From: an uncultured Acetobacteraceae bacterium
GTDB taxonomy: Bacteria; Pseudomonadota; Alphaproteobacteria; Acetobacterales; Acetobacteraceae
DNA length: 64,000 nt
Assembly: GCA_937873205.1 (NCBI GenBank)
Contig: CALMVO010000089.1
Location: forward strand, 1 to 64,000
Direction: 5' to 3'
Below, in pieces: positions 1-64,000 of this stretch. Positions within the stretch are counted from its first letter, which is position 1; each line of letters begins with the position of its first letter. The position numbers were made by a program, and so were the translations under genes. The notes beneath the pieces were generated by a model that ran no database searches, had not been told where the DNA came from, and worked only from the letters and a program-made list of their open reading frames with translations.

Positions 1-294
1 CCGCGCCGCGCGCCGCAGCAGCCAGACGCCCGCATCTGGCGCGGCATCCGCCTCCAGCTCCTCCGCCCTCAGCGCCAGGGCGCGCGCCCGTGCCAGCAGC
101 GCGGCGCAGCCGAGCCCGGCCACCAGCACCAGGAACGAAGCGGCGATGCCGAGCCGCATCGCCGCCGCCGCGCCCTGCAGGCCGCCGGCGCCGACGGCGA
201 CGATCGCGACCAGGACGCAGGCCGCCGTCCAGGGCAGCAGTCTCGCCGCGCGGGAACCGGCCTGGTTGTACGCAGCCAGCGCGGCGAGGCGCAT
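1..294 (-). CDS. Partial membrane protein, N-terminal part
   Basis: The reading frame begins at an ATG at 294 and runs off the left edge of the window, giving 98 residues with no stop. An AAGGGG Shine-Dalgarno-like stretch lies about 8 bases before the ATG. The translation has two hydrophobic stretches, roughly residues 19-40 and 46-68, separated by a short loop, then a charged segment rich in Arg, Glu and Asp. That is the look of an integral membrane protein with a cytoplasmic tail. No family is recognisable from this fragment and the function is unknown. It is divergent from the M1 peptidase, with 172 bases between them. Confidence 0.5.
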   Translation of the reverse strand, partial: MRLAALAAYNQAGSRAARLLPWTAACVLVAIVAVGAGGLQGAAAAMRLGIAASFLVLVAGLGCAALLARARALALRAEELEADAAPDAGVWLLRRAAR

Positions 295-466
295 CGGGAA
301 CCCCTTCCGGGCCGGAGAGCGAGACGGGCGTGTCCCAGGCCCGGATTTACCGCAGACCGGGGACCGCCTGACAAGGCCCGGGCGACCGGCCCCATTTCCC
401 GGCCCCAGGCACCCGCTTGGCTCATTCCGCTCTTGCATCGGGGGCGGCCGCTGGCGAGGTTAGGTC

Positions 467-2590
467 ATGCCGACTCGCCGCCGCACCCTCCCCGCCTCGA
501 TCCTCGCCTGTGCCGCCGCCTCGCTCGTCCTCGCACGGGCCGTCGTCGCCGCCGAGCAGCCCGGTGCGCCGACCGGCACGCCGCCGACGCCGTCGCATGA
601 CGCCGTCACGCACCCCGGACCGCCCGGCCCTGCGGCCTCGCCAACCACGCCCGACCCCGCCGTGATCTTCGCCCCGTTCGACGCCGGCAACCAGCCGAAC
701 GTCTACCGCTCCGCCGCCGGCATCCCGGGGCCGGGCTACTGGCAGAACCGCGCCGACTACGCGATCGACGCCACGATCGACACCGGACCGCACGTACTGC
801 ACGGCAGCGAGACCATCACCTACACCAATAACAGCCCCGACCCGCTCGACGTGCTCTGGGTGCAGCTCGACCAGAACATCTATCGTCCGGATGCGCGCGC
901 GAAGTTCGCCTCGCCCTACTTCTCCGGCCACTCGACCCAGGGCGACGAGATCGAGAGCGTCAGCGTGGAGCACGGCGGCCGGACCGTCTCGGCGCCGTTC
1001 CTGATCAGCGACACCCGCATGCAGGTGCGCCTGCCCACGACGCTGGCGCCCCGGGGGGCGCAGCTGAAGCTGCGCATCACCTGGCACTACACCGTGCCCG
1101 GCACCTGGGGCGGCCGTACGGCGGTCACGCCGACCCAGAACGGCGACATCTACGAGATGGCGCAATGGTATCCGCGCATGGCGGTCTATGATGATCTGCG
1201 CGGTTGGGACACCGGACCCTATCTCGGCCAGGAGTTCTACCTCGAGTACGGCGACATCGACTACCGCGTGACGGTGCCGTGGAATTTCCTGATCGAGGGC
1301 TCCGGCGAGCTGATGAACCCGGGCGAGGTACTGACCGCCACCGAGCGCGAGCGGCTGGCCGAGGCCGCCCGCAGCGACCGCACGGTGATGATCCGCGCCC
1401 CCTCCGAGATTACCGACCCCGCGACCCGGCCGACCCGGTCGGGCACCCTGACCTGGCACTTCCGGATGCGCCACACCCGCGACGTGGCGTTCGGCGCCTC
1501 GGCCGCCTTCGCCTGGGACGCCGCCCGCCTCGACCTGCCGCCGCTGGAGGCGAAATCTCAGGCGCCCTCCTGGCTGCCGTCATGGTTCCCCGGGGCACCC
1601 GCCCCGCAGATCCGGCTGGCGATGTCGATCTATCCCATCGAGGCGGCGCAGAACTGGGTTCGCTCCACCGAGTACGTGAAGCACGCGATCGAGTACTTCT
1701 CGAACCGATGGTACCAGTTCCCCTACCCGAACGCCGTGAACCTGGCCGGACACGGCGCCGGCATGGAATATCCGGCGATGGCCTTCGACGGCATCACCGA
1801 CTCCGGCAAGGAGCTGTTCTGGATCACCACGCACGAGCTCGGCCACGGCTGGTTCCCGATGATCGTCGGCACCAACGAGCGCCGGTTCGCCTTCATGGAC
1901 GAGGGCTTCAACACCTTCATCGACGTCTATGCCTCGGACCACTTCAACCATGGCGAATACGCGCCCAAGCGCGACCCCGAATACGCGCCGGGCGGCGGCA
2001 ACCCGGTGGATGAGATCGTGCCCTGGCTGCGCGACCCCAAGGCGCCGGCGATGCTGAGCCCGTCCGACCTCGTCTCCGAGACCTATCGGCACCCGATCAC
2101 CTACTTCAAGTCGGCGCTGGGGCTGGTTCTGCTGCGCGAGCAGATCCTGGGGCCGGCTCGCTTCGACCCGGCCTTCCGCCGCTACATCGCCGCCTGGGCC
2201 TTCAAGCACCCGACGCCGTACGACTTCTTCCGGCTGATGGACAGCGAGGCGGGCGAGGACCTGTCCTGGTGGTGGCGCGGCTGGTACCAGCACAACTGGA
2301 CCCTCGACATGGCGATCACCGGCGCCACCTACACCGACAACGACCCGGCGAAGGGCGTCTCGATCGGCCTCGACACCAAGGGCTGGCTGCTGATGCCGAC
2401 GACGCTCGAGGTCCGGCTGGCCAATGGCGGCCACATGCGGGTGACAGTGCCGGTCGAGGCCTGGATGAAGGGCGACCACATCACCGTGCAGCTGCCGACG
2501 CACGACGCGGTGCGCTCGGTGCTGCTCGACCCGGACGACAAGATCCCCGAGATCGACCGCGGCACCGACCGTCTTGACCTCGCTCCCTGA
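467..2590 (+). CDS. Secreted M1-family zinc metallopeptidase
   Basis: The 707-residue product starts with a basic, Ala-rich signal peptide (about residues 1-27) and a Pro/Thr-rich linker. It carries the complete gluzincin motif: HELGH at residues 456-460 followed after exactly 18 residues by the third zinc ligand Glu479. Ahead of it lies GAGMEYPAM, the counterpart of the GxMEN exopeptidase loop. Family knowledge makes it a periplasmic or exported aminopeptidase that trims N-terminal residues. The C-terminal ~100 residues are beta-rich and may pack against the catalytic domain. A GAGGT ribosome site precedes the ATG. Its last 17 bases overlap the next gene, so the two are probably co-expressed. 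Substrate is unknown. Confidence 0.9.
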   Translation: MPTRRRTLPASILACAAASLVLARAVVAAEQPGAPTGTPPTPSHDAVTHPGPPGPAASPTTPDPAVIFAPFDAGNQPNVYRSAAGIPGPGYWQNRADYAIDATIDTGPHVLHGSETITYTNNSPDPLDVLWVQLDQNIYRPDARAKFASPYFSGHSTQGDEIESVSVEHGGRTVSAPFLISDTRMQVRLPTTLAPRGAQLKLRITWHYTVPGTWGGRTAVTPTQNGDIYEMAQWYPRMAVYDDLRGWDTGPYLGQEFYLEYGDIDYRVTVPWNFLIEGSGELMNPGEVLTATERERLAEAARSDRTVMIRAPSEITDPATRPTRSGTLTWHFRMRHTRDVAFGASAAFAWDAARLDLPPLEAKSQAPSWLPSWFPGAPAPQIRLAMSIYPIEAAQNWVRSTEYVKHAIEYFSNRWYQFPYPNAVNLAGHGAGMEYPAMAFDGITDSGKELFWITTHELGHGWFPMIVGTNERRFAFMDEGFNTFIDVYASDHFNHGEYAPKRDPEYAPGGGNPVDEIVPWLRDPKAPAMLSPSDLVSETYRHPITYFKSALGLVLLREQILGPARFDPAFRRYIAAWAFKHPTPYDFFRLMDSEAGEDLSWWWRGWYQHNWTLDMAITGATYTDNDPAKGVSIGLDTKGWLLMPTTLEVRLANGGHMRVTVPVEAWMKGDHITVQLPTHDAVRSVLLDPDDKIPEIDRGTDRLDLAP

Positions 2591-4253
2591 CGCGGTCTTC
2601 CGATCGCCTACACAGGTCCGGGAGCCGCTCTGGAAGCGGGGCCGGAAGCGGGGCCGGGAGCTCGTCGGCGGGGTGCCGCACGCATCGCGCATCGTCCGGC
2701 AGGCGGAAGCCGCCCTGGCGGTGCTGTGGTGCGCGTGCACGGCGATCCTGCTGTGCTGGACGTTCGTCGCCGGCCTCTCCTTCCTGACCTTCCCGGACGA
2801 GGCGGCCCAGGTGTTGGGCGGCCAGATGCTGAACGATGGCGGCGTACTCTATCGCACCTTCGTCGACAGCCACGGACCGTTCATCTTCATGCTGGCGCAG
2901 GCCTATGGCGGAATGTTCGGCTGGTCCGCGCCGAACGGCGTGCGCGGCTTCAACATCCTGTTGACCGTGCTCGCCGTCCTGTCGGTCGCGGCGTCCCCCG
3001 CACTGACATCTCCGCGCGCTCGCGTCTGGGCGGTCTCCCTGTTCTGCGCCCTGCTGGCCGAGATCTGGCTGCGCCAAGGGTTCTACCAGTTCAGCTTCTA
3101 TCCGCTGGCCGGAGCGCTCGCGAGCATCGTGCTGAGCGGCCTCGTTCTTCCCGCCTGCCAGGGCGGCAGGCCGTCGCCCGGCCGCGCCCTGCCCGCCGGC
3201 TTCGTCCTGGTCTGCCTGGTCGCGAACGCCTACTCGTTCGCACCCTCGGCCGTGCTGCTGGCGCTGGCCGGATCGTCGACCGCGGCGGTGGCCGGACTGC
3301 GCGGCGCGCGGATGGCGCTTGGGGCTGGCACCCTGCTCGGGCTGATAGGCTTTGGCGCCTACATGCGCATCTTTGCCGACCTGCGCGGCTACCTGGCTTT
3401 CCACGTCGCCGAGAACCAGTTCGTCTACTCGCACTATATCGGCGCGTCCCTCGGGCAGTTCTGGCTCAGCCTAGTCCCCTCGCCCGACCGGCTGGAACGG
3501 GTGCAGGACATCGCCCTCTGCTGCACGGCAGCCGGCCTTGTCGGCCAACTGGCGCTGGCGGCGCACCACGTCGAATACCGGGCCCGCCGATCGTCGGTCA
3601 TCGCCGCGACGTTCGCGGGCATCGTCCTGCTCAACGGCCGCGGCTCGATCACCTTCCAGGACGGCACCTTCGTCTATGCGGCCATCACCGCCTTCTCGAT
3701 CACGTCGGCCAACGTGCTGGCCCTGCTGCCGTGCCGGGCCCGGATCGCAGGCACGCTCGGAACGGTCCTCGTCGCCGGCGCGGCCCTGCTGGCCACCAGG
3801 CAGGCGCCCTACCTGCCGCAGGGGATGACCGCCCGGGAGATCGCCCAGACGCCGCGATGGCCGATCGGCAGCCCGTCGGACGCGCCCCTCTTCAGGTTGA
3901 TCCGGCGGATCACCGGGCCGGAGCAGCGTATCCTCGCCCTGCCCTACCATCCCCGCTTCTACCTGCTGGCCGGCCGGATGCCGATCGAGGGCTACTACGC
4001 CTATTTTCGATGGGATGCGGACTACGCGCGGGCACCCTGGTTCGGGCGTCCGCACGACCTCTGCACGGCACTCGGGAAGACGCTTCCCGCCGTCATCAGC
4101 GTCGCCGAGGCCGGCGTCTGGGGCTATCGCCCGCGATCCTACATCCCGTGCCTCGCCGACATCCTGAGGACCCGCTACACGCAGGCCAAAGCCATGTCCG
4201 GCAATGACGGCGATCTCTACATCCTGGACAGCCCCGCCACGGGAAACCGCTAG
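2574..4253 (+). CDS. Polytopic membrane protein, GT-C glycosyltransferase-like
   Basis: This 559-residue protein has many hydrophobic helices from about residue 48 to 420, then a soluble C-terminal portion. A conserved-looking acidic loop (Asp98-Ser-His100-Gly-Pro) follows the first helix. That position resembles the catalytic loop of GT-C enzymes such as ArnT and PMT, which move sugars from polyprenyl carriers. The family call rests on topology and this loop only. The start used is a TTG that overlaps the end of the M1 peptidase by 17 bases. An internal GTG near 2661 or 2718 is also possible, because the first ~45 residues are basic and unusual. It converges with the ferritin-like pair. Confidence 0.6.
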   Translation: MTSLPDAVFRSPTQVREPLWKRGRKRGRELVGGVPHASRIVRQAEAALAVLWCACTAILLCWTFVAGLSFLTFPDEAAQVLGGQMLNDGGVLYRTFVDSHGPFIFMLAQAYGGMFGWSAPNGVRGFNILLTVLAVLSVAASPALTSPRARVWAVSLFCALLAEIWLRQGFYQFSFYPLAGALASIVLSGLVLPACQGGRPSPGRALPAGFVLVCLVANAYSFAPSAVLLALAGSSTAAVAGLRGARMALGAGTLLGLIGFGAYMRIFADLRGYLAFHVAENQFVYSHYIGASLGQFWLSLVPSPDRLERVQDIALCCTAAGLVGQLALAAHHVEYRARRSSVIAATFAGIVLLNGRGSITFQDGTFVYAAITAFSITSANVLALLPCRARIAGTLGTVLVAGAALLATRQAPYLPQGMTAREIAQTPRWPIGSPSDAPLFRLIRRITGPEQRILALPYHPRFYLLAGRMPIEGYYAYFRWDADYARAPWFGRPHDLCTALGKTLPAVISVAEAGVWGYRPRSYIPCLADILRTRYTQAKAMSGNDGDLYILDSPATGNR

Positions 4254-4381
4254 TCAACCGGGCGCGCAGAGACAACTGGCCGGTCGCCACGGCCGCGTCC
4301 CATCGGTTCCGGAAAGACTGTCGTTCTGATCGGCGGCCCAGGTCGTGACGATGCCCGGGCCGCGGATGAGGCCGGTAAGCC

Positions 4382-5296
4382 CTAGCCCCCCGAAGGCCGC
4401 CCGGCCACCCCGCCATCGGCGGCCGCCGGTGCCTGCCGCAGGTGCGGCCGGGCCCGCTCCCAGACCGAGAGCCCCTTCAGCGCCAGGTCGGCCATTGCCG
4501 GCAGAAGGCGCGGCTGCATGAGCCCGGGGTCGAAGGCGCTCATGCGGCGTGCGTTCTCGCGGTAGCAGTCCTCGACGAAGCCCCGGAACGAGAACCCGTC
4601 CAGAAACATGCTGGCCTGGGTCACGCTGAAATCTTGGCCGTCGTTGGTCTCCTGCCCGCGCCGCACCATGCCCAGCAGCCGCCGTCCGGCCCGGCCGTAG
4701 AAGCGCGTCGACTTGATGGCGCGCCGCGCCGCACCGAGCCCGCGCCTGCGCTCGCGCCAAGCCATGTAGTTGATGAAGAACACGATGTGCCGCGTCTCCT
4801 CGAACATCAGCACGTCAAAGATCTCGAACATCCCCTCCGGCAGGAACTTCGATTCGCGTGCCGTTTTGAAGGCGCCGAAGCCAAGGAACGCGTCCAGGCA
4901 CTCGCCGAAGCCGAAATCAATGAAGGCGGTCTCGAGGTCGGCCGGGAACGCCTCGATCGGCTGCTCGTGCGCGTCGATGCCGTAGCGCTCGATCATCACG
5001 CGGATCAGGTTGGCGTGGCGGCGCTCCTCGAATCCCTGTAGCGCCACCGCCTCCCGCACCACCGGGTCGCTCACCTGCTCGGTGAAGGAGTCGACGATGG
5101 CGCCGGCCCGGCGCTCGGTGTGATACACCTCCTGCCAGAACGGCACGCCGCGCAGCCGCGCCAGCTCAGCCTCGCTCAGCTCCGGCCAGGGCAGCGTCTC
5201 CGGATCGTAGTCCTGGTAGGTGTCGATGAACTGCCGGCAGAATACCGTCTTGTGCGCCTCCGATCCCGCGGCGACCCGCGCCGTCACCGCGTTCAT
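4382..5296 (-). CDS. Ferritin-like superfamily protein (downstream paralogue)
   Basis: The 304-residue, mostly helical product has two ExxRH-type motifs, EERRH and EETRH. In ferritin-like diiron proteins, Glu and His pairs on paired helices bind the metals. A further Glu-rich helix (FGFGECLDAFLGFG) lies between them. The N-terminus (GSEAHKTVFCRQFIDTY) matches that of the upstream gene, so the two are paralogues. Its ATG overlaps the upstream TGA as ATGA, indicating translational coupling. No signal peptide is seen. Possible roles are diiron oxidation of a small organic substrate or a redox/iron function; nothing nearby fixes the substrate. A small hydrophobic patch (IVFFINYMAW) follows the second motif. 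Confidence 0.75.
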   Translation of the reverse strand: MNAVTARVAAGSEAHKTVFCRQFIDTYQDYDPETLPWPELSEAELARLRGVPFWQEVYHTERRAGAIVDSFTEQVSDPVVREAVALQGFEERRHANLIRVMIERYGIDAHEQPIEAFPADLETAFIDFGFGECLDAFLGFGAFKTARESKFLPEGMFEIFDVLMFEETRHIVFFINYMAWRERRRGLGAARRAIKSTRFYGRAGRRLLGMVRRGQETNDGQDFSVTQASMFLDGFSFRGFVEDCYRENARRMSAFDPGLMQPRLLPAMADLALKGLSVWERARPHLRQAPAAADGGVAGRPSGG

Positions 5297-6282
5297 GCCG
5301 CCACCGCCGCGCGCGCCCGACGCGGTCGCAGCAACTGCCTCGTCAGCCGCAGCGCGCCCAGCCCCAGCCGCACCAGCGAGGGCATCGTCGTCGGCCGCAG
5401 CAGCCGACGGTCGTAACCGGAGAACCGGCGGTCGTTCTCCGACAGGCACAGCGCCATCAGCTCGGGCACGCTGAGCTCCACATCGGCCACCGCCCTGGTG
5501 CCGTTCACGGTGAAGTTGTTGTCCTGGGCGACCTGCTTGCCGTCGCCATCCATCGACTTCGCGAGCCCGATCCGCTCCCAGCCCAGGAACACCCAGACCG
5601 CCGCCACCCGCAGCTCGAACCAGGGCCGCCGCCACGCCGGCATGGTGCGGCGGTGCCAAGCCAGCCAGTTGGCGAACAGCAGGATGTGGCGGCACTCCTC
5701 CTGCATCACCGGCTCGAAGGTGTCGATCAGCTCGGGCGGGAAGATGCCGGAGCGGTCGGCCATCGCGAACAGCCCGAACGCGAAGAAGCTGTCGATGCAC
5801 TCCGAATACCCGGTGACTAGGTAGGCCCACTCCGGGTCGCGCGGCTCGACGTAATCCGGCTCCGCCGCCAGCGGGATGTCGTAGGCCGCCACCATCTTCG
5901 ACAGCACCTCCTTGTGTCGGTTCTCCTCCCAGCCGTTGCGCGCGATGGTCTCGCGCATCAGGGGATCGGCGATCGTGCGCGCATAGGCCGCCATGCGCAG
6001 CCGCGCCTTGCCCTCGGTCTGCACCGCGATGTCCCAGATCGGCAGCGCCACGATCCGCGCCAGGGTCGCGGCGTCGAGCTTGGGCCAGTCGATCACCGAC
6101 GGCTTGTACGGGTTGAAGGTGTCGTGGAACATCGCGCAGACGGCGCGCTTGTGCGCCTCGCTGCCCGGCGCCAGCGGGCCTGCGGCGGAACTGGTCCAGT
6201 GCCGAGCGGCGTGATCGGCGGCGCGGATGGTCGCGACGTCGACGCCGCGCGGCGACAGCGGAACGGGATCAGGCGAGGTCAT
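5293..6282 (-). CDS. Ferritin-like superfamily protein (upstream paralogue)
   Basis: The 329-residue product shares layout with its downstream neighbour. It has a GSEAHKRAVCAMFHDTF block near residue 40, the first metal-type motif EENRH, a Glu-containing helix (GYSECIDSFFAFGLF), and a second motif EECRH. Two ExxRH motifs on a helical scaffold point to a diiron ferritin-like fold. The chosen ATG at 6282 has an AGGA ribosome site 8 bases upstream. An in-frame ATG 12 codons earlier lacks one. The stop overlaps the next start by four bases. The pair looks like a tandem duplication that may act as a heterodimer, which is inference. No signal peptide is visible. Confidence 0.75.
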   Translation of the reverse strand: MTSPDPVPLSPRGVDVATIRAADHAARHWTSSAAGPLAPGSEAHKRAVCAMFHDTFNPYKPSVIDWPKLDAATLARIVALPIWDIAVQTEGKARLRMAAYARTIADPLMRETIARNGWEENRHKEVLSKMVAAYDIPLAAEPDYVEPRDPEWAYLVTGYSECIDSFFAFGLFAMADRSGIFPPELIDTFEPVMQEECRHILLFANWLAWHRRTMPAWRRPWFELRVAAVWVFLGWERIGLAKSMDGDGKQVAQDNNFTVNGTRAVADVELSVPELMALCLSENDRRFSGYDRRLLRPTTMPSLVRLGLGALRLTRQLLRPRRARAAVAA

Positions 6283-7183
6283 GGGCGTGGTCCTGACTGG
6301 AAGGGTCCGTGGCAACATCCCGATTCCTGGGTTCGGGCGGTCATCGTGGCGGCGCGGGACGGGCTGTTGGGCGCGATCCGGTGCACGCGGCACCGGCGGG
6401 CTCGGCCGCGACCCGGTGGGCCGCGCGGGTAGGGTCCGGCATCGTCCGCCGACGCTGCGGCGATCGCCTGCCCCGATATCGGAAGCGGCTCGGCCGCCGT
6501 CGGCAGCGCCTGGACGAGACGGTCGGACACGTTCCCCGACCAGGGCGGCCAGGCCGGGCGCGAGGCGGCCGCACGGCCGGCCGGCACGTCGCTCATCTGC
6601 CCTGGTGGCACTCGCTTGCCGTCCGCCCACGACCAAGCCGGCCGATCGGCGCCGCCGCTGCGACGCCGATCTGACCAAGCCGGGGGGCGGCCGCCAGGGC
6701 CGGCCAGTTCGCGGCGGACGGTTGAGGACAAGGCGGATCGCCGGTAGCTCACCCGGCAACCCTAGGACACGATCGGCGAACCGGATACAGCTTATCATCG
6801 CGGACTGCCGCCAAGGGCCTCGTCTCGATCCGTCGCGCGCAGGCCGCATGAGACGCCCTCGATATCCGGGCAGGATGCCGCTCCTCGACGATGGCTCCGG
6901 CGAGTCCGGCATGGGCGCATACCCCCCCGCAACGCGGGCGGTTGCGAGGGGGTTCCCCCCCGGGGGCCGCGCGGGGGGGGCGGGGGGGCGGGGCGGGGGG
7001 CGCGGCCCCCGCGGCTGGCTCGATTTGGCGCCGCCGCAGCCGGCCATCTCGTCCGCGGACCTGCGCATGACCGTCGGTCGATCCGCCGACAGGTAAGCGT
7101 GCCGGCCGGTGCCGCGCCGCCCGCCCGGCCCGTCATCAGACCGTCACAGGTGCCGGGTCCGCCGTCGCGATAGACCGTGCGCG
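6283..7183. other. Long intergenic region, no recognisable gene
   Basis: These 900 bases separate the ferritin-like pair (reading left) from the TonB receptor (reading right). They should hold both promoters. Open frames exist on both strands but read as Arg/Pro/Gly-rich strings with no ribosome site or family resemblance. I treat them as GC-driven artefacts. The only distinctive feature is a run of G-tracts at 6962-7000. Confidence 0.5.
6962..7000 (+). repeat. G-tract cluster, potential G-quadruplex
   Basis: Reading the plus strand there is a G5 tract, a short spacer, then G8, G7, G4 and G6 tracts separated by single C bases. This fits the pattern for a very stable G-quadruplex with one-base loops. 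A C-tract (C7) lies immediately upstream, so a G/C hairpin could compete. It sits about 185 bases before the TonB receptor start. Confidence 0.6.
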
Positions 7184-9346
7184 ATGTCCCGCCTGCCCAC
7201 GCTCGCCGCCTGCCTGCTGGCCACCACCATCGCCGGCGCCGGCGCCGTCCCCGCCCACGCCGGCGACCCCGAGCTCGTCACCGTCGGCCCGGCCGACAGC
7301 CTGGCCGCGCCCCCCGCCGCGCAGCCGGCGGACGCCCCCCAGCCGCCCGCCGTCATCGGCAAGGCGGCACTCGACCGGCTGGTGGCGCCGACCGGCAACT
7401 ATGACGACGCCATCCGGCTGTCGCCCTCGGTAATCGACGTCGCCCCGAACGGGCCCGGGCTCGGCGAGGCGCAGGTCCTGTCGATCCGCGGCTTCACCGA
7501 CGGCCAGTACAACGTGACCTTCGACGGCATTCCGTTTGCCGACAGCGACGACTTCACCCATCACAGTTCGGCCTACTTCGTGCTGCGCGACCTGGCCACG
7601 GTGAGCGTGGATCGCGGTCCCGGCGACGCCACCACGATCGGCGACGCCACCTTCGGCGGCACCGTGGCGCTGCGGTCGATCAGCCCCGCGGCCGGGGACG
7701 CGCTCTCGCCTGCGGTCTCGCTGGGCGCCTTCGCCACCCGTTCCGGCGGCGTGCTGGCGGAGAGCGGCATCCTGCCGGGGGGCGCCACGCTGGTGGTGGA
7801 CCTGGAAGGCGCCGGCAGCGAGGGCGCCCTCGACGGCGCCGCCCAACGCCGCGGCACCGCGTTTGCCAAGCTGGTGCTGCCGCTCTCGCCGACGACGACG
7901 CTGACGGTCGCCGGCAACGCCAGCCGCACCGTGCAGAACGAGCCGCTCGGCGCCACCCGCGCCGAGATTTCGGCGCTGGGTCCCGCAACCGCGCTCGACG
8001 GCGATCCACGCAGCCAGGCCTTCGAGGGCTACAACGACTCCGTCTACCACACCGACATCGCCTATGCCGCGCTGCACACCGCCCCGGGCGGCGGGCTGGC
8101 GCTGTCCGACACGCTCTACAGCTACGGCCTCGACCGCCACTTCGAGCAGGGACTCGATCCCGACGGCGAGACCCCGAACGGCACGGCGCTGGACGCCAAC
8201 GACGTGCCGGGCCAAGCCGGCCGCAATGGCCTGCGCGCCTGGGGCGACATCCTGCGCGCGACGCAGGCGCTGCCAGCCGGCCTCGCGCTGCAGACCGGGC
8301 TCTGGCTGGAGCGCCAGACCAACGCGCGCAGCCTCACCGAGATCGACCTCAGCGCCGGCGGCGCGTCGAACCCGGTGCTCTCACCGGTGTCCGGCGTGCC
8401 GGACTCCGCGGCAATCGACCGGTTGCAGCGCGAGACGCTGCTGACGGTGCAGCCATTCCTGCAGCTGGACTGGCAGGCCGCGCGCTGGCTGCGGCTCACC
8501 GCCGGCCTCAAGGGCGCCTGGTTCGACCGCTCGGTCGCAGCACCCGTCATGGAGGGCACACGGCTACCGGCCCGCTTCGACCGCGGCTTCGGCGCGGCCC
8601 TGCCCGCCTTCACGCTGCACGCGGCACCGGCACCGGGCTGGACCGCCTACGCGCAGCTGGCCCGCGGCTTCCTGGCGCCGCAGCTGCAGCTGTTCGACGT
8701 TGCCGACCCCGCCTCGGCCCGGCTGTCGCCGGAGCGAACCTGGAACATCCAGGTCGGCGCCCGCTGGCAGACGCCTGGCCTCATCGTCGCCGCGGACCTC
8801 TATGAGATCCTGTTCGACGATGCGGTCGGCGTGCGCACGGTGGGCGGCGAGAGCCAGGACTTCGCCGAGGGCCGCGTGACCTATCGCGGTCTCGAGGGCG
8901 AAGCCACCCGCGCCCTGGCGGCCGGCCTCGACCTCTACGGCAACGCCTCGCTGGACCAGGCTCGGCAGCATGGCTCGGCGGAGGGCGGCGTCGATGGTCC
9001 CGCACCGGACACGCCGCAGGCGACGCTCACCGGCGGGCTGCTGTTCTCCCGCCACGGGTTGTCCGCCTCGCTGCTCGACCGCTGGGTCGGCGCTTCCTAC
9101 GGCGATGTCGGCCGCGCTGCCTTCATCGACCCCTACAACCAGCTGGACCTCTCGGTCGGCGGCACCATCGGCGGCGCTTCGTGGCCTCCGGCCACGCCGC
9201 CGATCCGATTGCAGGCGCAGCTCTTCAACCTGCTGGACAGTCGCCGCATCGACGGCCTCGCCGGCTACACAGCCGCCGCCGGCATGCCGCTGTTCTGGAC
9301 CCAGGCCGGGTTGTCCGTCTTCCTGAGCGGCACCGCGCGCTTCTGA
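7184..9346 (+). CDS. TonB-dependent outer-membrane receptor
   Basis: The 720-residue product has a classical signal peptide (about residues 1-23, ending AHA). A plug domain covers roughly residues 60-170 (with SIRGF and DGIPF blocks), followed by a long beta-barrel ending in an aromatic residue (ARF), as outer-membrane proteins do. TonB receptors bring iron chelates, vitamins or sugars across the outer membrane using TonB-ExbBD energy. No exbBD or tonB gene is in the window. The start was set at the ATG before the signal peptide; an earlier in-frame start would add 25 very basic residues. The ligand is unknown. The neighbouring gene of unknown function may be related, as both point the same way. 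Confidence 0.9.
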   Translation: MSRLPTLAACLLATTIAGAGAVPAHAGDPELVTVGPADSLAAPPAAQPADAPQPPAVIGKAALDRLVAPTGNYDDAIRLSPSVIDVAPNGPGLGEAQVLSIRGFTDGQYNVTFDGIPFADSDDFTHHSSAYFVLRDLATVSVDRGPGDATTIGDATFGGTVALRSISPAAGDALSPAVSLGAFATRSGGVLAESGILPGGATLVVDLEGAGSEGALDGAAQRRGTAFAKLVLPLSPTTTLTVAGNASRTVQNEPLGATRAEISALGPATALDGDPRSQAFEGYNDSVYHTDIAYAALHTAPGGGLALSDTLYSYGLDRHFEQGLDPDGETPNGTALDANDVPGQAGRNGLRAWGDILRATQALPAGLALQTGLWLERQTNARSLTEIDLSAGGASNPVLSPVSGVPDSAAIDRLQRETLLTVQPFLQLDWQAARWLRLTAGLKGAWFDRSVAAPVMEGTRLPARFDRGFGAALPAFTLHAAPAPGWTAYAQLARGFLAPQLQLFDVADPASARLSPERTWNIQVGARWQTPGLIVAADLYEILFDDAVGVRTVGGESQDFAEGRVTYRGLEGEATRALAAGLDLYGNASLDQARQHGSAEGGVDGPAPDTPQATLTGGLLFSRHGLSASLLDRWVGASYGDVGRAAFIDPYNQLDLSVGGTIGGASWPPATPPIRLQAQLFNLLDSRRIDGLAGYTAAAGMPLFWTQAGLSVFLSGTARF

Positions 9347-9438
9347 GCCGCGGCGCTCCGGAGACGGGGCTTGCGGGTATTTCCGCCCGCGCGCGCATCG
9401 CCTACGCTCGTAGCGGAACCGCGAGGTGGTCGAGGCCG

Positions 9439-11379
9439 ATGATCCCCGTCGCGTGCGCGCGCGAAACGATACCGTTCCTGATCCGCGACCCCCTGCTCTG
9501 GATCGACGACAGCCATCATGTGCGGCTCGGGCAGGATGTGGTGCGGGTCCTGCACGGCGGGCTTCCGCTCCGCTCCTTCCTGCCCGGCTGGGGTGCCGAG
9601 GCACTGTTCACCGGATTCGCGCCCCTGTTCCTGCTCGAGCTGGTGCATGACGGCACCGGCGAGCACGCGGTCTGGTTCTTCGACCACCGCATGCGGATGG
9701 CGGGCAACCATCCCGACAACCTCGAACCGGAACTCCTGAGCCTTCTGAAGGCGAGGTCGCTGCCGGTGCTGCACTGCCTCGCCGCCGAAATGGCCGAGCG
9801 CGTCGCACCCGCGCTGGACGACCGCACGCGGGCGTTCCTCAGCCTCGACAGCACCACCAAAGGCCTCATCGCCGGGCTCCATGCCGATCGCCTGTTCTGC
9901 CAGCCGACCGTCTGCCGCACCACCGATCTCGCGACGACGACGCCGGTCTGCTGCGACGGCGGCCGGACCCTGGCGCTGATCGACCGCGATCACCTGCAGC
10001 GTGGCCTGCAGGCGCCCTGGCAAGGCCGCATCGCCAGCTTCGTCGAGACCGGCGTGACCTGGCCGAGCCCAATCGACGGCCACGACGTGCCGGCGCAGGG
10101 CTGCCTCCCCTTCGACGACTTCCACTTCGCCTGCCGCTTCGCCGATCGCCGCCACGGCCTCGTGTTCTACGTTCTCATCGGCGACCACCTCTCGTGCATC
10201 GCCGGGATCTGGCTGCCGGCGCTGGCGCTGCTGGTCTCCGGCGACGACCTGCAGCTCGATCTGGCCTATCGCCTGCGTCCGCTCGTCGCCAACTGGTTCG
10301 TCGCCCATAGCCTCGCCTGGGCCGAGCACCTGGTCCCCTACCTGGAGCGCGGCGCCACCCGCATCGCCAGCGTGATGCGGGCGCCGCCGGGCCTGCATCT
10401 GGGCCACCAGATCTGGAACGAGCTGAGCGGCATCGACAGGTATCTGCGCGGCGGGCCGCAGCGTCTGCCGGACTGGATCGCGCTGGACGCCGCGCACGGC
10501 AGCGAGCTCTACGGGCCGATGGATGCGATCTTTCCCGAGCTCCGCGGTCACGTCGAGCGCGGCGTGCCGTCCGTCGCCGGGCTGATCGCGCACGCCTATG
10601 CGAACGACCTCTTCGTCCTGCGCATCACCGACGAGTTCGTCTCCGCCGACCTGCGGCGTCGCATCCTGGACCGGGTCGGCAGCCTCCCGGTCGCCGCGAT
10701 CGTCGCCGATACCATGGCGGCGCTGGACCCGCCGCTCGCGATCGTCATCGGCCTGCGGGTCGAGAACCGTACCCTGACCGATCTCGCCGGCATCCTGCTG
10801 CGGATCGCGGACTTCCTCTCCGGACGCCACCCCGGGCTCGCCATCATCTTCGACGGCCACAACAGCCTGGACGACGCAGGCACGACGCTGGCAAGCCACG
10901 GCGAGTCCGTCGCCCGCCTGCGTCCGATCGACGTCGAGCGCGAGCTGGTCGCGTCGGTGCGGACCGGTATGGCGCACCGGCCGGTCACGATCCTGGACAC
11001 GATCGGGGCGCCGCTGTCGGCCAGCCTCGCCTGGACGGCGGCGAGCGACGGCTTCTTGTCGATCTGGGGCGCCAGCCTCGCCAAGTACCGCTGGGTCTGC
11101 AACAGGCCCGGCTACGTGGTCACCAACCGCACCAACCTGCTGTTGCGCGCGGCCCTCCACATCTACAGCGACCCGCTCTACATGGAGGGGCCGGCCCCGA
11201 TACGCTTCATCGACCCTGAGCTGGTCACCGACGATCCGGAGGCCACCCTGCTGGTGAACGGCGCCCCGGGGGACCCGGGATCGTTCAACTTCCACGTCGA
11301 CGTCGAGGCCATGCTGGCCGAGATCGGCCGCTTCACGGACGGCCTCGCCGAGCGGCGGGGCTATCGTCGCGCGCTGTAG
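9439..11379 (+). CDS. Conserved-looking protein of unknown function, 646 residues
   Basis: A long soluble-looking protein with codon use like its neighbours and no evident signal peptide or membrane helix. The middle has a helical block around WFVAHSLAWAEHLVPYLERG. The C-terminal third has an alpha/beta rhythm (for example LAIVIGLRVENR, PGLAIIFDGHNS and VTILDTIGAPLSASLAW) and a final SFNFHVDVEAMLAEI segment. Alternating strands and helices could suit a nucleotide-sugar or glycosyltransferase-type fold, but no motif proves this. It follows the TonB receptor by 92 bases on the same strand. Its last 19 bases overlap the convergent DUF3455 pseudogene. I do not recognise the family. Confidence 0.7.
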   Translation: MIPVACARETIPFLIRDPLLWIDDSHHVRLGQDVVRVLHGGLPLRSFLPGWGAEALFTGFAPLFLLELVHDGTGEHAVWFFDHRMRMAGNHPDNLEPELLSLLKARSLPVLHCLAAEMAERVAPALDDRTRAFLSLDSTTKGLIAGLHADRLFCQPTVCRTTDLATTTPVCCDGGRTLALIDRDHLQRGLQAPWQGRIASFVETGVTWPSPIDGHDVPAQGCLPFDDFHFACRFADRRHGLVFYVLIGDHLSCIAGIWLPALALLVSGDDLQLDLAYRLRPLVANWFVAHSLAWAEHLVPYLERGATRIASVMRAPPGLHLGHQIWNELSGIDRYLRGGPQRLPDWIALDAAHGSELYGPMDAIFPELRGHVERGVPSVAGLIAHAYANDLFVLRITDEFVSADLRRRILDRVGSLPVAAIVADTMAALDPPLAIVIGLRVENRTLTDLAGILLRIADFLSGRHPGLAIIFDGHNSLDDAGTTLASHGESVARLRPIDVERELVASVRTGMAHRPVTILDTIGAPLSASLAWTAASDGFLSIWGASLAKYRWVCNRPGYVVTNRTNLLLRAALHIYSDPLYMEGPAPIRFIDPELVTDDPEATLLVNGAPGDPGSFNFHVDVEAMLAEIGRFTDGLAERRGYRRAL

Positions 11380-12019
11380 AAGTCGTACGTGGCGCTGTAG
11401 GGCACCTGCTCGATCTCGCCGGCCGTGCAGGCGGTTCCGGGTGCGGTACCGCCCATCGTGTTCAGCCGCTGGATGTAGGTCACCGCGCCGAGCAGGCTCG
11501 GCGTGACCGCTCCCGGCGTGGTGGCCAGCGCCTTCAGCAGCAGGCAGGGGCGGCGCCACCGTTCGGGCAGGACGAGCCGCTCCCGGCCGCGACGCTGGCG
11601 ACGGTGGTGCCGTAGACGACGCTCTGGTCGAGCGGGCTCCTCCAGGCCGGACAGTACTGGCGGGTGCCGTCGGCGGCCTCCACGCAGCCCGGGCTCGCGG
11701 TGGCGGCCTGGCCTGGTACCGCGTCCAGGATGTTGTCGGCGAGCTCGATCGTCCGGGTCCCTGCGAGCGGCACCGACAGTGCCGATCGCGGCCCGGTGGA
11801 TCGGAAGGAAAGGGCGCCAGCCTTGGCGCCGGCCGAGCAGACGTAGTTCTGGGTGCCGACACCGGTCATCGACAGGAACGGCACATTGCCGGGCGGCGGG
11901 TCCAGCGCGCCTCGCGCTGAGGCCGAGCCGCCGGCGAGGCATGCCAGCGCGCCAAGCACGATGCCGAGGCGGCGAGCGCGGGACGAAGCGACGGGAGCGA
12001 TCGGCCGGTCATGCATCAT
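11361..12019 (-). pseudogene. DUF3455-family secreted protein, frameshifted
   Basis: Two minus-strand frames join into one DUF3455-like protein. The first, from an ATG at 12019, has a signal peptide ending SASA and the family-like blocks VPFLSMTGVGTQNYVC and DGTRQYCPAWRSPLDQSV. It stops early at 11534. The second frame continues with LLLKALATTPG, VTYIQRLNTMGGTAPGTAC and VPYSATYDFYS and ends at 11361. The join falls at a run of four Gs on the plus strand (11547-11550). Adding one base there restores a continuous protein. DUF3455 proteins are secreted and of unknown function. This is either a recent pseudogene or a one-base sequencing error. The 3' end overlaps the convergent 646-residue gene. 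Confidence 0.8.
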
Positions 12020-12092
12020 GAGGTCGCGACCTGCTCGGCATGAGCCGGAAGTGGCTGGCGCGGCGCATGACGATCCGTCCCTCGCACGCCGT

Positions 12093-12200
12093 CTAGAGCA
12101 TCATCCGATCGAACGGACTCGTTCGATCGGATAACGATGCTCGTCAAAACAACAAGCTAGAGGATGATCCGTGAGCCTAAGCGATCGGATCATCCTCTAG
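12093..12200 (+). repeat. 108-bp twin-hairpin repeat, copy 1 (MITE-like)
   Basis: The element begins CTAGAGCATCATCCGATCG and ends CGATCGGATCATCCTCTAG, so its ends are near-perfect inverted repeats of about 20 bases. Inside are two stem-loops: one centred on ACGGACTCGT and one on TGAGCCTAAG, joined by GTCAAAACAACAAG. Both ends sit in CTAG. TA duplication within CTAG is typical of IS630-type elements. The same unit occurs at 21491 (inverted), 57225 and 59507 (inverted). This copy has a three-base insertion in the left stem (GGATAACGATGC). Its right end supplies the stop codon of the adjacent VOC gene. Confidence 0.85.
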
Positions 12201-12577
12201 AACTGCGTCAGGCTCAGCACGTTGCCGTCGGGATCGCGGAACCAGGCGACCCGGGCGGTGCCGTCCGGCGCGGTCCAGATGCCGAGCGCGTCCTGCGCGT
12301 GACCCTCGAAGAGCTCGAACGCGATCCCCCGGCCGCCGAGGTCGCGTACCGACGCCTCGATGTCGGCGACCTCCCAGCCCAGCACCGTATGCGGCTGCGG
12401 CACGTGCTCGGCGACGGCGGAGATCCTGAGCATGGTGCCGTTGAGGTCGAGGACGACCGCTTGATCGTCCTCGTGCGAGATCGGGAACCCCAGCAGGTCG
12501 CCATAGAAGGCCCGCGCCCGCCGGCGTTCCCGGGTGACGATGAACGCCATCGCCCTCGCAAGGCTGGGGAAGCTCAT
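12197..12577 (-). CDS. VOC (glyoxalase/bleomycin-resistance) family protein
   Basis: This 126-residue protein fits a single VOC module, with paired beta-alpha-beta-beta-beta units. It has a conserved start (AFIVTRERRRARAFYGDLLG), a Val-Leu-Asp-Leu-Asn metal-site-like strand, GWEVADIEASVRDLGGRGI in the second half, and the typical end FRDPDGNVLSL. VOC proteins bind a metal and act as lyases, isomerases, dioxygenases or binding proteins; the substrate cannot be told. The ATG at 12577 has a GAGGGGG ribosome site about 6 bases upstream. The frame stays open further upstream but without family resemblance. The TAG stop lies inside the terminal CTAG of the adjoining repeat, so the original C-terminus may have been altered. 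Confidence 0.8.
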   Translation of the reverse strand: MSFPSLARAMAFIVTRERRRARAFYGDLLGFPISHEDDQAVVLDLNGTMLRISAVAEHVPQPHTVLGWEVADIEASVRDLGGRGIAFELFEGHAQDALGIWTAPDGTARVAWFRDPDGNVLSLTQF

Positions 12578-12887
12578 CGACACCCCCTCGCCGCGCCCTG
12601 CAGAAAGCTCCAGACCAGAACCTTCGACAGGCTCTCCCATAGACCGAGCCGGTCGATCACCCGGTCGGCCGCGAGGGTTGTGGTTCGTCCGCGGGACGTC
12701 GTCGGCCCAACCACCCGGTTCGGCGCAACCTGGCAGCTCATGATCGACACCGCCCACCCTCGCGTCCCTGCCAACGAGGTCGATGATCCGGAACACCCGG
12801 GACCGGGTCAAGGCAGGCCTGTCGGAACACGGCCGCGAGCGGAAGGACGGCATGGCCGCCCGATCCGCGGCCAGCCGCGCGTCCGGG

Positions 12888-13164
12888 TTAGGCGCCAGAC
12901 GGCCGGGACAGCAGGGCGCCGGCGCGCTGGCGGATCGGGTCGACGGCATCCAGGATCAGCGTTGCGAAGCCGACGATCGCGCCGTCCATTTCGGCGACCC
13001 AGAGACAGGTGTCGGACCGAGCCAGCGCTTCGGCGAACGGGCGAGGCCCGAACGTCGCCAGGTGCCGGGCGAAGGCGGCGGGGTTCCGCCAGTAGCCGCC
13101 GTAGGCCTCGGCGCAGGCGGCGGGTGCTACGATGCCGAGCGTCTCGACGTCATCCGGCGTAGCG
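12888..13164 (-). pseudogene. GNAT-type acetyltransferase remnant
   Basis: A minus-strand frame reads as the N-terminal half of a GNAT acetyltransferase. It has a TPDDVETLGIVAP start region, an EAYGGYWRNPAAFARH helix, and a WVAEMDGAIVGFATLI strand pair, followed by DAVDPI. It then stops at a TAA at 12888 before the acetyl-CoA-binding RxxGxG/A motif would appear. At the 5' side a TGA stands just before the family-like start and no ATG is present. The gene therefore lacks both a start and its catalytic half. The rest of 12578-13598 holds no other frame I can assign. Confidence 0.45.
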
Positions 13165-13598
13165 ATTCAGGTGGTCGCGTCCACGAGCGGCGGCCGTCAG
13201 GCGGACTCGGCCCAGATCGGCCGATCCACGGTGGTCTCGCCCGTCCGCGCCGGCGCGCTCCAGCCCCGGCGCAGGACCGACCGTCCGGTGGGCTCGGCGG
13301 CGGCGATGGGATCGGCAGCGTGGTCCATGGGGAAGCCTGGTCCGGGTGCGTCGACCGCAAGCGCTGGAGGCCGTCCCGGTTTCGCCCGTGGCGGCGTCCT
13401 GCGATGGCGGGAAGCCGTGATCCGCATCGAGATGGCGGAGCGACGGACCCCGTCGTGCACGGCGTGCGCCGCGATCCAGCCGTCGAGACGATGGCGCAAT
13501 AATGACTTGACCCGTACGAACGTGCCCGCGACAGTCTGGATAGCTCCCGGCGCATCCCAGGATCGCGCTCGGTGCATCCCACGGGAGTTGAACGACCG
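13165..13598. other. Intergenic stretch without a recognisable gene
   Basis: About 430 bases precede the S53 peptidase. Open frames on both strands are Arg/Pro/Ser-rich and look like composition artefacts. The region presumably contains the peptidase promoter, but I could not assign -35/-10 boxes with confidence. Confidence 0.4.
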
Positions 13599-15467
13599 AT
13601 GACGCGTTACGCCAAACACGGGCTTCTGGGTTCCGTCGCCCTCGCCGCCCTCGGATTCATGATCGGCCAGGCACCTGCGGCCCGGGCAGCCGATGGAGAC
13701 GTCGCCATCGGCAGCGTGCTGGCGCAGACGGTCTACCTCTCGCTCCGCCATCCGGCCGAGGCCGAAGCCTACGCGAAGGCGATTCAGCAGCCCGGACCCT
13801 CCTATCACAAGTTCTTGACCACGGCGCAGTTCGTGTCCGCCTATGCGGCCACCGACGCCGACCTGAAGCGCGTGGAGGCGTCGCTGAAGCAGCTCGGCTA
13901 CACGATCGGCTATGTGTTCCCGAACCATCTGGCGATCCAGGTGACCAGCAGCGCCGGCACGGCCGAGGCCGCACTCGGCATCAGCCTGAAGCATGCCACC
14001 CGCGGCAACCGCACCGGCATGGTGGCCAGCGGCACGATCCACATGCCCGACGCCCTTCGGGGTCTGGTGCGCGGCTTCGGCGGCCTCGACACGCTGAACT
14101 TGCCGCACCCGATGAAGGTGCGGGCGGCGGTGGCCGGCGCCAGCACGTCGCACCCGGTGACGGGCGCGCTGGTCGGCGGGACGCCCGGCAATTACCTGCC
14201 GGCGGATTTCGCCGCCCGCTACGACGTGAACCCGATCTACGGCCAGGGCATCACCGGCGCCGGCAAGACGATCGGCATCGTCACGCTGGCCAACTTCTTC
14301 CCGGCCGACGCCTACAGCTTCTACCAGCAGGTCGGGCTGGCCGTGTCGCCGACCCGCATCACCGTGGTCGACGTCGATGGCGGCGCCGACATCGCACCGA
14401 GCGACGCGCTCGGCGAGGGCGAGACCGACCTCGACGTCGAGCAGTCCGGCAGCCTGGCGCCCGGCGCCAACGTCCGGGTCTACATCTCGCCCAACAACAC
14501 CAACGCGAACTTCATCGACGGCTTCGAGGCGATCGCCTCCGAGAACATCGCCGACACCGTCTCGACCAGCTGGGGCCAGCCCGAGCTCGACTTCTTCGCC
14601 GATCCGGCGATGCAGCAGCCGTCCACCACCTTCCTGATCGACGCGTTCCACGACGCCTTCCTCGAGATGGCGATCCAGGGCCAGTCGATGTACGTGGCCG
14701 CGGGCGATTCGGGCTCCTTCGACACCGTGCGCGGGTGCCCCAATAGCGGCACGCCGACCGCCACCAACCCGGTCTGCAATGCGCCCTACGCCGTGGATTC
14801 GCCCTCGAACGATCCGCTGGTGACCGCGGCGGGCGGCACCACGACCCCGTTCTCGTTCTCGCTCAAGAGCGGCGCAGTGCTGTCGGTGGCGCAGGAGCAG
14901 GCCTGGGGCTGGGACTACATCGTCAACGAGACCGCAGCGCAGGGCGAGCCGATCCCGGTCTCCGAGCTGTTCTCGGTCGGCGATGGCGGCGGCGTCAGCT
15001 CCTACTTCGGGAAGCCCTGGTATCAGGACGGGGTAGCCGGGATCACCAAGACCAAGCCCGGCCAGAGCTTCACCGAGGATTTCGGCGCCGGACCGGTGAC
15101 GCAGGTGGTGCTGCCGGCCAAGTTCGCCGGCCGCAACATGCCGGATCTCTCGACCGACGCCGATCCGGAGAGCGGCTACGTCCTCATCGAGGAGGGCCAG
15201 GCGGAGAACTTCTTTGGCGGCACCAGCTTCGTGGCGCCGCAGCTGAACGGCGTCACGGCGCTGCTCGACCAGGGCGTCGGCGGCCGGATCGGCGCGCTGA
15301 ACCCGCTGCTGTACGGGCTGCAGAGCTACGTCTCCACCGACATCACGGCGGGCGACAACTGGGGCTACAACGCGGTCGCCGGCTACGAGAACGCCAGCGG
15401 CAACGGCGCGCTGGACGCCACTCGGCTCGGCATCGCACTTCTGGCGCTGAAGTACTTCAGCCCGTAA
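13599..15467 (+). CDS. Secreted S53-family serine-carboxyl peptidase (sedolisin/pro-kumamolisin type)
   Basis: The 622-residue preproprotein has a signal peptide (to about residue 32, ending ARA). An activation propeptide spans roughly residues 35-200, and an S53 catalytic domain follows. Catalytic residues are visible: Glu275 and Asp279 in GETDLDVE, the oxyanion-region AAGDSG block, and Ser543 in GGTSFVAP. The C-terminal AGDNWGYN...GNGALDATRLG resembles the calcium site of the family. S53 enzymes are acid-active endopeptidases that mature by removing their propeptide, so this is probably an extracellular protease for acidic surroundings. The ATG at 13599 follows a GGAG site and gives the cleanest signal peptide. 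A strong hairpin follows the stop. Confidence 0.9.
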   Translation: MTRYAKHGLLGSVALAALGFMIGQAPAARAADGDVAIGSVLAQTVYLSLRHPAEAEAYAKAIQQPGPSYHKFLTTAQFVSAYAATDADLKRVEASLKQLGYTIGYVFPNHLAIQVTSSAGTAEAALGISLKHATRGNRTGMVASGTIHMPDALRGLVRGFGGLDTLNLPHPMKVRAAVAGASTSHPVTGALVGGTPGNYLPADFAARYDVNPIYGQGITGAGKTIGIVTLANFFPADAYSFYQQVGLAVSPTRITVVDVDGGADIAPSDALGEGETDLDVEQSGSLAPGANVRVYISPNNTNANFIDGFEAIASENIADTVSTSWGQPELDFFADPAMQQPSTTFLIDAFHDAFLEMAIQGQSMYVAAGDSGSFDTVRGCPNSGTPTATNPVCNAPYAVDSPSNDPLVTAAGGTTTPFSFSLKSGAVLSVAQEQAWGWDYIVNETAAQGEPIPVSELFSVGDGGGVSSYFGKPWYQDGVAGITKTKPGQSFTEDFGAGPVTQVVLPAKFAGRNMPDLSTDADPESGYVLIEEGQAENFFGGTSFVAPQLNGVTALLDQGVGGRIGALNPLLYGLQSYVSTDITAGDNWGYNAVAGYENASGNGALDATRLGIALLALKYFSP

Positions 15468-15481
15468 GCCGAACGGCACGA

Positions 15482-15514
15482 CCGGTCCTCGCCCCGACGG
15501 GGGCGGGACCGGCC
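15482..15514. terminator. Strong hairpin between convergent genes
   Basis: A stem of about 13 G/C-rich pairs (CCGGTCC...GGACCGG outside, CGCCCC/GGGGCG inside, with one bulge) has a short GAC-type loop. It starts 15 bases after the S53 peptidase stop and lies before the end of the convergent LysR gene. It could terminate both. There is no T-run on either side, so it is not a textbook intrinsic terminator. Confidence 0.55.
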
Positions 15515-15554
15515 GATGCGAGCCGATTGTCAGGCGACGGAGCAGCGTGATCCG

Positions 15555-16436
15555 TCAGGCCGGCGCCAGCATGGCCAGCAGCGCCTCGGCGCTGCGGCTG
15601 AGGGTGCGCTCGCGGTGATGCACGACCCGGAACGAACGCTCCGGAAGCGCGATCGGGACACGCGCCAGCAAGCCGGCCTCCAGGCTCGGCGCCGCCACCG
15701 AGGCGGACATCACGGCGGCCCCCATGTCGGCCTCGACCGCCGCCCGCATGGCCTCATTCGAGGGCAGCTCCATCGCTACCCGCAGCCGGTCCGGTGCCGC
15801 ACCGAGCGTGTCCAGCGCCGCCTCCGTCTCCGAGCGGGTGCCCGATCCCGGTTCGCGCAGCACCCAGTCCGCCTGCAGCAGCGCCGCCGCGTCGGGCGCC
15901 TCCCCCGTGGCCCAGGGATGCTCCGGCGAGACCACCAGCACGAGCTGGTCGCGCGCGACCGTCGCGGAGATCAGATCGGGGTCGTCGACACTGCCCTCGA
16001 TGAAGCCGATCTCGGCGAGGCCGTCACGAACGGCGCGGGCGACCTCGCCGGTGTTGCCGATCGCCAGGTGGATGCCGATCAGCGGGTAGCGCATGCGGAA
16101 GGTCTTGAGCCGGCTCGGCAGCCAGTAGCTGGCGATGGTCTGGCTGGCGTGCAGCAGCAGCGTGCCGCGCTTCAGCTCGCCCATCTCGGACAGCTTCAGC
16201 CGGGCCGACGCAGCCCGCGCCAGCACGGCGCGGGCCTCGTCCAGGAACATGCGGCCAGCCTCGGTCAGCTCGATGCCACGTCCGACCCGGGAGAACAGCT
16301 TGATCTGGCACCCGTCCTCGAGCGTGTTGATCGCGTGGCTGACGGCCGATTGCGCCAGGTTGAGCGCCCGCGCCGCCTGCGTCACGTGCTGCCGCTCGGC
16401 CACGGCGACGAACACGCGGAGCTGCTCCAGGGTCAT
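15555..16436 (-). CDS. LysR-family regulator of the sulfur operon
   Basis: The 293-residue protein has an N-terminal winged helix-turn-helix (residues 1-60: VTQAARALNLAQSAVSHAIN) and a LysR effector domain. The HASQTIASYWLPSRLKTFRMRYP and AEIGFIEG blocks resemble the YeiE/CysB-like group, some of whose members sense sulfite or other sulfur compounds. It lies 8 bases after the end of the broken DoxDA gene, on the same strand as CysI and the TDT exporter. It is probably the last gene of that operon and may control it. The ligand is inference. The hairpin at 15482 lies beyond its 3' end. Confidence 0.85.
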   Translation of the reverse strand: MTLEQLRVFVAVAERQHVTQAARALNLAQSAVSHAINTLEDGCQIKLFSRVGRGIELTEAGRMFLDEARAVLARAASARLKLSEMGELKRGTLLLHASQTIASYWLPSRLKTFRMRYPLIGIHLAIGNTGEVARAVRDGLAEIGFIEGSVDDPDLISATVARDQLVLVVSPEHPWATGEAPDAAALLQADWVLREPGSGTRSETEAALDTLGAAPDRLRVAMELPSNEAMRAAVEADMGAAVMSASVAAPSLEAGLLARVPIALPERSFRVVHHRERTLSRSAEALLAMLAPA

Positions 16437-16444
16437 CGGACCGA

Positions 16445-17431
16445 TTACCGCGCGGGCTCGGTGGTGAAATCGCGCCCGTCGACGTCGGTCATGCGCAGCG
16501 TGGTCGGGCCGGACGTCGAGGTTTCGCCGGCGGCGGGCAGCAGCGTGATGGTGGCCGCGGCCCCCATCGGCGCACGGATGCCATACGGGCCGGCACCGAA
16601 CTTGTTATAGGCGTAGTCGTTCGCGAACGCCGAGTTCGGTAGGGCGGACAGGGCGCGCGCATCCTAGTGCGCCAGCACCGTCTTGTCGGGTCCGACGAGC
16701 TCCGCAGCGACCAGGTGCAGCTGCGCCTCCAGCGTGCCGGCGTCAAGGTAGGCGTGGACGCGGACGCTGCCATCGGCCAGCAGCGTGCCGTTGGTCAGCG
16801 TCACGTGGTGCTTGGTCGGGCTGACCGGGCCACCGTGGAACGGCGTCACCACCGAGCCGCGATAGTAGCTGTAGGTCCCGATGTCGTAGATCGCGACGAA
16901 GGCGAACAGCGCAAGTGCCAGGTTGCGGAAGCCGCGATCGCCCTGCGGCAGCGGCAGGCTGCCGCCGGCCCGACGGAACCAGGCGTTGTTCGCGAGCGCC
17001 GGCTTGCGGCGCAGCAGGACGTTGTCGAGCGAGTAGGCGCCGCTGCCGCCGAGCAGCAGAGTGGTGCTCATGGCAGGGTTGCAGGCGGCCATCGTCCACT
17101 CGTCGATGCAGGTGGCGCCCTGCCAGCCGAACATCGCCATCAGCAGCACCGAGAAGCCCATCGTCACCAGGGCGGCGACGCGGGTGAACAGGCCGGCCAT
17201 CAGCATGGCGCCGAAGACCAGCTCGGCAGCACTGAACAGGATCACGGCGGCATGGAGCGGCCCCGCCGTGACCTGCACCGTGACGCCATGCGACGCGTTG
17301 AACGCCGCGGCCGCCGCCTTCATCGCGGGCAGAGGCCCACCCGGGCCGTACACGTGCAGGACGCGGGTTTCCGAAGCCGTCTCCGCGACCCCCGCAGCCT
17401 GGATCGGTATCGAGAGCATGAGCAGCGCCAA
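16445..17431 (-). pseudogene. AcfC-like/DoxDA chimera with internal stop
   Basis: Three parts are visible. The first ~57 residues (a signal peptide, then HVYGPGGPLPAMKAAAAAF) match the start of AcfC-like sulfate/anion-binding proteins. At about 17258 the frame switches to DoxD-like membrane sequence (LFTRVAALVTMGFS, GWQGATCIDEWTMAA, GGSGAYSLDNVL). It then passes to DoxA-like sequence (YYRGSVVTPFHGGPVSPTKHH). DoxD and DoxA are the small subunits of thiosulfate:quinone oxidoreductase. An in-frame TAG at 16664-16666 cuts DoxA. Reading through it, the same frame continues with NKFGAGPYGIRAPMGAAATI to a TAA at 16445. A deletion fusing two genes plus a nonsense mutation explains the structure, so the product is probably non-functional. 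Confidence 0.8.
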
Positions 17432-17480
17432 GGCCAGGCTCAGGCTTTTCCGGGTGAATGCCCGCGCGAAGAAAAGAAAG

Positions 17481-17528
17481 GCCAGGGCGCTGCCCTGGAC
17501 CCGCTGGGGCCGGCGGCCCCAGACCCCT
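17481..17528. repeat. Twin-hairpin repeat family 2, copy A
   Basis: Two adjacent perfect palindromes, CCAGGGCGCTGCCCTGG and CTGGGGCCGGCGGCCCCAG, are separated by ACCCG. The same plan (GCCAGGGC...GCCCTGG, then ACCCGCT, then a second palindrome) recurs at 43923 and 54243 with sequence drift. It lies between DUF934 and the DoxDA pseudogene, where it may act as a transcription attenuator or an mRNA 3'-end stabiliser. Confidence 0.65.
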
Positions 17529-17563
17529 TGCTTTGAAAATTGGTTTGCAAAAGCTCCGCCTTC

Positions 17564-18070
17564 CTAACCGCCACTCGCAGCCTCGCTGCGTCGCTTGAGG
17601 CCTGGCCCGGCCGGTTCGTCCCGGACAGACGGCTGATAGGCGGTGTGCATGCGCGCGTTGGCGCGGCGCCAGACCGCCTCGTCGGCATTGGCCGGCAGCA
17701 CCAGCGAGGACACGCCGCAGCGTTCGAGGAACGCCGCCTGGTCCGGCAGCACCGGGCCGGCGACGCGGATCTCGCCCGCGAAGTCCAGCCGCTCGCGGAG
17801 CGTCCGCGCCTGCGTGAAGACGCGCCCGTCGCGGAACGCCGGGACCGTCAGCAGGACCAGCGCCAACCGCTCGATCGATCCGGCCAGCGCCTCCACCGGC
17901 TCGTCGATCCGCAGGCTGACGCCGAGCCGGCCCGAACCGGACCGATCGGGCACGCCGCCCGCCCGCAGCCGGGCGAAGCTCAGGATGCAGTCGCCGTCCG
18001 GCAGCGGCGCGTCGTCGGCGATCTCCGGCCAGGCGGCGGACGCCCCGGGCTCCAGCTCAAGCCGCAGCAT
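17564..18070 (-). CDS. DUF934 protein of the sulfite reductase operon
   Basis: The 168-residue protein carries the DUF934 core: FRDGRVFTQARTLRERLDF, then VLPDQAAFLERCGVSS. The family is nearly always linked to assimilatory sulfite reductase genes. It has been proposed to help electron supply or assembly, but its biochemical role is not settled. The start ATG at 18070 overlaps the end of CysI by 14 bases, so translation is probably coupled. In many alphaproteobacteria cysH lies between cysI and this gene; here it is missing. The last ~20 residues are charged and Ser/Gly-rich. Confidence 0.85.
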   Translation of the reverse strand: MLRLELEPGASAAWPEIADDAPLPDGDCILSFARLRAGGVPDRSGSGRLGVSLRIDEPVEALAGSIERLALVLLTVPAFRDGRVFTQARTLRERLDFAGEIRVAGPVLPDQAAFLERCGVSSLVLPANADEAVWRRANARMHTAYQPSVRDEPAGPGLKRRSEAASGG

Positions 18071-19739
18071 AGACCGCCTCCTTGAACGGCCGGTTGCCGA
18101 GCCGCCGGTAGGTGTCGAGGAAGCGCTCCTCGCCGGTGCGCAGCGACAGGTAGGTCTCGACCAGCCGCTCGATCGCCACCACGGCCTCCGCCTCCGGCAG
18201 CGACGGGCCCAGGATCTGGCCGATGGCGACGTCGGACTCGGCGGTGCCGCCCAGCGTCAGCTGGAAGAACTCCTCGCCCTTCTTGTCGACGCCCAGAATG
18301 CCGATGCCGGCCGCATGATGGTGGCCGCAGGCGTTGATGCAGCCCGAGATGTTGATCCGCAGCGGGCCGATGCGGCGCTGCAGCTCGGCGTCGGCGAAGC
18401 GATCGCTGATCCGCTGCGCGATCGGGATCGAGCGGGCGTTGGCCAGCGTGCAGTAGTCGAGCCCGGGGCAGCACACGATGTCGCCGATCAGCCCGGCATT
18501 CGCGGAGGCGAGGCCGAGCGCCGCCAGCTCCTGCCAGAGCGAGCGCAGCCGGTCGCGGCGGACATGCCCGAAGGCCAGATTCTGAAGGTGGCTGACCCTG
18601 ATCTCGGCGTGGGAGTAACGCTCCGCCAGGTCCGCCACCGCGTCCATCTGCGCGGCGCTGGCGTCGCCGGGAATGCCGCCGGTCGGCTTCAGCGAGAGCA
18701 CGACGCAGATGTGGCCGGGATCGCGATGCGGATGGGTGTTGGTCGAGACCCAATGGTCGAAGGCGGGATCGGCGGCGCGGTCGGCGGCCAGCACCGCGGC
18801 CGCATCGGCAGGCGCCTCGAGCGCCGGCGTGCCGAAGCGGGCGGCGATCGCAGCGACGGTTTTGGGCTCGAGGCGGAACCGGTGTCGCGGCATCGCCGCG
18901 AACTCGTCCTCGACCGCGCGGGTGAACGCCTCGGCGCCCAGCGCCTGCACCAGGATCTTGATGCGCGACTTGTAGGCGTTGTCACGCCGACCGTGCGCGT
19001 TATAGACGCGCAGGATCGCCTCCATGTAGGCGAGCAGCTCCTCCTCCGGCAGCCACTCGCGCATCGGGATGCCGATCGCCGGCGTGCGCCCCAGGCCGCC
19101 GCCGGCGTGGACGCCAAAGCCGATCCGGCCGGCATCGTCGCGCCGGGCGACGATGCCGATGTCGTGGAAGCGGGCCGCGACCCGGTCCTGCGGGCTGCCG
19201 CTGATCGCGAACTTGAACTTGCGCGGCAGGAACGAGAACTCGGGATGCAGCGTGGACCACTGCCGCAGGATCTCCGCGTAGACGCGCGGATCGACCAGCT
19301 CGTCGGCGGCCGCCCCCGCGAACTCGTCGCTGGTGACGTTGCGGATGCAGTTGCCGCTGGTCTGGATCGCATGCATGTCGACGACGGCGAGCTCGGCCAG
19401 GATGTCGGCGGCGTCCTCCAGCCTGATCCAGTTGAATTGGATGTTCTGGCGGGTGGTGAAGTGGGCGTAGCCGCGATCGTGCCGGCGGGCGACCGCGGCC
19501 AGGCCCCGCAGCTGGATGGCGCTCAGCGTGCCGTAGGGGATGGCGACCCGCAGCATGTAGGCGTGCAGCTGCAGATAGAGGCCGTTCATCAGCCGCAGCG
19601 GCTTGAACTCGTCCTCCGACAGCGCGCCGTCGAGCCGGCGCTGGACCTGGTCGCGGAACTCGTCCACGCGGTCGGCGAGGAAGGCGCGGTCGGTGGCGTC
19701 GTAGCCGTAGGTGCCGACGGGAAGGCCGTGTCCGCTCAT
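18057..19739 (-). CDS. cysI: Siroheme/4Fe-4S sulfite (or nitrite) reductase, CysI-type
   Basis: The 560-residue protein has the nitrite/sulfite reductase half-domains (HFTTRQNIQFNW near residue 95; SGNCIRNVTSDE near residue 130). It has the cluster ligands Cys424, Cys430, Cys467 and Cys471 in CCPGLDYC and SGCINACGHH. These bind a 4Fe-4S cluster bridged to siroheme, used for six-electron reduction of sulfite to sulfide (or nitrite to ammonia). The flanking DUF2849 and DUF934 genes, both classic sulfite-operon partners, favour sulfite. Its ATG overlaps the upstream TGA as ATGA. No flavoprotein subunit is nearby, so a ferredoxin may be the donor. Cytoplasmic. Confidence 0.92.
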   Translation of the reverse strand: MSGHGLPVGTYGYDATDRAFLADRVDEFRDQVQRRLDGALSEDEFKPLRLMNGLYLQLHAYMLRVAIPYGTLSAIQLRGLAAVARRHDRGYAHFTTRQNIQFNWIRLEDAADILAELAVVDMHAIQTSGNCIRNVTSDEFAGAAADELVDPRVYAEILRQWSTLHPEFSFLPRKFKFAISGSPQDRVAARFHDIGIVARRDDAGRIGFGVHAGGGLGRTPAIGIPMREWLPEEELLAYMEAILRVYNAHGRRDNAYKSRIKILVQALGAEAFTRAVEDEFAAMPRHRFRLEPKTVAAIAARFGTPALEAPADAAAVLAADRAADPAFDHWVSTNTHPHRDPGHICVVLSLKPTGGIPGDASAAQMDAVADLAERYSHAEIRVSHLQNLAFGHVRRDRLRSLWQELAALGLASANAGLIGDIVCCPGLDYCTLANARSIPIAQRISDRFADAELQRRIGPLRINISGCINACGHHHAAGIGILGVDKKGEEFFQLTLGGTAESDVAIGQILGPSLPEAEAVVAIERLVETYLSLRTGEERFLDTYRRLGNRPFKEAVYAAA

Positions 19740-20098
19740 CGATGCGCTCCCTGGTCCCCACCGGCGAGGCAGGCCTGCGGGCCGAGGTCGGTGCGGACGC
19801 TAGGGCCGGCGGCCCGGATGCGCTCGCGCTCGGTCACCGGCATCGGCGTCGGGCTGTCCGGGTCGAGCTCGACGCCGTAGATGCCGATGACGACCCGGGC
19901 CGCCTCGGCGGCCGCCGCCCGATCCAACGCCTTGGCGATGGCGTCGTTCGGGACCGGCGTCGCCTGCTCGATCCGCTCCCGCCAGCCGTCGCCGAGCGGG
20001 TCGCCGGCGCCGAGCCAGACGACCTGGCCGCCGCGCAGGCTGTTGGCGGTGATCACGCTCGAGCGTCCGTCCTGTCTGCGGCTGTTCCTGACGTCCAT
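19736..20098 (-). CDS. DUF2849 protein, first small gene of the cysI operon
   Basis: The 120-residue protein begins MDVRNSRRQDGR and has the DUF2849 block (SVITANSLRGGQVVWLGAG, later AARVVIGIYGVELD). The family sits directly before cysI in many alphaproteobacteria. Its function is unproven. The ATG at 20098 follows a GGAGGGAG ribosome site; an upstream in-frame start adds 17 basic residues without support. The stop overlaps the CysI start by four bases. Confidence 0.8.
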   Translation of the reverse strand: MDVRNSRRQDGRSSVITANSLRGGQVVWLGAGDPLGDGWRERIEQATPVPNDAIAKALDRAAAAEAARVVIGIYGVELDPDSPTPMPVTERERIRAAGPSVRTDLGPQACLAGGDQGAHR

Positions 20099-20194
20099 GC
20101 GTATTCTCCCTCCCCGCCTTGTCCGCGCCTCGACGGGCCGGACCGTCAATATGGGGGCGATGCGGCCGATCCGCCCGCCCGGTCGATCGCGCGG

Positions 20195-21373
20195 TTACGC
20201 GACATCGGCCTTGGCATGGAAGTCGGCGATCGGCGCCACGTTGCTGAGCAGGCACGGCGCGAAGAACAGGTCGCCGCGCCAGGCACCGATCACGGTGCGG
20301 ACCATGACGGTCCCCCACATCAGCACCAGCAGCCCGACCAGGGCCGCGCCGGCACCGTCCAGAACCACCAGGTGCGCCTGTCGCGCCAGCGCCAGCACCG
20401 CCACCGCATAGACACCGAGCGGGAAGGTGAAGCCCCACCAGCCAATGTTGAACGGCATGCCGTCGCGGAGGTAGCGGGCCGTGATCATCATGGCCAGCAA
20501 CAGCCACCAGACCCCGTAGCCCAGCAGCATGGTGCCGCCGACCAGGCCGATGCCCTGCGCCACCGGCCCGAGCCCGGCCATGCCGACGCGTGCCAGCACC
20601 GCGGGCGCGTCCTGGCCCAGCAGCAGCAGACCCAGCGCCCCGGTGCCGATCGGCCCCAGCGCCAGCCAGCTGGACGCCGCCATGTCCTTATGCGGGAGCT
20701 TATGCAGGATCAGGCGCAGCACCAGGATGACCAGGATGCTGAGCGCCAGCGGCACCGAAAACGCCCACAGCGCACAGTTCAGGATCAGAAGCCGGAAGGC
20801 CGCATGCGCGCCCGCGACGTGGGGGATCAGCTGAGCGCCGCTCACCGCCGCCACCTCCGCCGCCACGACCGGGAGCAGCCAGACCGCGGTCATCTTCTCG
20901 ATGCTGTGCTCCTGTCGGGTGAACATCAGGAACGGGATCACCAGCCCCGACGCCAGCGCCATCGCCACGTCGAGCCACCACAGCACGTGCGCGACCGCGA
21001 AGGCCGCCGGACCCAGCAGCGGCGGCCCGAAGGCGATGAAGCCATTGACGATGGTGGCCAACCCCATCGGGATCGCGCCGAAGAACATCGACATCACCGA
21101 GTGGCCGAAGATCCGGCGGGCGCCGTCGAAGAAGAAGGCCCAGCGCGCCAGGTAGAGGGCGCTGAACAGAGCGAACAGCACGATGTCGAACAGCCAGATC
21201 CCGACCGCCATCGCGTGCAGTCCTGGTGGAGGAACAGGCAGCTGGTTCAGCGCCAGCGCCAGGATGCCGGTCCCCATGGTGGCGGTGAACCAGTTTGGCA
21301 TGAATTGCCGCACGACCTCGCGCGGGCTTGCCAGCCGGCGGAGCGGACGCTGGAAGTGGTCGTGCTGGAGCAT
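20195..21373 (-). CDS. TDT-family transporter, probable sulfite exporter
   Basis: The 392-residue membrane protein has about ten hydrophobic helices and the TDT/SLAC1-type signatures FMPNWFTATMGTGI near the N-terminus and NIGWWGFTFPLGVYA late in the protein. The family includes TehA, the malate carrier Mae1 and the sulfite pump Ssu1. Placement directly upstream of DUF2849-cysI-DUF934 suggests export of excess sulfite from the cytoplasm, which is inference. It is 96 bases from DUF2849 and is the first gene of the minus-strand operon. The repeat at 21491 lies between its start and the upstream region and may separate it from older regulatory sequence. Confidence 0.8.
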   Translation of the reverse strand: MLQHDHFQRPLRRLASPREVVRQFMPNWFTATMGTGILALALNQLPVPPPGLHAMAVGIWLFDIVLFALFSALYLARWAFFFDGARRIFGHSVMSMFFGAIPMGLATIVNGFIAFGPPLLGPAAFAVAHVLWWLDVAMALASGLVIPFLMFTRQEHSIEKMTAVWLLPVVAAEVAAVSGAQLIPHVAGAHAAFRLLILNCALWAFSVPLALSILVILVLRLILHKLPHKDMAASSWLALGPIGTGALGLLLLGQDAPAVLARVGMAGLGPVAQGIGLVGGTMLLGYGVWWLLLAMMITARYLRDGMPFNIGWWGFTFPLGVYAVAVLALARQAHLVVLDGAGAALVGLLVLMWGTVMVRTVIGAWRGDLFFAPCLLSNVAPIADFHAKADVA

Positions 21374-21490
21374 GGATCTGTCGCCGCCTGTCCGATGGGA
21401 TGCAGCCGGTGCGGCACGGCGGGATGATCGTGGTTCACCTGCCGCCGCGCAAGCGACGTGATCGGCGGCGTCCAGATGACAGGACGGCGA

Positions 21491-21598
21491 CTAGAGGATG
21501 ATCCGATCGCTTAGGCTCACGGATCATCCTCTAGCTTGTTGTTTTGACGAGCATCTTTATCCGATCGAACGAGTCCGTTCGATCGGATGATGCTCTAG
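21491..21598 (-). repeat. 108-bp twin-hairpin repeat, copy 2 (MITE-like, inverted)
   Basis: This copy is inverted relative to the one at 12093. It begins CTAGAGGATGATCCGATCG and ends GATCGGATGATGCTCTAG, with both ends in CTAG. The inner joiner reads CTTGTTGTTTTGACGAGC, with an ATCTTTATCCGATCG variation in one stem. It lies 117 bases upstream of the TDT gene. Its right end creates the stop of a minus-strand gene remnant. Confidence 0.85.
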
Positions 21599-21752
21599 AC
21601 AACCAGCATCGCGGTCGCGCCGTCGTATGAGTGGCTGTCGGCTTCGTGTGCCGCCTCCCATCCAATGCCGGTGGTGCTGGTGATCGAGGTGCCGCTCCCG
21701 CTCTCCGTCAGAAAGATGAGCTGCAGCGGCCCATCCTGAAAGACGAATCATC
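21595..21752 (-). pseudogene. Gene remnant ended by the repeat
   Basis: A minus-strand frame without a start reads FVFQDGPLQLIFL, TSITSTTGIGWEAA and YDGATAMLVV. It stops at a TAG contributed by the repeat end. It looks like the C-terminal strand-rich piece of a secreted or repeat protein, but I cannot name a family. A GATCGGATGAT motif at its upstream border resembles part of the repeat stem. Otherwise 21599-21943 shows no gene. Confidence 0.3.
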
Positions 21753-21943
21753 CGATCGGAACGACCGTCGGCACGGATAATCGGGCGGTCCCGCGCGGGA
21801 TCGATCGCCATCGCCGATCTATGCCAGCCATCTTCGATACTAGACGCAAGCGGAGGCCGGCCGCCGGTCGGTCGTCATGCTGCAGGCGTCGAGCCGCAAT
21901 CCGACGCCGGCTCATTTCATGACGTCACCATGCGAGAAGAGCC

Positions 21944-22471
21944 ATGCAAAGTCGTAATGGAACCGTTTTGACAAGATGTGCGGTGCCGGCCGTCCTGCCG
22001 CTGGTGGCGCTCGCCGGCTGCGCCAACACCACGGTCCTGAGCAGCGACAACCCGTCCCGCGCGGCGCCGCGACACCGGAGGGATTACGGCAGCCTACCGA
22101 TCGAGGTGCTGGGCAGCATCCCCGGCCGCTCGCAGGAGCAGCTCGCGTCGCTGTTTCCCACCGCACCGGGACCCTCGATCGAGACCGGGCGGCACATCGT
22201 CATGTACGTCAACGCGACGCGGCTGCCGGCCAAGCCGGACCTGTGCAGCGACGATGTCGCCTTTCGGCCCGGCGGACAGTCCGGTGCCACGGCCGACGTC
22301 ACCGACGCGCTGTGCGACGGCGGTCGGGAGATCACCCGGGTGAGCGGCACCGTCGTCACGGCGCGGGAGTCGCCGCGCGGTCTGGTGCAGGGCTTCGACG
22401 TGATCCGCGACCAACTGGTCCAGTCACTCTACCCGGACGCCAACGATTCCTTCAGCACGTCCAAGAATTGA
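21944..22471 (+). CDS. Putative lipoprotein of unknown function
   Basis: The 175-residue product has a short basic N-terminus, a hydrophobic stretch and a lipobox (VALAGC, acylated Cys about residue 26). The mature part has four further features: IEVLGSIPGRSQEQLASLF, a strand pair around HIVMYVNATRLP, two Cys (LCSDD and ALCDGG) that could form a disulfide, and a C-terminal QSLYPDANDSF. The start has a GAGAAGAG ribosome site. Nothing resembles an enzyme. It is probably anchored to the inner or outer membrane. It lies just upstream of the TauE/SafE pseudogene, on the same strand with a 26-base gap. Confidence 0.7.
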   Translation: MQSRNGTVLTRCAVPAVLPLVALAGCANTTVLSSDNPSRAAPRHRRDYGSLPIEVLGSIPGRSQEQLASLFPTAPGPSIETGRHIVMYVNATRLPAKPDLCSDDVAFRPGGQSGATADVTDALCDGGREITRVSGTVVTARESPRGLVQGFDVIRDQLVQSLYPDANDSFSTSKN

Positions 22472-22497
22472 GGCGTCGCTGGGCTGGGCCCGGTCAG

Positions 22498-23204
22498 ATG
22501 ATGCTCGTCCGGCCCATCCTCGCGATCCTGAGCGGCGGCGTCGTCGGCTTCACGCTCGGGCTGATCGGCGGCGGCGGGTCGATCCTGGCGACGCCGCTGC
22601 TGCTGACAGTGGTCGGCCTGCCGCCGCATCAGGCGATCGGCACCGGGGCCCTGGCGGTTTCGGTGAGCGCGTTCGGCAACTTCGCCGCTCACTTCCGCGC
22701 CGGCACCGTGCGCTGGCGCAGCGCCAGCCTGTTCGCGGCCGTGGGCGTGGTCGGCGCCTATGCCGGTCGTATGCCGGCAAGGCGATCGACGGCGCCCGGC
22801 TGCTGTTCCTGTTCGCGATCCTGATGATCGCGATCGGCCTGCGGATGGCCCGTGGCCAGCGCGACCAGGCCGTCCCGGCACCCGCCCCCGGCCACAGGTT
22901 CTGCACCCGCCGGAGCATGCCCCGGATCGGCGCGGCGGCGCTGGCGGTGGGCGCGTTGTCCGGCTTCTTCGGGATCGGCGGCGGCTTCCTGATCGTCCCG
23001 TCGCTGCTGGCCGTCGGCAGCTTCGGCGCCACCACGGCGTTGAACTAGGCGGTATCGGGGCTGATCGCCTGGCCGGTGGCGGCCGAATACATCCCCGGCG
23101 CCCTGCTCGGCGGCGTGACGGGGATGCGGCTGGCGATCCGCCTGGCCGGACGCAAGGCGCTGCTCATGCCGTGTCGCAATGCGGTGGCGTTGCGGCTCAT
23201 CTGA
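22498..23204 (+). pseudogene. TauE/SafE-family sulfite/anion exporter, broken
   Basis: Three segments together make a TauE/SafE membrane protein. The first has the glycine-rich motif LGLIGGGGSILATPLLL and PPHQAIGTGALAVS. The second has LLFLFAILMIAIGLRMA and LSGFFGIGGGFLIVPSLL. The third has AVSGLIAWPVA. Segment one leaves frame at 22759-22777, where TATGCCGG occurs twice three bases apart. Removing 11 bases restores AYAGKAIDGARLLF. Segment two ends at a TAG (23046-23048) where the family has Tyr in LNYAVSG. The C-terminus is also divergent. Two independent lesions make a real pseudogene more likely than sequencing error. It would have exported sulfite or sulfonate-derived anions. Confidence 0.85.
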
Positions 23205-23242
23205 AACATTATATCGCCATGGGAAAGTCCAACACGCCGGTG

Positions 23243-23252
23243 TGACCGGTCA
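23243..23252. promoter_or_regulatory. Perfect 10-bp palindrome upstream of AraC gene
   Basis: TGACCGGTCA stands alone in a locally AT-richer stretch (CAAAATAGTATTGATG follows) about 180 bases before the AraC start. It could be an operator of the sugar-alcohol cluster. Only the symmetry and position support this. Confidence 0.25.
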
Positions 23253-23426
23253 AAATAGTATTGATGACCTGTCTGTAATGCAGTGGCCCGGGATATGTCG
23301 ACCGCCTACGGTCCCGGCCAAGGTCGCGGCTCAAGGGGTTTCCCGAGTGCGGCCATGGGGAATGTTCGATTGAACCAGCAGGTCAGGATCGGCGCTTTCG
23401 CGGCACGCCCATTGCCGGGACGGGTC

Positions 23427-24356
23427 ATGGGGTCCGGTCGTCCCATCACGATGACGTCGTCGCCGTCGCTGGAGCTGGTCAATGTCGGGGCGGAATCCTG
23501 CCTCAAGATCTGGTCCCACGGCCTGCCCTATCCGACCGTGCGCTGGCACTTCCATCCCGAGTACGAGATCCACCTGATCACCACGACCAGCGGACGCACG
23601 TTCGTCGGCGACTACATCGGCAAGTTCGGGCCGGACAACCTGGTGCTGCTCGGCCCCGATGTACCGCACAACTGGCTGAGCGACGTGCCGCCGAGCGCCG
23701 TGGTGGCCGAGCGCTGCCTGGTGCTGCAATTCACGGACGCCTTCATCACCGGCTGCGTCAGGCTTTTTCCGGAGTTGGGCTTTCTGCCCGCGATGCTGAA
23801 GGCCGCCGATCGCGGTCTCGAGTTCCAGACCGCGACCGGCACCGCCGCGCGACCCATCCTGCGCGGGATGCTGGCCACCACGGGACCACGGCGGCTCGAG
23901 CTATTCTTCTCGCTGCTCTCGATGCTGCACGAAGCGCCGGCGCCTCGACCGCTGGCAAGCGCGCAGCACCGGCCGACGCCCGAGCTCTACATGCGCGAGC
24001 CGCTCAACCACACCATCGCGCAGATCGCGGCCAATCCGGCCTCGGACCTGCGGGAGGCCGACCTCGCGGCGCTCAGCGGCTACACGCCGAGCGGCTTCTC
24101 CCGTGCCTTCAAGCGCAAGACCGGCACCAGCTTCGTCCGCTACCTGCACGGCATCCGGCTGAACCGCGCGTGCGAGTTGCTGATCTCCGGCGACGCTCAC
24201 GTCACCGAGATCTGCTTCGAGGTCGGCTTCAACAATCTCGCCAACTTCAACCGCCAGTTCCGCGCGTGCAAGGGCATGTCGCCCTCCGAGTTCAGGCGTC
24301 GGCACCGGCAGAACGATGGCGGACTCACGGCCTGGCCGCATGGCCAGCCCTCATGA
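23427..24356 (+). CDS. AraC-family regulator of the sugar-alcohol cluster
   Basis: The protein (about 309 residues from the chosen ATG) has an N-terminal cupin-type sensing domain. Sequence blocks are YPTVRWHFHPEYEIHLI, GDYIGKFGPDNLVLLGP and DVPHNW. A double helix-turn-helix AraC DNA-binding domain fills the last ~100 residues (LAALSGYTPSGFSRAFKRKT; VTEICFEVGFNNLANFNRQF). Such regulators bind a sugar in the cupin and activate the adjacent operon. Its TGA overlaps an ATG that begins a short lead into the next gene, so it is probably co-transcribed with the ABC transporter. The start is uncertain: GTG/ATG codons at 23283-23295 and an ATG at 23451 are in frame. The family-like sequence begins at about 23460. 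Confidence 0.88.
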   Translation: MGSGRPITMTSSPSLELVNVGAESCLKIWSHGLPYPTVRWHFHPEYEIHLITTTSGRTFVGDYIGKFGPDNLVLLGPDVPHNWLSDVPPSAVVAERCLVLQFTDAFITGCVRLFPELGFLPAMLKAADRGLEFQTATGTAARPILRGMLATTGPRRLELFFSLLSMLHEAPAPRPLASAQHRPTPELYMREPLNHTIAQIAANPASDLREADLAALSGYTPSGFSRAFKRKTGTSFVRYLHGIRLNRACELLISGDAHVTEICFEVGFNNLANFNRQFRACKGMSPSEFRRRHRQNDGGLTAWPHGQPS

Positions 24357-24376
24357 ACAAGGACGGGGAAACCATC

Positions 24377-25291
24377 ATGTCACGCTCAAGAAACATCCTG
24401 CTCGGCGCAGCCGCCCTGGTCGCGATGACCACCGCAGCCGGAGCGGCACCGATCCGGATCGGGATGACCTTCCAGGAGCTGAACAACCCGTATTTCGTCA
24501 CCATGCAGAAGGCGTTGCGCAAGGCCGCCGGCACGATTGGCGCCACCGTGATCGTCACCGATGCGCATCACGACGTGACGAAGCAGATCAGCGACGTCGA
24601 GGACATGCTGCAGCAGCACATCGACATCCTGCTGCTCAACCCGACAGACTCCACCGGTATCGAATCCGCGGTGCAGGAGGCGCACAAGGCGGGCGTGATC
24701 GTGGTGGCGATCGACGCCAATGCCGCCGGCCCGGTCAACAGCTTCGTCGGCTCCAAGAACTACGACGCGGGCGTCATGTCCTGCACCTACCTGGCCAACG
24801 CGATCGGCGGCTCGGGCAACGTCGCGATCCTGGACGGCATCGCCGTGGTGCCGATCCTGGAGCGCGTGCGCGGCTGCAAGGACGGGCTGGCCAAGTTCCC
24901 GAACGTGAAGGTCGTGGACACGCAGAACGGCAAGCAGGAGCGCGACGTGGCGCTCAGCGTCTCCGAGAACATGATCCAGGCGCATCCCGACCTGAAGGGC
25001 ATCTTCAGCGTCAATGACGGCGGCTCCATGGGCGTGCTGTCGGCGATCGAGAGCAGCGGCAAGGACATCAAGCTGACCTCGGTCGACGGCGCGCCCGACG
25101 CCGTCGCCGCGATCGCCAAGCCCGGCTCCAAGTTCATCGAGACCTCGGCGCAGTTCCCCGGCGACATGGTGCGGATCGGCCTCGGCCTGGCGCTGGCCGA
25201 CTACTGGGGCGCCGGCAACACCGTGCCCAAGATTGTGCCGATCGACGTGAAGCAGGTCGACGCCGAGAACGCGAAGACGTTCCACTGGTGA
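24377..25291 (+). CDS. Periplasmic sugar-binding protein, RbsB type
   Basis: The 304-residue protein has a signal peptide (to about residue 23, GAA) and the type-I periplasmic fold. Key blocks are [42 protein letters not shown], an IFSVNDGG hinge-region motif, and SVDGAPDAV. It is the substrate-capture part of the Rbs-type ABC system whose ATPase and permease follow. RbsB-like proteins bind pentoses, hexoses or polyols. The neighbouring polyol dehydrogenase and pentulose kinase suggest a sugar alcohol. A GGGGA ribosome site lies 8 bases before the ATG. An alternative in-frame ATG at 24353 overlaps the AraC stop. Confidence 0.9.
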
Positions 25292-25331
25292 GGATGGCGG
25301 GCCGATCGAGGGCGAAGCCGGAACCGCGCGC

Positions 25332-26826
<1,495 letters not shown>

Positions 26827-26840
<14 letters not shown>

Positions 26841-27819
26841 GACCGTGGCCGATTCACGCCGCGGCCTGCCGCCGGTCGCGGCTTTTCTCCGCCGGTGCGC
26901 AAGGTACAGCGCCTTCTACCCGCTGGTCGGGCTGATCGTGGTGTCGGTCGTGATGGCGTTCGCCTCCGACACCTTCCTGTCCGCCAGCAACATCAGCAAC
27001 ATCCTGCGCCAGGTCTCGATCAACGCGCTGATCGCGGTCGGCATGACCTTCGTGATCCTGACCGGGGGCATCGACCTGTCGGTCGGCGCGGTCATGGCGC
27101 TGGCCGGAACCGTCGCCGCAGGCCTGATAGCCGGCGGGTTGGATGGCGGCCTGGCGCTGCTGGCCTGTCTCGGGCTCGGCTGCCTGTTCGGGCTGGCCAA
27201 CGGCGCCTTCGTGGCATTCGCCGGCATGCCGCCGATCATCGTGACGCTGGCCACCATGGGGATCGCGCGGGGGCTCGGCCTGATCTACACCGGCGGCTAT
27301 CCGATCAGCGGGCTGCCGGCCTGGATCCACTGGTTCGGCGAGGGCAGCGTGCTCGGGCTGCAGACGCCGATCGCGATCATGCTGCTGGTCTATGCGCTGG
27401 CCTGGGTGCTGCTCGAGCGCACGCCGTTCGGCCGCTACGTCTATGCGATCGGCGGCAACGAGACCGCGACGCGGCTCTCCGGGGTGCGCGTGCCGCGGGC
27501 CAAGCTGCTGATCTACGGCCTGAGCGGGCTCACCGCGGCGATCGCGGCCGTCGTGCTCACCGGCCGGCTGATGAGCGGTCAGCCCAACGCCGGCCAGGGC
27601 TTCGAGCTCGACGCGATCGCCGCCGTCGTGCTCGGCGGCACCTCGATCGCCGGCGGTCGCGGCTCGCTAATCGGCACCCTGCTGGGCGCCCTGCTGCTCG
27701 GCGTCCTGAACAACGGCCTGAACATGGTCGGCGTGAACCCGTACGTCCAGACCGTGGTCAAGGGCGTGATCATCCTGCTCGCGATCTATATCGGCCGCGA
27801 GCGGCGCGCGGCCGGCTGA
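26827..27819 (+). CDS. Sugar ABC transporter permease, RbsC type
   Basis: The 330-residue membrane protein has roughly eight to ten hydrophobic helices and CUT2-permease blocks. These are [40 protein letters not shown] and [20 protein letters not shown]. It forms the channel of the Rbs-type importer. The ATG at 26827 lies inside the ATPase gene; an upstream in-frame start would add seven residues. The next gene begins only about 30 bases after its stop, consistent with one operon. Confidence 0.93.
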
Positions 27820-27849
27820 CCTCGAATGCCCGTCCCAGAGAGTATGGCC

Positions 27850-28953
27850 ATGTCACAGCAGAACAACCGGATGACCGCGATCGTCTGCCACGGGCCGGAG
27901 GATTACCGCGTCGAGCAGATCGAACGCCCGCATCCCGGACCGTCGGAGATGGTGATCCGGATCTCGGCCTGCGGCATCTGCGCCAGCGACTGCAAGTGCT
28001 GGTCCGGCGCCAAGATGTTCTGGGGCGATCAGGCGGGCGGCGTCGCCGGCTGGGTGAAGCCGCCGGTGGTGCCGGGCCACGAGTTCTTCGGCGTCGTCGA
28101 CGAGCTGGGCCCGGATGCGGCGGCGCATTTCAACGTGCAGCCCGGCGACACCGTGATCGCCGAGCAGATCGTGCCGTGCGACCGCTGCCGCTATTGCCGC
28201 GGCGGCCAGTACTGGATGTGCGAGGTGCACAACATCTTTGGATTCCAACGCCAGGTCGCCGATGGCGGCATGTCCGACTACATGCTGATCCCGCGCACCG
28301 CCCGCGTGCACACCATCCCCAAGGGCATGTCGCTGGCGGATGCGGCGATCATCGAGCCGCTGTCCTGCGCGATCCACGTCGTCAACCGTAGCGACATGCG
28401 GCTCGACGACGTGGTGGTGATCGCCGGCGCCGGCCCGATCGGCCTGATGATGGTGCAGGTCGCCCACCTGCGCACGCCGCGCAAGCTGATCGTCATCGAC
28501 ATGGTCCGGGAGCGCCGCGAGCTGGCGCTGAAGTTCGGCGCCGACCTGGTGATCGATCCCGCCGCCGAGGACGCGGACGCGATCGTGAAGTCGCACACAG
28601 GCGGCTATGGCTGCGACGTCTACATCGAGGCCACCGGCTCGCCGGGCGGCGTGATCCAGGGGCTGGAGCTGATCCGCAAGCTCGGCCGCTTCGTCGAGTT
28701 CTCGGTGTTCGGCAAGGAGACCAGCGTCGACTGGTCGGTCATCGGCGACCGCAAGGAGCTCGACATCCGCGGCGCCCATCTGGGGCCGTACTGCTATCCG
28801 ATCGCCATCGACCTGCTCGACCGCGGCCTGGTCACGTCGCAGGGGATCGTCACGCACGACTACGCCTTCGAGGATTGGGACGAGGCGATCCGCGTCGCCA
28901 ACTCGCTCGACTCGATCAAGGTGCTGCTGCAGCCCGCCGCCGGGCCCGGCTGA
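27850..28953 (+). CDS. Zinc-dependent polyol dehydrogenase (MDR family)
   Basis: The 367-residue protein has the medium-chain dehydrogenase layout. The catalytic zinc region has [10 protein letters not shown] (Cys44) and GHEFFG. Four structural zinc cysteines are in [15 protein letters not shown]. The Rossmann motif is [11 protein letters not shown]. It oxidises a sugar alcohol to a ketose with NAD(P). The insert after the first Cys motif ([14 protein letters not shown]) is like that of erythritol/threitol dehydrogenases, so a four- or five-carbon polyol is likely. The kinase downstream (a ribulokinase-type FGGY) makes ribitol to D-ribulose one attractive reaction, but this is inference. ATG codons at 27826, 27844 and 27850 are possible; the last has GAGAG at suitable spacing. 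Confidence 0.88.
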
Positions 28954-28966
28954 GGCGGCGACCGGC

Positions 28967-30604
28967 ATGGACGCGGTCCTCGGCATCGACGTCGGCACCG
29001 GCAGCGCCCGCGCCGGGCTGTTCTCGACGGACGGGCGGATGCTGGCGCAGGCCAGCCATCCGATCCGGACCTGGCGTCCGCGGCCCGGCTACGTGCAGCA
29101 ATCGACCACCGACATCTGGGACGCCGTCTGCCGCGCGGTGCGCGAGACCGCGGCGGCAGCGGGCACGGTCACGGTGCGCGGCATCGGTTTCGATGCCACC
29201 TGCTCGCTCGCGCTGGTCGACGAGGCAGGACGTCCAGTATCGATCGACCCGCCGGCCGCCGCGGACGGCGACGCGCCCGTGCAGGACGTGATCGTCTGGA
29301 TGGACCACCGCGCCGGGCACGAGGCCGACGCCATCAATGCCGGCCGGTACGACGTGCTGCGCTATGTCGGCGGGCGCATCTCGCTCGAGATGGAAACGCC
29401 CAAGCTCGCCTGGCTGCGGGAGCACCGGCCCGAAGCCTGGGAGCGGACCGCGCACTTCTTCGACCTGCCGGACTACCTGACGTGGCGCGCCACCGGCAGC
29501 ACCGTCCGCTCGGCCTGCTCCACCGTCTGCAAGTGGACTTATCTCGGCCATGAGGGCCGCTGGGACGAGGGATATTTCCGCGGTATCGGGCTTGGCGCGC
29601 TGGCCGACGAGGGCTTCCGCCGAATCGGCACCGAGATCCGGCCGCTGGGCACCCCGGTCGGACCGCTCGCGGACCAGGCCGCGGCCGCCTTCGGACTGCC
29701 GTCCGGCATCCCGGTCGGAGTCTCGGCGATCGACGCCCACGCCGGCGGCATCGGCACCATCGGCGCCGCCCGCGACGGCGACGTGCCGGACGACGGCGCA
29801 CTGCTGCGCCGCCTGGCCTTGATCGGCGGCACGTCCAGCTGCCACATGGCGGTCTCGCCCGACCCGCGCTTCGTGCCGGGCGTCTGGGGCCCCTATTTCG
29901 GCGCCATGGTGCCCGGGCTCTGGCTGAACGAGGGCGGCCAGTCCGCCACCGGCAGCCTGATCGACCACGTCATCACGACGCATGCCGCCCATGCCGGACT
30001 GGCGGAGCAGGCGCGGCGGGACGGGCGCAGCCTCTACCAGCTGCTGAACGACAGGCTGGAGCGGCTGGCGCGGGACCTGCCGTGTCCGGCCGCGCTGACC
30101 CACGACCTGCACGTGATGCCCGACTTCCACGGCAACCGCTCGCCTCGGGCCGATCCCAGCCTGCGCGGCATGATCTCTGGCCTCCGCCTCGGCGCCGAGG
30201 CCGACGACCTGGCGCTGCTGTATCTCGCCACCATCCAGGGGATCGCCTACGGCACCCGCCATATCATCGAGACACTGAACGCCAGCGGTTACGCCATCGA
30301 CACGGTGATGGCCTCGGGTGGCGGAACCCGGAATCCGGTGTTCCTGCGCGAGCATGCCGACGCCACCGGCTGCGCCGTCGTGCTGGCTCGTGAGTCGGAG
30401 CCGGTTCTACTTGGCGCCTCGATCCTGGGCGCGGTCGCCGGCGGCCTCCATCCGGACATCCGCGCCGCGATGACGGCGATGAGCCGCGAGGGCGTCGTCG
30501 TCGAGCCGGCCGACGGTGCCGCAAGACGCTATCACGACGCGAAATATGCCGTGTTCCGACGGATGTTCGAGGATCAGACCGCCTACCGCACGTTCATGGC
30601 CTGA
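28967..30604 (+). CDS. FGGY-family pentulose kinase (ribulokinase-like)
   Basis: The 545-residue protein begins [14 protein letters not shown], the phosphate-1 motif of FGGY kinases. It continues with [18 protein letters not shown], the catalytic-base region [15 protein letters not shown], and the adenosine/phosphate-2 motif [13 protein letters not shown] with [11 protein letters not shown]. Length and the YVQQS and DHRA blocks fit the D-ribulokinase branch more than xylulokinase. It would phosphorylate the pentulose made by the preceding dehydrogenase, passing it to the pentose phosphate pathway. The start lies 13 bases after the dehydrogenase stop. The following 236 bases hold no gene and probably the porin promoter. 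Confidence 0.88.
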
Positions 30605-30840
30605 CCGGCCGCACGTCCGGAACATCGTTGCCATCTCCGCACGCCATCGCCGATGCGATGCGATGGATAGTCGATGCACGATGAAAGGATGCTTACGTGG
30701 GAACGGGATTTCATGATGCTGTGCATCCGCGCATCGCGCACCGGAGAAAATCGTTATCCGATCTGATTGCGGTTTGACATCTTACTTTCGATAGACGAAG
30801 GTTTTTTCAAGGATCCAGAAACGGACCGAGTGAGGAAACG

Positions 30841-32349
30841 ATGCGCTACAATAAATCGAACATCTCCATCGCCACACGCACCGTCGTAAGCCTGCTTCCG
30901 GCGGCACTGGCGTTGACGACGCCCCTCTCCTCACACGCGCAGCAATCGCAGGCGGCGGGCGCCGCGGCGCAGACGAACACCATCAACAAGGAGCAGAGCA
31001 ACGGCACCGGCTTTCCAGGCGCCACGAACGCTCAGGGCATCACCAACACGACGGTGCAGTCGAACCCATCGACGGCCACGTCGCTACCCGCCGGAACCTA
31101 CGATGCCGGTGGCGGCTTCACCTTCCAGCTCAACTATGTGAGCGAGTCGGCCGGCAACGTCAGTGGCGGCATCAGTAAAGGCGCCGACTACGCCGACCAG
31201 ATCCTCTACGCGGTGGACATCGACCTCGGCCGCACCCTCGGCCTGACCGGCGGGACGATCCACCTGCTCGGCACGACGCGAGACGGACGCAGCCTGGCCG
31301 TGGACCATATCGGCAACAGCCTGGCGTCGCAGGAGATCTATGACGGGTCGGAAAACTCCCGCATCACGCTGGCCTCGTACGAGCAGAAGCTGTTCAACGA
31401 CCGGCTCGACGTCGAGGTCGGCCGGCTGCCCGGCCAGGGCGCGTTCCTGGTCTCGCCGCTCTATTGCGACTTCCAGAACGTCGCGACCTGCGGCAGCCCC
31501 GAGATCGTGTTCAACGATTCCAACTTCACGTTCTTCCCGCCCTCGACTTGGGGCGGCCATGCGAAGTTCTTCTTCACGCCGAAGGTCTTCCTGCATGCCG
31601 GCGCCTTCGAGGTGCAGCCGAGCACCCAGACGACCGCGGATGGCGGTCTCAATTTCGGTCTCGACGGTGCCACCGGCGTGGTGATCCCGGTCGAGCTCGG
31701 TTACACGACCACCGCCGCGAACGATCCGCTGCCGCGCAACTACGCGATCGGGGCGATCATCGATCAGTCGAGCTACAATGATCCGGTCAGCGGTCCGTTC
31801 GTGAACGTCAGGGGCACGGTTGCACCCGGGAACATTGCCGGCCCGGTACGTGATTTCGGGCGCTCGATCGTCTATGGCCGCTTCGACCAAGCCCTCTTCA
31901 AGCGGCGTGGCGCGTTCCCGCAGGAATTGCAGATCTTCGGTGCGGTGCTGGGTGGCACCGGCGGCCGGCAGATCCAGACCTATCAGATCGAGGCTGGCGT
32001 CGTCTTCACCGGGCCGTTCAAGAGCCGCCCGTTCGACACGGTCGACTTCGATGTCTCGAACCAGCACTACTCGAGCCTGGGCTTTGCCAACATCATCGCC
32101 GCCCGCGCGGCCGAGGGCGTGGTCGGCAACCTCCCATCGCGCGACGAGACGTTGATCGAGCTGAACTACGGCGTACAGCTCACGCCGGCGATCCACATCA
32201 CGCCCAACCTCCAGTATATCTTCAACCCTGACAACCTCCGCGAGCCGACCCTGACGCGACCGATCAAGGATGCCTTCGTCATCGGCGGCAAGCTCACCAT
32301 CGATGTGTTCACCCTCCTCGGTCTTGCGAAGGGTCCTGGAAGCCGATAG
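30841..32349 (+). CDS. OprB-type carbohydrate porin
   Basis: The 502-residue protein has a signal peptide (to about residue 34, SHA) and a Gln/Asn/Ser/Thr-rich low-complexity segment to about residue 90. A beta-barrel follows with OprB-like blocks: LASYEQKLFNDRLDVEVGRL, WGGHAKFFFTPKVFLHAGAF, and the C-terminal ITPNLQYIFNPDN. OprB porins let sugars and polyols across the outer membrane. It stands inside the sugar-alcohol cluster between the kinase and the second dehydrogenase. A GAGGAAAC ribosome site precedes the ATG. The upstream region is unusually AT-rich for the window, suggesting its own promoter. Confidence 0.9.
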   Translation: MRYNKSNISIATRTVVSLLPAALALTTPLSSHAQQSQAAGAAAQTNTINKEQSNGTGFPGATNAQGITNTTVQSNPSTATSLPAGTYDAGGGFTFQLNYVSESAGNVSGGISKGADYADQILYAVDIDLGRTLGLTGGTIHLLGTTRDGRSLAVDHIGNSLASQEIYDGSENSRITLASYEQKLFNDRLDVEVGRLPGQGAFLVSPLYCDFQNVATCGSPEIVFNDSNFTFFPPSTWGGHAKFFFTPKVFLHAGAFEVQPSTQTTADGGLNFGLDGATGVVIPVELGYTTTAANDPLPRNYAIGAIIDQSSYNDPVSGPFVNVRGTVAPGNIAGPVRDFGRSIVYGRFDQALFKRRGAFPQELQIFGAVLGGTGGRQIQTYQIEAGVVFTGPFKSRPFDTVDFDVSNQHYSSLGFANIIAARAAEGVVGNLPSRDETLIELNYGVQLTPAIHITPNLQYIFNPDNLREPTLTRPIKDAFVIGGKLTIDVFTLLGLAKGPGSR

Positions 32350-32384
32350 CGGCCGGGAGGTGGTGGCGGGGCCATCTGGACGTG

Positions 32385-32418
32385 CGCAAATCGGGATCGC
32401 GTCCGATCTTGATTTGCG
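32385..32418. promoter_or_regulatory. Inverted repeat between porin and MDH-family dehydrogenase
   Basis: CGCAAATC and GATTTGCG form a perfect 8-base stem around an 18-base loop. It lies 36 bases after the porin stop and 100 bases before the next start. There is no T-run, so it may be an operator or processing site rather than a terminator. Confidence 0.35.
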
Positions 32419-32517
32419 TAGCGCGGCAAAGGGAAAGAGGTCATGTCATCAAGTTTGATCTCTTGTCACGCAACGGCAATCGGCGTCTGCTCGGTTGATG
32501 GATGGGAGACATCGTCG

Positions 32518-33999
32518 ATGCGGGCCACCATCCTGAGCGAGCGGACGCTCGGGCAGATCGCAGAGCCGGTGCGGATGCCAGGCTTCGACCGGACGCTGAT
32601 GACCCCGGGGATCGTCCATCTCGGCCTCGGCGGTTTCCATCGCGCGCACATGGCGCGTTACATGCAATCGCTGTTCGAGCGCCGGCCCGACATGGCCGAA
32701 TGGGGTATCGTGGGCGCCGGGTTGCTGCCCGCTGACGCCCGGATGGAGGCGGCGCTGTCGCCCCAGGACGGACTCTACACGCTGGTCGAGCGGCTGGGCG
32801 ACCGCGAGACCGTGACGGTCATCGGCTCGATCGGCCGGGTGATCTTCTCCGGTGCCGAGTCCGACACGTTGCTCGACGCGATCGACCAGCCCGGCATCCG
32901 CATTGTCAGCCTGACGGTGACCGAGCATGGCTACTGCCTCAACCGCTCGACCAAGGCGCTCGACCCCGAGCATCCGCAGGTGGTGGCGGACCTGGCCGAT
33001 CCGCTGCATCCGCACGGGGCACCGGGCCTGATCGTCGAGGCCTATCGCCGCCGCCGCGATGCTGGCCGACCTGCCTTCACGGCACTCAGCTGCGACAACA
33101 TCCAGCATAATGGCGCCGTGCTGCGCCAGGCGGTGCTGAGTTTCGCCCGGCTGCGCGATCCGTCGCTGGAGGCTTGGATCGCCGAGAACGGCGCCTTTCC
33201 CAGCACGATGGTCGACCGGATCACGCCGGTCACCCGGGATGAGGACCGTGCCCACCTGCGCGATCGTTACGGGATCGTCGATAACTGGCCGGTGTTCTGC
33301 GAGAGCTTCACCCAGTGGGTGATCGAGGACCGGTTTCCGGCCGGCCGGCCGGCATGGGAGGAGGTCGGCGCCCAGTTCGTGCCGGACGTCACGCCGTTCG
33401 AGTTCATGAAGCTGCGGCTGCTCAACGGCAGCCACCTGGCGATCTCGGCGCTCGGCCGGCTGGCGAGTTACGAGTACGTCGACGAGACGCTGCGCGACCC
33501 GCTGATCGCCCGCTATATGGCGGCGCTGATGGACCGTGAGACCGGGCCTACCTTGGCGCCGGTGCCGGGGATCGACCTCGAGCTCTACAAGCGGACCCTG
33601 ATCGAGCGCTTCGCCAACCCGGGCATCAAGGACACGGTCGAGCGGGTCAACACCGACGCGCCGCTGAACGTGCTGCTCGACCCGATCCGCGACCGGCTGG
33701 CGGCGGGCTACGGCGTCCCGCTGCTGGCGCTGGCACTGGCCGCCTGGATGCGGCGCGCGCGCGGCGAGGACGAGCAGGGCCGGCCGATCGAGGTGCGCCA
33801 TCCGCTGGCAGCACAGCTGCGCGAGCGGGCAATCCTGGGCGGGCCGGACCCGCGCCCGCTGCTCTCGCTCCGCGGGCTGTTCGGCGAGCTGGCTCAGAAC
33901 CCGGAGCTGGTGCGCAGCGTCGGCCACTGGCTGCGGCGCCTCTATGAGGTCGGCAGCCTGGCCACGGTGGCGGAGGCGGCCGAAACACTTTCATTCTAA
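32518..33999 (+). CDS. Mannitol dehydrogenase-family polyol dehydrogenase
   Basis: The 493-residue protein has the long-chain polyol-dehydrogenase signatures. The NAD-binding start is HLGLGGFHRAHMARYM, then SCDNIQHNGAVL. The catalytic motif KLRLLNGSH supplies Lys, Asn and His of KxxxxNxxH. The C-terminal part is helical (GVPLLALALAAWMRRA). The family oxidises mannitol, sorbitol, D-arabitol or related polyols at C2/C4. With a xylulokinase at the end of the same operon, D-arabitol to D-xylulose (or sorbitol to fructose) is plausible. The ATG at 32518 has a GGAG site. An in-frame start 25 codons earlier lacks family similarity. Confidence 0.9.
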   Translation: MRATILSERTLGQIAEPVRMPGFDRTLMTPGIVHLGLGGFHRAHMARYMQSLFERRPDMAEWGIVGAGLLPADARMEAALSPQDGLYTLVERLGDRETVTVIGSIGRVIFSGAESDTLLDAIDQPGIRIVSLTVTEHGYCLNRSTKALDPEHPQVVADLADPLHPHGAPGLIVEAYRRRRDAGRPAFTALSCDNIQHNGAVLRQAVLSFARLRDPSLEAWIAENGAFPSTMVDRITPVTRDEDRAHLRDRYGIVDNWPVFCESFTQWVIEDRFPAGRPAWEEVGAQFVPDVTPFEFMKLRLLNGSHLAISALGRLASYEYVDETLRDPLIARYMAALMDRETGPTLAPVPGIDLELYKRTLIERFANPGIKDTVERVNTDAPLNVLLDPIRDRLAAGYGVPLLALALAAWMRRARGEDEQGRPIEVRHPLAAQLRERAILGGPDPRPLLSLRGLFGELAQNPELVRSVGHWLRRLYEVGSLATVAEAAETLSF

Positions 34000-34114
34000 T
34001 GACGGAGTCTTGACCGACGGTCCCGGCCGGACCGCACCAGGATCGATCTCTATCACAAGAACGACGTCGGGCCGGCCACCGGTACGCGACGCGACAGATG
34101 GGACGGACACGACA

Positions 34115-35458
34115 ATGAAAATCAGCCTCAGGCGCATCGCCATGGGAGCCGTCGCCACGACGGCGATCGGATGCGCCACCACCACGGCGCACGCCGACGC
34201 GACGATCACCATCGCCACGGTGAACAACGGCGACATGGTCATCATGCAGGGACTGTCCGACAGGTTCGAGCAGTCGCATCCCGGCATCCACCTACGCTGG
34301 GTGGTGCTCGAGGAGAACACGCTGCGCCAGCGGCTCACCACCGACATCGCCACCGATGCCGGCCAGTTCGACGTGCTGACGATCGGCAACTACGACGCGC
34401 CGATCTGGGCCAAGCAGGGCTGGCTGTCGCCGCTCGACATGCCGGCCTCCTACGATGTGGGCGACCTGCTGAAGCCGGTGCGGGACGGGCTGACCTACAA
34501 GGGCCAGCTCTACGGCCTGCCGTTCTACGCCGAGAGCGCCATGACCTACTACCGGTCGGACCTGTTCCGGAAGGCCGGTCTCACCATGCCGGCGCAGCCG
34601 ACCTACGCCGAGGTGCGCGGGTTCGCCGACCGCCTGACCGACAAGGCGCACGGGATCTACGGCATGTGCCTGCGCGGCAAGCCCGGCTGGGGGCTGAACA
34701 TGGCCACCGTCACCAGCATGGTGCACGCGTTCGGCGGCCAGTGGTTCGACACCGCCTGGAGGGCGCAGATCGACACGCCGTCCTGGCGTCAGGCGGTCGG
34801 CTACTATGTCGACATCCTGCAGAAGGACGGGCCGCCCGGCGCCACCTCGAACGGCTTCAACGAGAACCTAGCGCTGTTCGCCGGCGGCCACTGCGCGATG
34901 TGGATCGACGCCACCGTCGCCGCCGGCTCGCTGTATGACAAGAAGAGCTCGTCGGTGGCGGACAGCGTCGCCTTCGCGCCGATGCCGACCGGGAGCTTCA
35001 CCGGCGGCCCGACCTGGTTGTGGAGCTGGAACCTGGCCATCCCGCGCACGTCGCACAACCAGGAGGCGGCCAAGCAGTTCGTCGCCTGGGCGACCTCCAA
35101 GCAATACGTGCAGCTGGTGGCGCAACAGAAGGGCTGGGTCGCGGTGCCGCCGGGGACCCGCGCCTCCACCTACGCCTCGCCGGAGTACAAGCAGGCGGCG
35201 CCGTTCGCGGGCTTCGTGGTGGCCGCGATCGACAGCTCGAACCCGAACGGCCAGACCAAGGCGCCCCGGCCGGCGACCGGGGCGCAGTTCGTCGCCATCC
35301 CGGAGTTTCAAGGCATCGGCACCCAGGTCGGCCAGATCGTCGCCTCGGCCCTCGCCGGTCAGACTTCCGTCGAGCAGGCTCTGCGGCGCTCGCAGTCCGT
35401 GACCGACCGGACCATGCGGCAGGCGGGATACAGCGCCAGCGGCGCGCCCAGCCCGTGA
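34115..35458 (+). CDS. Polyol/sugar-binding protein of a Smo-type ABC transporter
   Basis: The 447-residue protein has a signal peptide (to about residue 27, AHA) and the fold of large extracellular solute-binding proteins. Visible blocks are FEQSHPGIHLRWVVLEENTL, FDVLTIGNYDAPIWAKQGWL, LPFYAESAMTYYRSDLFRKAG and ALFAGGHCAMWIDATVAAG. These resemble sorbitol/mannitol-binding proteins (SmoE). It delivers substrate to the two permeases that follow. Its stop is 10 bases before the first permease. Confidence 0.9.
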   Translation: MKISLRRIAMGAVATTAIGCATTTAHADATITIATVNNGDMVIMQGLSDRFEQSHPGIHLRWVVLEENTLRQRLTTDIATDAGQFDVLTIGNYDAPIWAKQGWLSPLDMPASYDVGDLLKPVRDGLTYKGQLYGLPFYAESAMTYYRSDLFRKAGLTMPAQPTYAEVRGFADRLTDKAHGIYGMCLRGKPGWGLNMATVTSMVHAFGGQWFDTAWRAQIDTPSWRQAVGYYVDILQKDGPPGATSNGFNENLALFAGGHCAMWIDATVAAGSLYDKKSSSVADSVAFAPMPTGSFTGGPTWLWSWNLAIPRTSHNQEAAKQFVAWATSKQYVQLVAQQKGWVAVPPGTRASTYASPEYKQAAPFAGFVVAAIDSSNPNGQTKAPRPATGAQFVAIPEFQGIGTQVGQIVASALAGQTSVEQALRRSQSVTDRTMRQAGYSASGAPSP

Positions 35459-35468
35459 GCCGCCGCCT

Positions 35469-36395
35469 TTGAGCACCGTGGGCGCCACCGTGCCGATGGC
35501 CGACATGACGGCGTCGCAGCCGGCGGCCGAACGCCGGGCCCGCCGGCGCATGCTGCCGCTGGTGGCGCCCGCGGTCGGCGTGCTGCTGGTCTGGATGATC
35601 GTGCCGCTGGTGCTGACGCTGTGGTTCTCGGTGCAGCGCTACAACCTGCTGAACCCGGCGCTGCACGGCTTCGCCGGGATCGAGAATTACCAATACCTCG
35701 TCACCGATCCGGATTTCTGGGCCTCGCTGGTGAACACGCTGGTGCTGGTGGGGGCCGTGCTGGTGGTGACGGTCGGCGGCGGTACGCTGCTGGCGGTGTT
35801 GTTCGACCAGCCCTTCGCGGGCAAGGGCATCGCCCGCGTGCTGGCTATCTCGCCGTTCTTCGTCATGCCGACGGTGAGCGCGCTGGTCTGGAAGAACCTG
35901 ATGCTGCACCCGATCTACGGCATCGCCGGTTTCCTGTGGCGCCTGGTCGGGCTTTCGCCGGTGGACTGGTTCGCGACCTTCCCGCTGGCCAGCGTGATCG
36001 CCATCGTCTCGTGGGAGTGGCTGCCGTTCGCGCTGCTGATCCTGCTGACCGCGGTGCAGTCGCTCGACCATTCGCAGATCGAGGCGGCGCGGCTGGACGG
36101 CGCCAGCTTCGTGCAGCAGTTCCGGTACATCATGCTGCCGCACCTCTCGCGGGCGATCAGCGTCGTCATCATGATCGAGACGATCTTCCTGCTGACCGTG
36201 TTCGCCGAGATCTTCGTGACCACGTCGGGCGGCCCGGGCAACGCCACCACCAACCTCGCCTTCCTGATCTACGCGCGCGCACTGCTGCAGTTCGACGTCG
36301 GCGGCGCGTCAGCGGGCGGCATGGTGGCGATCGTGCTCGCCAACATCGTCGCCTTCTTCCTGGTGCGCTCGATCGGCCGGCGGATGGACATCTAG
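35469..36395 (+). CDS. Polyol ABC transporter permease 1 (SmoF/MalF type)
   Basis: This inner-membrane protein has about six helices and the EAA loop SQIEAARLDGASFVQQFRYI, which contacts the ATPase. The C-terminal part has TSGGPGNATTNLAFLIYARA, typical of CUT1 permeases. The start used is a TTG. A GTG at 35478 or the ATG at 35496 are alternatives, because the first ~25 residues are not conserved. It ends two bases before the second permease. Confidence 0.9.
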   Translation: MSTVGATVPMADMTASQPAAERRARRRMLPLVAPAVGVLLVWMIVPLVLTLWFSVQRYNLLNPALHGFAGIENYQYLVTDPDFWASLVNTLVLVGAVLVVTVGGGTLLAVLFDQPFAGKGIARVLAISPFFVMPTVSALVWKNLMLHPIYGIAGFLWRLVGLSPVDWFATFPLASVIAIVSWEWLPFALLILLTAVQSLDHSQIEAARLDGASFVQQFRYIMLPHLSRAISVVIMIETIFLLTVFAEIFVTTSGGPGNATTNLAFLIYARALLQFDVGGASAGGMVAIVLANIVAFFLVRSIGRRMDI

Positions 36396-36397
36396 AG

Positions 36398-37220
<823 letters not shown>

Positions 37221-37229
37221 ACAATCCCG

Positions 37230-38381
<1,152 letters not shown>

Positions 38382-38393
38382 GGCGGGCCCACG

Positions 38394-39851
38394 GTGTATC
38401 TCGGCATCGATCTCGGCACCTCCTCGGTCAAGGCGATCCTGGTCGACGACGCGCAGGCGGTGCTGGCCAGCGCCAGTCAGTCGCTGGAGGTGCAGCGTCC
38501 GGCACCCGGCTGGAGCGAGCAGGACCCGGAGGCCTGGCTCGCCGCGATGATGCGGGCGATCGACGCGCTGGCGGCGGAACGGCCGCGCGAGCTCGCGGCG
38601 ACCCGGGCGATCGGGCTGTCGGGACAGATGCACGGCGCCGTGCTGCTGGATCGGCACGGCGCCGTGCTGCGGCCCTGCATGCTGTGGAACGACACCCGCG
38701 CCACCACCGAGTGCCGCGAGCTGGAGCAGGCGTTCCCGTCGCTGCAGGCCGTGACCGGCAACCCGCCGATGCCCGGCTTCACCGCGCCGAAGCTGCTCTG
38801 GGTGCGGCGCCACGAGCCGGACGTGTTCGCGCGGGTGGCGACCGTGCTGCTGCCCAAGGCCTGGATCCGGTTCCGCATCACCGGCGAGCGGATCGAGGAG
38901 ATGTCGGACGCCTCCGGCACGCTGTGGCTGGATGTCGGCCGCCGCGACTGGTCGGACGCGGCGCTGGCGGCGACCGGGCTGTCGCGTGCGGCGATGCCGC
39001 AGTTGGTCGAGGGCGGTGCGCCGGCCGGGCGGCTGCATCCGGACCTGGCTGCGCGCTGGGGCATGACGAACGCGCCAATCCTGGCCGGGGGCGCCGGCGA
39101 CAACGCGGCCGGCGCCGTGGGGCTGGGCGCCACCCGCCCGGGCAGCGCCTTCATCTCGCTCGGCACCTCCGGCGTGCTGTGGGCGACCACCGACCGCTTC
39201 CGCCCCAATCCGGACGAGGCGGTGCACGCCTTCTGCCACGCCCTGCCCGGCCTCTGGCACCAGATGGGCGTCACGCTGTCGGCCGCCGCCTCGCTGGCCT
39301 GGTGGGCGGGCGTCTGCGGCCACAACGAGGCGGCGCTGCTGACGGAGCTGGGTCCGGCGCCGCCGTCCTCGGTGCCGATCTTCCTGCCCTACCTGTCGGG
39401 CGAGCGGACGCCGCACAATGACGGGGAGGTCCGCGGCGCCTTCGCTGAGCTGTCGCACGACACCGATCGCGTCGCCATGAGCTGGGCGGTGCTGGAGGGC
39501 GTGGCCTTCTCGATGCGCGACTGCCTGGACGCGCTGGCGCGGGCGGGCACGCGGATCATCGAGGCGGACGTGATCGGTGGCGGCTCCCGGTCGCGGACCT
39601 GGATCCTGCTACTTGCGGCCGTGCTCGGCATCCCGCTGCACCGGCTGGCCGGCGGCGAGCAGGGCGGCGCGTTCGGCGCGGCTCGGCTGGCCCGGCTGGC
39701 CCGGACCGGCGAGGACCCGGACGCCGTCTGCCTGCCGCCACAGCGCGTGGAGACGATCCAGCCGGACGCCGCCTGGACCGACGCGACGCAGGCCCGGCTG
39801 CGCCGCTACCGCGAGCTCTATCCGGCGCTCTCGCGCACACGCTCCCGCTAG
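38394..39851 (+). CDS. xylB: Xylulokinase
   Basis: The 485-residue FGGY kinase starts at a GTG with YLGIDLGTSSVKAILVDD. It has the xylulokinase blocks GLSGQMHGAVLLD (substrate-contact Met-His-Gly), WNDTRATTEC, GNPPMPGFTAPKLLWVRRHEP, the catalytic-base region GGAGDNAAGAVG, SLGTSGVLWA and GGGSRSRTW. It phosphorylates D-xylulose to xylulose 5-phosphate using ATP. This matches a polyol dehydrogenase that makes D-xylulose, such as D-arabitol or xylitol oxidation. It is the last gene of the long plus-strand cluster. No clear terminator follows. Confidence 0.92.
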   Translation: MYLGIDLGTSSVKAILVDDAQAVLASASQSLEVQRPAPGWSEQDPEAWLAAMMRAIDALAAERPRELAATRAIGLSGQMHGAVLLDRHGAVLRPCMLWNDTRATTECRELEQAFPSLQAVTGNPPMPGFTAPKLLWVRRHEPDVFARVATVLLPKAWIRFRITGERIEEMSDASGTLWLDVGRRDWSDAALAATGLSRAAMPQLVEGGAPAGRLHPDLAARWGMTNAPILAGGAGDNAAGAVGLGATRPGSAFISLGTSGVLWATTDRFRPNPDEAVHAFCHALPGLWHQMGVTLSAAASLAWWAGVCGHNEAALLTELGPAPPSSVPIFLPYLSGERTPHNDGEVRGAFAELSHDTDRVAMSWAVLEGVAFSMRDCLDALARAGTRIIEADVIGGGSRSRTWILLLAAVLGIPLHRLAGGEQGGAFGAARLARLARTGEDPDAVCLPPQRVETIQPDAAWTDATQARLRRYRELYPALSRTRSR

Positions 39852-40110
39852 CCGGCCTTGGCTCCCCGATCCGTGACCGCGAGACCCGAAATGGCTCTTC
39901 GATCGGGAGGCGGGCCGGTTGTCAGGCGCGTCTCGATCGCCGACTGTGAGTGCGGCGGCCGGCCGACCCGAAGACTGTAGTCGCGGCCGCGGCGCGAGCC
40001 GGGCTCGGGACGATCCGGTCCAGCGGCCTCGGCAGCGACGATCCGGAGGTCTCTCGTGTTCGCCACGACCATGGATCGACAGGCGAGCTCGCCGCGATCA
40101 ACGTCGTCAT

Positions 40111-40266
40111 CCTTCGGGGCGTCTGCCAAGCTCGAGCCCCCTGCTGTGACAGGCCGCCCAGCGCGCCATCGACGCCACTTGACGCCAGATCGGCAGGCTG
40201 CTCGACCGCCTCTCACACAGCGAATGCGGCAACTACCTCGTCAACTCAGGATACACTTCAGCGTAA
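40111..40266 (+). mobile_element. IS630-family transposase C-terminal remnant
   Basis: The translation, allowing one frameshift and two nonsense codons, reads SAKLE, then LL(stop)QAAQRAIDAT(stop)RQIGRLLDRL, then SHSECGNYLVNSGYTSA and a TAA. This matches the end of IS630 transposases, where VFAKLK, an R-rich linker, W-R-x-IG and a final ECANY...AGY occur. The two stops replace an expected Arg and Trp. No terminal repeats or upstream catalytic DDE segment could be read. The rest of 39852-40617 has no gene I can assign. Confidence 0.55.
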
Positions 40267-40617
40267 AGTCATCATACGCTCGTTCCGATTGGTGCGCCGG
40301 AAGACGCTGCCAGGACGATATCCGGCAATAATTTGCAGCAGGTCGATGCACCGGGCGATACACGTCAGACCCTTACGCTGTGGCGAAGAAACGATCTTAA
40401 GATCATCCGTCGAACGGTGGTGTCTAAACGGCTGTCGCAGAATTGAGGAGGTGCGGACACACGGTAGTCACCCGTTGTGACCGGATTGCAGTCGAGTCGG
40501 TCTCTGTCGCGCCGCAAATATTTGGGGAACGTACGTAGCTGCTCACTGGGTCCGAGACGATACCGATAAGCGGCTCAGATTCAGCCAACGTTGACACAGG
40601 AACTTCAAATCAAAGCT

Positions 40618-41571
40618 TCAGGCTGCAGGTCGATGATCCCTAAAATGAACAGCATCGGCATGAGTATTGACGTCAAGAACCTGGCAAACATTGATCAGTT
40701 CCTTGACGAAGTCCCTGACCAAATCGCTTTGAACTTGCTCGGATCGCAGGATCAGTTGCATCCAGTAATCCGTCGGCGCATCAAGTTCGACCAGTCTGAA
40801 CAACTTCAATCGATGCTCATTGAGGATCGAGAGGTCCGAGAATATTCCGCACGCATCCGAGTTGAGTACGATCTCCTTCGCTACATAGATCGAGTTCGAA
40901 ATGATAATTTTCCTTGTCAAGTTTAAACCAATCGTCGAGAAGATTTGGCTCAAGCCGAACAGCTCGCCGAGCTCATCCTGCGGGCATACGAACGGATAAA
41001 CCGAAATATCACCGAGTTTGAAATCTCCGGTCAGAGGGTGCCCGGCCCGTAGGCAGAGGACACGCCTAACCCGGCACAAGGATATGGTCCGCATGCCCTT
41101 CAGATCGATCTCGCGAGGCCGCTGACAGACCAGCATATCGACGGTCCGGTCTTGCAACTGCGTCAGGAGCGACTTGATCGTAGGCTCCTCAGAGATCCGT
41201 GTGTCGATTCCGGCGACGAAGGGCTGAAGCCGACAGATCGTCAACGCCGTGAGCGAGGCGGCCGCACCCACAGTCACGCCGACCCTGAGCGTACCCTTCT
41301 TTCCACTCGTAAGCTCCCTGATATCTTGTGCAGCCTTAATCAGTTCGCGATCGACTGATCTCGCATGCTCGTAGAGTATCCGTCCATAGATTGTTGGTTC
41401 GATGCCGTGGGGCGTGCGGTCGATGAGCTTCACCCCGACCTCCCGCTCTATCTGGCCAATGCTCTGAGACAGGGCGGGCTGAGTTATTCCAAGGTGGCTG
41501 GCGGCTTGCTTGAAGCTGCCATGCTGGATAAGGACCGCGAGCCTGATGAGACGTTGTGGGTCAACTCTCAT
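40618..41571 (-). CDS. LysR-family regulator
   Basis: The 317-residue protein has an N-terminal LysR helix-turn-helix (FKQAASHLGITQPALSQSIGQIEREVG) and an effector domain with LRVGVTVGAAASLTA, RTVDMLVCQRP and a central VCPQDELGELFGL. Codon use is more AT-tolerant than the polyol cluster (many ATT, TCA and AAG codons), which suggests acquisition. It is 87 bases from the amidohydrolase on the same strand, as a downstream gene. Its likely targets are the amidohydrolase and the Rieske cluster. Confidence 0.88.
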   Translation of the reverse strand: MRVDPQRLIRLAVLIQHGSFKQAASHLGITQPALSQSIGQIEREVGVKLIDRTPHGIEPTIYGRILYEHARSVDRELIKAAQDIRELTSGKKGTLRVGVTVGAAASLTALTICRLQPFVAGIDTRISEEPTIKSLLTQLQDRTVDMLVCQRPREIDLKGMRTISLCRVRRVLCLRAGHPLTGDFKLGDISVYPFVCPQDELGELFGLSQIFSTIGLNLTRKIIISNSIYVAKEIVLNSDACGIFSDLSILNEHRLKLFRLVELDAPTDYWMQLILRSEQVQSDLVRDFVKELINVCQVLDVNTHADAVHFRDHRPAA

Positions 41572-41658
41572 GACGATCGCACAGCGGCACCTATGCCGCG
41601 ATGGTTCTGCATCGGCCTAGACGCATAGACCATGATCGTCGGGCCGCGTCGCAAACTC

Positions 41659-42594
41659 CTAGCGGCTCAGGCTGTGAAGGAGTGCCGAGGCATTGTCACG
41701 ACCGATCGCCACATGCTCGACCTCTGACAGAAGCGGGCTCGCATCGAGCGCCGAAGTGAAGGCCTCTGCCATCCCTCCAGGTACGTAGGGGAAGTCGGTT
41801 CCAAGCAGGATACGCGACGGATCGGCAAAATTCATGAGGCTTGGCAGAGTAGACGGGCTCGACGAAAGCGCGGTGTCAAAATAGAATCGACGAAAAAACA
41901 TGAGAATCTTGTCGGCATCATACAAGTCAGGTTTATAACCTGCGGCGCAGGTCGCGAAACGATTCGCAGCGTAAGGCAGGAACCCGCCAGCGTGCGCCAG
42001 AATCACCTGCAAGTTCCGATAACGGTCGAGCACGCCCTTCAGCACCATGTCGACGGCCGTTCGAGTCGTATCGGACGGAAAATCGACCAACGGCGGCGGG
42101 ATACCGTCGAGCGGGGCCAGCGCGTTTCGAGTGGGGTGGATGAAGACGACCGCATTTCGTCGATCCAGATCCGACCAGAGCGGCTCGAACAATGGATCGC
42201 CCAGGTAGCGGCCGCCGTAGTTGGACATCAGGACCACACCATCACTCCGAAGCACATCGAGGGCATAGGCGACTTCGCGCAGCGCGCCATCCACGTCAGG
42301 CAATGGGAGGGTGGCAAAGTTACCGAAATTCTTAGGCCATTTCGCGACCACCTCCGCAGTATAGTCGTTGACCTGACGAGCAATGTCGCGATGCTCATTC
42401 TCCTGCCAGTCGGCGATGCCGGGTGCCGTCAGCGAGAGGATGCCGCGGTTGATCCGACGTGCTTCCATGAACCGAAGTGCAGTATCCGGCGACCAAGCCG
42501 GTGGCCGATGGGCCGATCCCCGTTTCTGCAGGCCATCCACCCACAGGGGAGGCAGCACGTGCTGATGGACATCGATCCTATTGTTTACTACCAC
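41659..42594 (-). CDS. Amidohydrolase 2-family metal-dependent hydrolase/decarboxylase
   Basis: The 311-residue TIM-barrel protein has the family metal ligands: DVHQH at the N-terminus, HPT around residue 155, LAHAGGFLPY near residue 200 and GTDFPY near residue 270. The group includes ACMSD-type decarboxylases and 5-carboxyvanillate or resorcylate decarboxylases, which act on carboxylated aromatic or muconate products. Beside a Rieske oxygenase system this suggests a role in breakdown of a ring or ring-cleavage product. The start is a GTG with GAGG seven bases upstream. It is divergent from the M24-fold gene. Confidence 0.85.
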   Translation of the reverse strand: MVVNNRIDVHQHVLPPLWVDGLQKRGSAHRPPAWSPDTALRFMEARRINRGILSLTAPGIADWQENEHRDIARQVNDYTAEVVAKWPKNFGNFATLPLPDVDGALREVAYALDVLRSDGVVLMSNYGGRYLGDPLFEPLWSDLDRRNAVVFIHPTRNALAPLDGIPPPLVDFPSDTTRTAVDMVLKGVLDRYRNLQVILAHAGGFLPYAANRFATCAAGYKPDLYDADKILMFFRRFYFDTALSSSPSTLPSLMNFADPSRILLGTDFPYVPGGMAEAFTSALDASPLLSEVEHVAIGRDNASALLHSLSR

Positions 42595-42773
42595 TTCTGC
42601 ACCTCGTCGGCCAGCCGGTCACGAACCATCTTATAGACCCGATCTGGTGGCACGGATAGCGGCGCTGCGATGCCGCTCAATATTCGAGCCAAGCGGCTGC
42701 ATCGGAAAGAACCGTCGAAGCCAGAGCGCGTTCTATCCGTAGAGCGCGACCCGATGATCGGAAGGCTGGATCG

Positions 42774-43889
42774 ATGTTCGACGTTGCCGAAGCGACAGCC
42801 CGATGGACGCGGGTGCGCGAGATGATGGAACGCCACGATCTCGACTTGGTCCTCGCGATCGACCTGTCGCGCGACGAGATCCTGCAGGGCCATCAACGAT
42901 GGCTGACCGGATACATTGCAATGGGCGGTCCAGCGGCGACATTGCTGCACCGCAACGGCCATATCGAGCTGATCTCGGAACGCATCGGCAAGCCGGTGAC
43001 TCGGCACTACCAGACCAACGCCTTTCCGATCGAGCTGGTGAACGGCTTCACGCCGGCACTGCTTGCCGAGCGCATCGGCCGGCTGCGCCCCAGGCGGCTT
43101 GGTATCGCCGGGGCCGATAGTTTCCCGGCCTCTCTGGCCGGATTGCTCGGCGAGCAGCCGTTTCCCCCTGAACTTGTCGATGCGAGCTTGCAGTTCCAAC
43201 GTCTGCGCCTGCGCAAGAGTGCCTACGAGCTGGCCCTCATCCGGAGGAGCTGCGCCATCGCCGACGCGGTTTGGGAGCAGGTTCCCGACATCGTGCGCAT
43301 TGGCCGGAAGAACTACGAGGTCGTTGCCGATATCGATCACCACGTCCGTCTGCAGGGCGCCGAGGCCGGTTTCCACCTGGTTCTGCCGCTGCCCTTCGCC
43401 GGCCGGCCGATGCGGTCAGTTGCCAATCCCGCGACGATCGAGCCCGACACACGCTACCTGGTCGAGATCTCGCCCCGCTGCGATGGCTACTACGCGCAGC
43501 TTACGCTCCCCGTGACCAGTCGCGCTGACGATCAGGTGGCACTGGACGCCTATCAGGATCTGGTAGATGCAAAGCAGGCGGCGCTGCCACTCATGCGACC
43601 GGGTGCTGATCTATCTCAGGTGGCACGATCCGTGTCGACCTTCCTGGCCGACCGGGGTCATACCATGACCTCGCTATCCCTCGGCCATTTCTGCGGAATG
43701 GCGCTCGAGGAGCCACGTCACGACCCGTCTGTCCCATTCAAGCTCGAGGATGGCATGACCCTCATCTTCCATCCGATCTTGGCCGAGCCCGAGTTCCAGT
43801 CCTTGATGCGCGCCGACACCTATCTGATCACTGAGTCTGGCGCCGAGAGGCTGACCCGATATGATGGCGGCATGCTCACGCTGGTCTGA
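42774..43889 (+). CDS. M24-fold (creatinase/Xaa-Pro peptidase-like) hydrolase with altered metal site
   Basis: The 371-residue protein has the creatinase N-domain (residues 1-145) and the pita-bread C-domain (LRKSAYELALIRRSCAIADAVWE onward). Metal ligands of M24 peptidases are mostly replaced. The positions expected to be Asp, Asp, His, Glu, Glu read Glu231, Gln242, His305, His333 and Glu354. Loss of two acidic ligands argues against a dinuclear metal peptidase. It suggests a metal-free or single-metal enzyme, as in creatinase, which cleaves a C-N bond without metal. Ectoine hydrolases are also relatives. Its place between the amidohydrolase and the Rieske cluster suggests catabolic amide or C-N hydrolysis; the substrate is unknown. 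Confidence 0.75.
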   Translation: MFDVAEATARWTRVREMMERHDLDLVLAIDLSRDEILQGHQRWLTGYIAMGGPAATLLHRNGHIELISERIGKPVTRHYQTNAFPIELVNGFTPALLAERIGRLRPRRLGIAGADSFPASLAGLLGEQPFPPELVDASLQFQRLRLRKSAYELALIRRSCAIADAVWEQVPDIVRIGRKNYEVVADIDHHVRLQGAEAGFHLVLPLPFAGRPMRSVANPATIEPDTRYLVEISPRCDGYYAQLTLPVTSRADDQVALDAYQDLVDAKQAALPLMRPGADLSQVARSVSTFLADRGHTMTSLSLGHFCGMALEEPRHDPSVPFKLEDGMTLIFHPILAEPEFQSLMRADTYLITESGAERLTRYDGGMLTLV

Positions 43890-43922
43890 TGCCAGCCGGT
43901 CTTGAGGTCGACCCAACAAGGT

Positions 43923-44003
43923 CAGGCTCTGCCCTAGACCCGCTCAAGACGGAGCCTTGAGAATCCTCTTGTTGAGCGGGTCAATAGGTGGAGCCTAGGC
44001 TCG
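43923..44003. repeat. Twin-hairpin repeat family 2, copy B
   Basis: GACCCGCTCAA and TTGAGCGGGTC form a perfect 11-base inverted repeat. It encloses GGAGCCTTGAG sequence and is flanked by outer arms GGCTC...GAGCC. The GCTCTGCCCTAGACCCGCT block matches the copies at 17481 and 54243. It lies between the convergent ends of the M24-fold gene and the FAD reductase, where it can act as a two-way terminator. Confidence 0.65.
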
Positions 44004-44015
44004 CTCGACCTGCGG

Positions 44016-45314
44016 TCAAACATGATACGACGACGGTGCGTTCTTCATTTCCTTGAGCGGGATGGTCGTGTCCGCAAGCATCGAGCGGTCAGCAATGATC
44101 CTTTCCGTCACGAGCCGCTTGCCCTGAACGAAATCCCGGGTCGCGTTGACGCAGTCGAGCGCAACCACCTTCCTGCCCTTGAGATAGACGATGGAGAAGC
44201 TGCGTTCCGCAGGGCGCCCGCGCACGACCAGGTCGTCATAACCGATCGACAGGCCGATGGTCTGAAGCTTCAGGTCGTACTGGTTCGACCAGAACCACGG
44301 CATGGAGTCATAGACGGCCGATGTCCCCGTCAGCACCTTGGCGACGACTGCCGCCTGGTCCGTGGCATTCTGCACCGACTCGAGCCGGATCATCGCGTCA
44401 TCCGCGTAGGCGCTGACATGGAGCGCGCAGTCCCCGATCGCGAAGATGTCGGGCAGGCTGGTGTGACACCGGGCATCGACCTCGACGCCATTACCGCCCC
44501 TCGCGCCAGCGACAAGAAGCGGCTCGACCGCGGGCACGATGCCGATCCCGACGACCGCTATGTCGCATGCCAGGACCTCGCCGCCCACGAGCCGCACGCC
44601 GCAGACCCGGCCTGACCTCTCCTCAAGGCACTCGACCGCCACGCCCAGGCGGATGTCGACGCCGTGCGCACGGTGCTCGGCCTCGTAGAACCTCGACAGC
44701 GGCTCTCCGGCGACCCGGGCCAGCACCCGGTCGAGCGCCTCCAGCACGGTGACGTGCTTCCCGGCCTTGGCCAGCACCGCCGCTGCCTCCAGCCCGATGT
44801 AGCCGCCGCCGATGACCACGGCGCGAGTCGTCGACGCAAGCTCGGCCCGCATCCGGTCAGCATCGGCCCGGGTCCGCACGGTGTGCACGCCGACGAGGTC
44901 GTGGCCGGAGCAGACCAGCCGACGCGGCGATCCGCCCGTTGCCCAGATCAGGTGGGCATAGCCGATCACCGTGCCGTCCGCGCACGATACCCGATGCTCG
45001 TGAGGTTCGACCTTCGTCACGCGCCGACCAAGCAGCATCGCCACCTCGGATTTGGCCCAGAAAGCCGGGGGATGGATCAGCAGTCGATCGAGCGGCTTGT
45101 CTCCGGACAGATATTCCTTGGACAGCGGCGGTCGCTCGTAGGGGAAGTCGGGTTCGTCTCCCAGCAAGGCGATCGAGCCCGTGAACTTCGCTTTCCGGAG
45201 TGCTGCGGCGGCCTGCGCACCGCCATGTCCGGCCCCGACGATCAGGATGTCATACTGTTCCATCATCTCGTCGGACGATCGAACATCCAGAAACGGGCGA
45301 GCCAACGACGACAT
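44016..45314 (-). CDS. FAD-dependent ferredoxin reductase of a Rieske oxygenase system
   Basis: The 432-residue flavoprotein has an FAD-binding Rossmann motif (ILIVGAGHGGAQAAAALR), PYERPPLSKEYL, an NAD-binding motif VVIGGGYIGLEAAAVLAKAG and the FAD-closing DIFAIGDCA. This is the putidaredoxin/rhodocoxin reductase class (FNR_like with a C-terminal reductase domain). It takes electrons from NADH and passes them to a 2Fe-2S ferredoxin, encoded six bases upstream. A GGAGGA site lies 10 bases before the ATG. It is the last gene of the operon reading from the Rieske oxygenase. Confidence 0.9.
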   Translation of the reverse strand: MSSLARPFLDVRSSDEMMEQYDILIVGAGHGGAQAAAALRKAKFTGSIALLGDEPDFPYERPPLSKEYLSGDKPLDRLLIHPPAFWAKSEVAMLLGRRVTKVEPHEHRVSCADGTVIGYAHLIWATGGSPRRLVCSGHDLVGVHTVRTRADADRMRAELASTTRAVVIGGGYIGLEAAAVLAKAGKHVTVLEALDRVLARVAGEPLSRFYEAEHRAHGVDIRLGVAVECLEERSGRVCGVRLVGGEVLACDIAVVGIGIVPAVEPLLVAGARGGNGVEVDARCHTSLPDIFAIGDCALHVSAYADDAMIRLESVQNATDQAAVVAKVLTGTSAVYDSMPWFWSNQYDLKLQTIGLSIGYDDLVVRGRPAERSFSIVYLKGRKVVALDCVNATRDFVQGKRLVTERIIADRSMLADTTIPLKEMKNAPSSYHV

Positions 45315-45320
45315 GATCGC

Positions 45321-45635
45321 TCAGTCCTCCGGCGCGATCGTCACGCCCAGCCCGTCGAGAGCCGGCGTGAACGGGATCTGGCAAGACAGACGCGAGCTCG
45401 GTCGACGGTGGAGCGAGCTGTCGAGCAGCTCGTTCTCGTCGCCGCTCATTGTCGGCAGGCGGCTGGCGAATGCTTCTCCGACATAGACGTGGCAGGTCGC
45501 GCACGAGCAGCCGCCACCGCACAGCGCGAGCAACTCGTCGGTGCTCTCGCGGATCGCCTCCATCACCGAGAGGCCGCCTCCGGCGTCGATCTGCCTCTGC
45601 CCGCCCTCGCGCATGGTTACGACAAGTCTTGGCAT
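45321..45635 (-). CDS. 2Fe-2S ferredoxin, adrenodoxin/putidaredoxin type
   Basis: The 104-residue protein has the plant/adrenodoxin-type cluster ligands in [14 protein letters not shown] (Cys-x5-Cys-x2-Cys) and a fourth Cys in RLSCQI near residue 84. The acidic [10 protein letters not shown] helix is typical of the partner-docking surface. It shuttles electrons between the FAD reductase encoded downstream and an oxygenase, here most likely the Rieske protein at 49783. The ATG at 45635 begins [12 protein letters not shown]. The long open frame upstream of it is non-coding. Confidence 0.9.
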
Positions 45636-45652
45636 GATGTCCTTCCTCGCCT

Positions 45653-45910
45653 TCAAGTGTCCGTTGATGCACCCAGTCTGCGCCGGGATGCGATTGACCG
45701 CCCGCTCCTCCACTCGAGGATCGAGCACCAGATGCGAATAGCGCCCGCACCACCTGAAGCCATCAGCAAGTCCAGCTCGTCGCTCGTGCGAGCTGTGCGC
45801 AGGCCGTATCCGAGCGCGTCTGCACGCCCTCTCGGGCGTGCCCGTCTCCCGTCCGGGATGCCTTTGAAGGCAGCGATGCCGTTCGAGATAAATTCGATAG
45901 CAGGCTTCAC
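45653..45910 (-). CDS. Possible small protein, unknown
   Basis: An 85-residue frame starting at GTG lies between the MFS transporter and the ferredoxin. It fits on both sides and is on the operon strand. The first half ([18 protein letters not shown]) looks protein-like. The second half ([21 protein letters not shown]) is basic. No ribosome site or family is visible. It could be a remnant of a larger gene, and nothing else occupies 45636-45967. Confidence 0.25.
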
Positions 45911-45967
45911 ACCATGTTACGGGACCGCTCCCCGATCGGACAGGCACGTCGCACCGTATCCGGCGGA

Positions 45968-47338
45968 TCAGGTCTGCTTCTCGACCAGCGCGAAACCCCT
46001 CCGCTGCGTTGCCGGGACCGCGTCGAACCGCGGGATGTGACGATCGACGATGAGGAGGCCAGCGATGACGACCGTGGTTAGGGCTGCGGTCAGCGCGAAG
46101 AACCCGCCCGCGTGGGCAATCGCGAGCGCGGCGGCGCCGGCAAAGCTGCTCAGGATCGTTCCCACGCGACCTACCAGGGAGGCCGCGCCAATGCCTCTCG
46201 ACCGGACGTTCGTCTCGTAGGCGTTCGCTGCCAGGACGTAGAGAGAGGCCTGCAGTCCGCCGGTGCACAGGCCCTGCAGTGACAGGCCGATGAAGATTGC
46301 CGGCAACAGACCGCTGCCGGGATGTATGGCGAAAGCGACCATGCTGAGCCCGATCGCGATGATCAGCGAGCAGGTCGACAGGAACACCATGACGGGACGG
46401 GAACCCAGTCGGACCAGCAACCAGCCGGTGGCGAGCGTGCCGAAAATCGCCGAGAAGCTGAACACCATCGGACCGCGCAGCGCCGTCGTCAGGGGAAGGT
46501 TGAGCCCGACCAGAATGACGGTCAGCCAGCCGGCGATCGCATAGGTCGCCAGGCTGTTGCCCAAGACGGCGAGCCACAAGCCGGTGTTGACCCGGGCGTT
46601 GCCTCTCGTCAGCAACCGCTCTCCGCCTTCCTGCTTCTGTTCGAGATAGAAGGCCTCCCGGCTATCGCCGATCGGTCCGCGCCACGCCCTTGCCAGGAGC
46701 GCGTGGGTCTCGCGCTGACGTCCGTGGAGGATCAGGTAGCTCGGGGATTCCGGGAGTTTCCAGAGCAGCACGGCCGTAAAGACCAGGCAGACGATGCTCG
46801 CGGTGGCAAAGCAGCCACGCCAGCCGAAATGGGGTAGAAGCCAGGACGCTGCCATCGCGCCGCCGATAGCGCCGATCGGAAAGCCGAGCGTCATGATGCT
46901 GATGGCCTTGCCGGTCGCGCGGCGGGGCATCCACTCGCTCATCAGCGCCGTCGCCACCGGAAAGGCGGCGCCGAAGCCGCAGCCGCTCAGGAACCGCCAC
47001 AACATGAATGTTCGGGGGCCGCTGGCGCCGGCACAGACCAGTGTCATGACGCCGAACGAAAGCACGCTTGCGATCAGCGTCGGCCTACGTCCGTAACGGT
47101 CGCTCAACCAGCTGCCGGTCAAGGCGCCGACCGCCATGCCAATCATCGCGGCTGCCAGCAGAGGTGAGAGCCCAGGTTTCGTCAGATGCCACTGCCGCAT
47201 CAACAACGGCGCAGAATAGGATGCGAGTTGCAGGTCCAGTCCGTCGAGAATGATGACGCATGTCAGCATGCTGGCCACGGCCCACTGGAGCCGTGCGATC
47301 GGCGCGGCGTTCATCGTCTCTCTGAAGCTGATCGGCAT
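45968..47338 (-). CDS. MFS transporter, aromatic acid:H+ symporter type
   Basis: The 456-residue protein has twelve likely helices. Between helices 2 and 3 is the MFS loop motif [14 protein letters not shown], and the first helix has an acidic pair in [17 protein letters not shown]. The DGxD motif in helix 1 and length match the AAHS group (PcaK, BenK), which import aromatic acids with protons. Its place in a cluster with a Rieske oxygenase suggests uptake of the oxygenase substrate. An AGGGGAGG ribosome site precedes the ATG. The central loop (around residues 200-240) is long and charged, as usual. Confidence 0.85.
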
Positions 47339-47540
47339 GATTTCCTCCCCTCGGTTCTTTACAGAACAAACCGTTTGCTTTTGTTTTTTGGCCTACGAAT
47401 GCTCAACGCATCCGGACAGGAATGTCTTGTTCAACGGATGATCCAGGAGTCGTTTTTGCTGGTTGTCCGCCCGCTCCGCTCGCGGATCGATATGACAATG
47501 GCTGCAATCCAGAGGATCCTTCCGAACTCAGTCGGTGGCG

Positions 47541-49631
47541 TCATCCTCCAGGCGGGCGCGGTGTTTCGTCATCGAGCAGATTCCAGTGCCGGAGGATGAG
47601 CGAGATCTTCTGCAGCAAGGCCTCGGCATTGCCAACGTCCTGCGCCAGCCGCTGCTGCTGGTTCAAGGTGACCGGCGGCGGCTCGCCCGAGACTAGGCAG
47701 GCGCTGATCGAGATCCGCAATATGCCAACCTCTCGACCGGCCAGCGACAATCCGATCGGCGATCCCATTTGGAAGCGCCTGCGTGCCAGGGCGAGATCGG
47801 GAGGCGCCGCCACCGTCGGCAGGTGAGCGCCGAGATCGGCAGCGAGCCAGATGCAGACGCGTGCCACAGCGTCCGGCGACAGCCAGCCGGGTCCCGTCGG
47901 ATCTTGCAGGGCAAAGCCGAGGATGGTCCCGATCTCGTCCCAGCCGGCCCCGTGCCATGTCATCCCGTTCCAGCCCACGTCATCCGACGCCATGGCGATC
48001 CTGGGGACGACACGGCGTGGCGCGGGCGAGTCGACTAGGGTGAGGTCGGCATTGCCGAGGATGGCCGAGCGGACGCTCGAGACGAAGCGGTCGATGACCT
48101 GCCGCTGCTCCTCGGCTGGCATGGCGTTGAACGCGCGTAACTCGGCGAGCGCCGCGGCCCATCGGAGCGCCAGCCCGACGTCGCTGCCGGGTGGCAGGCC
48201 CTGCACCGCAGCCAGGCCCGGCGGCCATTCGGCGCGACCCGAATAATCGCGCAATCCGCTCGGAACCGCACGACCGAACCTGTCGCGCAGGGTCTCCGGG
48301 ACGAGCACCGCGCCCGAGGATGAAGGGCCGGCCAGGAACCTGGAGCCGGTGAGGATCACGATCCAGTTGAGCGACAGGTATTCGAGGATGCGATCGGGCG
48401 ACAACCGCGCCTGCGAGGCGTCCACGACGACGTCCACTTGGTCGGGATGGCGCTCCTGAAGCCTGTTCAGGGTGGGGATGTCGGGGGCGAGCAGGCCGGT
48501 CTCCGAGGTATCGACCCGGTGCAGGACCACCCGCCGTCCGGCCGCCACCGCGGCGTCCGCAACGCGCTCGCACTCGGACGCGATGTCGTCCGACGCGCGC
48601 ACCACACCGTCGACGGTGCGCAACGCGATGCTCTGCACCTGCGTGTCGTCACGGAAGCCGTCGATGAGGGTGGACATCCCCACCGCCGCACCCCGCGCGG
48701 TGTCCTCGGCGACGTGTCGGCCCGCGGCGGCAACCGGCACGAGGCTCCCAGTCCCTCCGTCGGCCATCAGCACCATCGTCAGCGGCCGGGGCGTCGGATG
48801 ATTCTGGGCTGCGGCAAGGACGAACAGCTCGCACTCGACCTCCGAGGGTGCCAGCGCGACGAAAGTTCCAGGCGGCAGCCCGTAGGCCGTCCTGATCACA
48901 CCGCGAATGGTCGCGAACGCGTTGCCGACGGCCCGGGCATCGGTGGGGATGTTGGCGAGGATGGCGCGCCGCATCGCCTCCGCGCCGCGATGGCCGCGTT
49001 CCGAGGTGACGGACACCGTCGCCGATGCCGACGTGACGGCGCGGCGGCGCGGGCGATGGCCGTCATCGTCTCGGTTCACGCCGCTTCGGCTGACGGGCAG
49101 GCGGCGGTCGCCATCGCCCTGCATGAGCCAACTGGTCGGACCCAGTAGGGGCCAGGCGCGGGCGAGCAGCCTGCCGACGTCGAACGGAAGCTCGTCGGGC
49201 GCCCCGGGCTGGTGCCGGGCCAGCAGCGACCAGAGCGCCGCCGCCGCCTGGAGGCCGATCGGCGCGTCCGACGTCAACGCGGCATCGTCCGGCATGCCGT
49301 CCATCCCGCCAGTCACCAAGTTTCGGGCGTCCGGCCGTTCGAGCCTCGCGAACAGGGCGGCGGTTCGTGCGGCGGAGAGACCGGCGAGCGCAGGCCTATC
49401 GGGCCAAAGGCTGCGCAGCATCAGCAGCTCGATCGCATGGCGGAGCACGACCGCCTGAGACTGCGTCGTCGAGGCGCTGACGGGACTGAGCAGGATCTCG
49501 CCGTCGCCGGTCAGCGCGAACGAGCACGGCAGGTCGGCCAGGACGCGAACGCTCACCCCGACCGACAGATCGCGGAAGTCGGCACGGGACAGCGTCCGCA
49601 AGACCTGATCCGGGAACTCGATCACAGTCAT
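47541..49631 (-). CDS. Large fold-type-I PLP-enzyme-like protein lacking the Schiff-base lysine
   Basis: The 696-residue protein has an N-terminal Ala/Leu-rich helical region (residues 1-200) and a charged linker. A region resembling class-V aminotransferases runs from about residue 220 to 560. The cofactor-pocket counterpart is VDVVVDASQARLS (Asp and Gln that contact PLP), followed by VILTGSRFLAGPSSSGAVLV. Relatives I recall have TGSKFF at this site. Here residue 431 is Arg where Lys would bind PLP. The C-terminal ~130 residues form an unusual extra domain (WNGMTWHGAGWDEIG). The ATG at 49631 follows GGAGG. It lies 151 bases after the Rieske gene. It may bind a nucleotide or cofactor non-catalytically, or use Arg; function is unknown. 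Confidence 0.6.
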   Translation of the reverse strand: MTVIEFPDQVLRTLSRADFRDLSVGVSVRVLADLPCSFALTGDGEILLSPVSASTTQSQAVVLRHAIELLMLRSLWPDRPALAGLSAARTAALFARLERPDARNLVTGGMDGMPDDAALTSDAPIGLQAAAALWSLLARHQPGAPDELPFDVGRLLARAWPLLGPTSWLMQGDGDRRLPVSRSGVNRDDDGHRPRRRAVTSASATVSVTSERGHRGAEAMRRAILANIPTDARAVGNAFATIRGVIRTAYGLPPGTFVALAPSEVECELFVLAAAQNHPTPRPLTMVLMADGGTGSLVPVAAAGRHVAEDTARGAAVGMSTLIDGFRDDTQVQSIALRTVDGVVRASDDIASECERVADAAVAAGRRVVLHRVDTSETGLLAPDIPTLNRLQERHPDQVDVVVDASQARLSPDRILEYLSLNWIVILTGSRFLAGPSSSGAVLVPETLRDRFGRAVPSGLRDYSGRAEWPPGLAAVQGLPPGSDVGLALRWAAALAELRAFNAMPAEEQRQVIDRFVSSVRSAILGNADLTLVDSPAPRRVVPRIAMASDDVGWNGMTWHGAGWDEIGTILGFALQDPTGPGWLSPDAVARVCIWLAADLGAHLPTVAAPPDLALARRRFQMGSPIGLSLAGREVGILRISISACLVSGEPPPVTLNQQQRLAQDVGNAEALLQKISLILRHWNLLDDETPRPPGG

Positions 49632-49782
49632 TACGCCTCCTCTAGCCTGGTCGGCGTCGGCCGTCGGACGGACGCCAATTCCTGGCTCCACCACGACAGG
49701 GGGCTTGGTGTCTCGCACCCGACCGCCCCAGGCCGTCTCCCGATCCGGTTCCGAAGGGCTGCACGGACGTTCCCGATCGCCT

Positions 49783-50925
49783 CTATTCGGCCGCGACAGC
49801 GGCCTCCGAGGTCACGAGCTTGCCTTCGCCGCTACGCCGCCACTCCTTCAGCGGCTGCCCCTCCTGCAAGGCGTTCATCTCGCGCGCCCAGATCCTGCGC
49901 AGCAGTCCGATCGCGCGATCCGAGGCACCGAGATGCTCGCTCTTGCGATCGGCGATGATTCCCTGGCCGGCCATGCACACCGTGTCCTGGATCACCGGCA
50001 GCAAGGGATGGTTCTGGTCGACGTCGTCCAGGCTCATCTCGCCAGCCATGATTCGAGCCGAGAGTTCGTTCGGGTCAGTCATCTCCTTGAGCTTCTGATG
50101 CATGGTTGGGTCGGGCTTCGCCACGCGGTCGATCATCACGCTGAGCGTGCTGGTATCGTCGATCGGCACGCGCCAGGCCGCATGGATGGTCAGATTGTCG
50201 CGATCCTGCTGAATGACGACATCCCGGAGCATGATGTTGGGCATGAAGGCATGCGTGAACAGCTTGCTGCCATCGGCACGGGCGGCAATGCTGACCAGAC
50301 CGTATTCGGTCTCCCTGGCGGTGATGCGGGGTATGTCAACAAGGCCGAAGCTTCCGGCGAATTCGCCGTGCGTGTAGTGGATATGTACCTCGTCGACATC
50401 GTTTTCGATGCGCTGGAAGTAGTTGTAGGGGAGGACGACCGCCAGGGTGAGCAACTCGCCCGCACTCTCATCCTCAAGCTCTGGGAAACGCAGGAACGCG
50501 GGAGCCTCGCCCTCGCCGAAAAAGCCGAAGATGACACCGAGGTACTCCTGAACCGGATACACCTTCAGGCACATGCTACGGGCGTAGCTCTGCGTTTCTG
50601 CCGGGAACTCCTCGCCCCGGCCGTCGCCCGAGAACTTCCAGCCGTGATAGCGGCAGCGGATCGAGTTCCCTTCGACCCAACCATAGGCCAGACTCGTCCC
50701 GCGATGCGGGCAGCGATCCTGAACGAGGTTGATCTGACCGTCCTGGCCGCGATACAGCGTGTAGAAGTTCCCGAGCATCTTGATCCGCTTGGCGGTCCCC
50801 GGCTTATGCTCTCTCGACAGGCCGATCGGCTGCCAGAACTGCGCCAGATACCTGCCGGCGATCGCACCGTTCTCCACGAGCGAGAAATCATCGAATGAAT
50901 GTCGGCCCTGCAGTGCTGCAGACAT
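49783..50925 (-). CDS. Rieske oxygenase, terminal (alpha) component
   Basis: The 380-residue protein has a Rieske 2Fe-2S centre: Cys72-Pro-His74 and Cys91-Arg-Tyr-His94, spacing normal for ring-hydroxylating oxygenases. A catalytic domain follows with NDVDEVHIHYTH, which holds the two-His facial-triad ligands and a bridging Asp. It has the phthalate-dioxygenase/vanillate-demethylase layout without a beta subunit. It would oxidise an aromatic or N-methyl/O-methyl compound using electrons from the ferredoxin at 45321 and the reductase at 44016. First gene of the minus-strand operon. The reaction type (hydroxylation or demethylation) is unknown. Confidence 0.9.
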   Translation of the reverse strand: MSAALQGRHSFDDFSLVENGAIAGRYLAQFWQPIGLSREHKPGTAKRIKMLGNFYTLYRGQDGQINLVQDRCPHRGTSLAYGWVEGNSIRCRYHGWKFSGDGRGEEFPAETQSYARSMCLKVYPVQEYLGVIFGFFGEGEAPAFLRFPELEDESAGELLTLAVVLPYNYFQRIENDVDEVHIHYTHGEFAGSFGLVDIPRITARETEYGLVSIAARADGSKLFTHAFMPNIMLRDVVIQQDRDNLTIHAAWRVPIDDTSTLSVMIDRVAKPDPTMHQKLKEMTDPNELSARIMAGEMSLDDVDQNHPLLPVIQDTVCMAGQGIIADRKSEHLGASDRAIGLLRRIWAREMNALQEGQPLKEWRRSGEGKLVTSEAAVAAE

Positions 50926-51656
50926 CTCTACGTCCTCCGGAACGTGTCGTTACGCCCTGTCGGCGCTGATGTTGAAGTTGATTACGGAACTTGACCATCC
51001 TGTCGCACCATTCGGGGCAGGAAGCGGCCACCTGTAGGAAGTTGTTCTCCACATAACCCTACGACACGCGCGCGACAGCAAGCTGATCATCTTAGACCGG
51101 TGCGGCAACGCCTGTTTGATGAGGATACATCCTTTGGATGATCCCAAATCAGTGTTAGGTGGCGCTCGCGCATCTTGAGTAGCTAGTTCCTTATCAAGTC
51201 CCTGTCGATTTGACTGCAGGACGATTGACCGATCATCGACATCCGGCAGCCTATCCAATCCCTAAGATCAACCTAGGACCGGCCACATCTGCTGGCAAAT
51301 TAGAACTTCTTATCGATCATAAGTCTTTCTAATGAGGATGGAATTGCCATCTAGTTCGTTGACAAGAATGATTGAGCGACGCTCTTCTACAAGTCGACGT
51401 GAGCGAATTCTCATCGGTCATCACGTGACATCGCTTCGACGGACAGGAGGCCACACAGCAAGATCGATCCGGCCGCAAGTTCCCCCGTTGCTCACCCAGC
51501 CCCCCCTGGCGGCCCCATGGGATGTAAGCGCTGCAACGGAGGACAACGCACGATCTCGACCAGGAGGGCTCGTTGCCGGACGAATTCGAACATACCACGA
51601 GCAGATGTGCATGAAAGCGAGGTGGCGCGAGACCATCCGCTTCGGGAGAGAACGAG
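50926..51656. other. Intergenic region between Rieske operon and porin
   Basis: About 730 bases lie between two divergent genes. The sequence is more AT-rich than the genome average seen here and has no frame with family resemblance. It must contain the operon promoter (leftward) and the porin promoter (rightward), but no boxes could be assigned with confidence. Confidence 0.45.
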
Positions 51657-53231
51657 ATGCGTCCCTATATTCAAAGCGTGTTGGCTGCCGTCATAATCGA
51701 CGCAGCCTTGGCCATGGCCGCGCAGGCCGCCGACCCATCGTCCGCAACCGACCCGTTCATGTCGGCGCTCAACGCGGACGCTACCCTACCATCCGATGGT
51801 TCCATGGCCAGTATCGACATCGCCAGCGGCGGATCCCCACTGGCTACGCAGCCAGGTTCCAGCTTGAGTAGCGTGAGCAACGGGAGCGCATCAGGCGTTT
51901 CCACTAATCCCAGCAACAACACGACGGGAGCCTACACCCTCCCCGGGATCCCGTTGCCCAACTCTCCGCCTCCGCGGATCGGCCTGTTTACGGGCCTTGG
52001 CAAGACGCTCCTCGATAGTGGTATCGACTTTCACGGTGTCGCATTTGATCACTTCCTGACAAACCCGACAGCCGGAGTCGTTCCCGGTCAAATTGACAAC
52101 CTTGCCGTTCTTGGCCTGGAGGCCGATCTTGATCTCAACAAGCTTGTCAGCATCCGGGGCGGCAACGTGCATGTCCAGTTCACGCTGTTCGGCCTCAAGG
52201 ACGACATCCCCCAGTTCATCACCGAATCCGGCGGCTTCCTGACCGGAACCCAGAGCACGCCGGCCGAGCCGAGCAACGCCCTGTCCGTCCTGACCTACGA
52301 GCAGAAATTAATCGACGACCGGCTGTCGATCGAGATCGGCAGGACGAACGTGTATCATTACTTCTTTCTTCCGAACTCCCTCGACCCTTTCACGTATTTC
52401 TCGAGCACGGTCAACGTCGATGGGGACTTCTCGACCAATCCTTGGCCGAACTGGGCGGGTCGCGCGACATATCACTGGACGCCGGAATGGTATGCGCAGG
52501 TTGGAGCGTTTGAAGACAACTTCATCCGTTCGACCAGTAATCCCGACAATTTCGGCATTACGGACAATACTGGATTCCAGACCTTAGGCGAAGTCGGCTA
52601 CCGCAGTGAATTCAACAATGCGGCCTATCCGGCCAATCTCGAGCTGGGCGCACTATGGGATGACCGGACCAGTCCAACCAATCTGAAGGGAACGGCCGCG
52701 TTTTACAACGGACGTAACTCGCCAGTGCAGTACGGCAGCGCGGGCGTACTATATTTTCAAGGACTGAAAACCTTGTGGCGTGGCGCAAGCCGGCACCTGG
52801 GACCGCCAGCCAACGTCGCCGTCTATGGTTCCGTCGACGTCGCTGTAGACAAGCCGCAACCGGTCGACATGGACGCCCTGGCTGGTATCACCTTCACGGG
52901 CTTCATCCCACGACGCCCATTCGACGCACTGGAGTTCCAGGCACACTATCAACGCCTGAGCCAGGTCGAAGCAAACTACGAGACACTTCTCCACAACATC
53001 TTCGCAGGCCGTGGTCCCTCTCAATCTCGCGATGGCTATACCTTCGAGGTTAATGGAAACATCCAGTTGACACCTTGGTTCGCGTTGCGGCCCATCGTCG
53101 AGCAGTTCACCAACCCGGACAACCTCTTTGATCCCGCCCAGAAGAGGCGGTCGTCCGATGGTTTTATGACCGCCATCTTCGCGACCATCTCGCTCGGAAA
53201 GCTTCTCGGTACAAGTGACAAGCCGTTCTAA
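51657..53231 (+). CDS. OprB-like porin
   Basis: The 524-residue protein has a signal peptide (to about residue 25, AQA) and a Ser/Thr/Asn-rich low-complexity segment to about residue 100. A beta-barrel follows with blocks shared with the porin at 30841: LSVLTYEQKLIDDRLSIEIGR, NWAGRATYHWTPEWYAQVGAF and FALRPIVEQFTNPDNLFDP. It probably lets an organic substrate through the outer membrane. It is divergent from the Rieske operon, so it may feed that pathway. A GAGAACGAG ribosome-like site precedes the ATG. The AT-richer codon use resembles the LysR at 40618. Confidence 0.85.
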   Translation: MRPYIQSVLAAVIIDAALAMAAQAADPSSATDPFMSALNADATLPSDGSMASIDIASGGSPLATQPGSSLSSVSNGSASGVSTNPSNNTTGAYTLPGIPLPNSPPPRIGLFTGLGKTLLDSGIDFHGVAFDHFLTNPTAGVVPGQIDNLAVLGLEADLDLNKLVSIRGGNVHVQFTLFGLKDDIPQFITESGGFLTGTQSTPAEPSNALSVLTYEQKLIDDRLSIEIGRTNVYHYFFLPNSLDPFTYFSSTVNVDGDFSTNPWPNWAGRATYHWTPEWYAQVGAFEDNFIRSTSNPDNFGITDNTGFQTLGEVGYRSEFNNAAYPANLELGALWDDRTSPTNLKGTAAFYNGRNSPVQYGSAGVLYFQGLKTLWRGASRHLGPPANVAVYGSVDVAVDKPQPVDMDALAGITFTGFIPRRPFDALEFQAHYQRLSQVEANYETLLHNIFAGRGPSQSRDGYTFEVNGNIQLTPWFALRPIVEQFTNPDNLFDPAQKRRSSDGFMTAIFATISLGKLLGTSDKPF

Positions 53232-53461
53232 TTCGAATACCGCAGAGGTGCTGGATCTCGCCTCTGCGGTCTCGGCGGGCGACGGGCCTGTGGTGGCGGT
53301 CGAGCTAGTCGTGTGGACAGACGGTGCCATATCCACTAGGGGCCGATAGATCGCCACTCCGTCGGTCGTTACCGGATCTCCACGATTACGACCGGGCCGG
53401 CTTCCGACGCCGGGCGCGGAGCCTCTCGTCTAGTGGCCGCCAATAAGCCGGAGATGCGATA

Positions 53462-54103
53462 CTAGGTGATGAAGCGATGCAGCGTCGACTGCATGACGGT
53501 CCGGCTCGCCTCCGCGGGGATCGGTGCCAGAAAATTCCCCTGTGGATCCAGGAGATAAATCACGGCACTGTGGTCGAGATCATCCCGTCCGCCGGCCAGA
53601 TCGGGCTCCACGACGACATGGAAGAGCCGTTCGACGGCCTCGAGTTGCTGGGGGGTTCCGGTCAGACCGACGAGGTGCGTCGAGAAGCCCATGATGTAGT
53701 GTCGCAGCCGGTCCGGCGTGTCGCGTGCGGGATCGATCGTGATGAAGACGGGCTGGACACGCTTGGCGTTAGGATCGAATCGGCCCAGGGCTTCAGACAT
53801 CTCCGTCAGGGTCCGTGGGCACACGTCGGCGCAGTTGGTGTAGCCGAAGAACAGCAGCACGTAGCGGCCACGGAAGCTGGTGTCGCTGCGGGGCCGCCCC
53901 TCGCTATCGGCAAGCGTAAAGGGTCCGCCGATGGCGGCCGCGGGCCCGGGTCCAAGCACCTGGCGGTAGAGGCCGGCACATGCCAGCAACCCGAGCACCC
54001 CGGCGGTTGCGATGGCGAAGCCCTTGCGCTCAGGACGCACGGTCGCCTCCGGCCGCCGCCTGCCGTGACGTCGCGTCGGACGCCTGCCCTCGTTCCTGCC
54101 CAT
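53462..54103 (-). CDS. SCO1/SenC-family copper chaperone-like protein
   Basis: The 213-residue protein has a basic N-terminus and one membrane helix (about residues 38-55). A thioredoxin-fold SCO domain follows with the copper-binding FGYTNCADVCPRTL (Cys-x3-Cys) and the distal His in LDHSAVIYLLD. SCO proteins deliver copper to cytochrome c oxidase or help in redox protection. The start is the ATG at 54103; the longer frame begins at TTG. It is divergent from a copper-resistance set (CopC/CopD). The 230 bases between it and the porin gene hold nothing I recognise. Confidence 0.9.
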   Translation of the reverse strand: MGRNEGRRPTRRHGRRRPEATVRPERKGFAIATAGVLGLLACAGLYRQVLGPGPAAAIGGPFTLADSEGRPRSDTSFRGRYVLLFFGYTNCADVCPRTLTEMSEALGRFDPNAKRVQPVFITIDPARDTPDRLRHYIMGFSTHLVGLTGTPQQLEAVERLFHVVVEPDLAGGRDDLDHSAVIYLLDPQGNFLAPIPAEASRTVMQSTLHRFIT

Positions 54104-54242
54104 CTGCCCGATCCCTTGGAACGCCGTTGAGCCGGTTTCCAATCTAGTTGCACCTGGCGAGCCGGGCTACCCCGTGCGGGACTGTCGATGCCGCAAGATC
54201 AATCCGACTTCAGACCGGGCTAGATCAGCTTCAAGAAATGGA

Positions 54243-54286
54243 TTCTCAAGGCTCTGCCTTGAGCGGGTCCAGGGCAGAGCCCTGGC
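54243..54286. repeat. Twin-hairpin repeat family 2, copy C
   Basis: CTCAAGGCTCTGCCTTGAG and CCAGGGCAGAGCCCTGG are two adjacent palindromes separated by CGGGT. They match the plan of the copies at 17481 and 43923, in reverse order for this strand. It lies in the SCO1/small-protein divergent gap. Confidence 0.65.
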
Positions 54287-54353
54287 CTTCATCTCATCAT
54301 TCTCAAGACCGCGGCGGGTTGGCAGTTCGGTTCGGCCTGTTATCATCGACCCG

Positions 54354-54755
54354 ATGTCGCGTGGCTCAGCAAGTGTCTGGCGATCAATGCCGTTCCTGCG
54401 GAGCGTTCTGGCCGCGGTGGCGCTCGTCAGCCAGCTCCTGCTCGGGTCCCTGGCCCTGCCCGACGATGCGGCGGCCGGAGCGGCGGCGCAGCTGCGTGCG
54501 GTCGTTGTCCTCTGCTCGAGCCGCCCGACCGCACCGGCCGCGCCCCTGCATCATCGGCACCACCCGATCGATCCGGCCGCCTGTCCGCTCGAGATCGCGC
54601 TGGAACTGCCGGCCGTCATCCTGATGCCGACCGTGACGGTGCCGTCACCGGCAGTATCGGCTCGGCCGACGCCGTTCATCCTGCCGGCGGCACGCGCGCC
54701 GCCCGTCTCCGTCGCCTGGGCGCAACATGCCCGGGCACCGCCCAAACTGGCCTGA
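54354..54755 (+). CDS. Small secreted protein of the copper locus
   Basis: The 133-residue protein has an N-terminal hydrophobic segment (MPFLRSVLAAVALVSQLLLG). A His-rich patch HHRHHP follows, then Pro/Ala/Val-rich sequence ending AWAQHARAPPKLA. Such short proteins occur with CopC/CopD and resemble DUF2946-like proteins in length and composition, but I cannot confirm the family. The His cluster could bind copper. It begins the rightward set leading to the outer-membrane protein, CopC and CopD. Confidence 0.5.
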   Translation: MSRGSASVWRSMPFLRSVLAAVALVSQLLLGSLALPDDAAAGAAAQLRAVVVLCSSRPTAPAAPLHHRHHPIDPAACPLEIALELPAVILMPTVTVPSPAVSARPTPFILPAARAPPVSVAWAQHARAPPKLA

Positions 54756-54823
54756 GATCCACGGAACGGCGGCGGCGCGATGCGTCGCCGCCCGTCGGTT
54801 CATCTCTCGTCAGGATACCGTTC

Positions 54824-55810
54824 ATGACAAGGCCTTCCACGGCCGCCGCCCTCGGGTGTGCGAGCCTGCTCGCCGTCGCCGTTCCCGCCCGTGCCCATGT
54901 GGTGGCCGGCGCCCGGGTGTTCCCCGTCACCCTCACCTTCGACGATCCCGGAGTCAGTGACGAGGTCTCGCTTCCCGCTTTTTCCTACCAGCGCGGCGGC
55001 GCCGATGGCGGAACCGGGCCCAGCCACGAGTTCGACTTCGGCTTCGAGTACGACAAGACGATCACCCCGGACACCGCGCTGATCTTCAACGACGGCTATG
55101 ACGTGATCCAGACCAACGGCTCCAAGACGCAGACCGGGTTCGAGAATACCTTCATCACCGGCAAGTGGCAGCTCTACACCAACGATCCGCACGAGTTCGT
55201 GGTCTCGCTGGGCATCATCCGCGAGCTGGGCGGCTCGGGCACCGATCATATCGGCGCCGACCATTATGGCTCCACCGCGCCCACCGCCTATTTCGGCAAG
55301 GGCCTCGGCGACGTGCCGATCCCGGCCCTGCGACCCTTCGCGGTCACCGGCGAGCTCGGCTACACGATCGCCGACCGGGAGCTGAAGTCGTTCACGCCGC
55401 CGGTCATCGGCCCTGGGGGCCCCGGCGGCGGGGAGGCGGCGTCCAGCGGGATCGCCGCCCAGTTCAACACGGGCAACAACAATGCATGGGCCGGGGCGGC
55501 CTCGCTGCAATATAGCGTCCCCTACCTGCAGACCCAGGTGCACCACTACGATCTGCCGCGCCTGTTCGACAACCTGATCCCGCTGGTCGAGGTGACCTGG
55601 ACCTCGCCGGCCTCCTCGCCCAGCACGCAGGGCACCACCTGGACCATCGCCCCCGGCGTGATCTACCTCGCACAATGGGGCGAGGTGGGCGTCGAGGCGC
55701 TGATCCCGGTCAACAAGGCGGCCGGTACCAATGTCGGCGCCGTGGCGCTGTTCCACATCTTCCTGGACGACCTGCTGCCGCAGAGCCTCGGCAAGCCGAT
55801 CTTCCAATGA
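54824..55810 (+). CDS. Outer-membrane-barrel-like protein of the copper locus
   Basis: The 328-residue protein has a signal peptide (to about residue 24, ARAH) and alternating strand sequence in a long beta-rich pattern: HEFDFGFEYDKTITPDTALIF, GFENTFITGKWQLYTNDPHE, QTQVHHYDLPRLFDNLIP. A C-terminal segment ends FHIFLDDLLPQ. The pattern fits a small outer-membrane barrel, perhaps of the MetA/phenol-transporter-like type. It is followed by CopC with 23 bases between, so it belongs to the copper operon. The exact role is unknown. Confidence 0.6.
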   Translation: MTRPSTAAALGCASLLAVAVPARAHVVAGARVFPVTLTFDDPGVSDEVSLPAFSYQRGGADGGTGPSHEFDFGFEYDKTITPDTALIFNDGYDVIQTNGSKTQTGFENTFITGKWQLYTNDPHEFVVSLGIIRELGGSGTDHIGADHYGSTAPTAYFGKGLGDVPIPALRPFAVTGELGYTIADRELKSFTPPVIGPGGPGGGEAASSGIAAQFNTGNNNAWAGAASLQYSVPYLQTQVHHYDLPRLFDNLIPLVEVTWTSPASSPSTQGTTWTIAPGVIYLAQWGEVGVEALIPVNKAAGTNVGAVALFHIFLDDLLPQSLGKPIFQ

Positions 55811-55833
55811 CATCCAATGACGAGGACATTCTC

Positions 55834-56202
55834 ATGAACAGCCGTCGCCTCGTGACCGCCTCGCTGTGCTCCCTTATCGCAACGGGCGCGCCGGTCGTCG
55901 CCTCAGCCCACGCGTTCCTGCAGAGCTCGATGCCGGCCGTCGGCAGCACGGTCCGGGTGGCGCCCACCGAGGTCAGGATCACCTTCACGGAGGGCATCGA
56001 GCCCGCGTTCACCACCATCCAGATCACCGACGCGCAAGGTGGCCGCGTTGATCGGGGCCGGGGGCATCTCGAGGGTGACGACACGAATTTCGCGATCGGT
56101 CTGACGATGCTTCCGCCCGGCGCCTACCACGTGACCTGGAGAGCGATCGCCACCGACACCCACCGCACCCAGGGTGCGTTCACCTTCACGGTCGCCCCCT
56201 GA
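55834..56202 (+). CDS. copC: CopC-type periplasmic copper protein
   Basis: The 122-residue protein has a signal peptide ending SAHA, so that the mature protein starts at or near His-Ala-Phe-Leu. This His is the N-terminal copper ligand of CopC. Family blocks are SSMPAVGSTVRVAPTEVRI, FTEGIEPAFTTIQI and the C-terminal DTHRTQGAFTFTV with the second copper His. CopC binds Cu(II) and passes it to CopD. The CopD start follows the stop by two bases, so they are co-translated. Confidence 0.9.
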   Translation: MNSRRLVTASLCSLIATGAPVVASAHAFLQSSMPAVGSTVRVAPTEVRITFTEGIEPAFTTIQITDAQGGRVDRGRGHLEGDDTNFAIGLTMLPPGAYHVTWRAIATDTHRTQGAFTFTVAP

Positions 56203-56204
56203 CG

Positions 56205-57173
56205 GTGGCGGACGGGACAATTTCAGGCTTCGCGATCTCCGGCGGGATCCCGCTCGCCGGGCTCCGCGGCCTATTTGACGCGGCCCTGTTCTCGAGCTTC
56301 GGGACCCTGCTGTTCTCGATCGGCGTGCTGCCCCGGGCCCGCGGCAGGATGCGGGGCGAGGGGGAGGCGGCACTCGATGGCTGCCTGCTGCTGCTCGTGC
56401 GCGCCAGCCTGATCGCGGCGCTGGCGATCGGCGTCGCCTGGCTGGCCTTCGAGTCTGCGCTGATGGGGGATGCCGACAGCCTCGCCCAGACGCTGGAGAC
56501 GGTGCCGACCGTCGTCACCTCGACTGCCTTCGGTCACCTGCTGGTCGCGCAGGAGATCGGGCTGGGACTCGTCCTCCTCCTGCTGCACCCCGATGCCCGG
56601 CCGCGCCATCGGACCCTCGCCCTGGCCGCATCGGCCGGCGTGCTCCTGCTCCAGGCGGGGCACGGGCACGCGATGTCCATGTATGGCCCCAGCCTGCTGC
56701 TGGCGTCGGAGGCGGTGCACCTGCTCGCCGGCGGCGCCTGGCTCGGCGGCCTGGTGCCCCTGCTGCTGACGGCACGGCTTGCGCCGCCGCGGGCGGCCGC
56801 GACCGCGGCCCGATCGTTCTCGGTGCTGGGAAAATGGTGCGTCGCTCTGGTGGCGGCCACCGCCGCCTATCAGGCCCGGATCCTGGTCGGATCGATCGCC
56901 GGGCTCGTGGGTACCTCCTATGGCTGGATCGCCTGCACCAAGCTGCTGATCTTCGGCGTGCTGCTCGGCTTCGCCTGGGTGAACCGCTATCGCCTGGCCC
57001 CTGCCCTGGTTGGTGCGGAGCCGGATCAGGCCAGACGCCGGTTGGCCGTCAGCATCGGCGTGCAGACCGGCTTCGGCGTGCTGGTGCTGCTGGCGGCCGG
57101 GGTGCTGAGCAGCCTGCCGCCCAGCGTGCACGTGAAGGCGATCGATTCAACGCCGGGCTCGGACCGGACTTGA
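56205..57173 (+). CDS. copD: CopD-family copper transport membrane protein
   Basis: The 322-residue protein begins at a GTG and has about eight membrane helices. The family features AGHGHAMSMYGPSLLLASEAVHL and LAGGAWLGGLVPLLL include conserved His residues within the membrane region, and KLLIFGVLLGFAWVNRYRL is in the last third. It imports copper across the inner membrane in partnership with CopC. No CopA/CopB or CopRS pair was found. It is followed by the repeat at 57225. Confidence 0.88.
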   Translation: MADGTISGFAISGGIPLAGLRGLFDAALFSSFGTLLFSIGVLPRARGRMRGEGEAALDGCLLLLVRASLIAALAIGVAWLAFESALMGDADSLAQTLETVPTVVTSTAFGHLLVAQEIGLGLVLLLLHPDARPRHRTLALAASAGVLLLQAGHGHAMSMYGPSLLLASEAVHLLAGGAWLGGLVPLLLTARLAPPRAAATAARSFSVLGKWCVALVAATAAYQARILVGSIAGLVGTSYGWIACTKLLIFGVLLGFAWVNRYRLAPALVGAEPDQARRRLAVSIGVQTGFGVLVLLAAGVLSSLPPSVHVKAIDSTPGSDRT

Positions 57174-57224
57174 ACGCGGCGGGACCTCCTCCCGACAGCC
57201 AGAAGCGGCTCAATCCCAGGGCCG

Positions 57225-57324
57225 GAGCATCATCCGATCGAACGGACTCGTTCGATCGGATGATGCTCGTCAAAACAACAAGCTAGAGGATGATCCGTGA
57301 GCCTGAGCGATCGGATCATCCTCT
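57225..57324 (+). repeat. Twin-hairpin repeat, copy 3 (MITE-like, ends eroded)
   Basis: This copy has the same orientation as 12093 and begins GAGCATCATCCGATCG. It has the inner stems around ACGGACTCGT and TGAGCCTGAG and the joiner GTCAAAACAACAAG. It ends GATCATCCTCT. Unlike the others it lacks CTAG at both ends (the left flank reads GCCG, the right CATGG), so the flanks have mutated or it sits at a different target. It lies 52 bases after CopD. Confidence 0.85.
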
Positions 57325-57566
57325 CATGGCTGGACCTGGTGTCGCTGCCGCTCCGTGTCGCTCGCCGACATGCTCTACGCCGCCGACGACGATCAAGTTG
57401 CGGTTCCGCAACAGCTCACGGGTCCGGCGCGTGCGGTATGGGCGCGCGTAGTCGATCTCGCCGCCGCGGATGCGGCCAAAAGAATGACCCGGGAAGAACC
57501 GGGCTTGTCTGCAAGCGATGAGTCGCGTGTCCGCTCGATCACGATGTACGGTGAAGTGGTTGTCCC
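57325..57566. other. Intergenic region after repeat copy 3
   Basis: A 71-codon plus-strand frame overlaps the start region of the lactonase and is mostly Ala/Arg/Val. It has no ribosome site or resemblance. I do not consider it a gene. The promoter of the lactonase probably lies here. Confidence 0.4.
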
Positions 57567-58544
57567 ATGATGGAACATGATCCCCTCCTGCCCGGCCGGC
57601 TGCTGCGCCGGCCCGGACCGCCCAAGCCGGTCGCGGCGTTCCGGGGCGTGCAGATCGACGATCCACGCCTTGCCCAAGTGCTGTCGCCCGATGCCAAGCT
57701 GCTCAGCCTCTACGAGGGAACCCTGCACGGCGAGGGCACGATCTGGGACCCGGCCCAGGATCGCTTGGTGTGGTCCGACGTGCCGAACCGTCGGCTGCTC
57801 GCCTGGCGTCCCGATGGCCAGGTTGACGTGCTGATCGATGGCACGTTCTTCATGAACGGCAACGCTCTCGATGCGAAGGGACGCCTCGTGCACTGCGAAC
57901 ACGGACGGCGCTGCATCAGCCGCTCCGACGAGGACGGCATCATCCGGCCGATCGTCACGCACTACGAGGGACGGCGGCTGAACTCGCCGAACGACATCAC
58001 GGTCGCCGCGGACGGGGCGATCTGGTTCACCGATCCGATCTTCGGCCTGCTGATGCCGAGCCAGGGCAGCCTCGCGGAGCCTGAACTCGACCATCGCAGC
58101 GTCTACCGCTTCGACCCGCAGGACGACTCGTTGCGGCGCATGGCCGATTTCGAGCAGCCGAACGGCCTGTTCTTCTCGGCTGACGGGCGCACGCTCTACG
58201 TGTCCGACACCGCGCTGTCGCTGAACGAGATCCCGGGCGACCATGGCGGCGGCAGCACCCATAAGATCGAAGCCTTCGCCGTCGCCGCAGACGGCACGCT
58301 CTCGGAGCGACGCTTCTTCTGCCACACCGACCACGGTTACCCCGACGGCTTCGCCGTCGATCGGCGCGGCTGGGTGTGGACGACCGCCGGCGACGGAATC
58401 CACATCTTCGCTCCGGACCGGACCCGCCTCGGCTTCTTCGCCACGCCGGCGGTGGCGTCGAACTGCGCGTTCGGCGGCCGCGGCGGCACGCGGCTGTTCA
58501 TCGCGGCGACGAGCCATCTGCTGGCGATCGACCTCACCCTCTGA
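57567..58544 (+). CDS. SMP-30/gluconolactonase-family lactonase
   Basis: The 325-residue protein has the six-bladed propeller features of the family. The first metal ligand is in HGEGTIWD; others are LNSPNDITVAADG (Asn), an FEQPNGLFFSADG blade, and GYPDGFAVDRRGWVW (Asp). Members hydrolyse sugar lactones such as gluconolactone, or related esters, with Ca or Zn. Cytoplasmic by absence of a signal peptide. The cupin gene follows 48 bases later on the same strand. The exact lactone is unknown. Confidence 0.9.
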   Translation: MMEHDPLLPGRLLRRPGPPKPVAAFRGVQIDDPRLAQVLSPDAKLLSLYEGTLHGEGTIWDPAQDRLVWSDVPNRRLLAWRPDGQVDVLIDGTFFMNGNALDAKGRLVHCEHGRRCISRSDEDGIIRPIVTHYEGRRLNSPNDITVAADGAIWFTDPIFGLLMPSQGSLAEPELDHRSVYRFDPQDDSLRRMADFEQPNGLFFSADGRTLYVSDTALSLNEIPGDHGGGSTHKIEAFAVAADGTLSERRFFCHTDHGYPDGFAVDRRGWVWTTAGDGIHIFAPDRTRLGFFATPAVASNCAFGGRGGTRLFIAATSHLLAIDLTL

Positions 58545-58592
58545 ACCCGAAATCCCGGCGACCGTTCAACCCGTCTGCACCCGGACACAACG

Positions 58593-59102
58593 ATGGAGCG
58601 GCTCGTGAAGCTACCCTTCCTCAGCAACCACGACGACGAACCCGGTCTTGAGCCGGACGCGAAGTCGGGCCCGAAGCCGACCGTCTCCTACTGGCATCTC
58701 TGGACCGACGGGAACGGCATCAGCCACCAGCAGCGATGCAGCCTGACGGAGTTCAGGCTGAAGGGCGTCGGCGGCGCCGATCCGCAGTGGAACAACAAGC
58801 AGGAGAAGGTCTCCAGCACGACGGTGTTCACGGTGCAGCCCGTCGGCTGGGTCGGCGACTGGCACGAGAACCCGGCGCCGCAATGGATTGTCGTGCTGTC
58901 CGGTCGCTGGTGGATCGAGAGCATGGACGGGACCCGGGTCGAACAGGGGCCCGGCGAGTTCTCGTTCGGCGAGGATCAGGACTGCACCGAGACGGACGGC
59001 CGAAAGGGCCACCGGTCCGGCACCATCGGTGATGAGCCGGCCGTGCTGATGACCGTGCAGCTCCACGTCAGCGCCAGGAAAGAACCCTGCCACATCCGGT
59101 AA
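58593..59102 (+). CDS. Cupin-fold protein, unknown substrate
   Basis: The 169-residue protein has a cupin core: VFTVQPVGWVGDWHENPAP, QWIVVLSGRWWIES and VEQGPGEFSFGEDQD. A possible metal His lies in DWHENP, and HRSG falls near the end. Cupins are small beta-barrel metal enzymes or sensors. The gene follows the lactonase with the same direction and may belong to the same sugar-acid step. The N-terminal 30 residues are acidic and unlike the core. Confidence 0.75.
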   Translation: MERLVKLPFLSNHDDEPGLEPDAKSGPKPTVSYWHLWTDGNGISHQQRCSLTEFRLKGVGGADPQWNNKQEKVSSTTVFTVQPVGWVGDWHENPAPQWIVVLSGRWWIESMDGTRVEQGPGEFSFGEDQDCTETDGRKGHRSGTIGDEPAVLMTVQLHVSARKEPCHIR

Positions 59103-59169
59103 CGCGGCCTGTTCACCGCCCTGCCATCGTCAACGACCGCGAGGGAAGCCGGAGCCGTCTGCAACGGGC

Positions 59170-59332
59170 CGGCGTGGCGCCGGCGGCCGGCTTCGGCAAC
59201 ATCACGGCGCTGATCGTCGCAGCGGACCTGCTGGCGATGATGCCGCTGGCGGCGGCCTGGCTGCGAGGCGACATGACGCTCCGGCTGATTTGGCTGCGCT
59301 GGCCGCTGCCGATCGCGATGTCGAGCCCCTAA
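59170..59332 (+). pseudogene. Possible membrane-protein fragment
   Basis: A frame without ATG reads GFGNITALIVAADLLAMMPL and LRLIWLRWPLPIAMSSP, then stops. It looks like the last helix of a membrane protein. No matching upstream part exists in the window. No other gene is visible between the cupin and repeat copy 4. Confidence 0.25.
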
Positions 59333-59506
59333 TCGGGCTTCACTTCTACGCGCTTGACCGGTTGGTTCCATATCGGCATCGGGGCCATGTGCAGAACGCT
59401 GCTGTCCAAATCGAATACTTCGGGCCCTGCGTCCTGGTCATGCCGGACCGGGCCCGCGAGAGTGAGGCCTCGCAACTGATGCTGCCCGGCACGCCCCCGT
59501 CCGTGC

Positions 59507-59614
59507 CTAGAGCGTGATCCGATCGCATAGGCTCACGGATCACGTTCTAGCTTGTGGTTTTAACGAGCATCTTTATCCGATCAAACGATTCCGTTCGATC
59601 GGATGATGCTCTAG
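59507..59614 (-). repeat. 108-bp twin-hairpin repeat, copy 4 (MITE-like, inverted)
   Basis: This copy is inverted like the one at 21491. It begins CTAGAGCGTGATCCGATCG and ends GATCGGATGATGCTCTAG. It has substitutions in the stems (GCATAGGC, CAAACGATTCCG) and the joiner CTTGTGGTTTTAACGAGC. Both ends lie in CTAG. Its right end gives the TAG stop of the adjacent LysR gene. Confidence 0.85.
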
Positions 59615-60519
59615 GCGGCGGCGGATACCGGCGGGTTGAGCACCGGGCCGCGGCTGCGAACCGCGTCGGCCAGGCAGTCGAGCACGGCACGGATCCGCGG
59701 CACCTGACGATTCTCCCGGTGGACGCCAAGCCAGACCTCCGCAGGCGGCACCGGCACCGGCGTCGCCAGGCGGCGCAGGCTCGGCTCGGCATCCGCCCGG
59801 AACCGGGGCAGCAGCGCCAGGCCGCCGGCGCAGGATGCCACCGAATGCTGGGTCTCGTAGCTGTCCGCACGCAGCGTCACATGCGCCCGGCCGGCGTGCT
59901 CGGACAGCCAGCTCGCCTGCTCCGACAGGTCGCGTTCGTCGAGCAGCGTGATCAGCGTGTGCCCGGCGCAACCGCCGGCCAGGTCCGGGTGGCCATGCCG
60001 CTCGAGATAGGCAACGCAGCCGTACAGGCCGAACGCGATCATGCCGACATTGCGGACGACGAAGTCGTGCTGCTCGAAGCGGCGCAGGCGCACCGCAACA
60101 TCGGGCTCGGCCATCCCGGACGTGCTGCTCGTGGCGTCGACCACGGCCTCGATCAGCAGGCCGGGATGGCGGGCATGGACGGTCGCGAAGCAGGCGGCCA
60201 GGACGTGGCTGGCGAGCAACTGCGAGCTGGCCACCCGCACCAGGCCCTCGAGCCGCACGTCGTGCCCCGCGACGGCGCGCTCGACCGACAGCGCCTCCGC
60301 CTCCACCCGCTCCACCCGTTCCATGATGCTCTGCCCGGCGAGCGTCAGCAGATAGCCCTCCGCCGAGCGCTGCAGCAGGCGCACGCCCATCCGCTCCTGC
60401 AGCGACGCCAGGCGCCGGCTCACGGTGGACTGGGTGACGTGCAGATGCCGGGCGGCAGTCGCCAGGGTCCCGTGTCGGGCGACAGCCAAAAAGAAACGGA
60501 GGTCGTCCCAATCCAGCAT
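59611..60519 (-). CDS. LysR-family regulator divergent from OsmC
   Basis: The 302-residue protein has a LysR helix-turn-helix at residues 14-45 (GTLATAARHLHVTQSTVSRRLASLQ) and an effector domain with VASSQLLASHVLAACFATVHARHPGLLIEA and LALLPRFRADAEP. It belongs by pattern to the large GcvA/PA0477-like group. It is divergent from an OsmC-family gene, with a bipartite inverted repeat between them, so it probably controls that gene. The TAG stop is taken from the neighbouring repeat, so its last residues (VSAAA) may be altered. Confidence 0.85.
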   Translation of the reverse strand: MLDWDDLRFFLAVARHGTLATAARHLHVTQSTVSRRLASLQERMGVRLLQRSAEGYLLTLAGQSIMERVERVEAEALSVERAVAGHDVRLEGLVRVASSQLLASHVLAACFATVHARHPGLLIEAVVDATSSTSGMAEPDVAVRLRRFEQHDFVVRNVGMIAFGLYGCVAYLERHGHPDLAGGCAGHTLITLLDERDLSEQASWLSEHAGRAHVTLRADSYETQHSVASCAGGLALLPRFRADAEPSLRRLATPVPVPPAEVWLGVHRENRQVPRIRAVLDCLADAVRSRGPVLNPPVSAAA

Positions 60520-60560
60520 CGTCCCAGACCGCCTCGCGTTACGGTGAGCTGAACTCTGCG

Positions 60561-60621
60561 ATTATGCGTTGGGTTTCATCAAGAATGCTGCTGCGCCGGT
60601 GGCATGAGATCGGCGCATAAT
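60561..60621. promoter_or_regulatory. Bipartite inverted repeat in LysR/OsmC divergent promoter
   Basis: ATTATGCG at 60561-60568 and CGCATAAT at 60614-60621 are perfect inverted copies 45 bases apart. They are placed almost symmetrically between the two divergent starts (60519 and 60639). This is a suitable arrangement for a regulator dimer pair bridging two sites. The motif is AT-rich against a GC-rich background. Confidence 0.45.
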
Positions 60622-60638
60622 TCGTCGATGGACAGGAT

Positions 60639-61199
60639 ATGCCGCTCCGGTCAGCTTCCGCCTCATCCGGCCTCGGGGCCGCTGTGGCGCGTTACGCCGT
60701 GAGCGGGCCGACGCGGTCCTCTTCCGGCAGCTCAGGCGCACCGGCCAGGCTGCGCTGCCGCACCGTGGCGGCCGGCGGCTTCAAGAACCTGAATTACGTG
60801 CGCGACCTCGACCCGATCCCGGTGGAGGAGAGGCTCGGACCACCGGACCGAGCGCCGGTCGCGACGCCGTTCGAGACCTTGCTCGCCGCGCTCGGCTCCT
60901 GCCTCGCCTCGCGCATCCACGCCAACGCGACGCTGGGCAACATCACGGTGCAGGCGCTGGAACTCGAACTCGATGCCGATGTCGCGACCAGCTCGATGTG
61001 GCGCACCGACATCGACGTGCCGGGCCTCCTCGGCCTCGACGCGATCCGGATCCGGGTGCATCTGCAGGCCGACGCCGCGCCCGCCGAGCTGCAATCGCTG
61101 ATCGCCAACGCGCTGATGCTGTCGCCGGTCGCGAACACGCTGCACGGACCGGTCGATCTCGACGTGGCGTTGGCCGAGGCGCCCGTGCCGGCGCCGTGA
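60639..61199 (+). CDS. OsmC-family protein
   Basis: The 186-residue protein has an OsmC core from about residue 45: TPFETLLAALGSCLASRIHANA with the first catalytic-type Cys, and SPVANTLHG where organic-hydroperoxide reductases have CPV. The second Cys is therefore Ser here, so peroxidase activity through a two-Cys cycle is doubtful. The first 45 residues are Ala/Ser-rich and may be an over-extended start. It is divergent from a LysR gene. Confidence 0.8.
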   Translation: MPLRSASASSGLGAAVARYAVSGPTRSSSGSSGAPARLRCRTVAAGGFKNLNYVRDLDPIPVEERLGPPDRAPVATPFETLLAALGSCLASRIHANATLGNITVQALELELDADVATSSMWRTDIDVPGLLGLDAIRIRVHLQADAAPAELQSLIANALMLSPVANTLHGPVDLDVALAEAPVPAP

Positions 61200-61293
61200 T
61201 CCGCGCTGGCGCCGCGTCCGCGGCATCGACGGGTAGGCTGCCGGTGCACCCCGCGAACGCACCCGACCGCCCTGCCCCGGGTCCCGACAGGGC

Positions 61294-61867
61294 ATGATCG
61301 CACGCCTGCGCAAGTTCCTCAGCGACCTGGGCGATATGTTCTGGGTCCTCCCTGGCCTGATGGTCGTGGGCGCCACTCTGACGGCCGTCAACTCGGTCCA
61401 TCTCAACCGCATCGGCGTGGTGCCGCAGTGGCTGATCGCGAGCCCCTGGCTCGATAAAGGCGGCGCCACCGGCACGCGGACCCTGCCGGGTGCGGTCGCC
61501 TCGTCCACGATCGGCGTCGCCGGCACGGTGTTCTCCATCGCCATCGCCGCCCTGTCGCTCGCGGCCGGCGAGATGGGCCCGCGGCTGCGGCGCGACTTCA
61601 CCAGCGACCGCGGTAACCAGGTCACGCTGGAACCTTCCTCGGCACCTTCTCCTTCGCGTTGACGGTGCTCCGCATCGTGCGCATCGTGCGCACCGAGGAC
61701 GAGGGCGAGTTCGTCCCCACCTGCCCTACACACTGGTCGCGGTCTTCGGGGCGCTGCTCATCATGGGAGCGCTCGGCAGCCTGGCACTGCAGCTCGTGCT
61801 GAGCATCCTGCGACGTGTCGAGAAAGGCGGTCGGAGTCATCGCAGTGACTTGACGGAAGGCAAATGA
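61294..61867 (+). pseudogene. DUF2254-family membrane protein, frameshifted
   Basis: The first frame reads FWVLPGLMVVGATLTA, then a stretch containing FSIAIAALSLAAGEMGPRLR, and RDFTSDRGNQVTL, as in DUF2254 membrane proteins. It then goes out of frame near 61632. The second frame gives TFLGTFSFALTVLRIVRIV and DEGEFVP. It goes out of frame again at a C run near 61718. A third frame gives LPYTLVAVFGALLIMGALG and ends at 61867. One base added at each point restores the protein. A 9-base tandem repeat (CGCATCGTG twice) is present. Its 3' part lies antisense to the AraC gene tail. Confidence 0.8.
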
Positions 61868-62590
61868 AAACGCCGCCGTGCTGGCGAAACCAGTCTCGAC
61901 AGCCACCTCGGCAATCGCTTTCCCCCGGGAAAGCTGTTCGATCGCCAGCACGATCCGGGCTCGTTGCCGCCAGGCCTTGTAGGTCAGACCGGTCTCGGCA
62001 GGGAACAACCGGCTCACGGTGCGCGCCGACGTCGCCGCGCGGCAGGAAATTTCGTCGATGCCGGGTTGGCGCCAAGGATCGGCAAGAACCAGATCGGCAA
62101 CACGTCTTCCTATAACGCTCGAAGGCAGTGGCAGGAACGTCGGCGCATCCGGCGTCTCCGTGAGCTCATGGAGAATTAACCGGGCGAGAAGTTCTGCCTT
62201 GTCCGGGTTCGCCCGCGCGTCGAACGCCGCGAAGATCAGCTCCCGCAGAAGGGGGGTTACTCTCAAAGCAAACGCTCGGTCCAGGAGCTTCGACGGAGCC
62301 CATGCCCGCGCGGCCGGGGCGAGCCAATAGATCATCCACTGTTCGGTATCGGACAGCATCTCGTTTCGATGCGGAACCCCGGCGGGCACCCACACGGCAA
62401 GCTGCGGCGGGACGAGCCATCGACCCGAGCTGGTGGTGACCTGCATCGTGCCGGACGCGGCGAAGATCAGTTGGGCCTCGTCGTGGACATGAGAGCCGGC
62501 CACCGCTCCCCGCGCTTTGAAGCCCCGTAATGTCCGAACGGACGGCTGCCCGAGCGGTTGGCGTTTCATCGATGTCATTTGGCGGAACAT
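61622..62590 (-). CDS. AraC-family regulator with abnormal C-terminal extension
   Basis: The 322-residue protein has a cupin sensor domain (VAGSHVHDEAQLIFAASG, WVPAGVPHRNEM) and an AraC helix-turn-helix region (TSARTVSRLFPAETGLTYKAW; IAEVAVETGFASTAAFSFAFRQ). Normal members end shortly after MTPTAFL. Here the frame goes on for about 65 more residues of low-complexity charged sequence, antisense to the DUF2254 pseudogene, so the original stop was probably lost. The start may be the ATG at 62590 or those 5 and 8 codons later. It is divergent from the SDR gene with 59 bases between. Confidence 0.8.
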   Translation of the reverse strand: MFRQMTSMKRQPLGQPSVRTLRGFKARGAVAGSHVHDEAQLIFAASGTMQVTTSSGRWLVPPQLAVWVPAGVPHRNEMLSDTEQWMIYWLAPAARAWAPSKLLDRAFALRVTPLLRELIFAAFDARANPDKAELLARLILHELTETPDAPTFLPLPSSVIGRRVADLVLADPWRQPGIDEISCRAATSARTVSRLFPAETGLTYKAWRQRARIVLAIEQLSRGKAIAEVAVETGFASTAAFSFAFRQVTAMTPTAFLDTSQDAQHELQCQAAERSHDEQRPEDRDQCVGQVGTNSPSSSVRTMRTMRSTVNAKEKVPRKVPA

Positions 62591-62649
62591 CGCAGAGGAG
62601 CTTTGCTAGGTAAACCGCTGCCGGGCAGCCCAAGAAGCGGAACACAGCC

Positions 62650-63402
62650 ATGAAGATGACCGACAACACGATCCTCGTGACCGGAGGCACCAGTGGGATC
62701 GGCCGCGCGCTCGCCGAAGCCCTTCACGACCGGGGCAACCGCGTCATCGTCGCGGGACGTCGGCAGGCGCTGCTCGACGAGATGACGTCCGATCGCGCCC
62801 GCATGGCCGGAGTGCCGCTCGACCTCGCTGACCCAACCTCGCTGTCTCGCTTCGCCTCGGTCATTCGCACACGCTTTCCGGACCTGAACGTGCTGGTGGC
62901 CAATGCGGGCATTTCCAGCATGGAGGACATCGTGAACAGCTGGGACCTATCCGCCGCGGAAGCCATGGTCGAAACCAATATCCTCGGCACGCTGCGTGTG
63001 GTGGGAGCCCTTCTCCCAGATCTGAAGCGACAGCCAGACGCGGTGATCATGGCGACGACGTCGAATCTCGGCTTCGTGCCGAAAGCTGTTTTTCCCACCT
63101 ACTGCGCCACCAAGGCCTTTCTGCACTCCTGGCTGCAATCGCTGCGCCACCAGCTCCGCCACGTTCCGATCGAGGTCCTGGAGCTTGCGCCACCCTACGT
63201 CCGAACCGAGCTGACCGGCCGGCACCAAGCTTCCGATCCGCGTGGCATGCCGACTGACGCCTTTGTGGTGGAAGTCATGAGCTTGCTGGAAGCACACGAT
63301 CATCCCGACGGCGAGATTCTCGTCGAACGGTCTCATGAAGAGCGAATGGCCGAGCGCGACGGTCGCTACCGGGCGGTCTTTTCAGCCATGAACCCTGTGT
63401 AG
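62650..63402 (+). CDS. Short-chain dehydrogenase/reductase (DltE-like)
   Basis: The 250-residue protein has the SDR cofactor motif TGGTSGIGRALAEAL, the NAG motif LVANAGISS, and the catalytic YCATKAF (Tyr-x3-Lys). Absence of a long C-terminal part fits the DltE/YciK-like group. The loop around MATTSNLGFV supplies the usual Ser. It is divergent from an AraC regulator that probably controls it, and the MFS gene follows after three bases, so the pair is co-expressed. The substrate is unknown. Confidence 0.88.
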   Translation: MKMTDNTILVTGGTSGIGRALAEALHDRGNRVIVAGRRQALLDEMTSDRARMAGVPLDLADPTSLSRFASVIRTRFPDLNVLVANAGISSMEDIVNSWDLSAAEAMVETNILGTLRVVGALLPDLKRQPDAVIMATTSNLGFVPKAVFPTYCATKAFLHSWLQSLRHQLRHVPIEVLELAPPYVRTELTGRHQASDPRGMPTDAFVVEVMSLLEAHDHPDGEILVERSHEERMAERDGRYRAVFSAMNPV

Positions 63403-63405
63403 CCT

Positions 63406-64000
63406 ATGCCGACGAGAAGCCGTCCATTCCGGCCGTCCGCAACCTCGGGCGCTCCCGGGTGGGCGGACCACGACGTCCAGCGCGTGCTGTGGCTGACGCT
63501 GGCGCTGTTCCTTTCCTACCTTTGTGTCGCGATCTCCCTGCCGGTCACATCTCTCTACGTCATCACCCGATTGGGTTTCGGCGGCGCAGCTGCGGGGCTC
63601 GCAGTGGGTATCTCCTTCGCGTCCACGATTCTGACGCGCGGGCTAGCCGGTCGGATCGCGGACCATCGCGGCAGCAAGTACTGCATGACCTGGGGGCGCT
63701 GTGTGTATGCGCTGGCCGGGCTCGTCTGCGGTGGCGCGAGTTGGCAGGGCTTCCCGAGCCTGGCCGCCTATGGCGTCCTGCTGGTCGGCCGACTTCTGCT
63801 CGGCGTGGGCGAGAGCCTTACAGTCGTTGGACTGATTGCCTGGTGCCTCGGCATCATGGGAGCAGGACGCACGGGAAAGGTCCTGGCACTGGTCGGAATG
63901 GGTTTATACGGAGCGTTCGCGGTTGGGAGTCCGATCGGCCTTGCCCTGTTCGATCAGGTGAGCTTTGCGGACGTCATGGGTGCCTGCGCGCTCGTTCCGC
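63406..64000 (+). CDS. MFS transporter, partial (YfcJ/YhhS-like)
   Basis: An ATG three bases after the SDR stop opens a frame that runs to the window edge with no stop (198 codons). The translation has six likely helices. It carries LWLTLALFLSYLCVAISLPV, the MFS loop LAGRIADHRGSKYCM and LLVGRLLLGVGESLTVVGLI. The pattern is close to the YfcJ/YhhS subgroup of drug or sugar effluxers. Operonic with the SDR. Confidence 0.85.
   Translation, partial: MPTRSRPFRPSATSGAPGWADHDVQRVLWLTLALFLSYLCVAISLPVTSLYVITRLGFGGAAAGLAVGISFASTILTRGLAGRIADHRGSKYCMTWGRCVYALAGLVCGGASWQGFPSLAAYGVLLVGRLLLGVGESLTVVGLIAWCLGIMGAGRTGKVLALVGMGLYGAFAVGSPIGLALFDQVSFADVMGACALVP

Follow-up and report, generated by a model that had tools for sequence, protein, structure and literature searches.

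The P0001 locus and its Rieske-type surroundings

In this work, we analyzed P0001, a gene on the minus strand of the window (the whole stretch of 64,000 nucleotides). Its reading frame is intact, with 696 codons running from an ATG at 49631 to a stop codon ending at 47541, and a Shine-Dalgarno-like sequence stands shortly 5' of this ATG; a GTG at 49718 is a possible alternative start but has no such site. The genes and features of the region are the following:

47541..49631 (stop included), minus strand: P0001, predicted fold-type-I paralogue without the cofactor lysine, 696 residues, start ATG at 49631
49636..49641, minus strand: AGGAGG, Shine-Dalgarno-like sequence of P0001
49783..50925, minus strand: Rieske oxygenase, alpha-type, 380 residues, upstream neighbour of P0001 (PF00355, E 3.5e-20)
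45968..47338, minus strand: MFS transporter, aromatic acid/H+ symporter-like (TIGR00895, E 1.4e-77, below the curated cut-off)
45321..45635, minus strand: 2Fe-2S ferredoxin (TIGR02007, E 3e-12, below the curated cut-off)
44016..45314, minus strand: ferredoxin reductase, AndAa/HcaD-like
41659..42594, minus strand: Amidohydrolase_2 family protein
40618..41571, minus strand: LysR-type regulator

The nearest solved relative of the Rieske protein is annotated as a putative phthalate 4,5-dioxygenase. An earlier note on this DNA had placed P0001 inside a Rieske oxygenase operon. The gene does form a same-strand run with the genes for the Rieske protein, the MFS transporter, the ferredoxin and the reductase, but the gaps that flank it measure 151 and 202 bp and a single transcript is only putative. 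The GC content drops to 0.57-0.66 between 40 and 48 kb and to 0.59-0.60 between 50 and 54 kb, versus about 0.70 around, and the relatives of the Rieske gene in other genomes of the genus are only about 27-34% identical. Its best homologues among 385 genomes of the class reach 42-43% identity (genomes G859 and G695), and neither of these two genomes has a match to the P0001 family. Judged from composition and homologues, the Rieske region looks like an acquired catabolic island. The low-GC stretch (40001-54000) also holds an M24 peptidase and an OprB porin and, judged by the Rieske gene, has no counterpart in the four remaining genomes of the genus. P0001 itself has a GC content of 0.70, above that of its island neighbours, and a GC3 of 0.85, versus 0.65-0.83 in those neighbours and 0.92 in the lysine-bearing copy of the host described below. 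No report of a PLP pseudoenzyme within a Rieske cluster emerged from literature searches.

An orphan family with a predicted fold-type-I architecture

P0001 matched no family in Pfam or NCBIfam up to E 10 and nothing in PADLOC; its single match among PDB sequences (E 1.8) is attributable to chance, the family profile had no match in the PDB, and the relatives gave only weak matches in Pfam and NCBIfam, none of them convincing. A first scan of genome contigs with P0001 alone as query returned no relative, and none was found in viral contigs. The whole-genome search detected relatives in 123 of 397 Acetobacteraceae genomes, usually one per genome, with named members in Gluconobacter, Acetobacter, Komagataeibacter, Asaia, Gluconacetobacter, Acidisoma and others. 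Full-length relatives are mostly 35-44% identical to P0001, with E values down to 1e-124 over about 690 aligned residues; at up to 43-44% identity, the homology extends through the N-terminal part, the core and the C-terminal domain. We regard this as an uncharacterised orphan family, widespread in Acetobacteraceae, whose members are predicted PLP enzymes. In two genomes of one genus the family gene is seemingly in two pieces, one of them with an in-frame TAG, possibly as a result of decay or of an assembly error:

G350:C13:25838-27848, split family gene
G330:C29:14283-16294, split family gene

AlphaFold (AF2) models were built from family alignments and used to search PDB structures. The P0001 model has a mean pLDDT of 83, with low confidence around residues 179-206 and 547-560, and that of the lysine-bearing relative L002 a mean of 91 (Z 22). 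Both match fold-type-I PLP enzymes, most closely NifS, SufS, PhnW and alanine-glyoxylate aminotransferase (Z 20-22 and rmsd about 4 over approximately 350 residues); the comparison of P0001 with NifS gave VIA Z 20.4 over 347 residues, with an rmsd of 4.0. The fold-type-I core that the earlier note had proposed is thus predicted at Z values of about 20. The matched range of the model reaches residue 686 and, therefore, the C-terminal part of P0001 corresponds to an ordinary fold-type-I small domain; the models support the presence of both the large and the small domain. As the N-terminal part (approximately 170 residues) recurs in the long family members and is absent from short relatives, the two terminal regions, formerly taken for unusual domains, are normal for this family and fold.

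With the class-V-like fold-type-I enzymes (NifS/IscS/SufS, PhnW, alanine-glyoxylate aminotransferase and the carbon-sulfoxide lyase 8IRK), P0001 shares the predicted fold (Z about 20), the TGS-x-F block and an Asp/Gln motif located 27 residues before the lysine position. It differs from them in its identity, mostly 10-14%, in having no Pfam match, in its approximately 170 extra N-terminal residues and in its missing lysine. Position 431 of P0001 follows a core strand, 27 residues past Asp404. In class-V enzymes the lysine likewise stands after a core strand, 27 residues past the aspartate.

The source genome keeps an intact lysine-bearing copy of the family gene (L013; G000:C8, 6504-8804), followed by a histidine phosphatase gene (C8:8896-9546) that shares 76% identity with its counterpart in a congener. 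This lysine copy and phosphatase unit spans L042:6504-9546, and the named loci are L070-L149. Of the 80 named loci, 76 have a match to this histidine phosphatase, which in the 30 loci listed is the gene immediately downstream; dTDP-rhamnose genes occur in the vicinity of 47 of the 80. No Rieske match was detected near the family genes at any of 98 long-type or named loci (0/80 for the named ones). The usual setting of the family is a two-gene unit and P0001 sits outside it: whereas most named members directly precede the histidine phosphatase, P0001 stands beside Rieske genes and is followed by the MFS gene.

Loss of the cofactor lysine and of other conserved residues

The Asp/Gln loop VVVDASQARLS (D404-A-S-Q407-A-R409) and the TGS-x-F block, in the form TGSRFLAGP (T428-G-S-R431-F), are both present in P0001, as the earlier note had read them. 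The main pocket positions are the following:

48339..48341, minus strand: R431 (AGG); in relatives an invariant Lys, the putative Schiff-base lysine
48501..48503, minus strand: E377; in 100 aligned relatives an invariant Lys (SKTG)
48834..48845, minus strand: S263-E-V-E266; in 100 aligned relatives S-G-T-D, the putative phosphate loop
48753..48755, minus strand: G293; in relatives an invariant Glu (ETGSG)
48411..48422, minus strand: D404..Q407, Asp/Gln motif kept as DASQ (DACQ in relatives)

In the family alignment, all 100 distinct homologues have Lys at position 431, where P0001 has Arg, which bears out the reading of R431 as a replacement of the expected lysine. The same 100/100 count holds for Lys at position 377, where P0001 has Glu, and all 100 aligned relatives have SGTD at 263-266 together with Glu293, replaced in P0001 by SEVE and Gly293. 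Further pocket changes affect G297, C406, T434 and P437/F438, while D404, Q407, T378-G379 and S430 are kept. Asp404 is invariant in the family and, as suggested by the motif spacing, would pair with the pyridine nitrogen. Given these substitutions, the view that the protein lost the lysine and kept its pocket is not supported.

The losses are spread over all parts of the protein. P0001 has kept 88 and lost 32 of 120 near-invariant residues, and those lost outside the pocket motifs include W197R, R590A, N597A and R645C. In a smaller comparable set, P0001 keeps 73% of the conserved residues, versus 93-100% in other full members and 75-79% in the distant members L011 and L012. Of the 33 residues in the five pocket motifs 20 are kept, versus 68 of 87 elsewhere, a difference that is not significant (Fisher p = 0.066); this mild bias fits a general relaxation as well as it fits a tailored pseudoenzyme. 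The R431 codon, AGG, is one transition away from a lysine codon (AAG to AGG). A sequencing error might account for this one base but not for the many other losses, and was rejected as an explanation.

A second lineage without the lysine was found among the short members of the family (476-477 residues), with Thr at the lysine position, in three species of another genus:

L057:3153-4583, Thr-bearing member
L058:8925-10358, Thr-bearing member
L173:6076-7509, Thr-bearing member

Their motifs read GSTFLGGP, GDATG in place of SKTG and SPAD in place of SGTD. The dN/dS values among the three species are 0.19-0.29, which points to purifying selection, and, therefore, selection can keep a lysine-less form. 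As in the case of P0001, these members belong to the same family, have lost the lysine and coexist with a lysine copy in the same genomes; they differ from it in carrying Thr and not Arg, in having no N-terminal part, in being present in three species and in their neighbours, which are SSB/ParB-like genes. No Rieske genes were found near the Thr-bearing loci. The other short and rhizobial members that we read retain the lysine, and no other Arg was seen among the relatives read. Together with the 98 loci mentioned above, this speaks against an Arg clade tied to Rieske genes, a possibility that the earlier note had raised.

The only other Rieske neighbour of the family that we saw is a short lysine-bearing member in genome G224 (L164:6166-8715), located 82 bp upstream of a same-strand Rieske oxygenase gene. 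Distant lysine-bearing relatives are also present on Sinorhizobium and Rhizobium plasmids (L158:44-12666 and L159:7917-10921), in NRPS clusters with SagB and phosphopantetheinyl transferase genes or beside a gene for a diaminobutyrate-decarboxylase-like PLP decarboxylase, which suggests natural-product roles for these relatives.

Origin, constraint and possible role of P0001

In the family tree, the branch of P0001 measures 2.0 substitutions per site and falls outside the group of the source genome's own copy. A recent duplication of this lysine copy was rejected by the AU test, both with L013 alone (p 9e-7) and with the whole genus group (p 0.007). An old divergence or an import appears to be the better reading, on a tree in which the long branch of P0001 limits inference. 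No orthologue was found in the sets searched, so P0001 stands as a singleton, probably a non-catalytic offshoot of the Acetobacteraceae family confined to one species. When a real family gene (the lysine copy) was decayed neutrally in silico until it had lost as many conserved sites as P0001, an open frame was kept in only 1 of 300 simulations (0.3%). An open frame is thus rare under neutral decay, and selection would therefore have acted for much of the history of P0001. This argues for past, though not necessarily present, constraint.

We favor the view, with a probability of roughly 0.6, that P0001 is a pseudoenzyme, a divergent paralogue without catalytic activity, retained as a non-catalytic protein in the Rieske island. 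Without the lysine the protein should form no internal aldimine with PLP and perform no PLP chemistry of its own, and it is very unlikely to catalyse a PLP reaction by way of a Schiff-base lysine. The lack of this residue together with the acidic residues in the putative phosphate loop favors a non-catalytic protein that keeps its fold and surfaces. P0001 would most likely act through its retained fold and dimer surface, either by binding a small ligand of the Rieske pathway or by pairing with another protein and modulating it; the lysine copy of the source genome (L013/L042) would be a candidate partner. The role of binding protein or regulator put forward in the earlier note is possible. The analogy is with eukaryotic serine palmitoyltransferase, whose non-catalytic, lysine-less subunit LCB1 forms a pair with LCB2 (PMC3794620). 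Like P0001, SPTLC1/LCB1 is a paralogue without the PLP lysine that has a lysine-bearing relative in the same cell (PMC3794620); unlike P0001, it belongs to a different fold-type-I subfamily and its partner is established, while that of P0001 is conjectural. In another PLP fold, a dead TSB-like paralogue activates its partner (PMC12727527).

Alternatively, P0001 could be a gene in early decay, imported or duplicated, that has no function in the Rieske island and is so far unbroken. Its singleton status on a very long branch, the loss of near-invariant residues in all parts of the protein, many of them outside the pocket motifs, and the lack of a significant concentration of these losses in the pocket are what such a gene would be expected to display. 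Its open frame of 696 codons, a GC3 near that of the island neighbours, a good ribosome-binding site and the rarity of a preserved frame in the neutral simulations go against it, and we consider early decay a somewhat unlikely explanation.

A residual enzymatic activity appears improbable. Arg431 could bind a substrate carboxylate or phosphate, or PLP could be held non-covalently (as PMP), in a cofactor-free or aldimine-independent reaction of the Rieske pathway. The conservation of D404, Q407, T378-G379 and S430 and the adjoining aromatic-acid catabolic genes are compatible with this idea, and lysine-independent PMP chemistry is known in fold type I. ColD-type 3-dehydratases are fold-type-I enzymes of this kind and carry His. 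However, the change of SGTD to SEVE puts acidic side chains at the putative anion site, E293, K377 and F438 have been lost as well, and there is no Arg clade in which a site of this kind is kept; for the cofactor-free enzyme suggested in the earlier note we found no evidence. Finally, the use of another lysine by an active PLP enzyme is close to refuted: no support for it was found, the only lysine of P0001 is K675 and, therefore, no other pocket lysine can substitute, nor is K675, located in a C-terminal helix, a replacement, because it is family-invariant and also present in the Lys431-bearing relatives.

Returning to the pseudoenzyme, it is tempting to speculate that lysine-less paralogues arose at least twice (with Arg and with Thr), in genomes that also have a lysine copy, as non-catalytic partners or sensors, and that P0001 was recruited to sense or channel a substrate of a Rieske-type aromatic-acid pathway, although we regard this wider scenario as doubtful. 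For the Rieske cluster itself, the analysis of P0001 establishes no new role. For the family, it brings to light a conserved group without a Pfam or NCBIfam model, whose members are predicted PLP enzymes, occur in many acetic-acid bacteria and generally come together with a histidine phosphatase. The catalytic lysine disappeared at least two times in this group, which thus offers a small natural system for the passage from PLP enzyme to non-catalytic protein.
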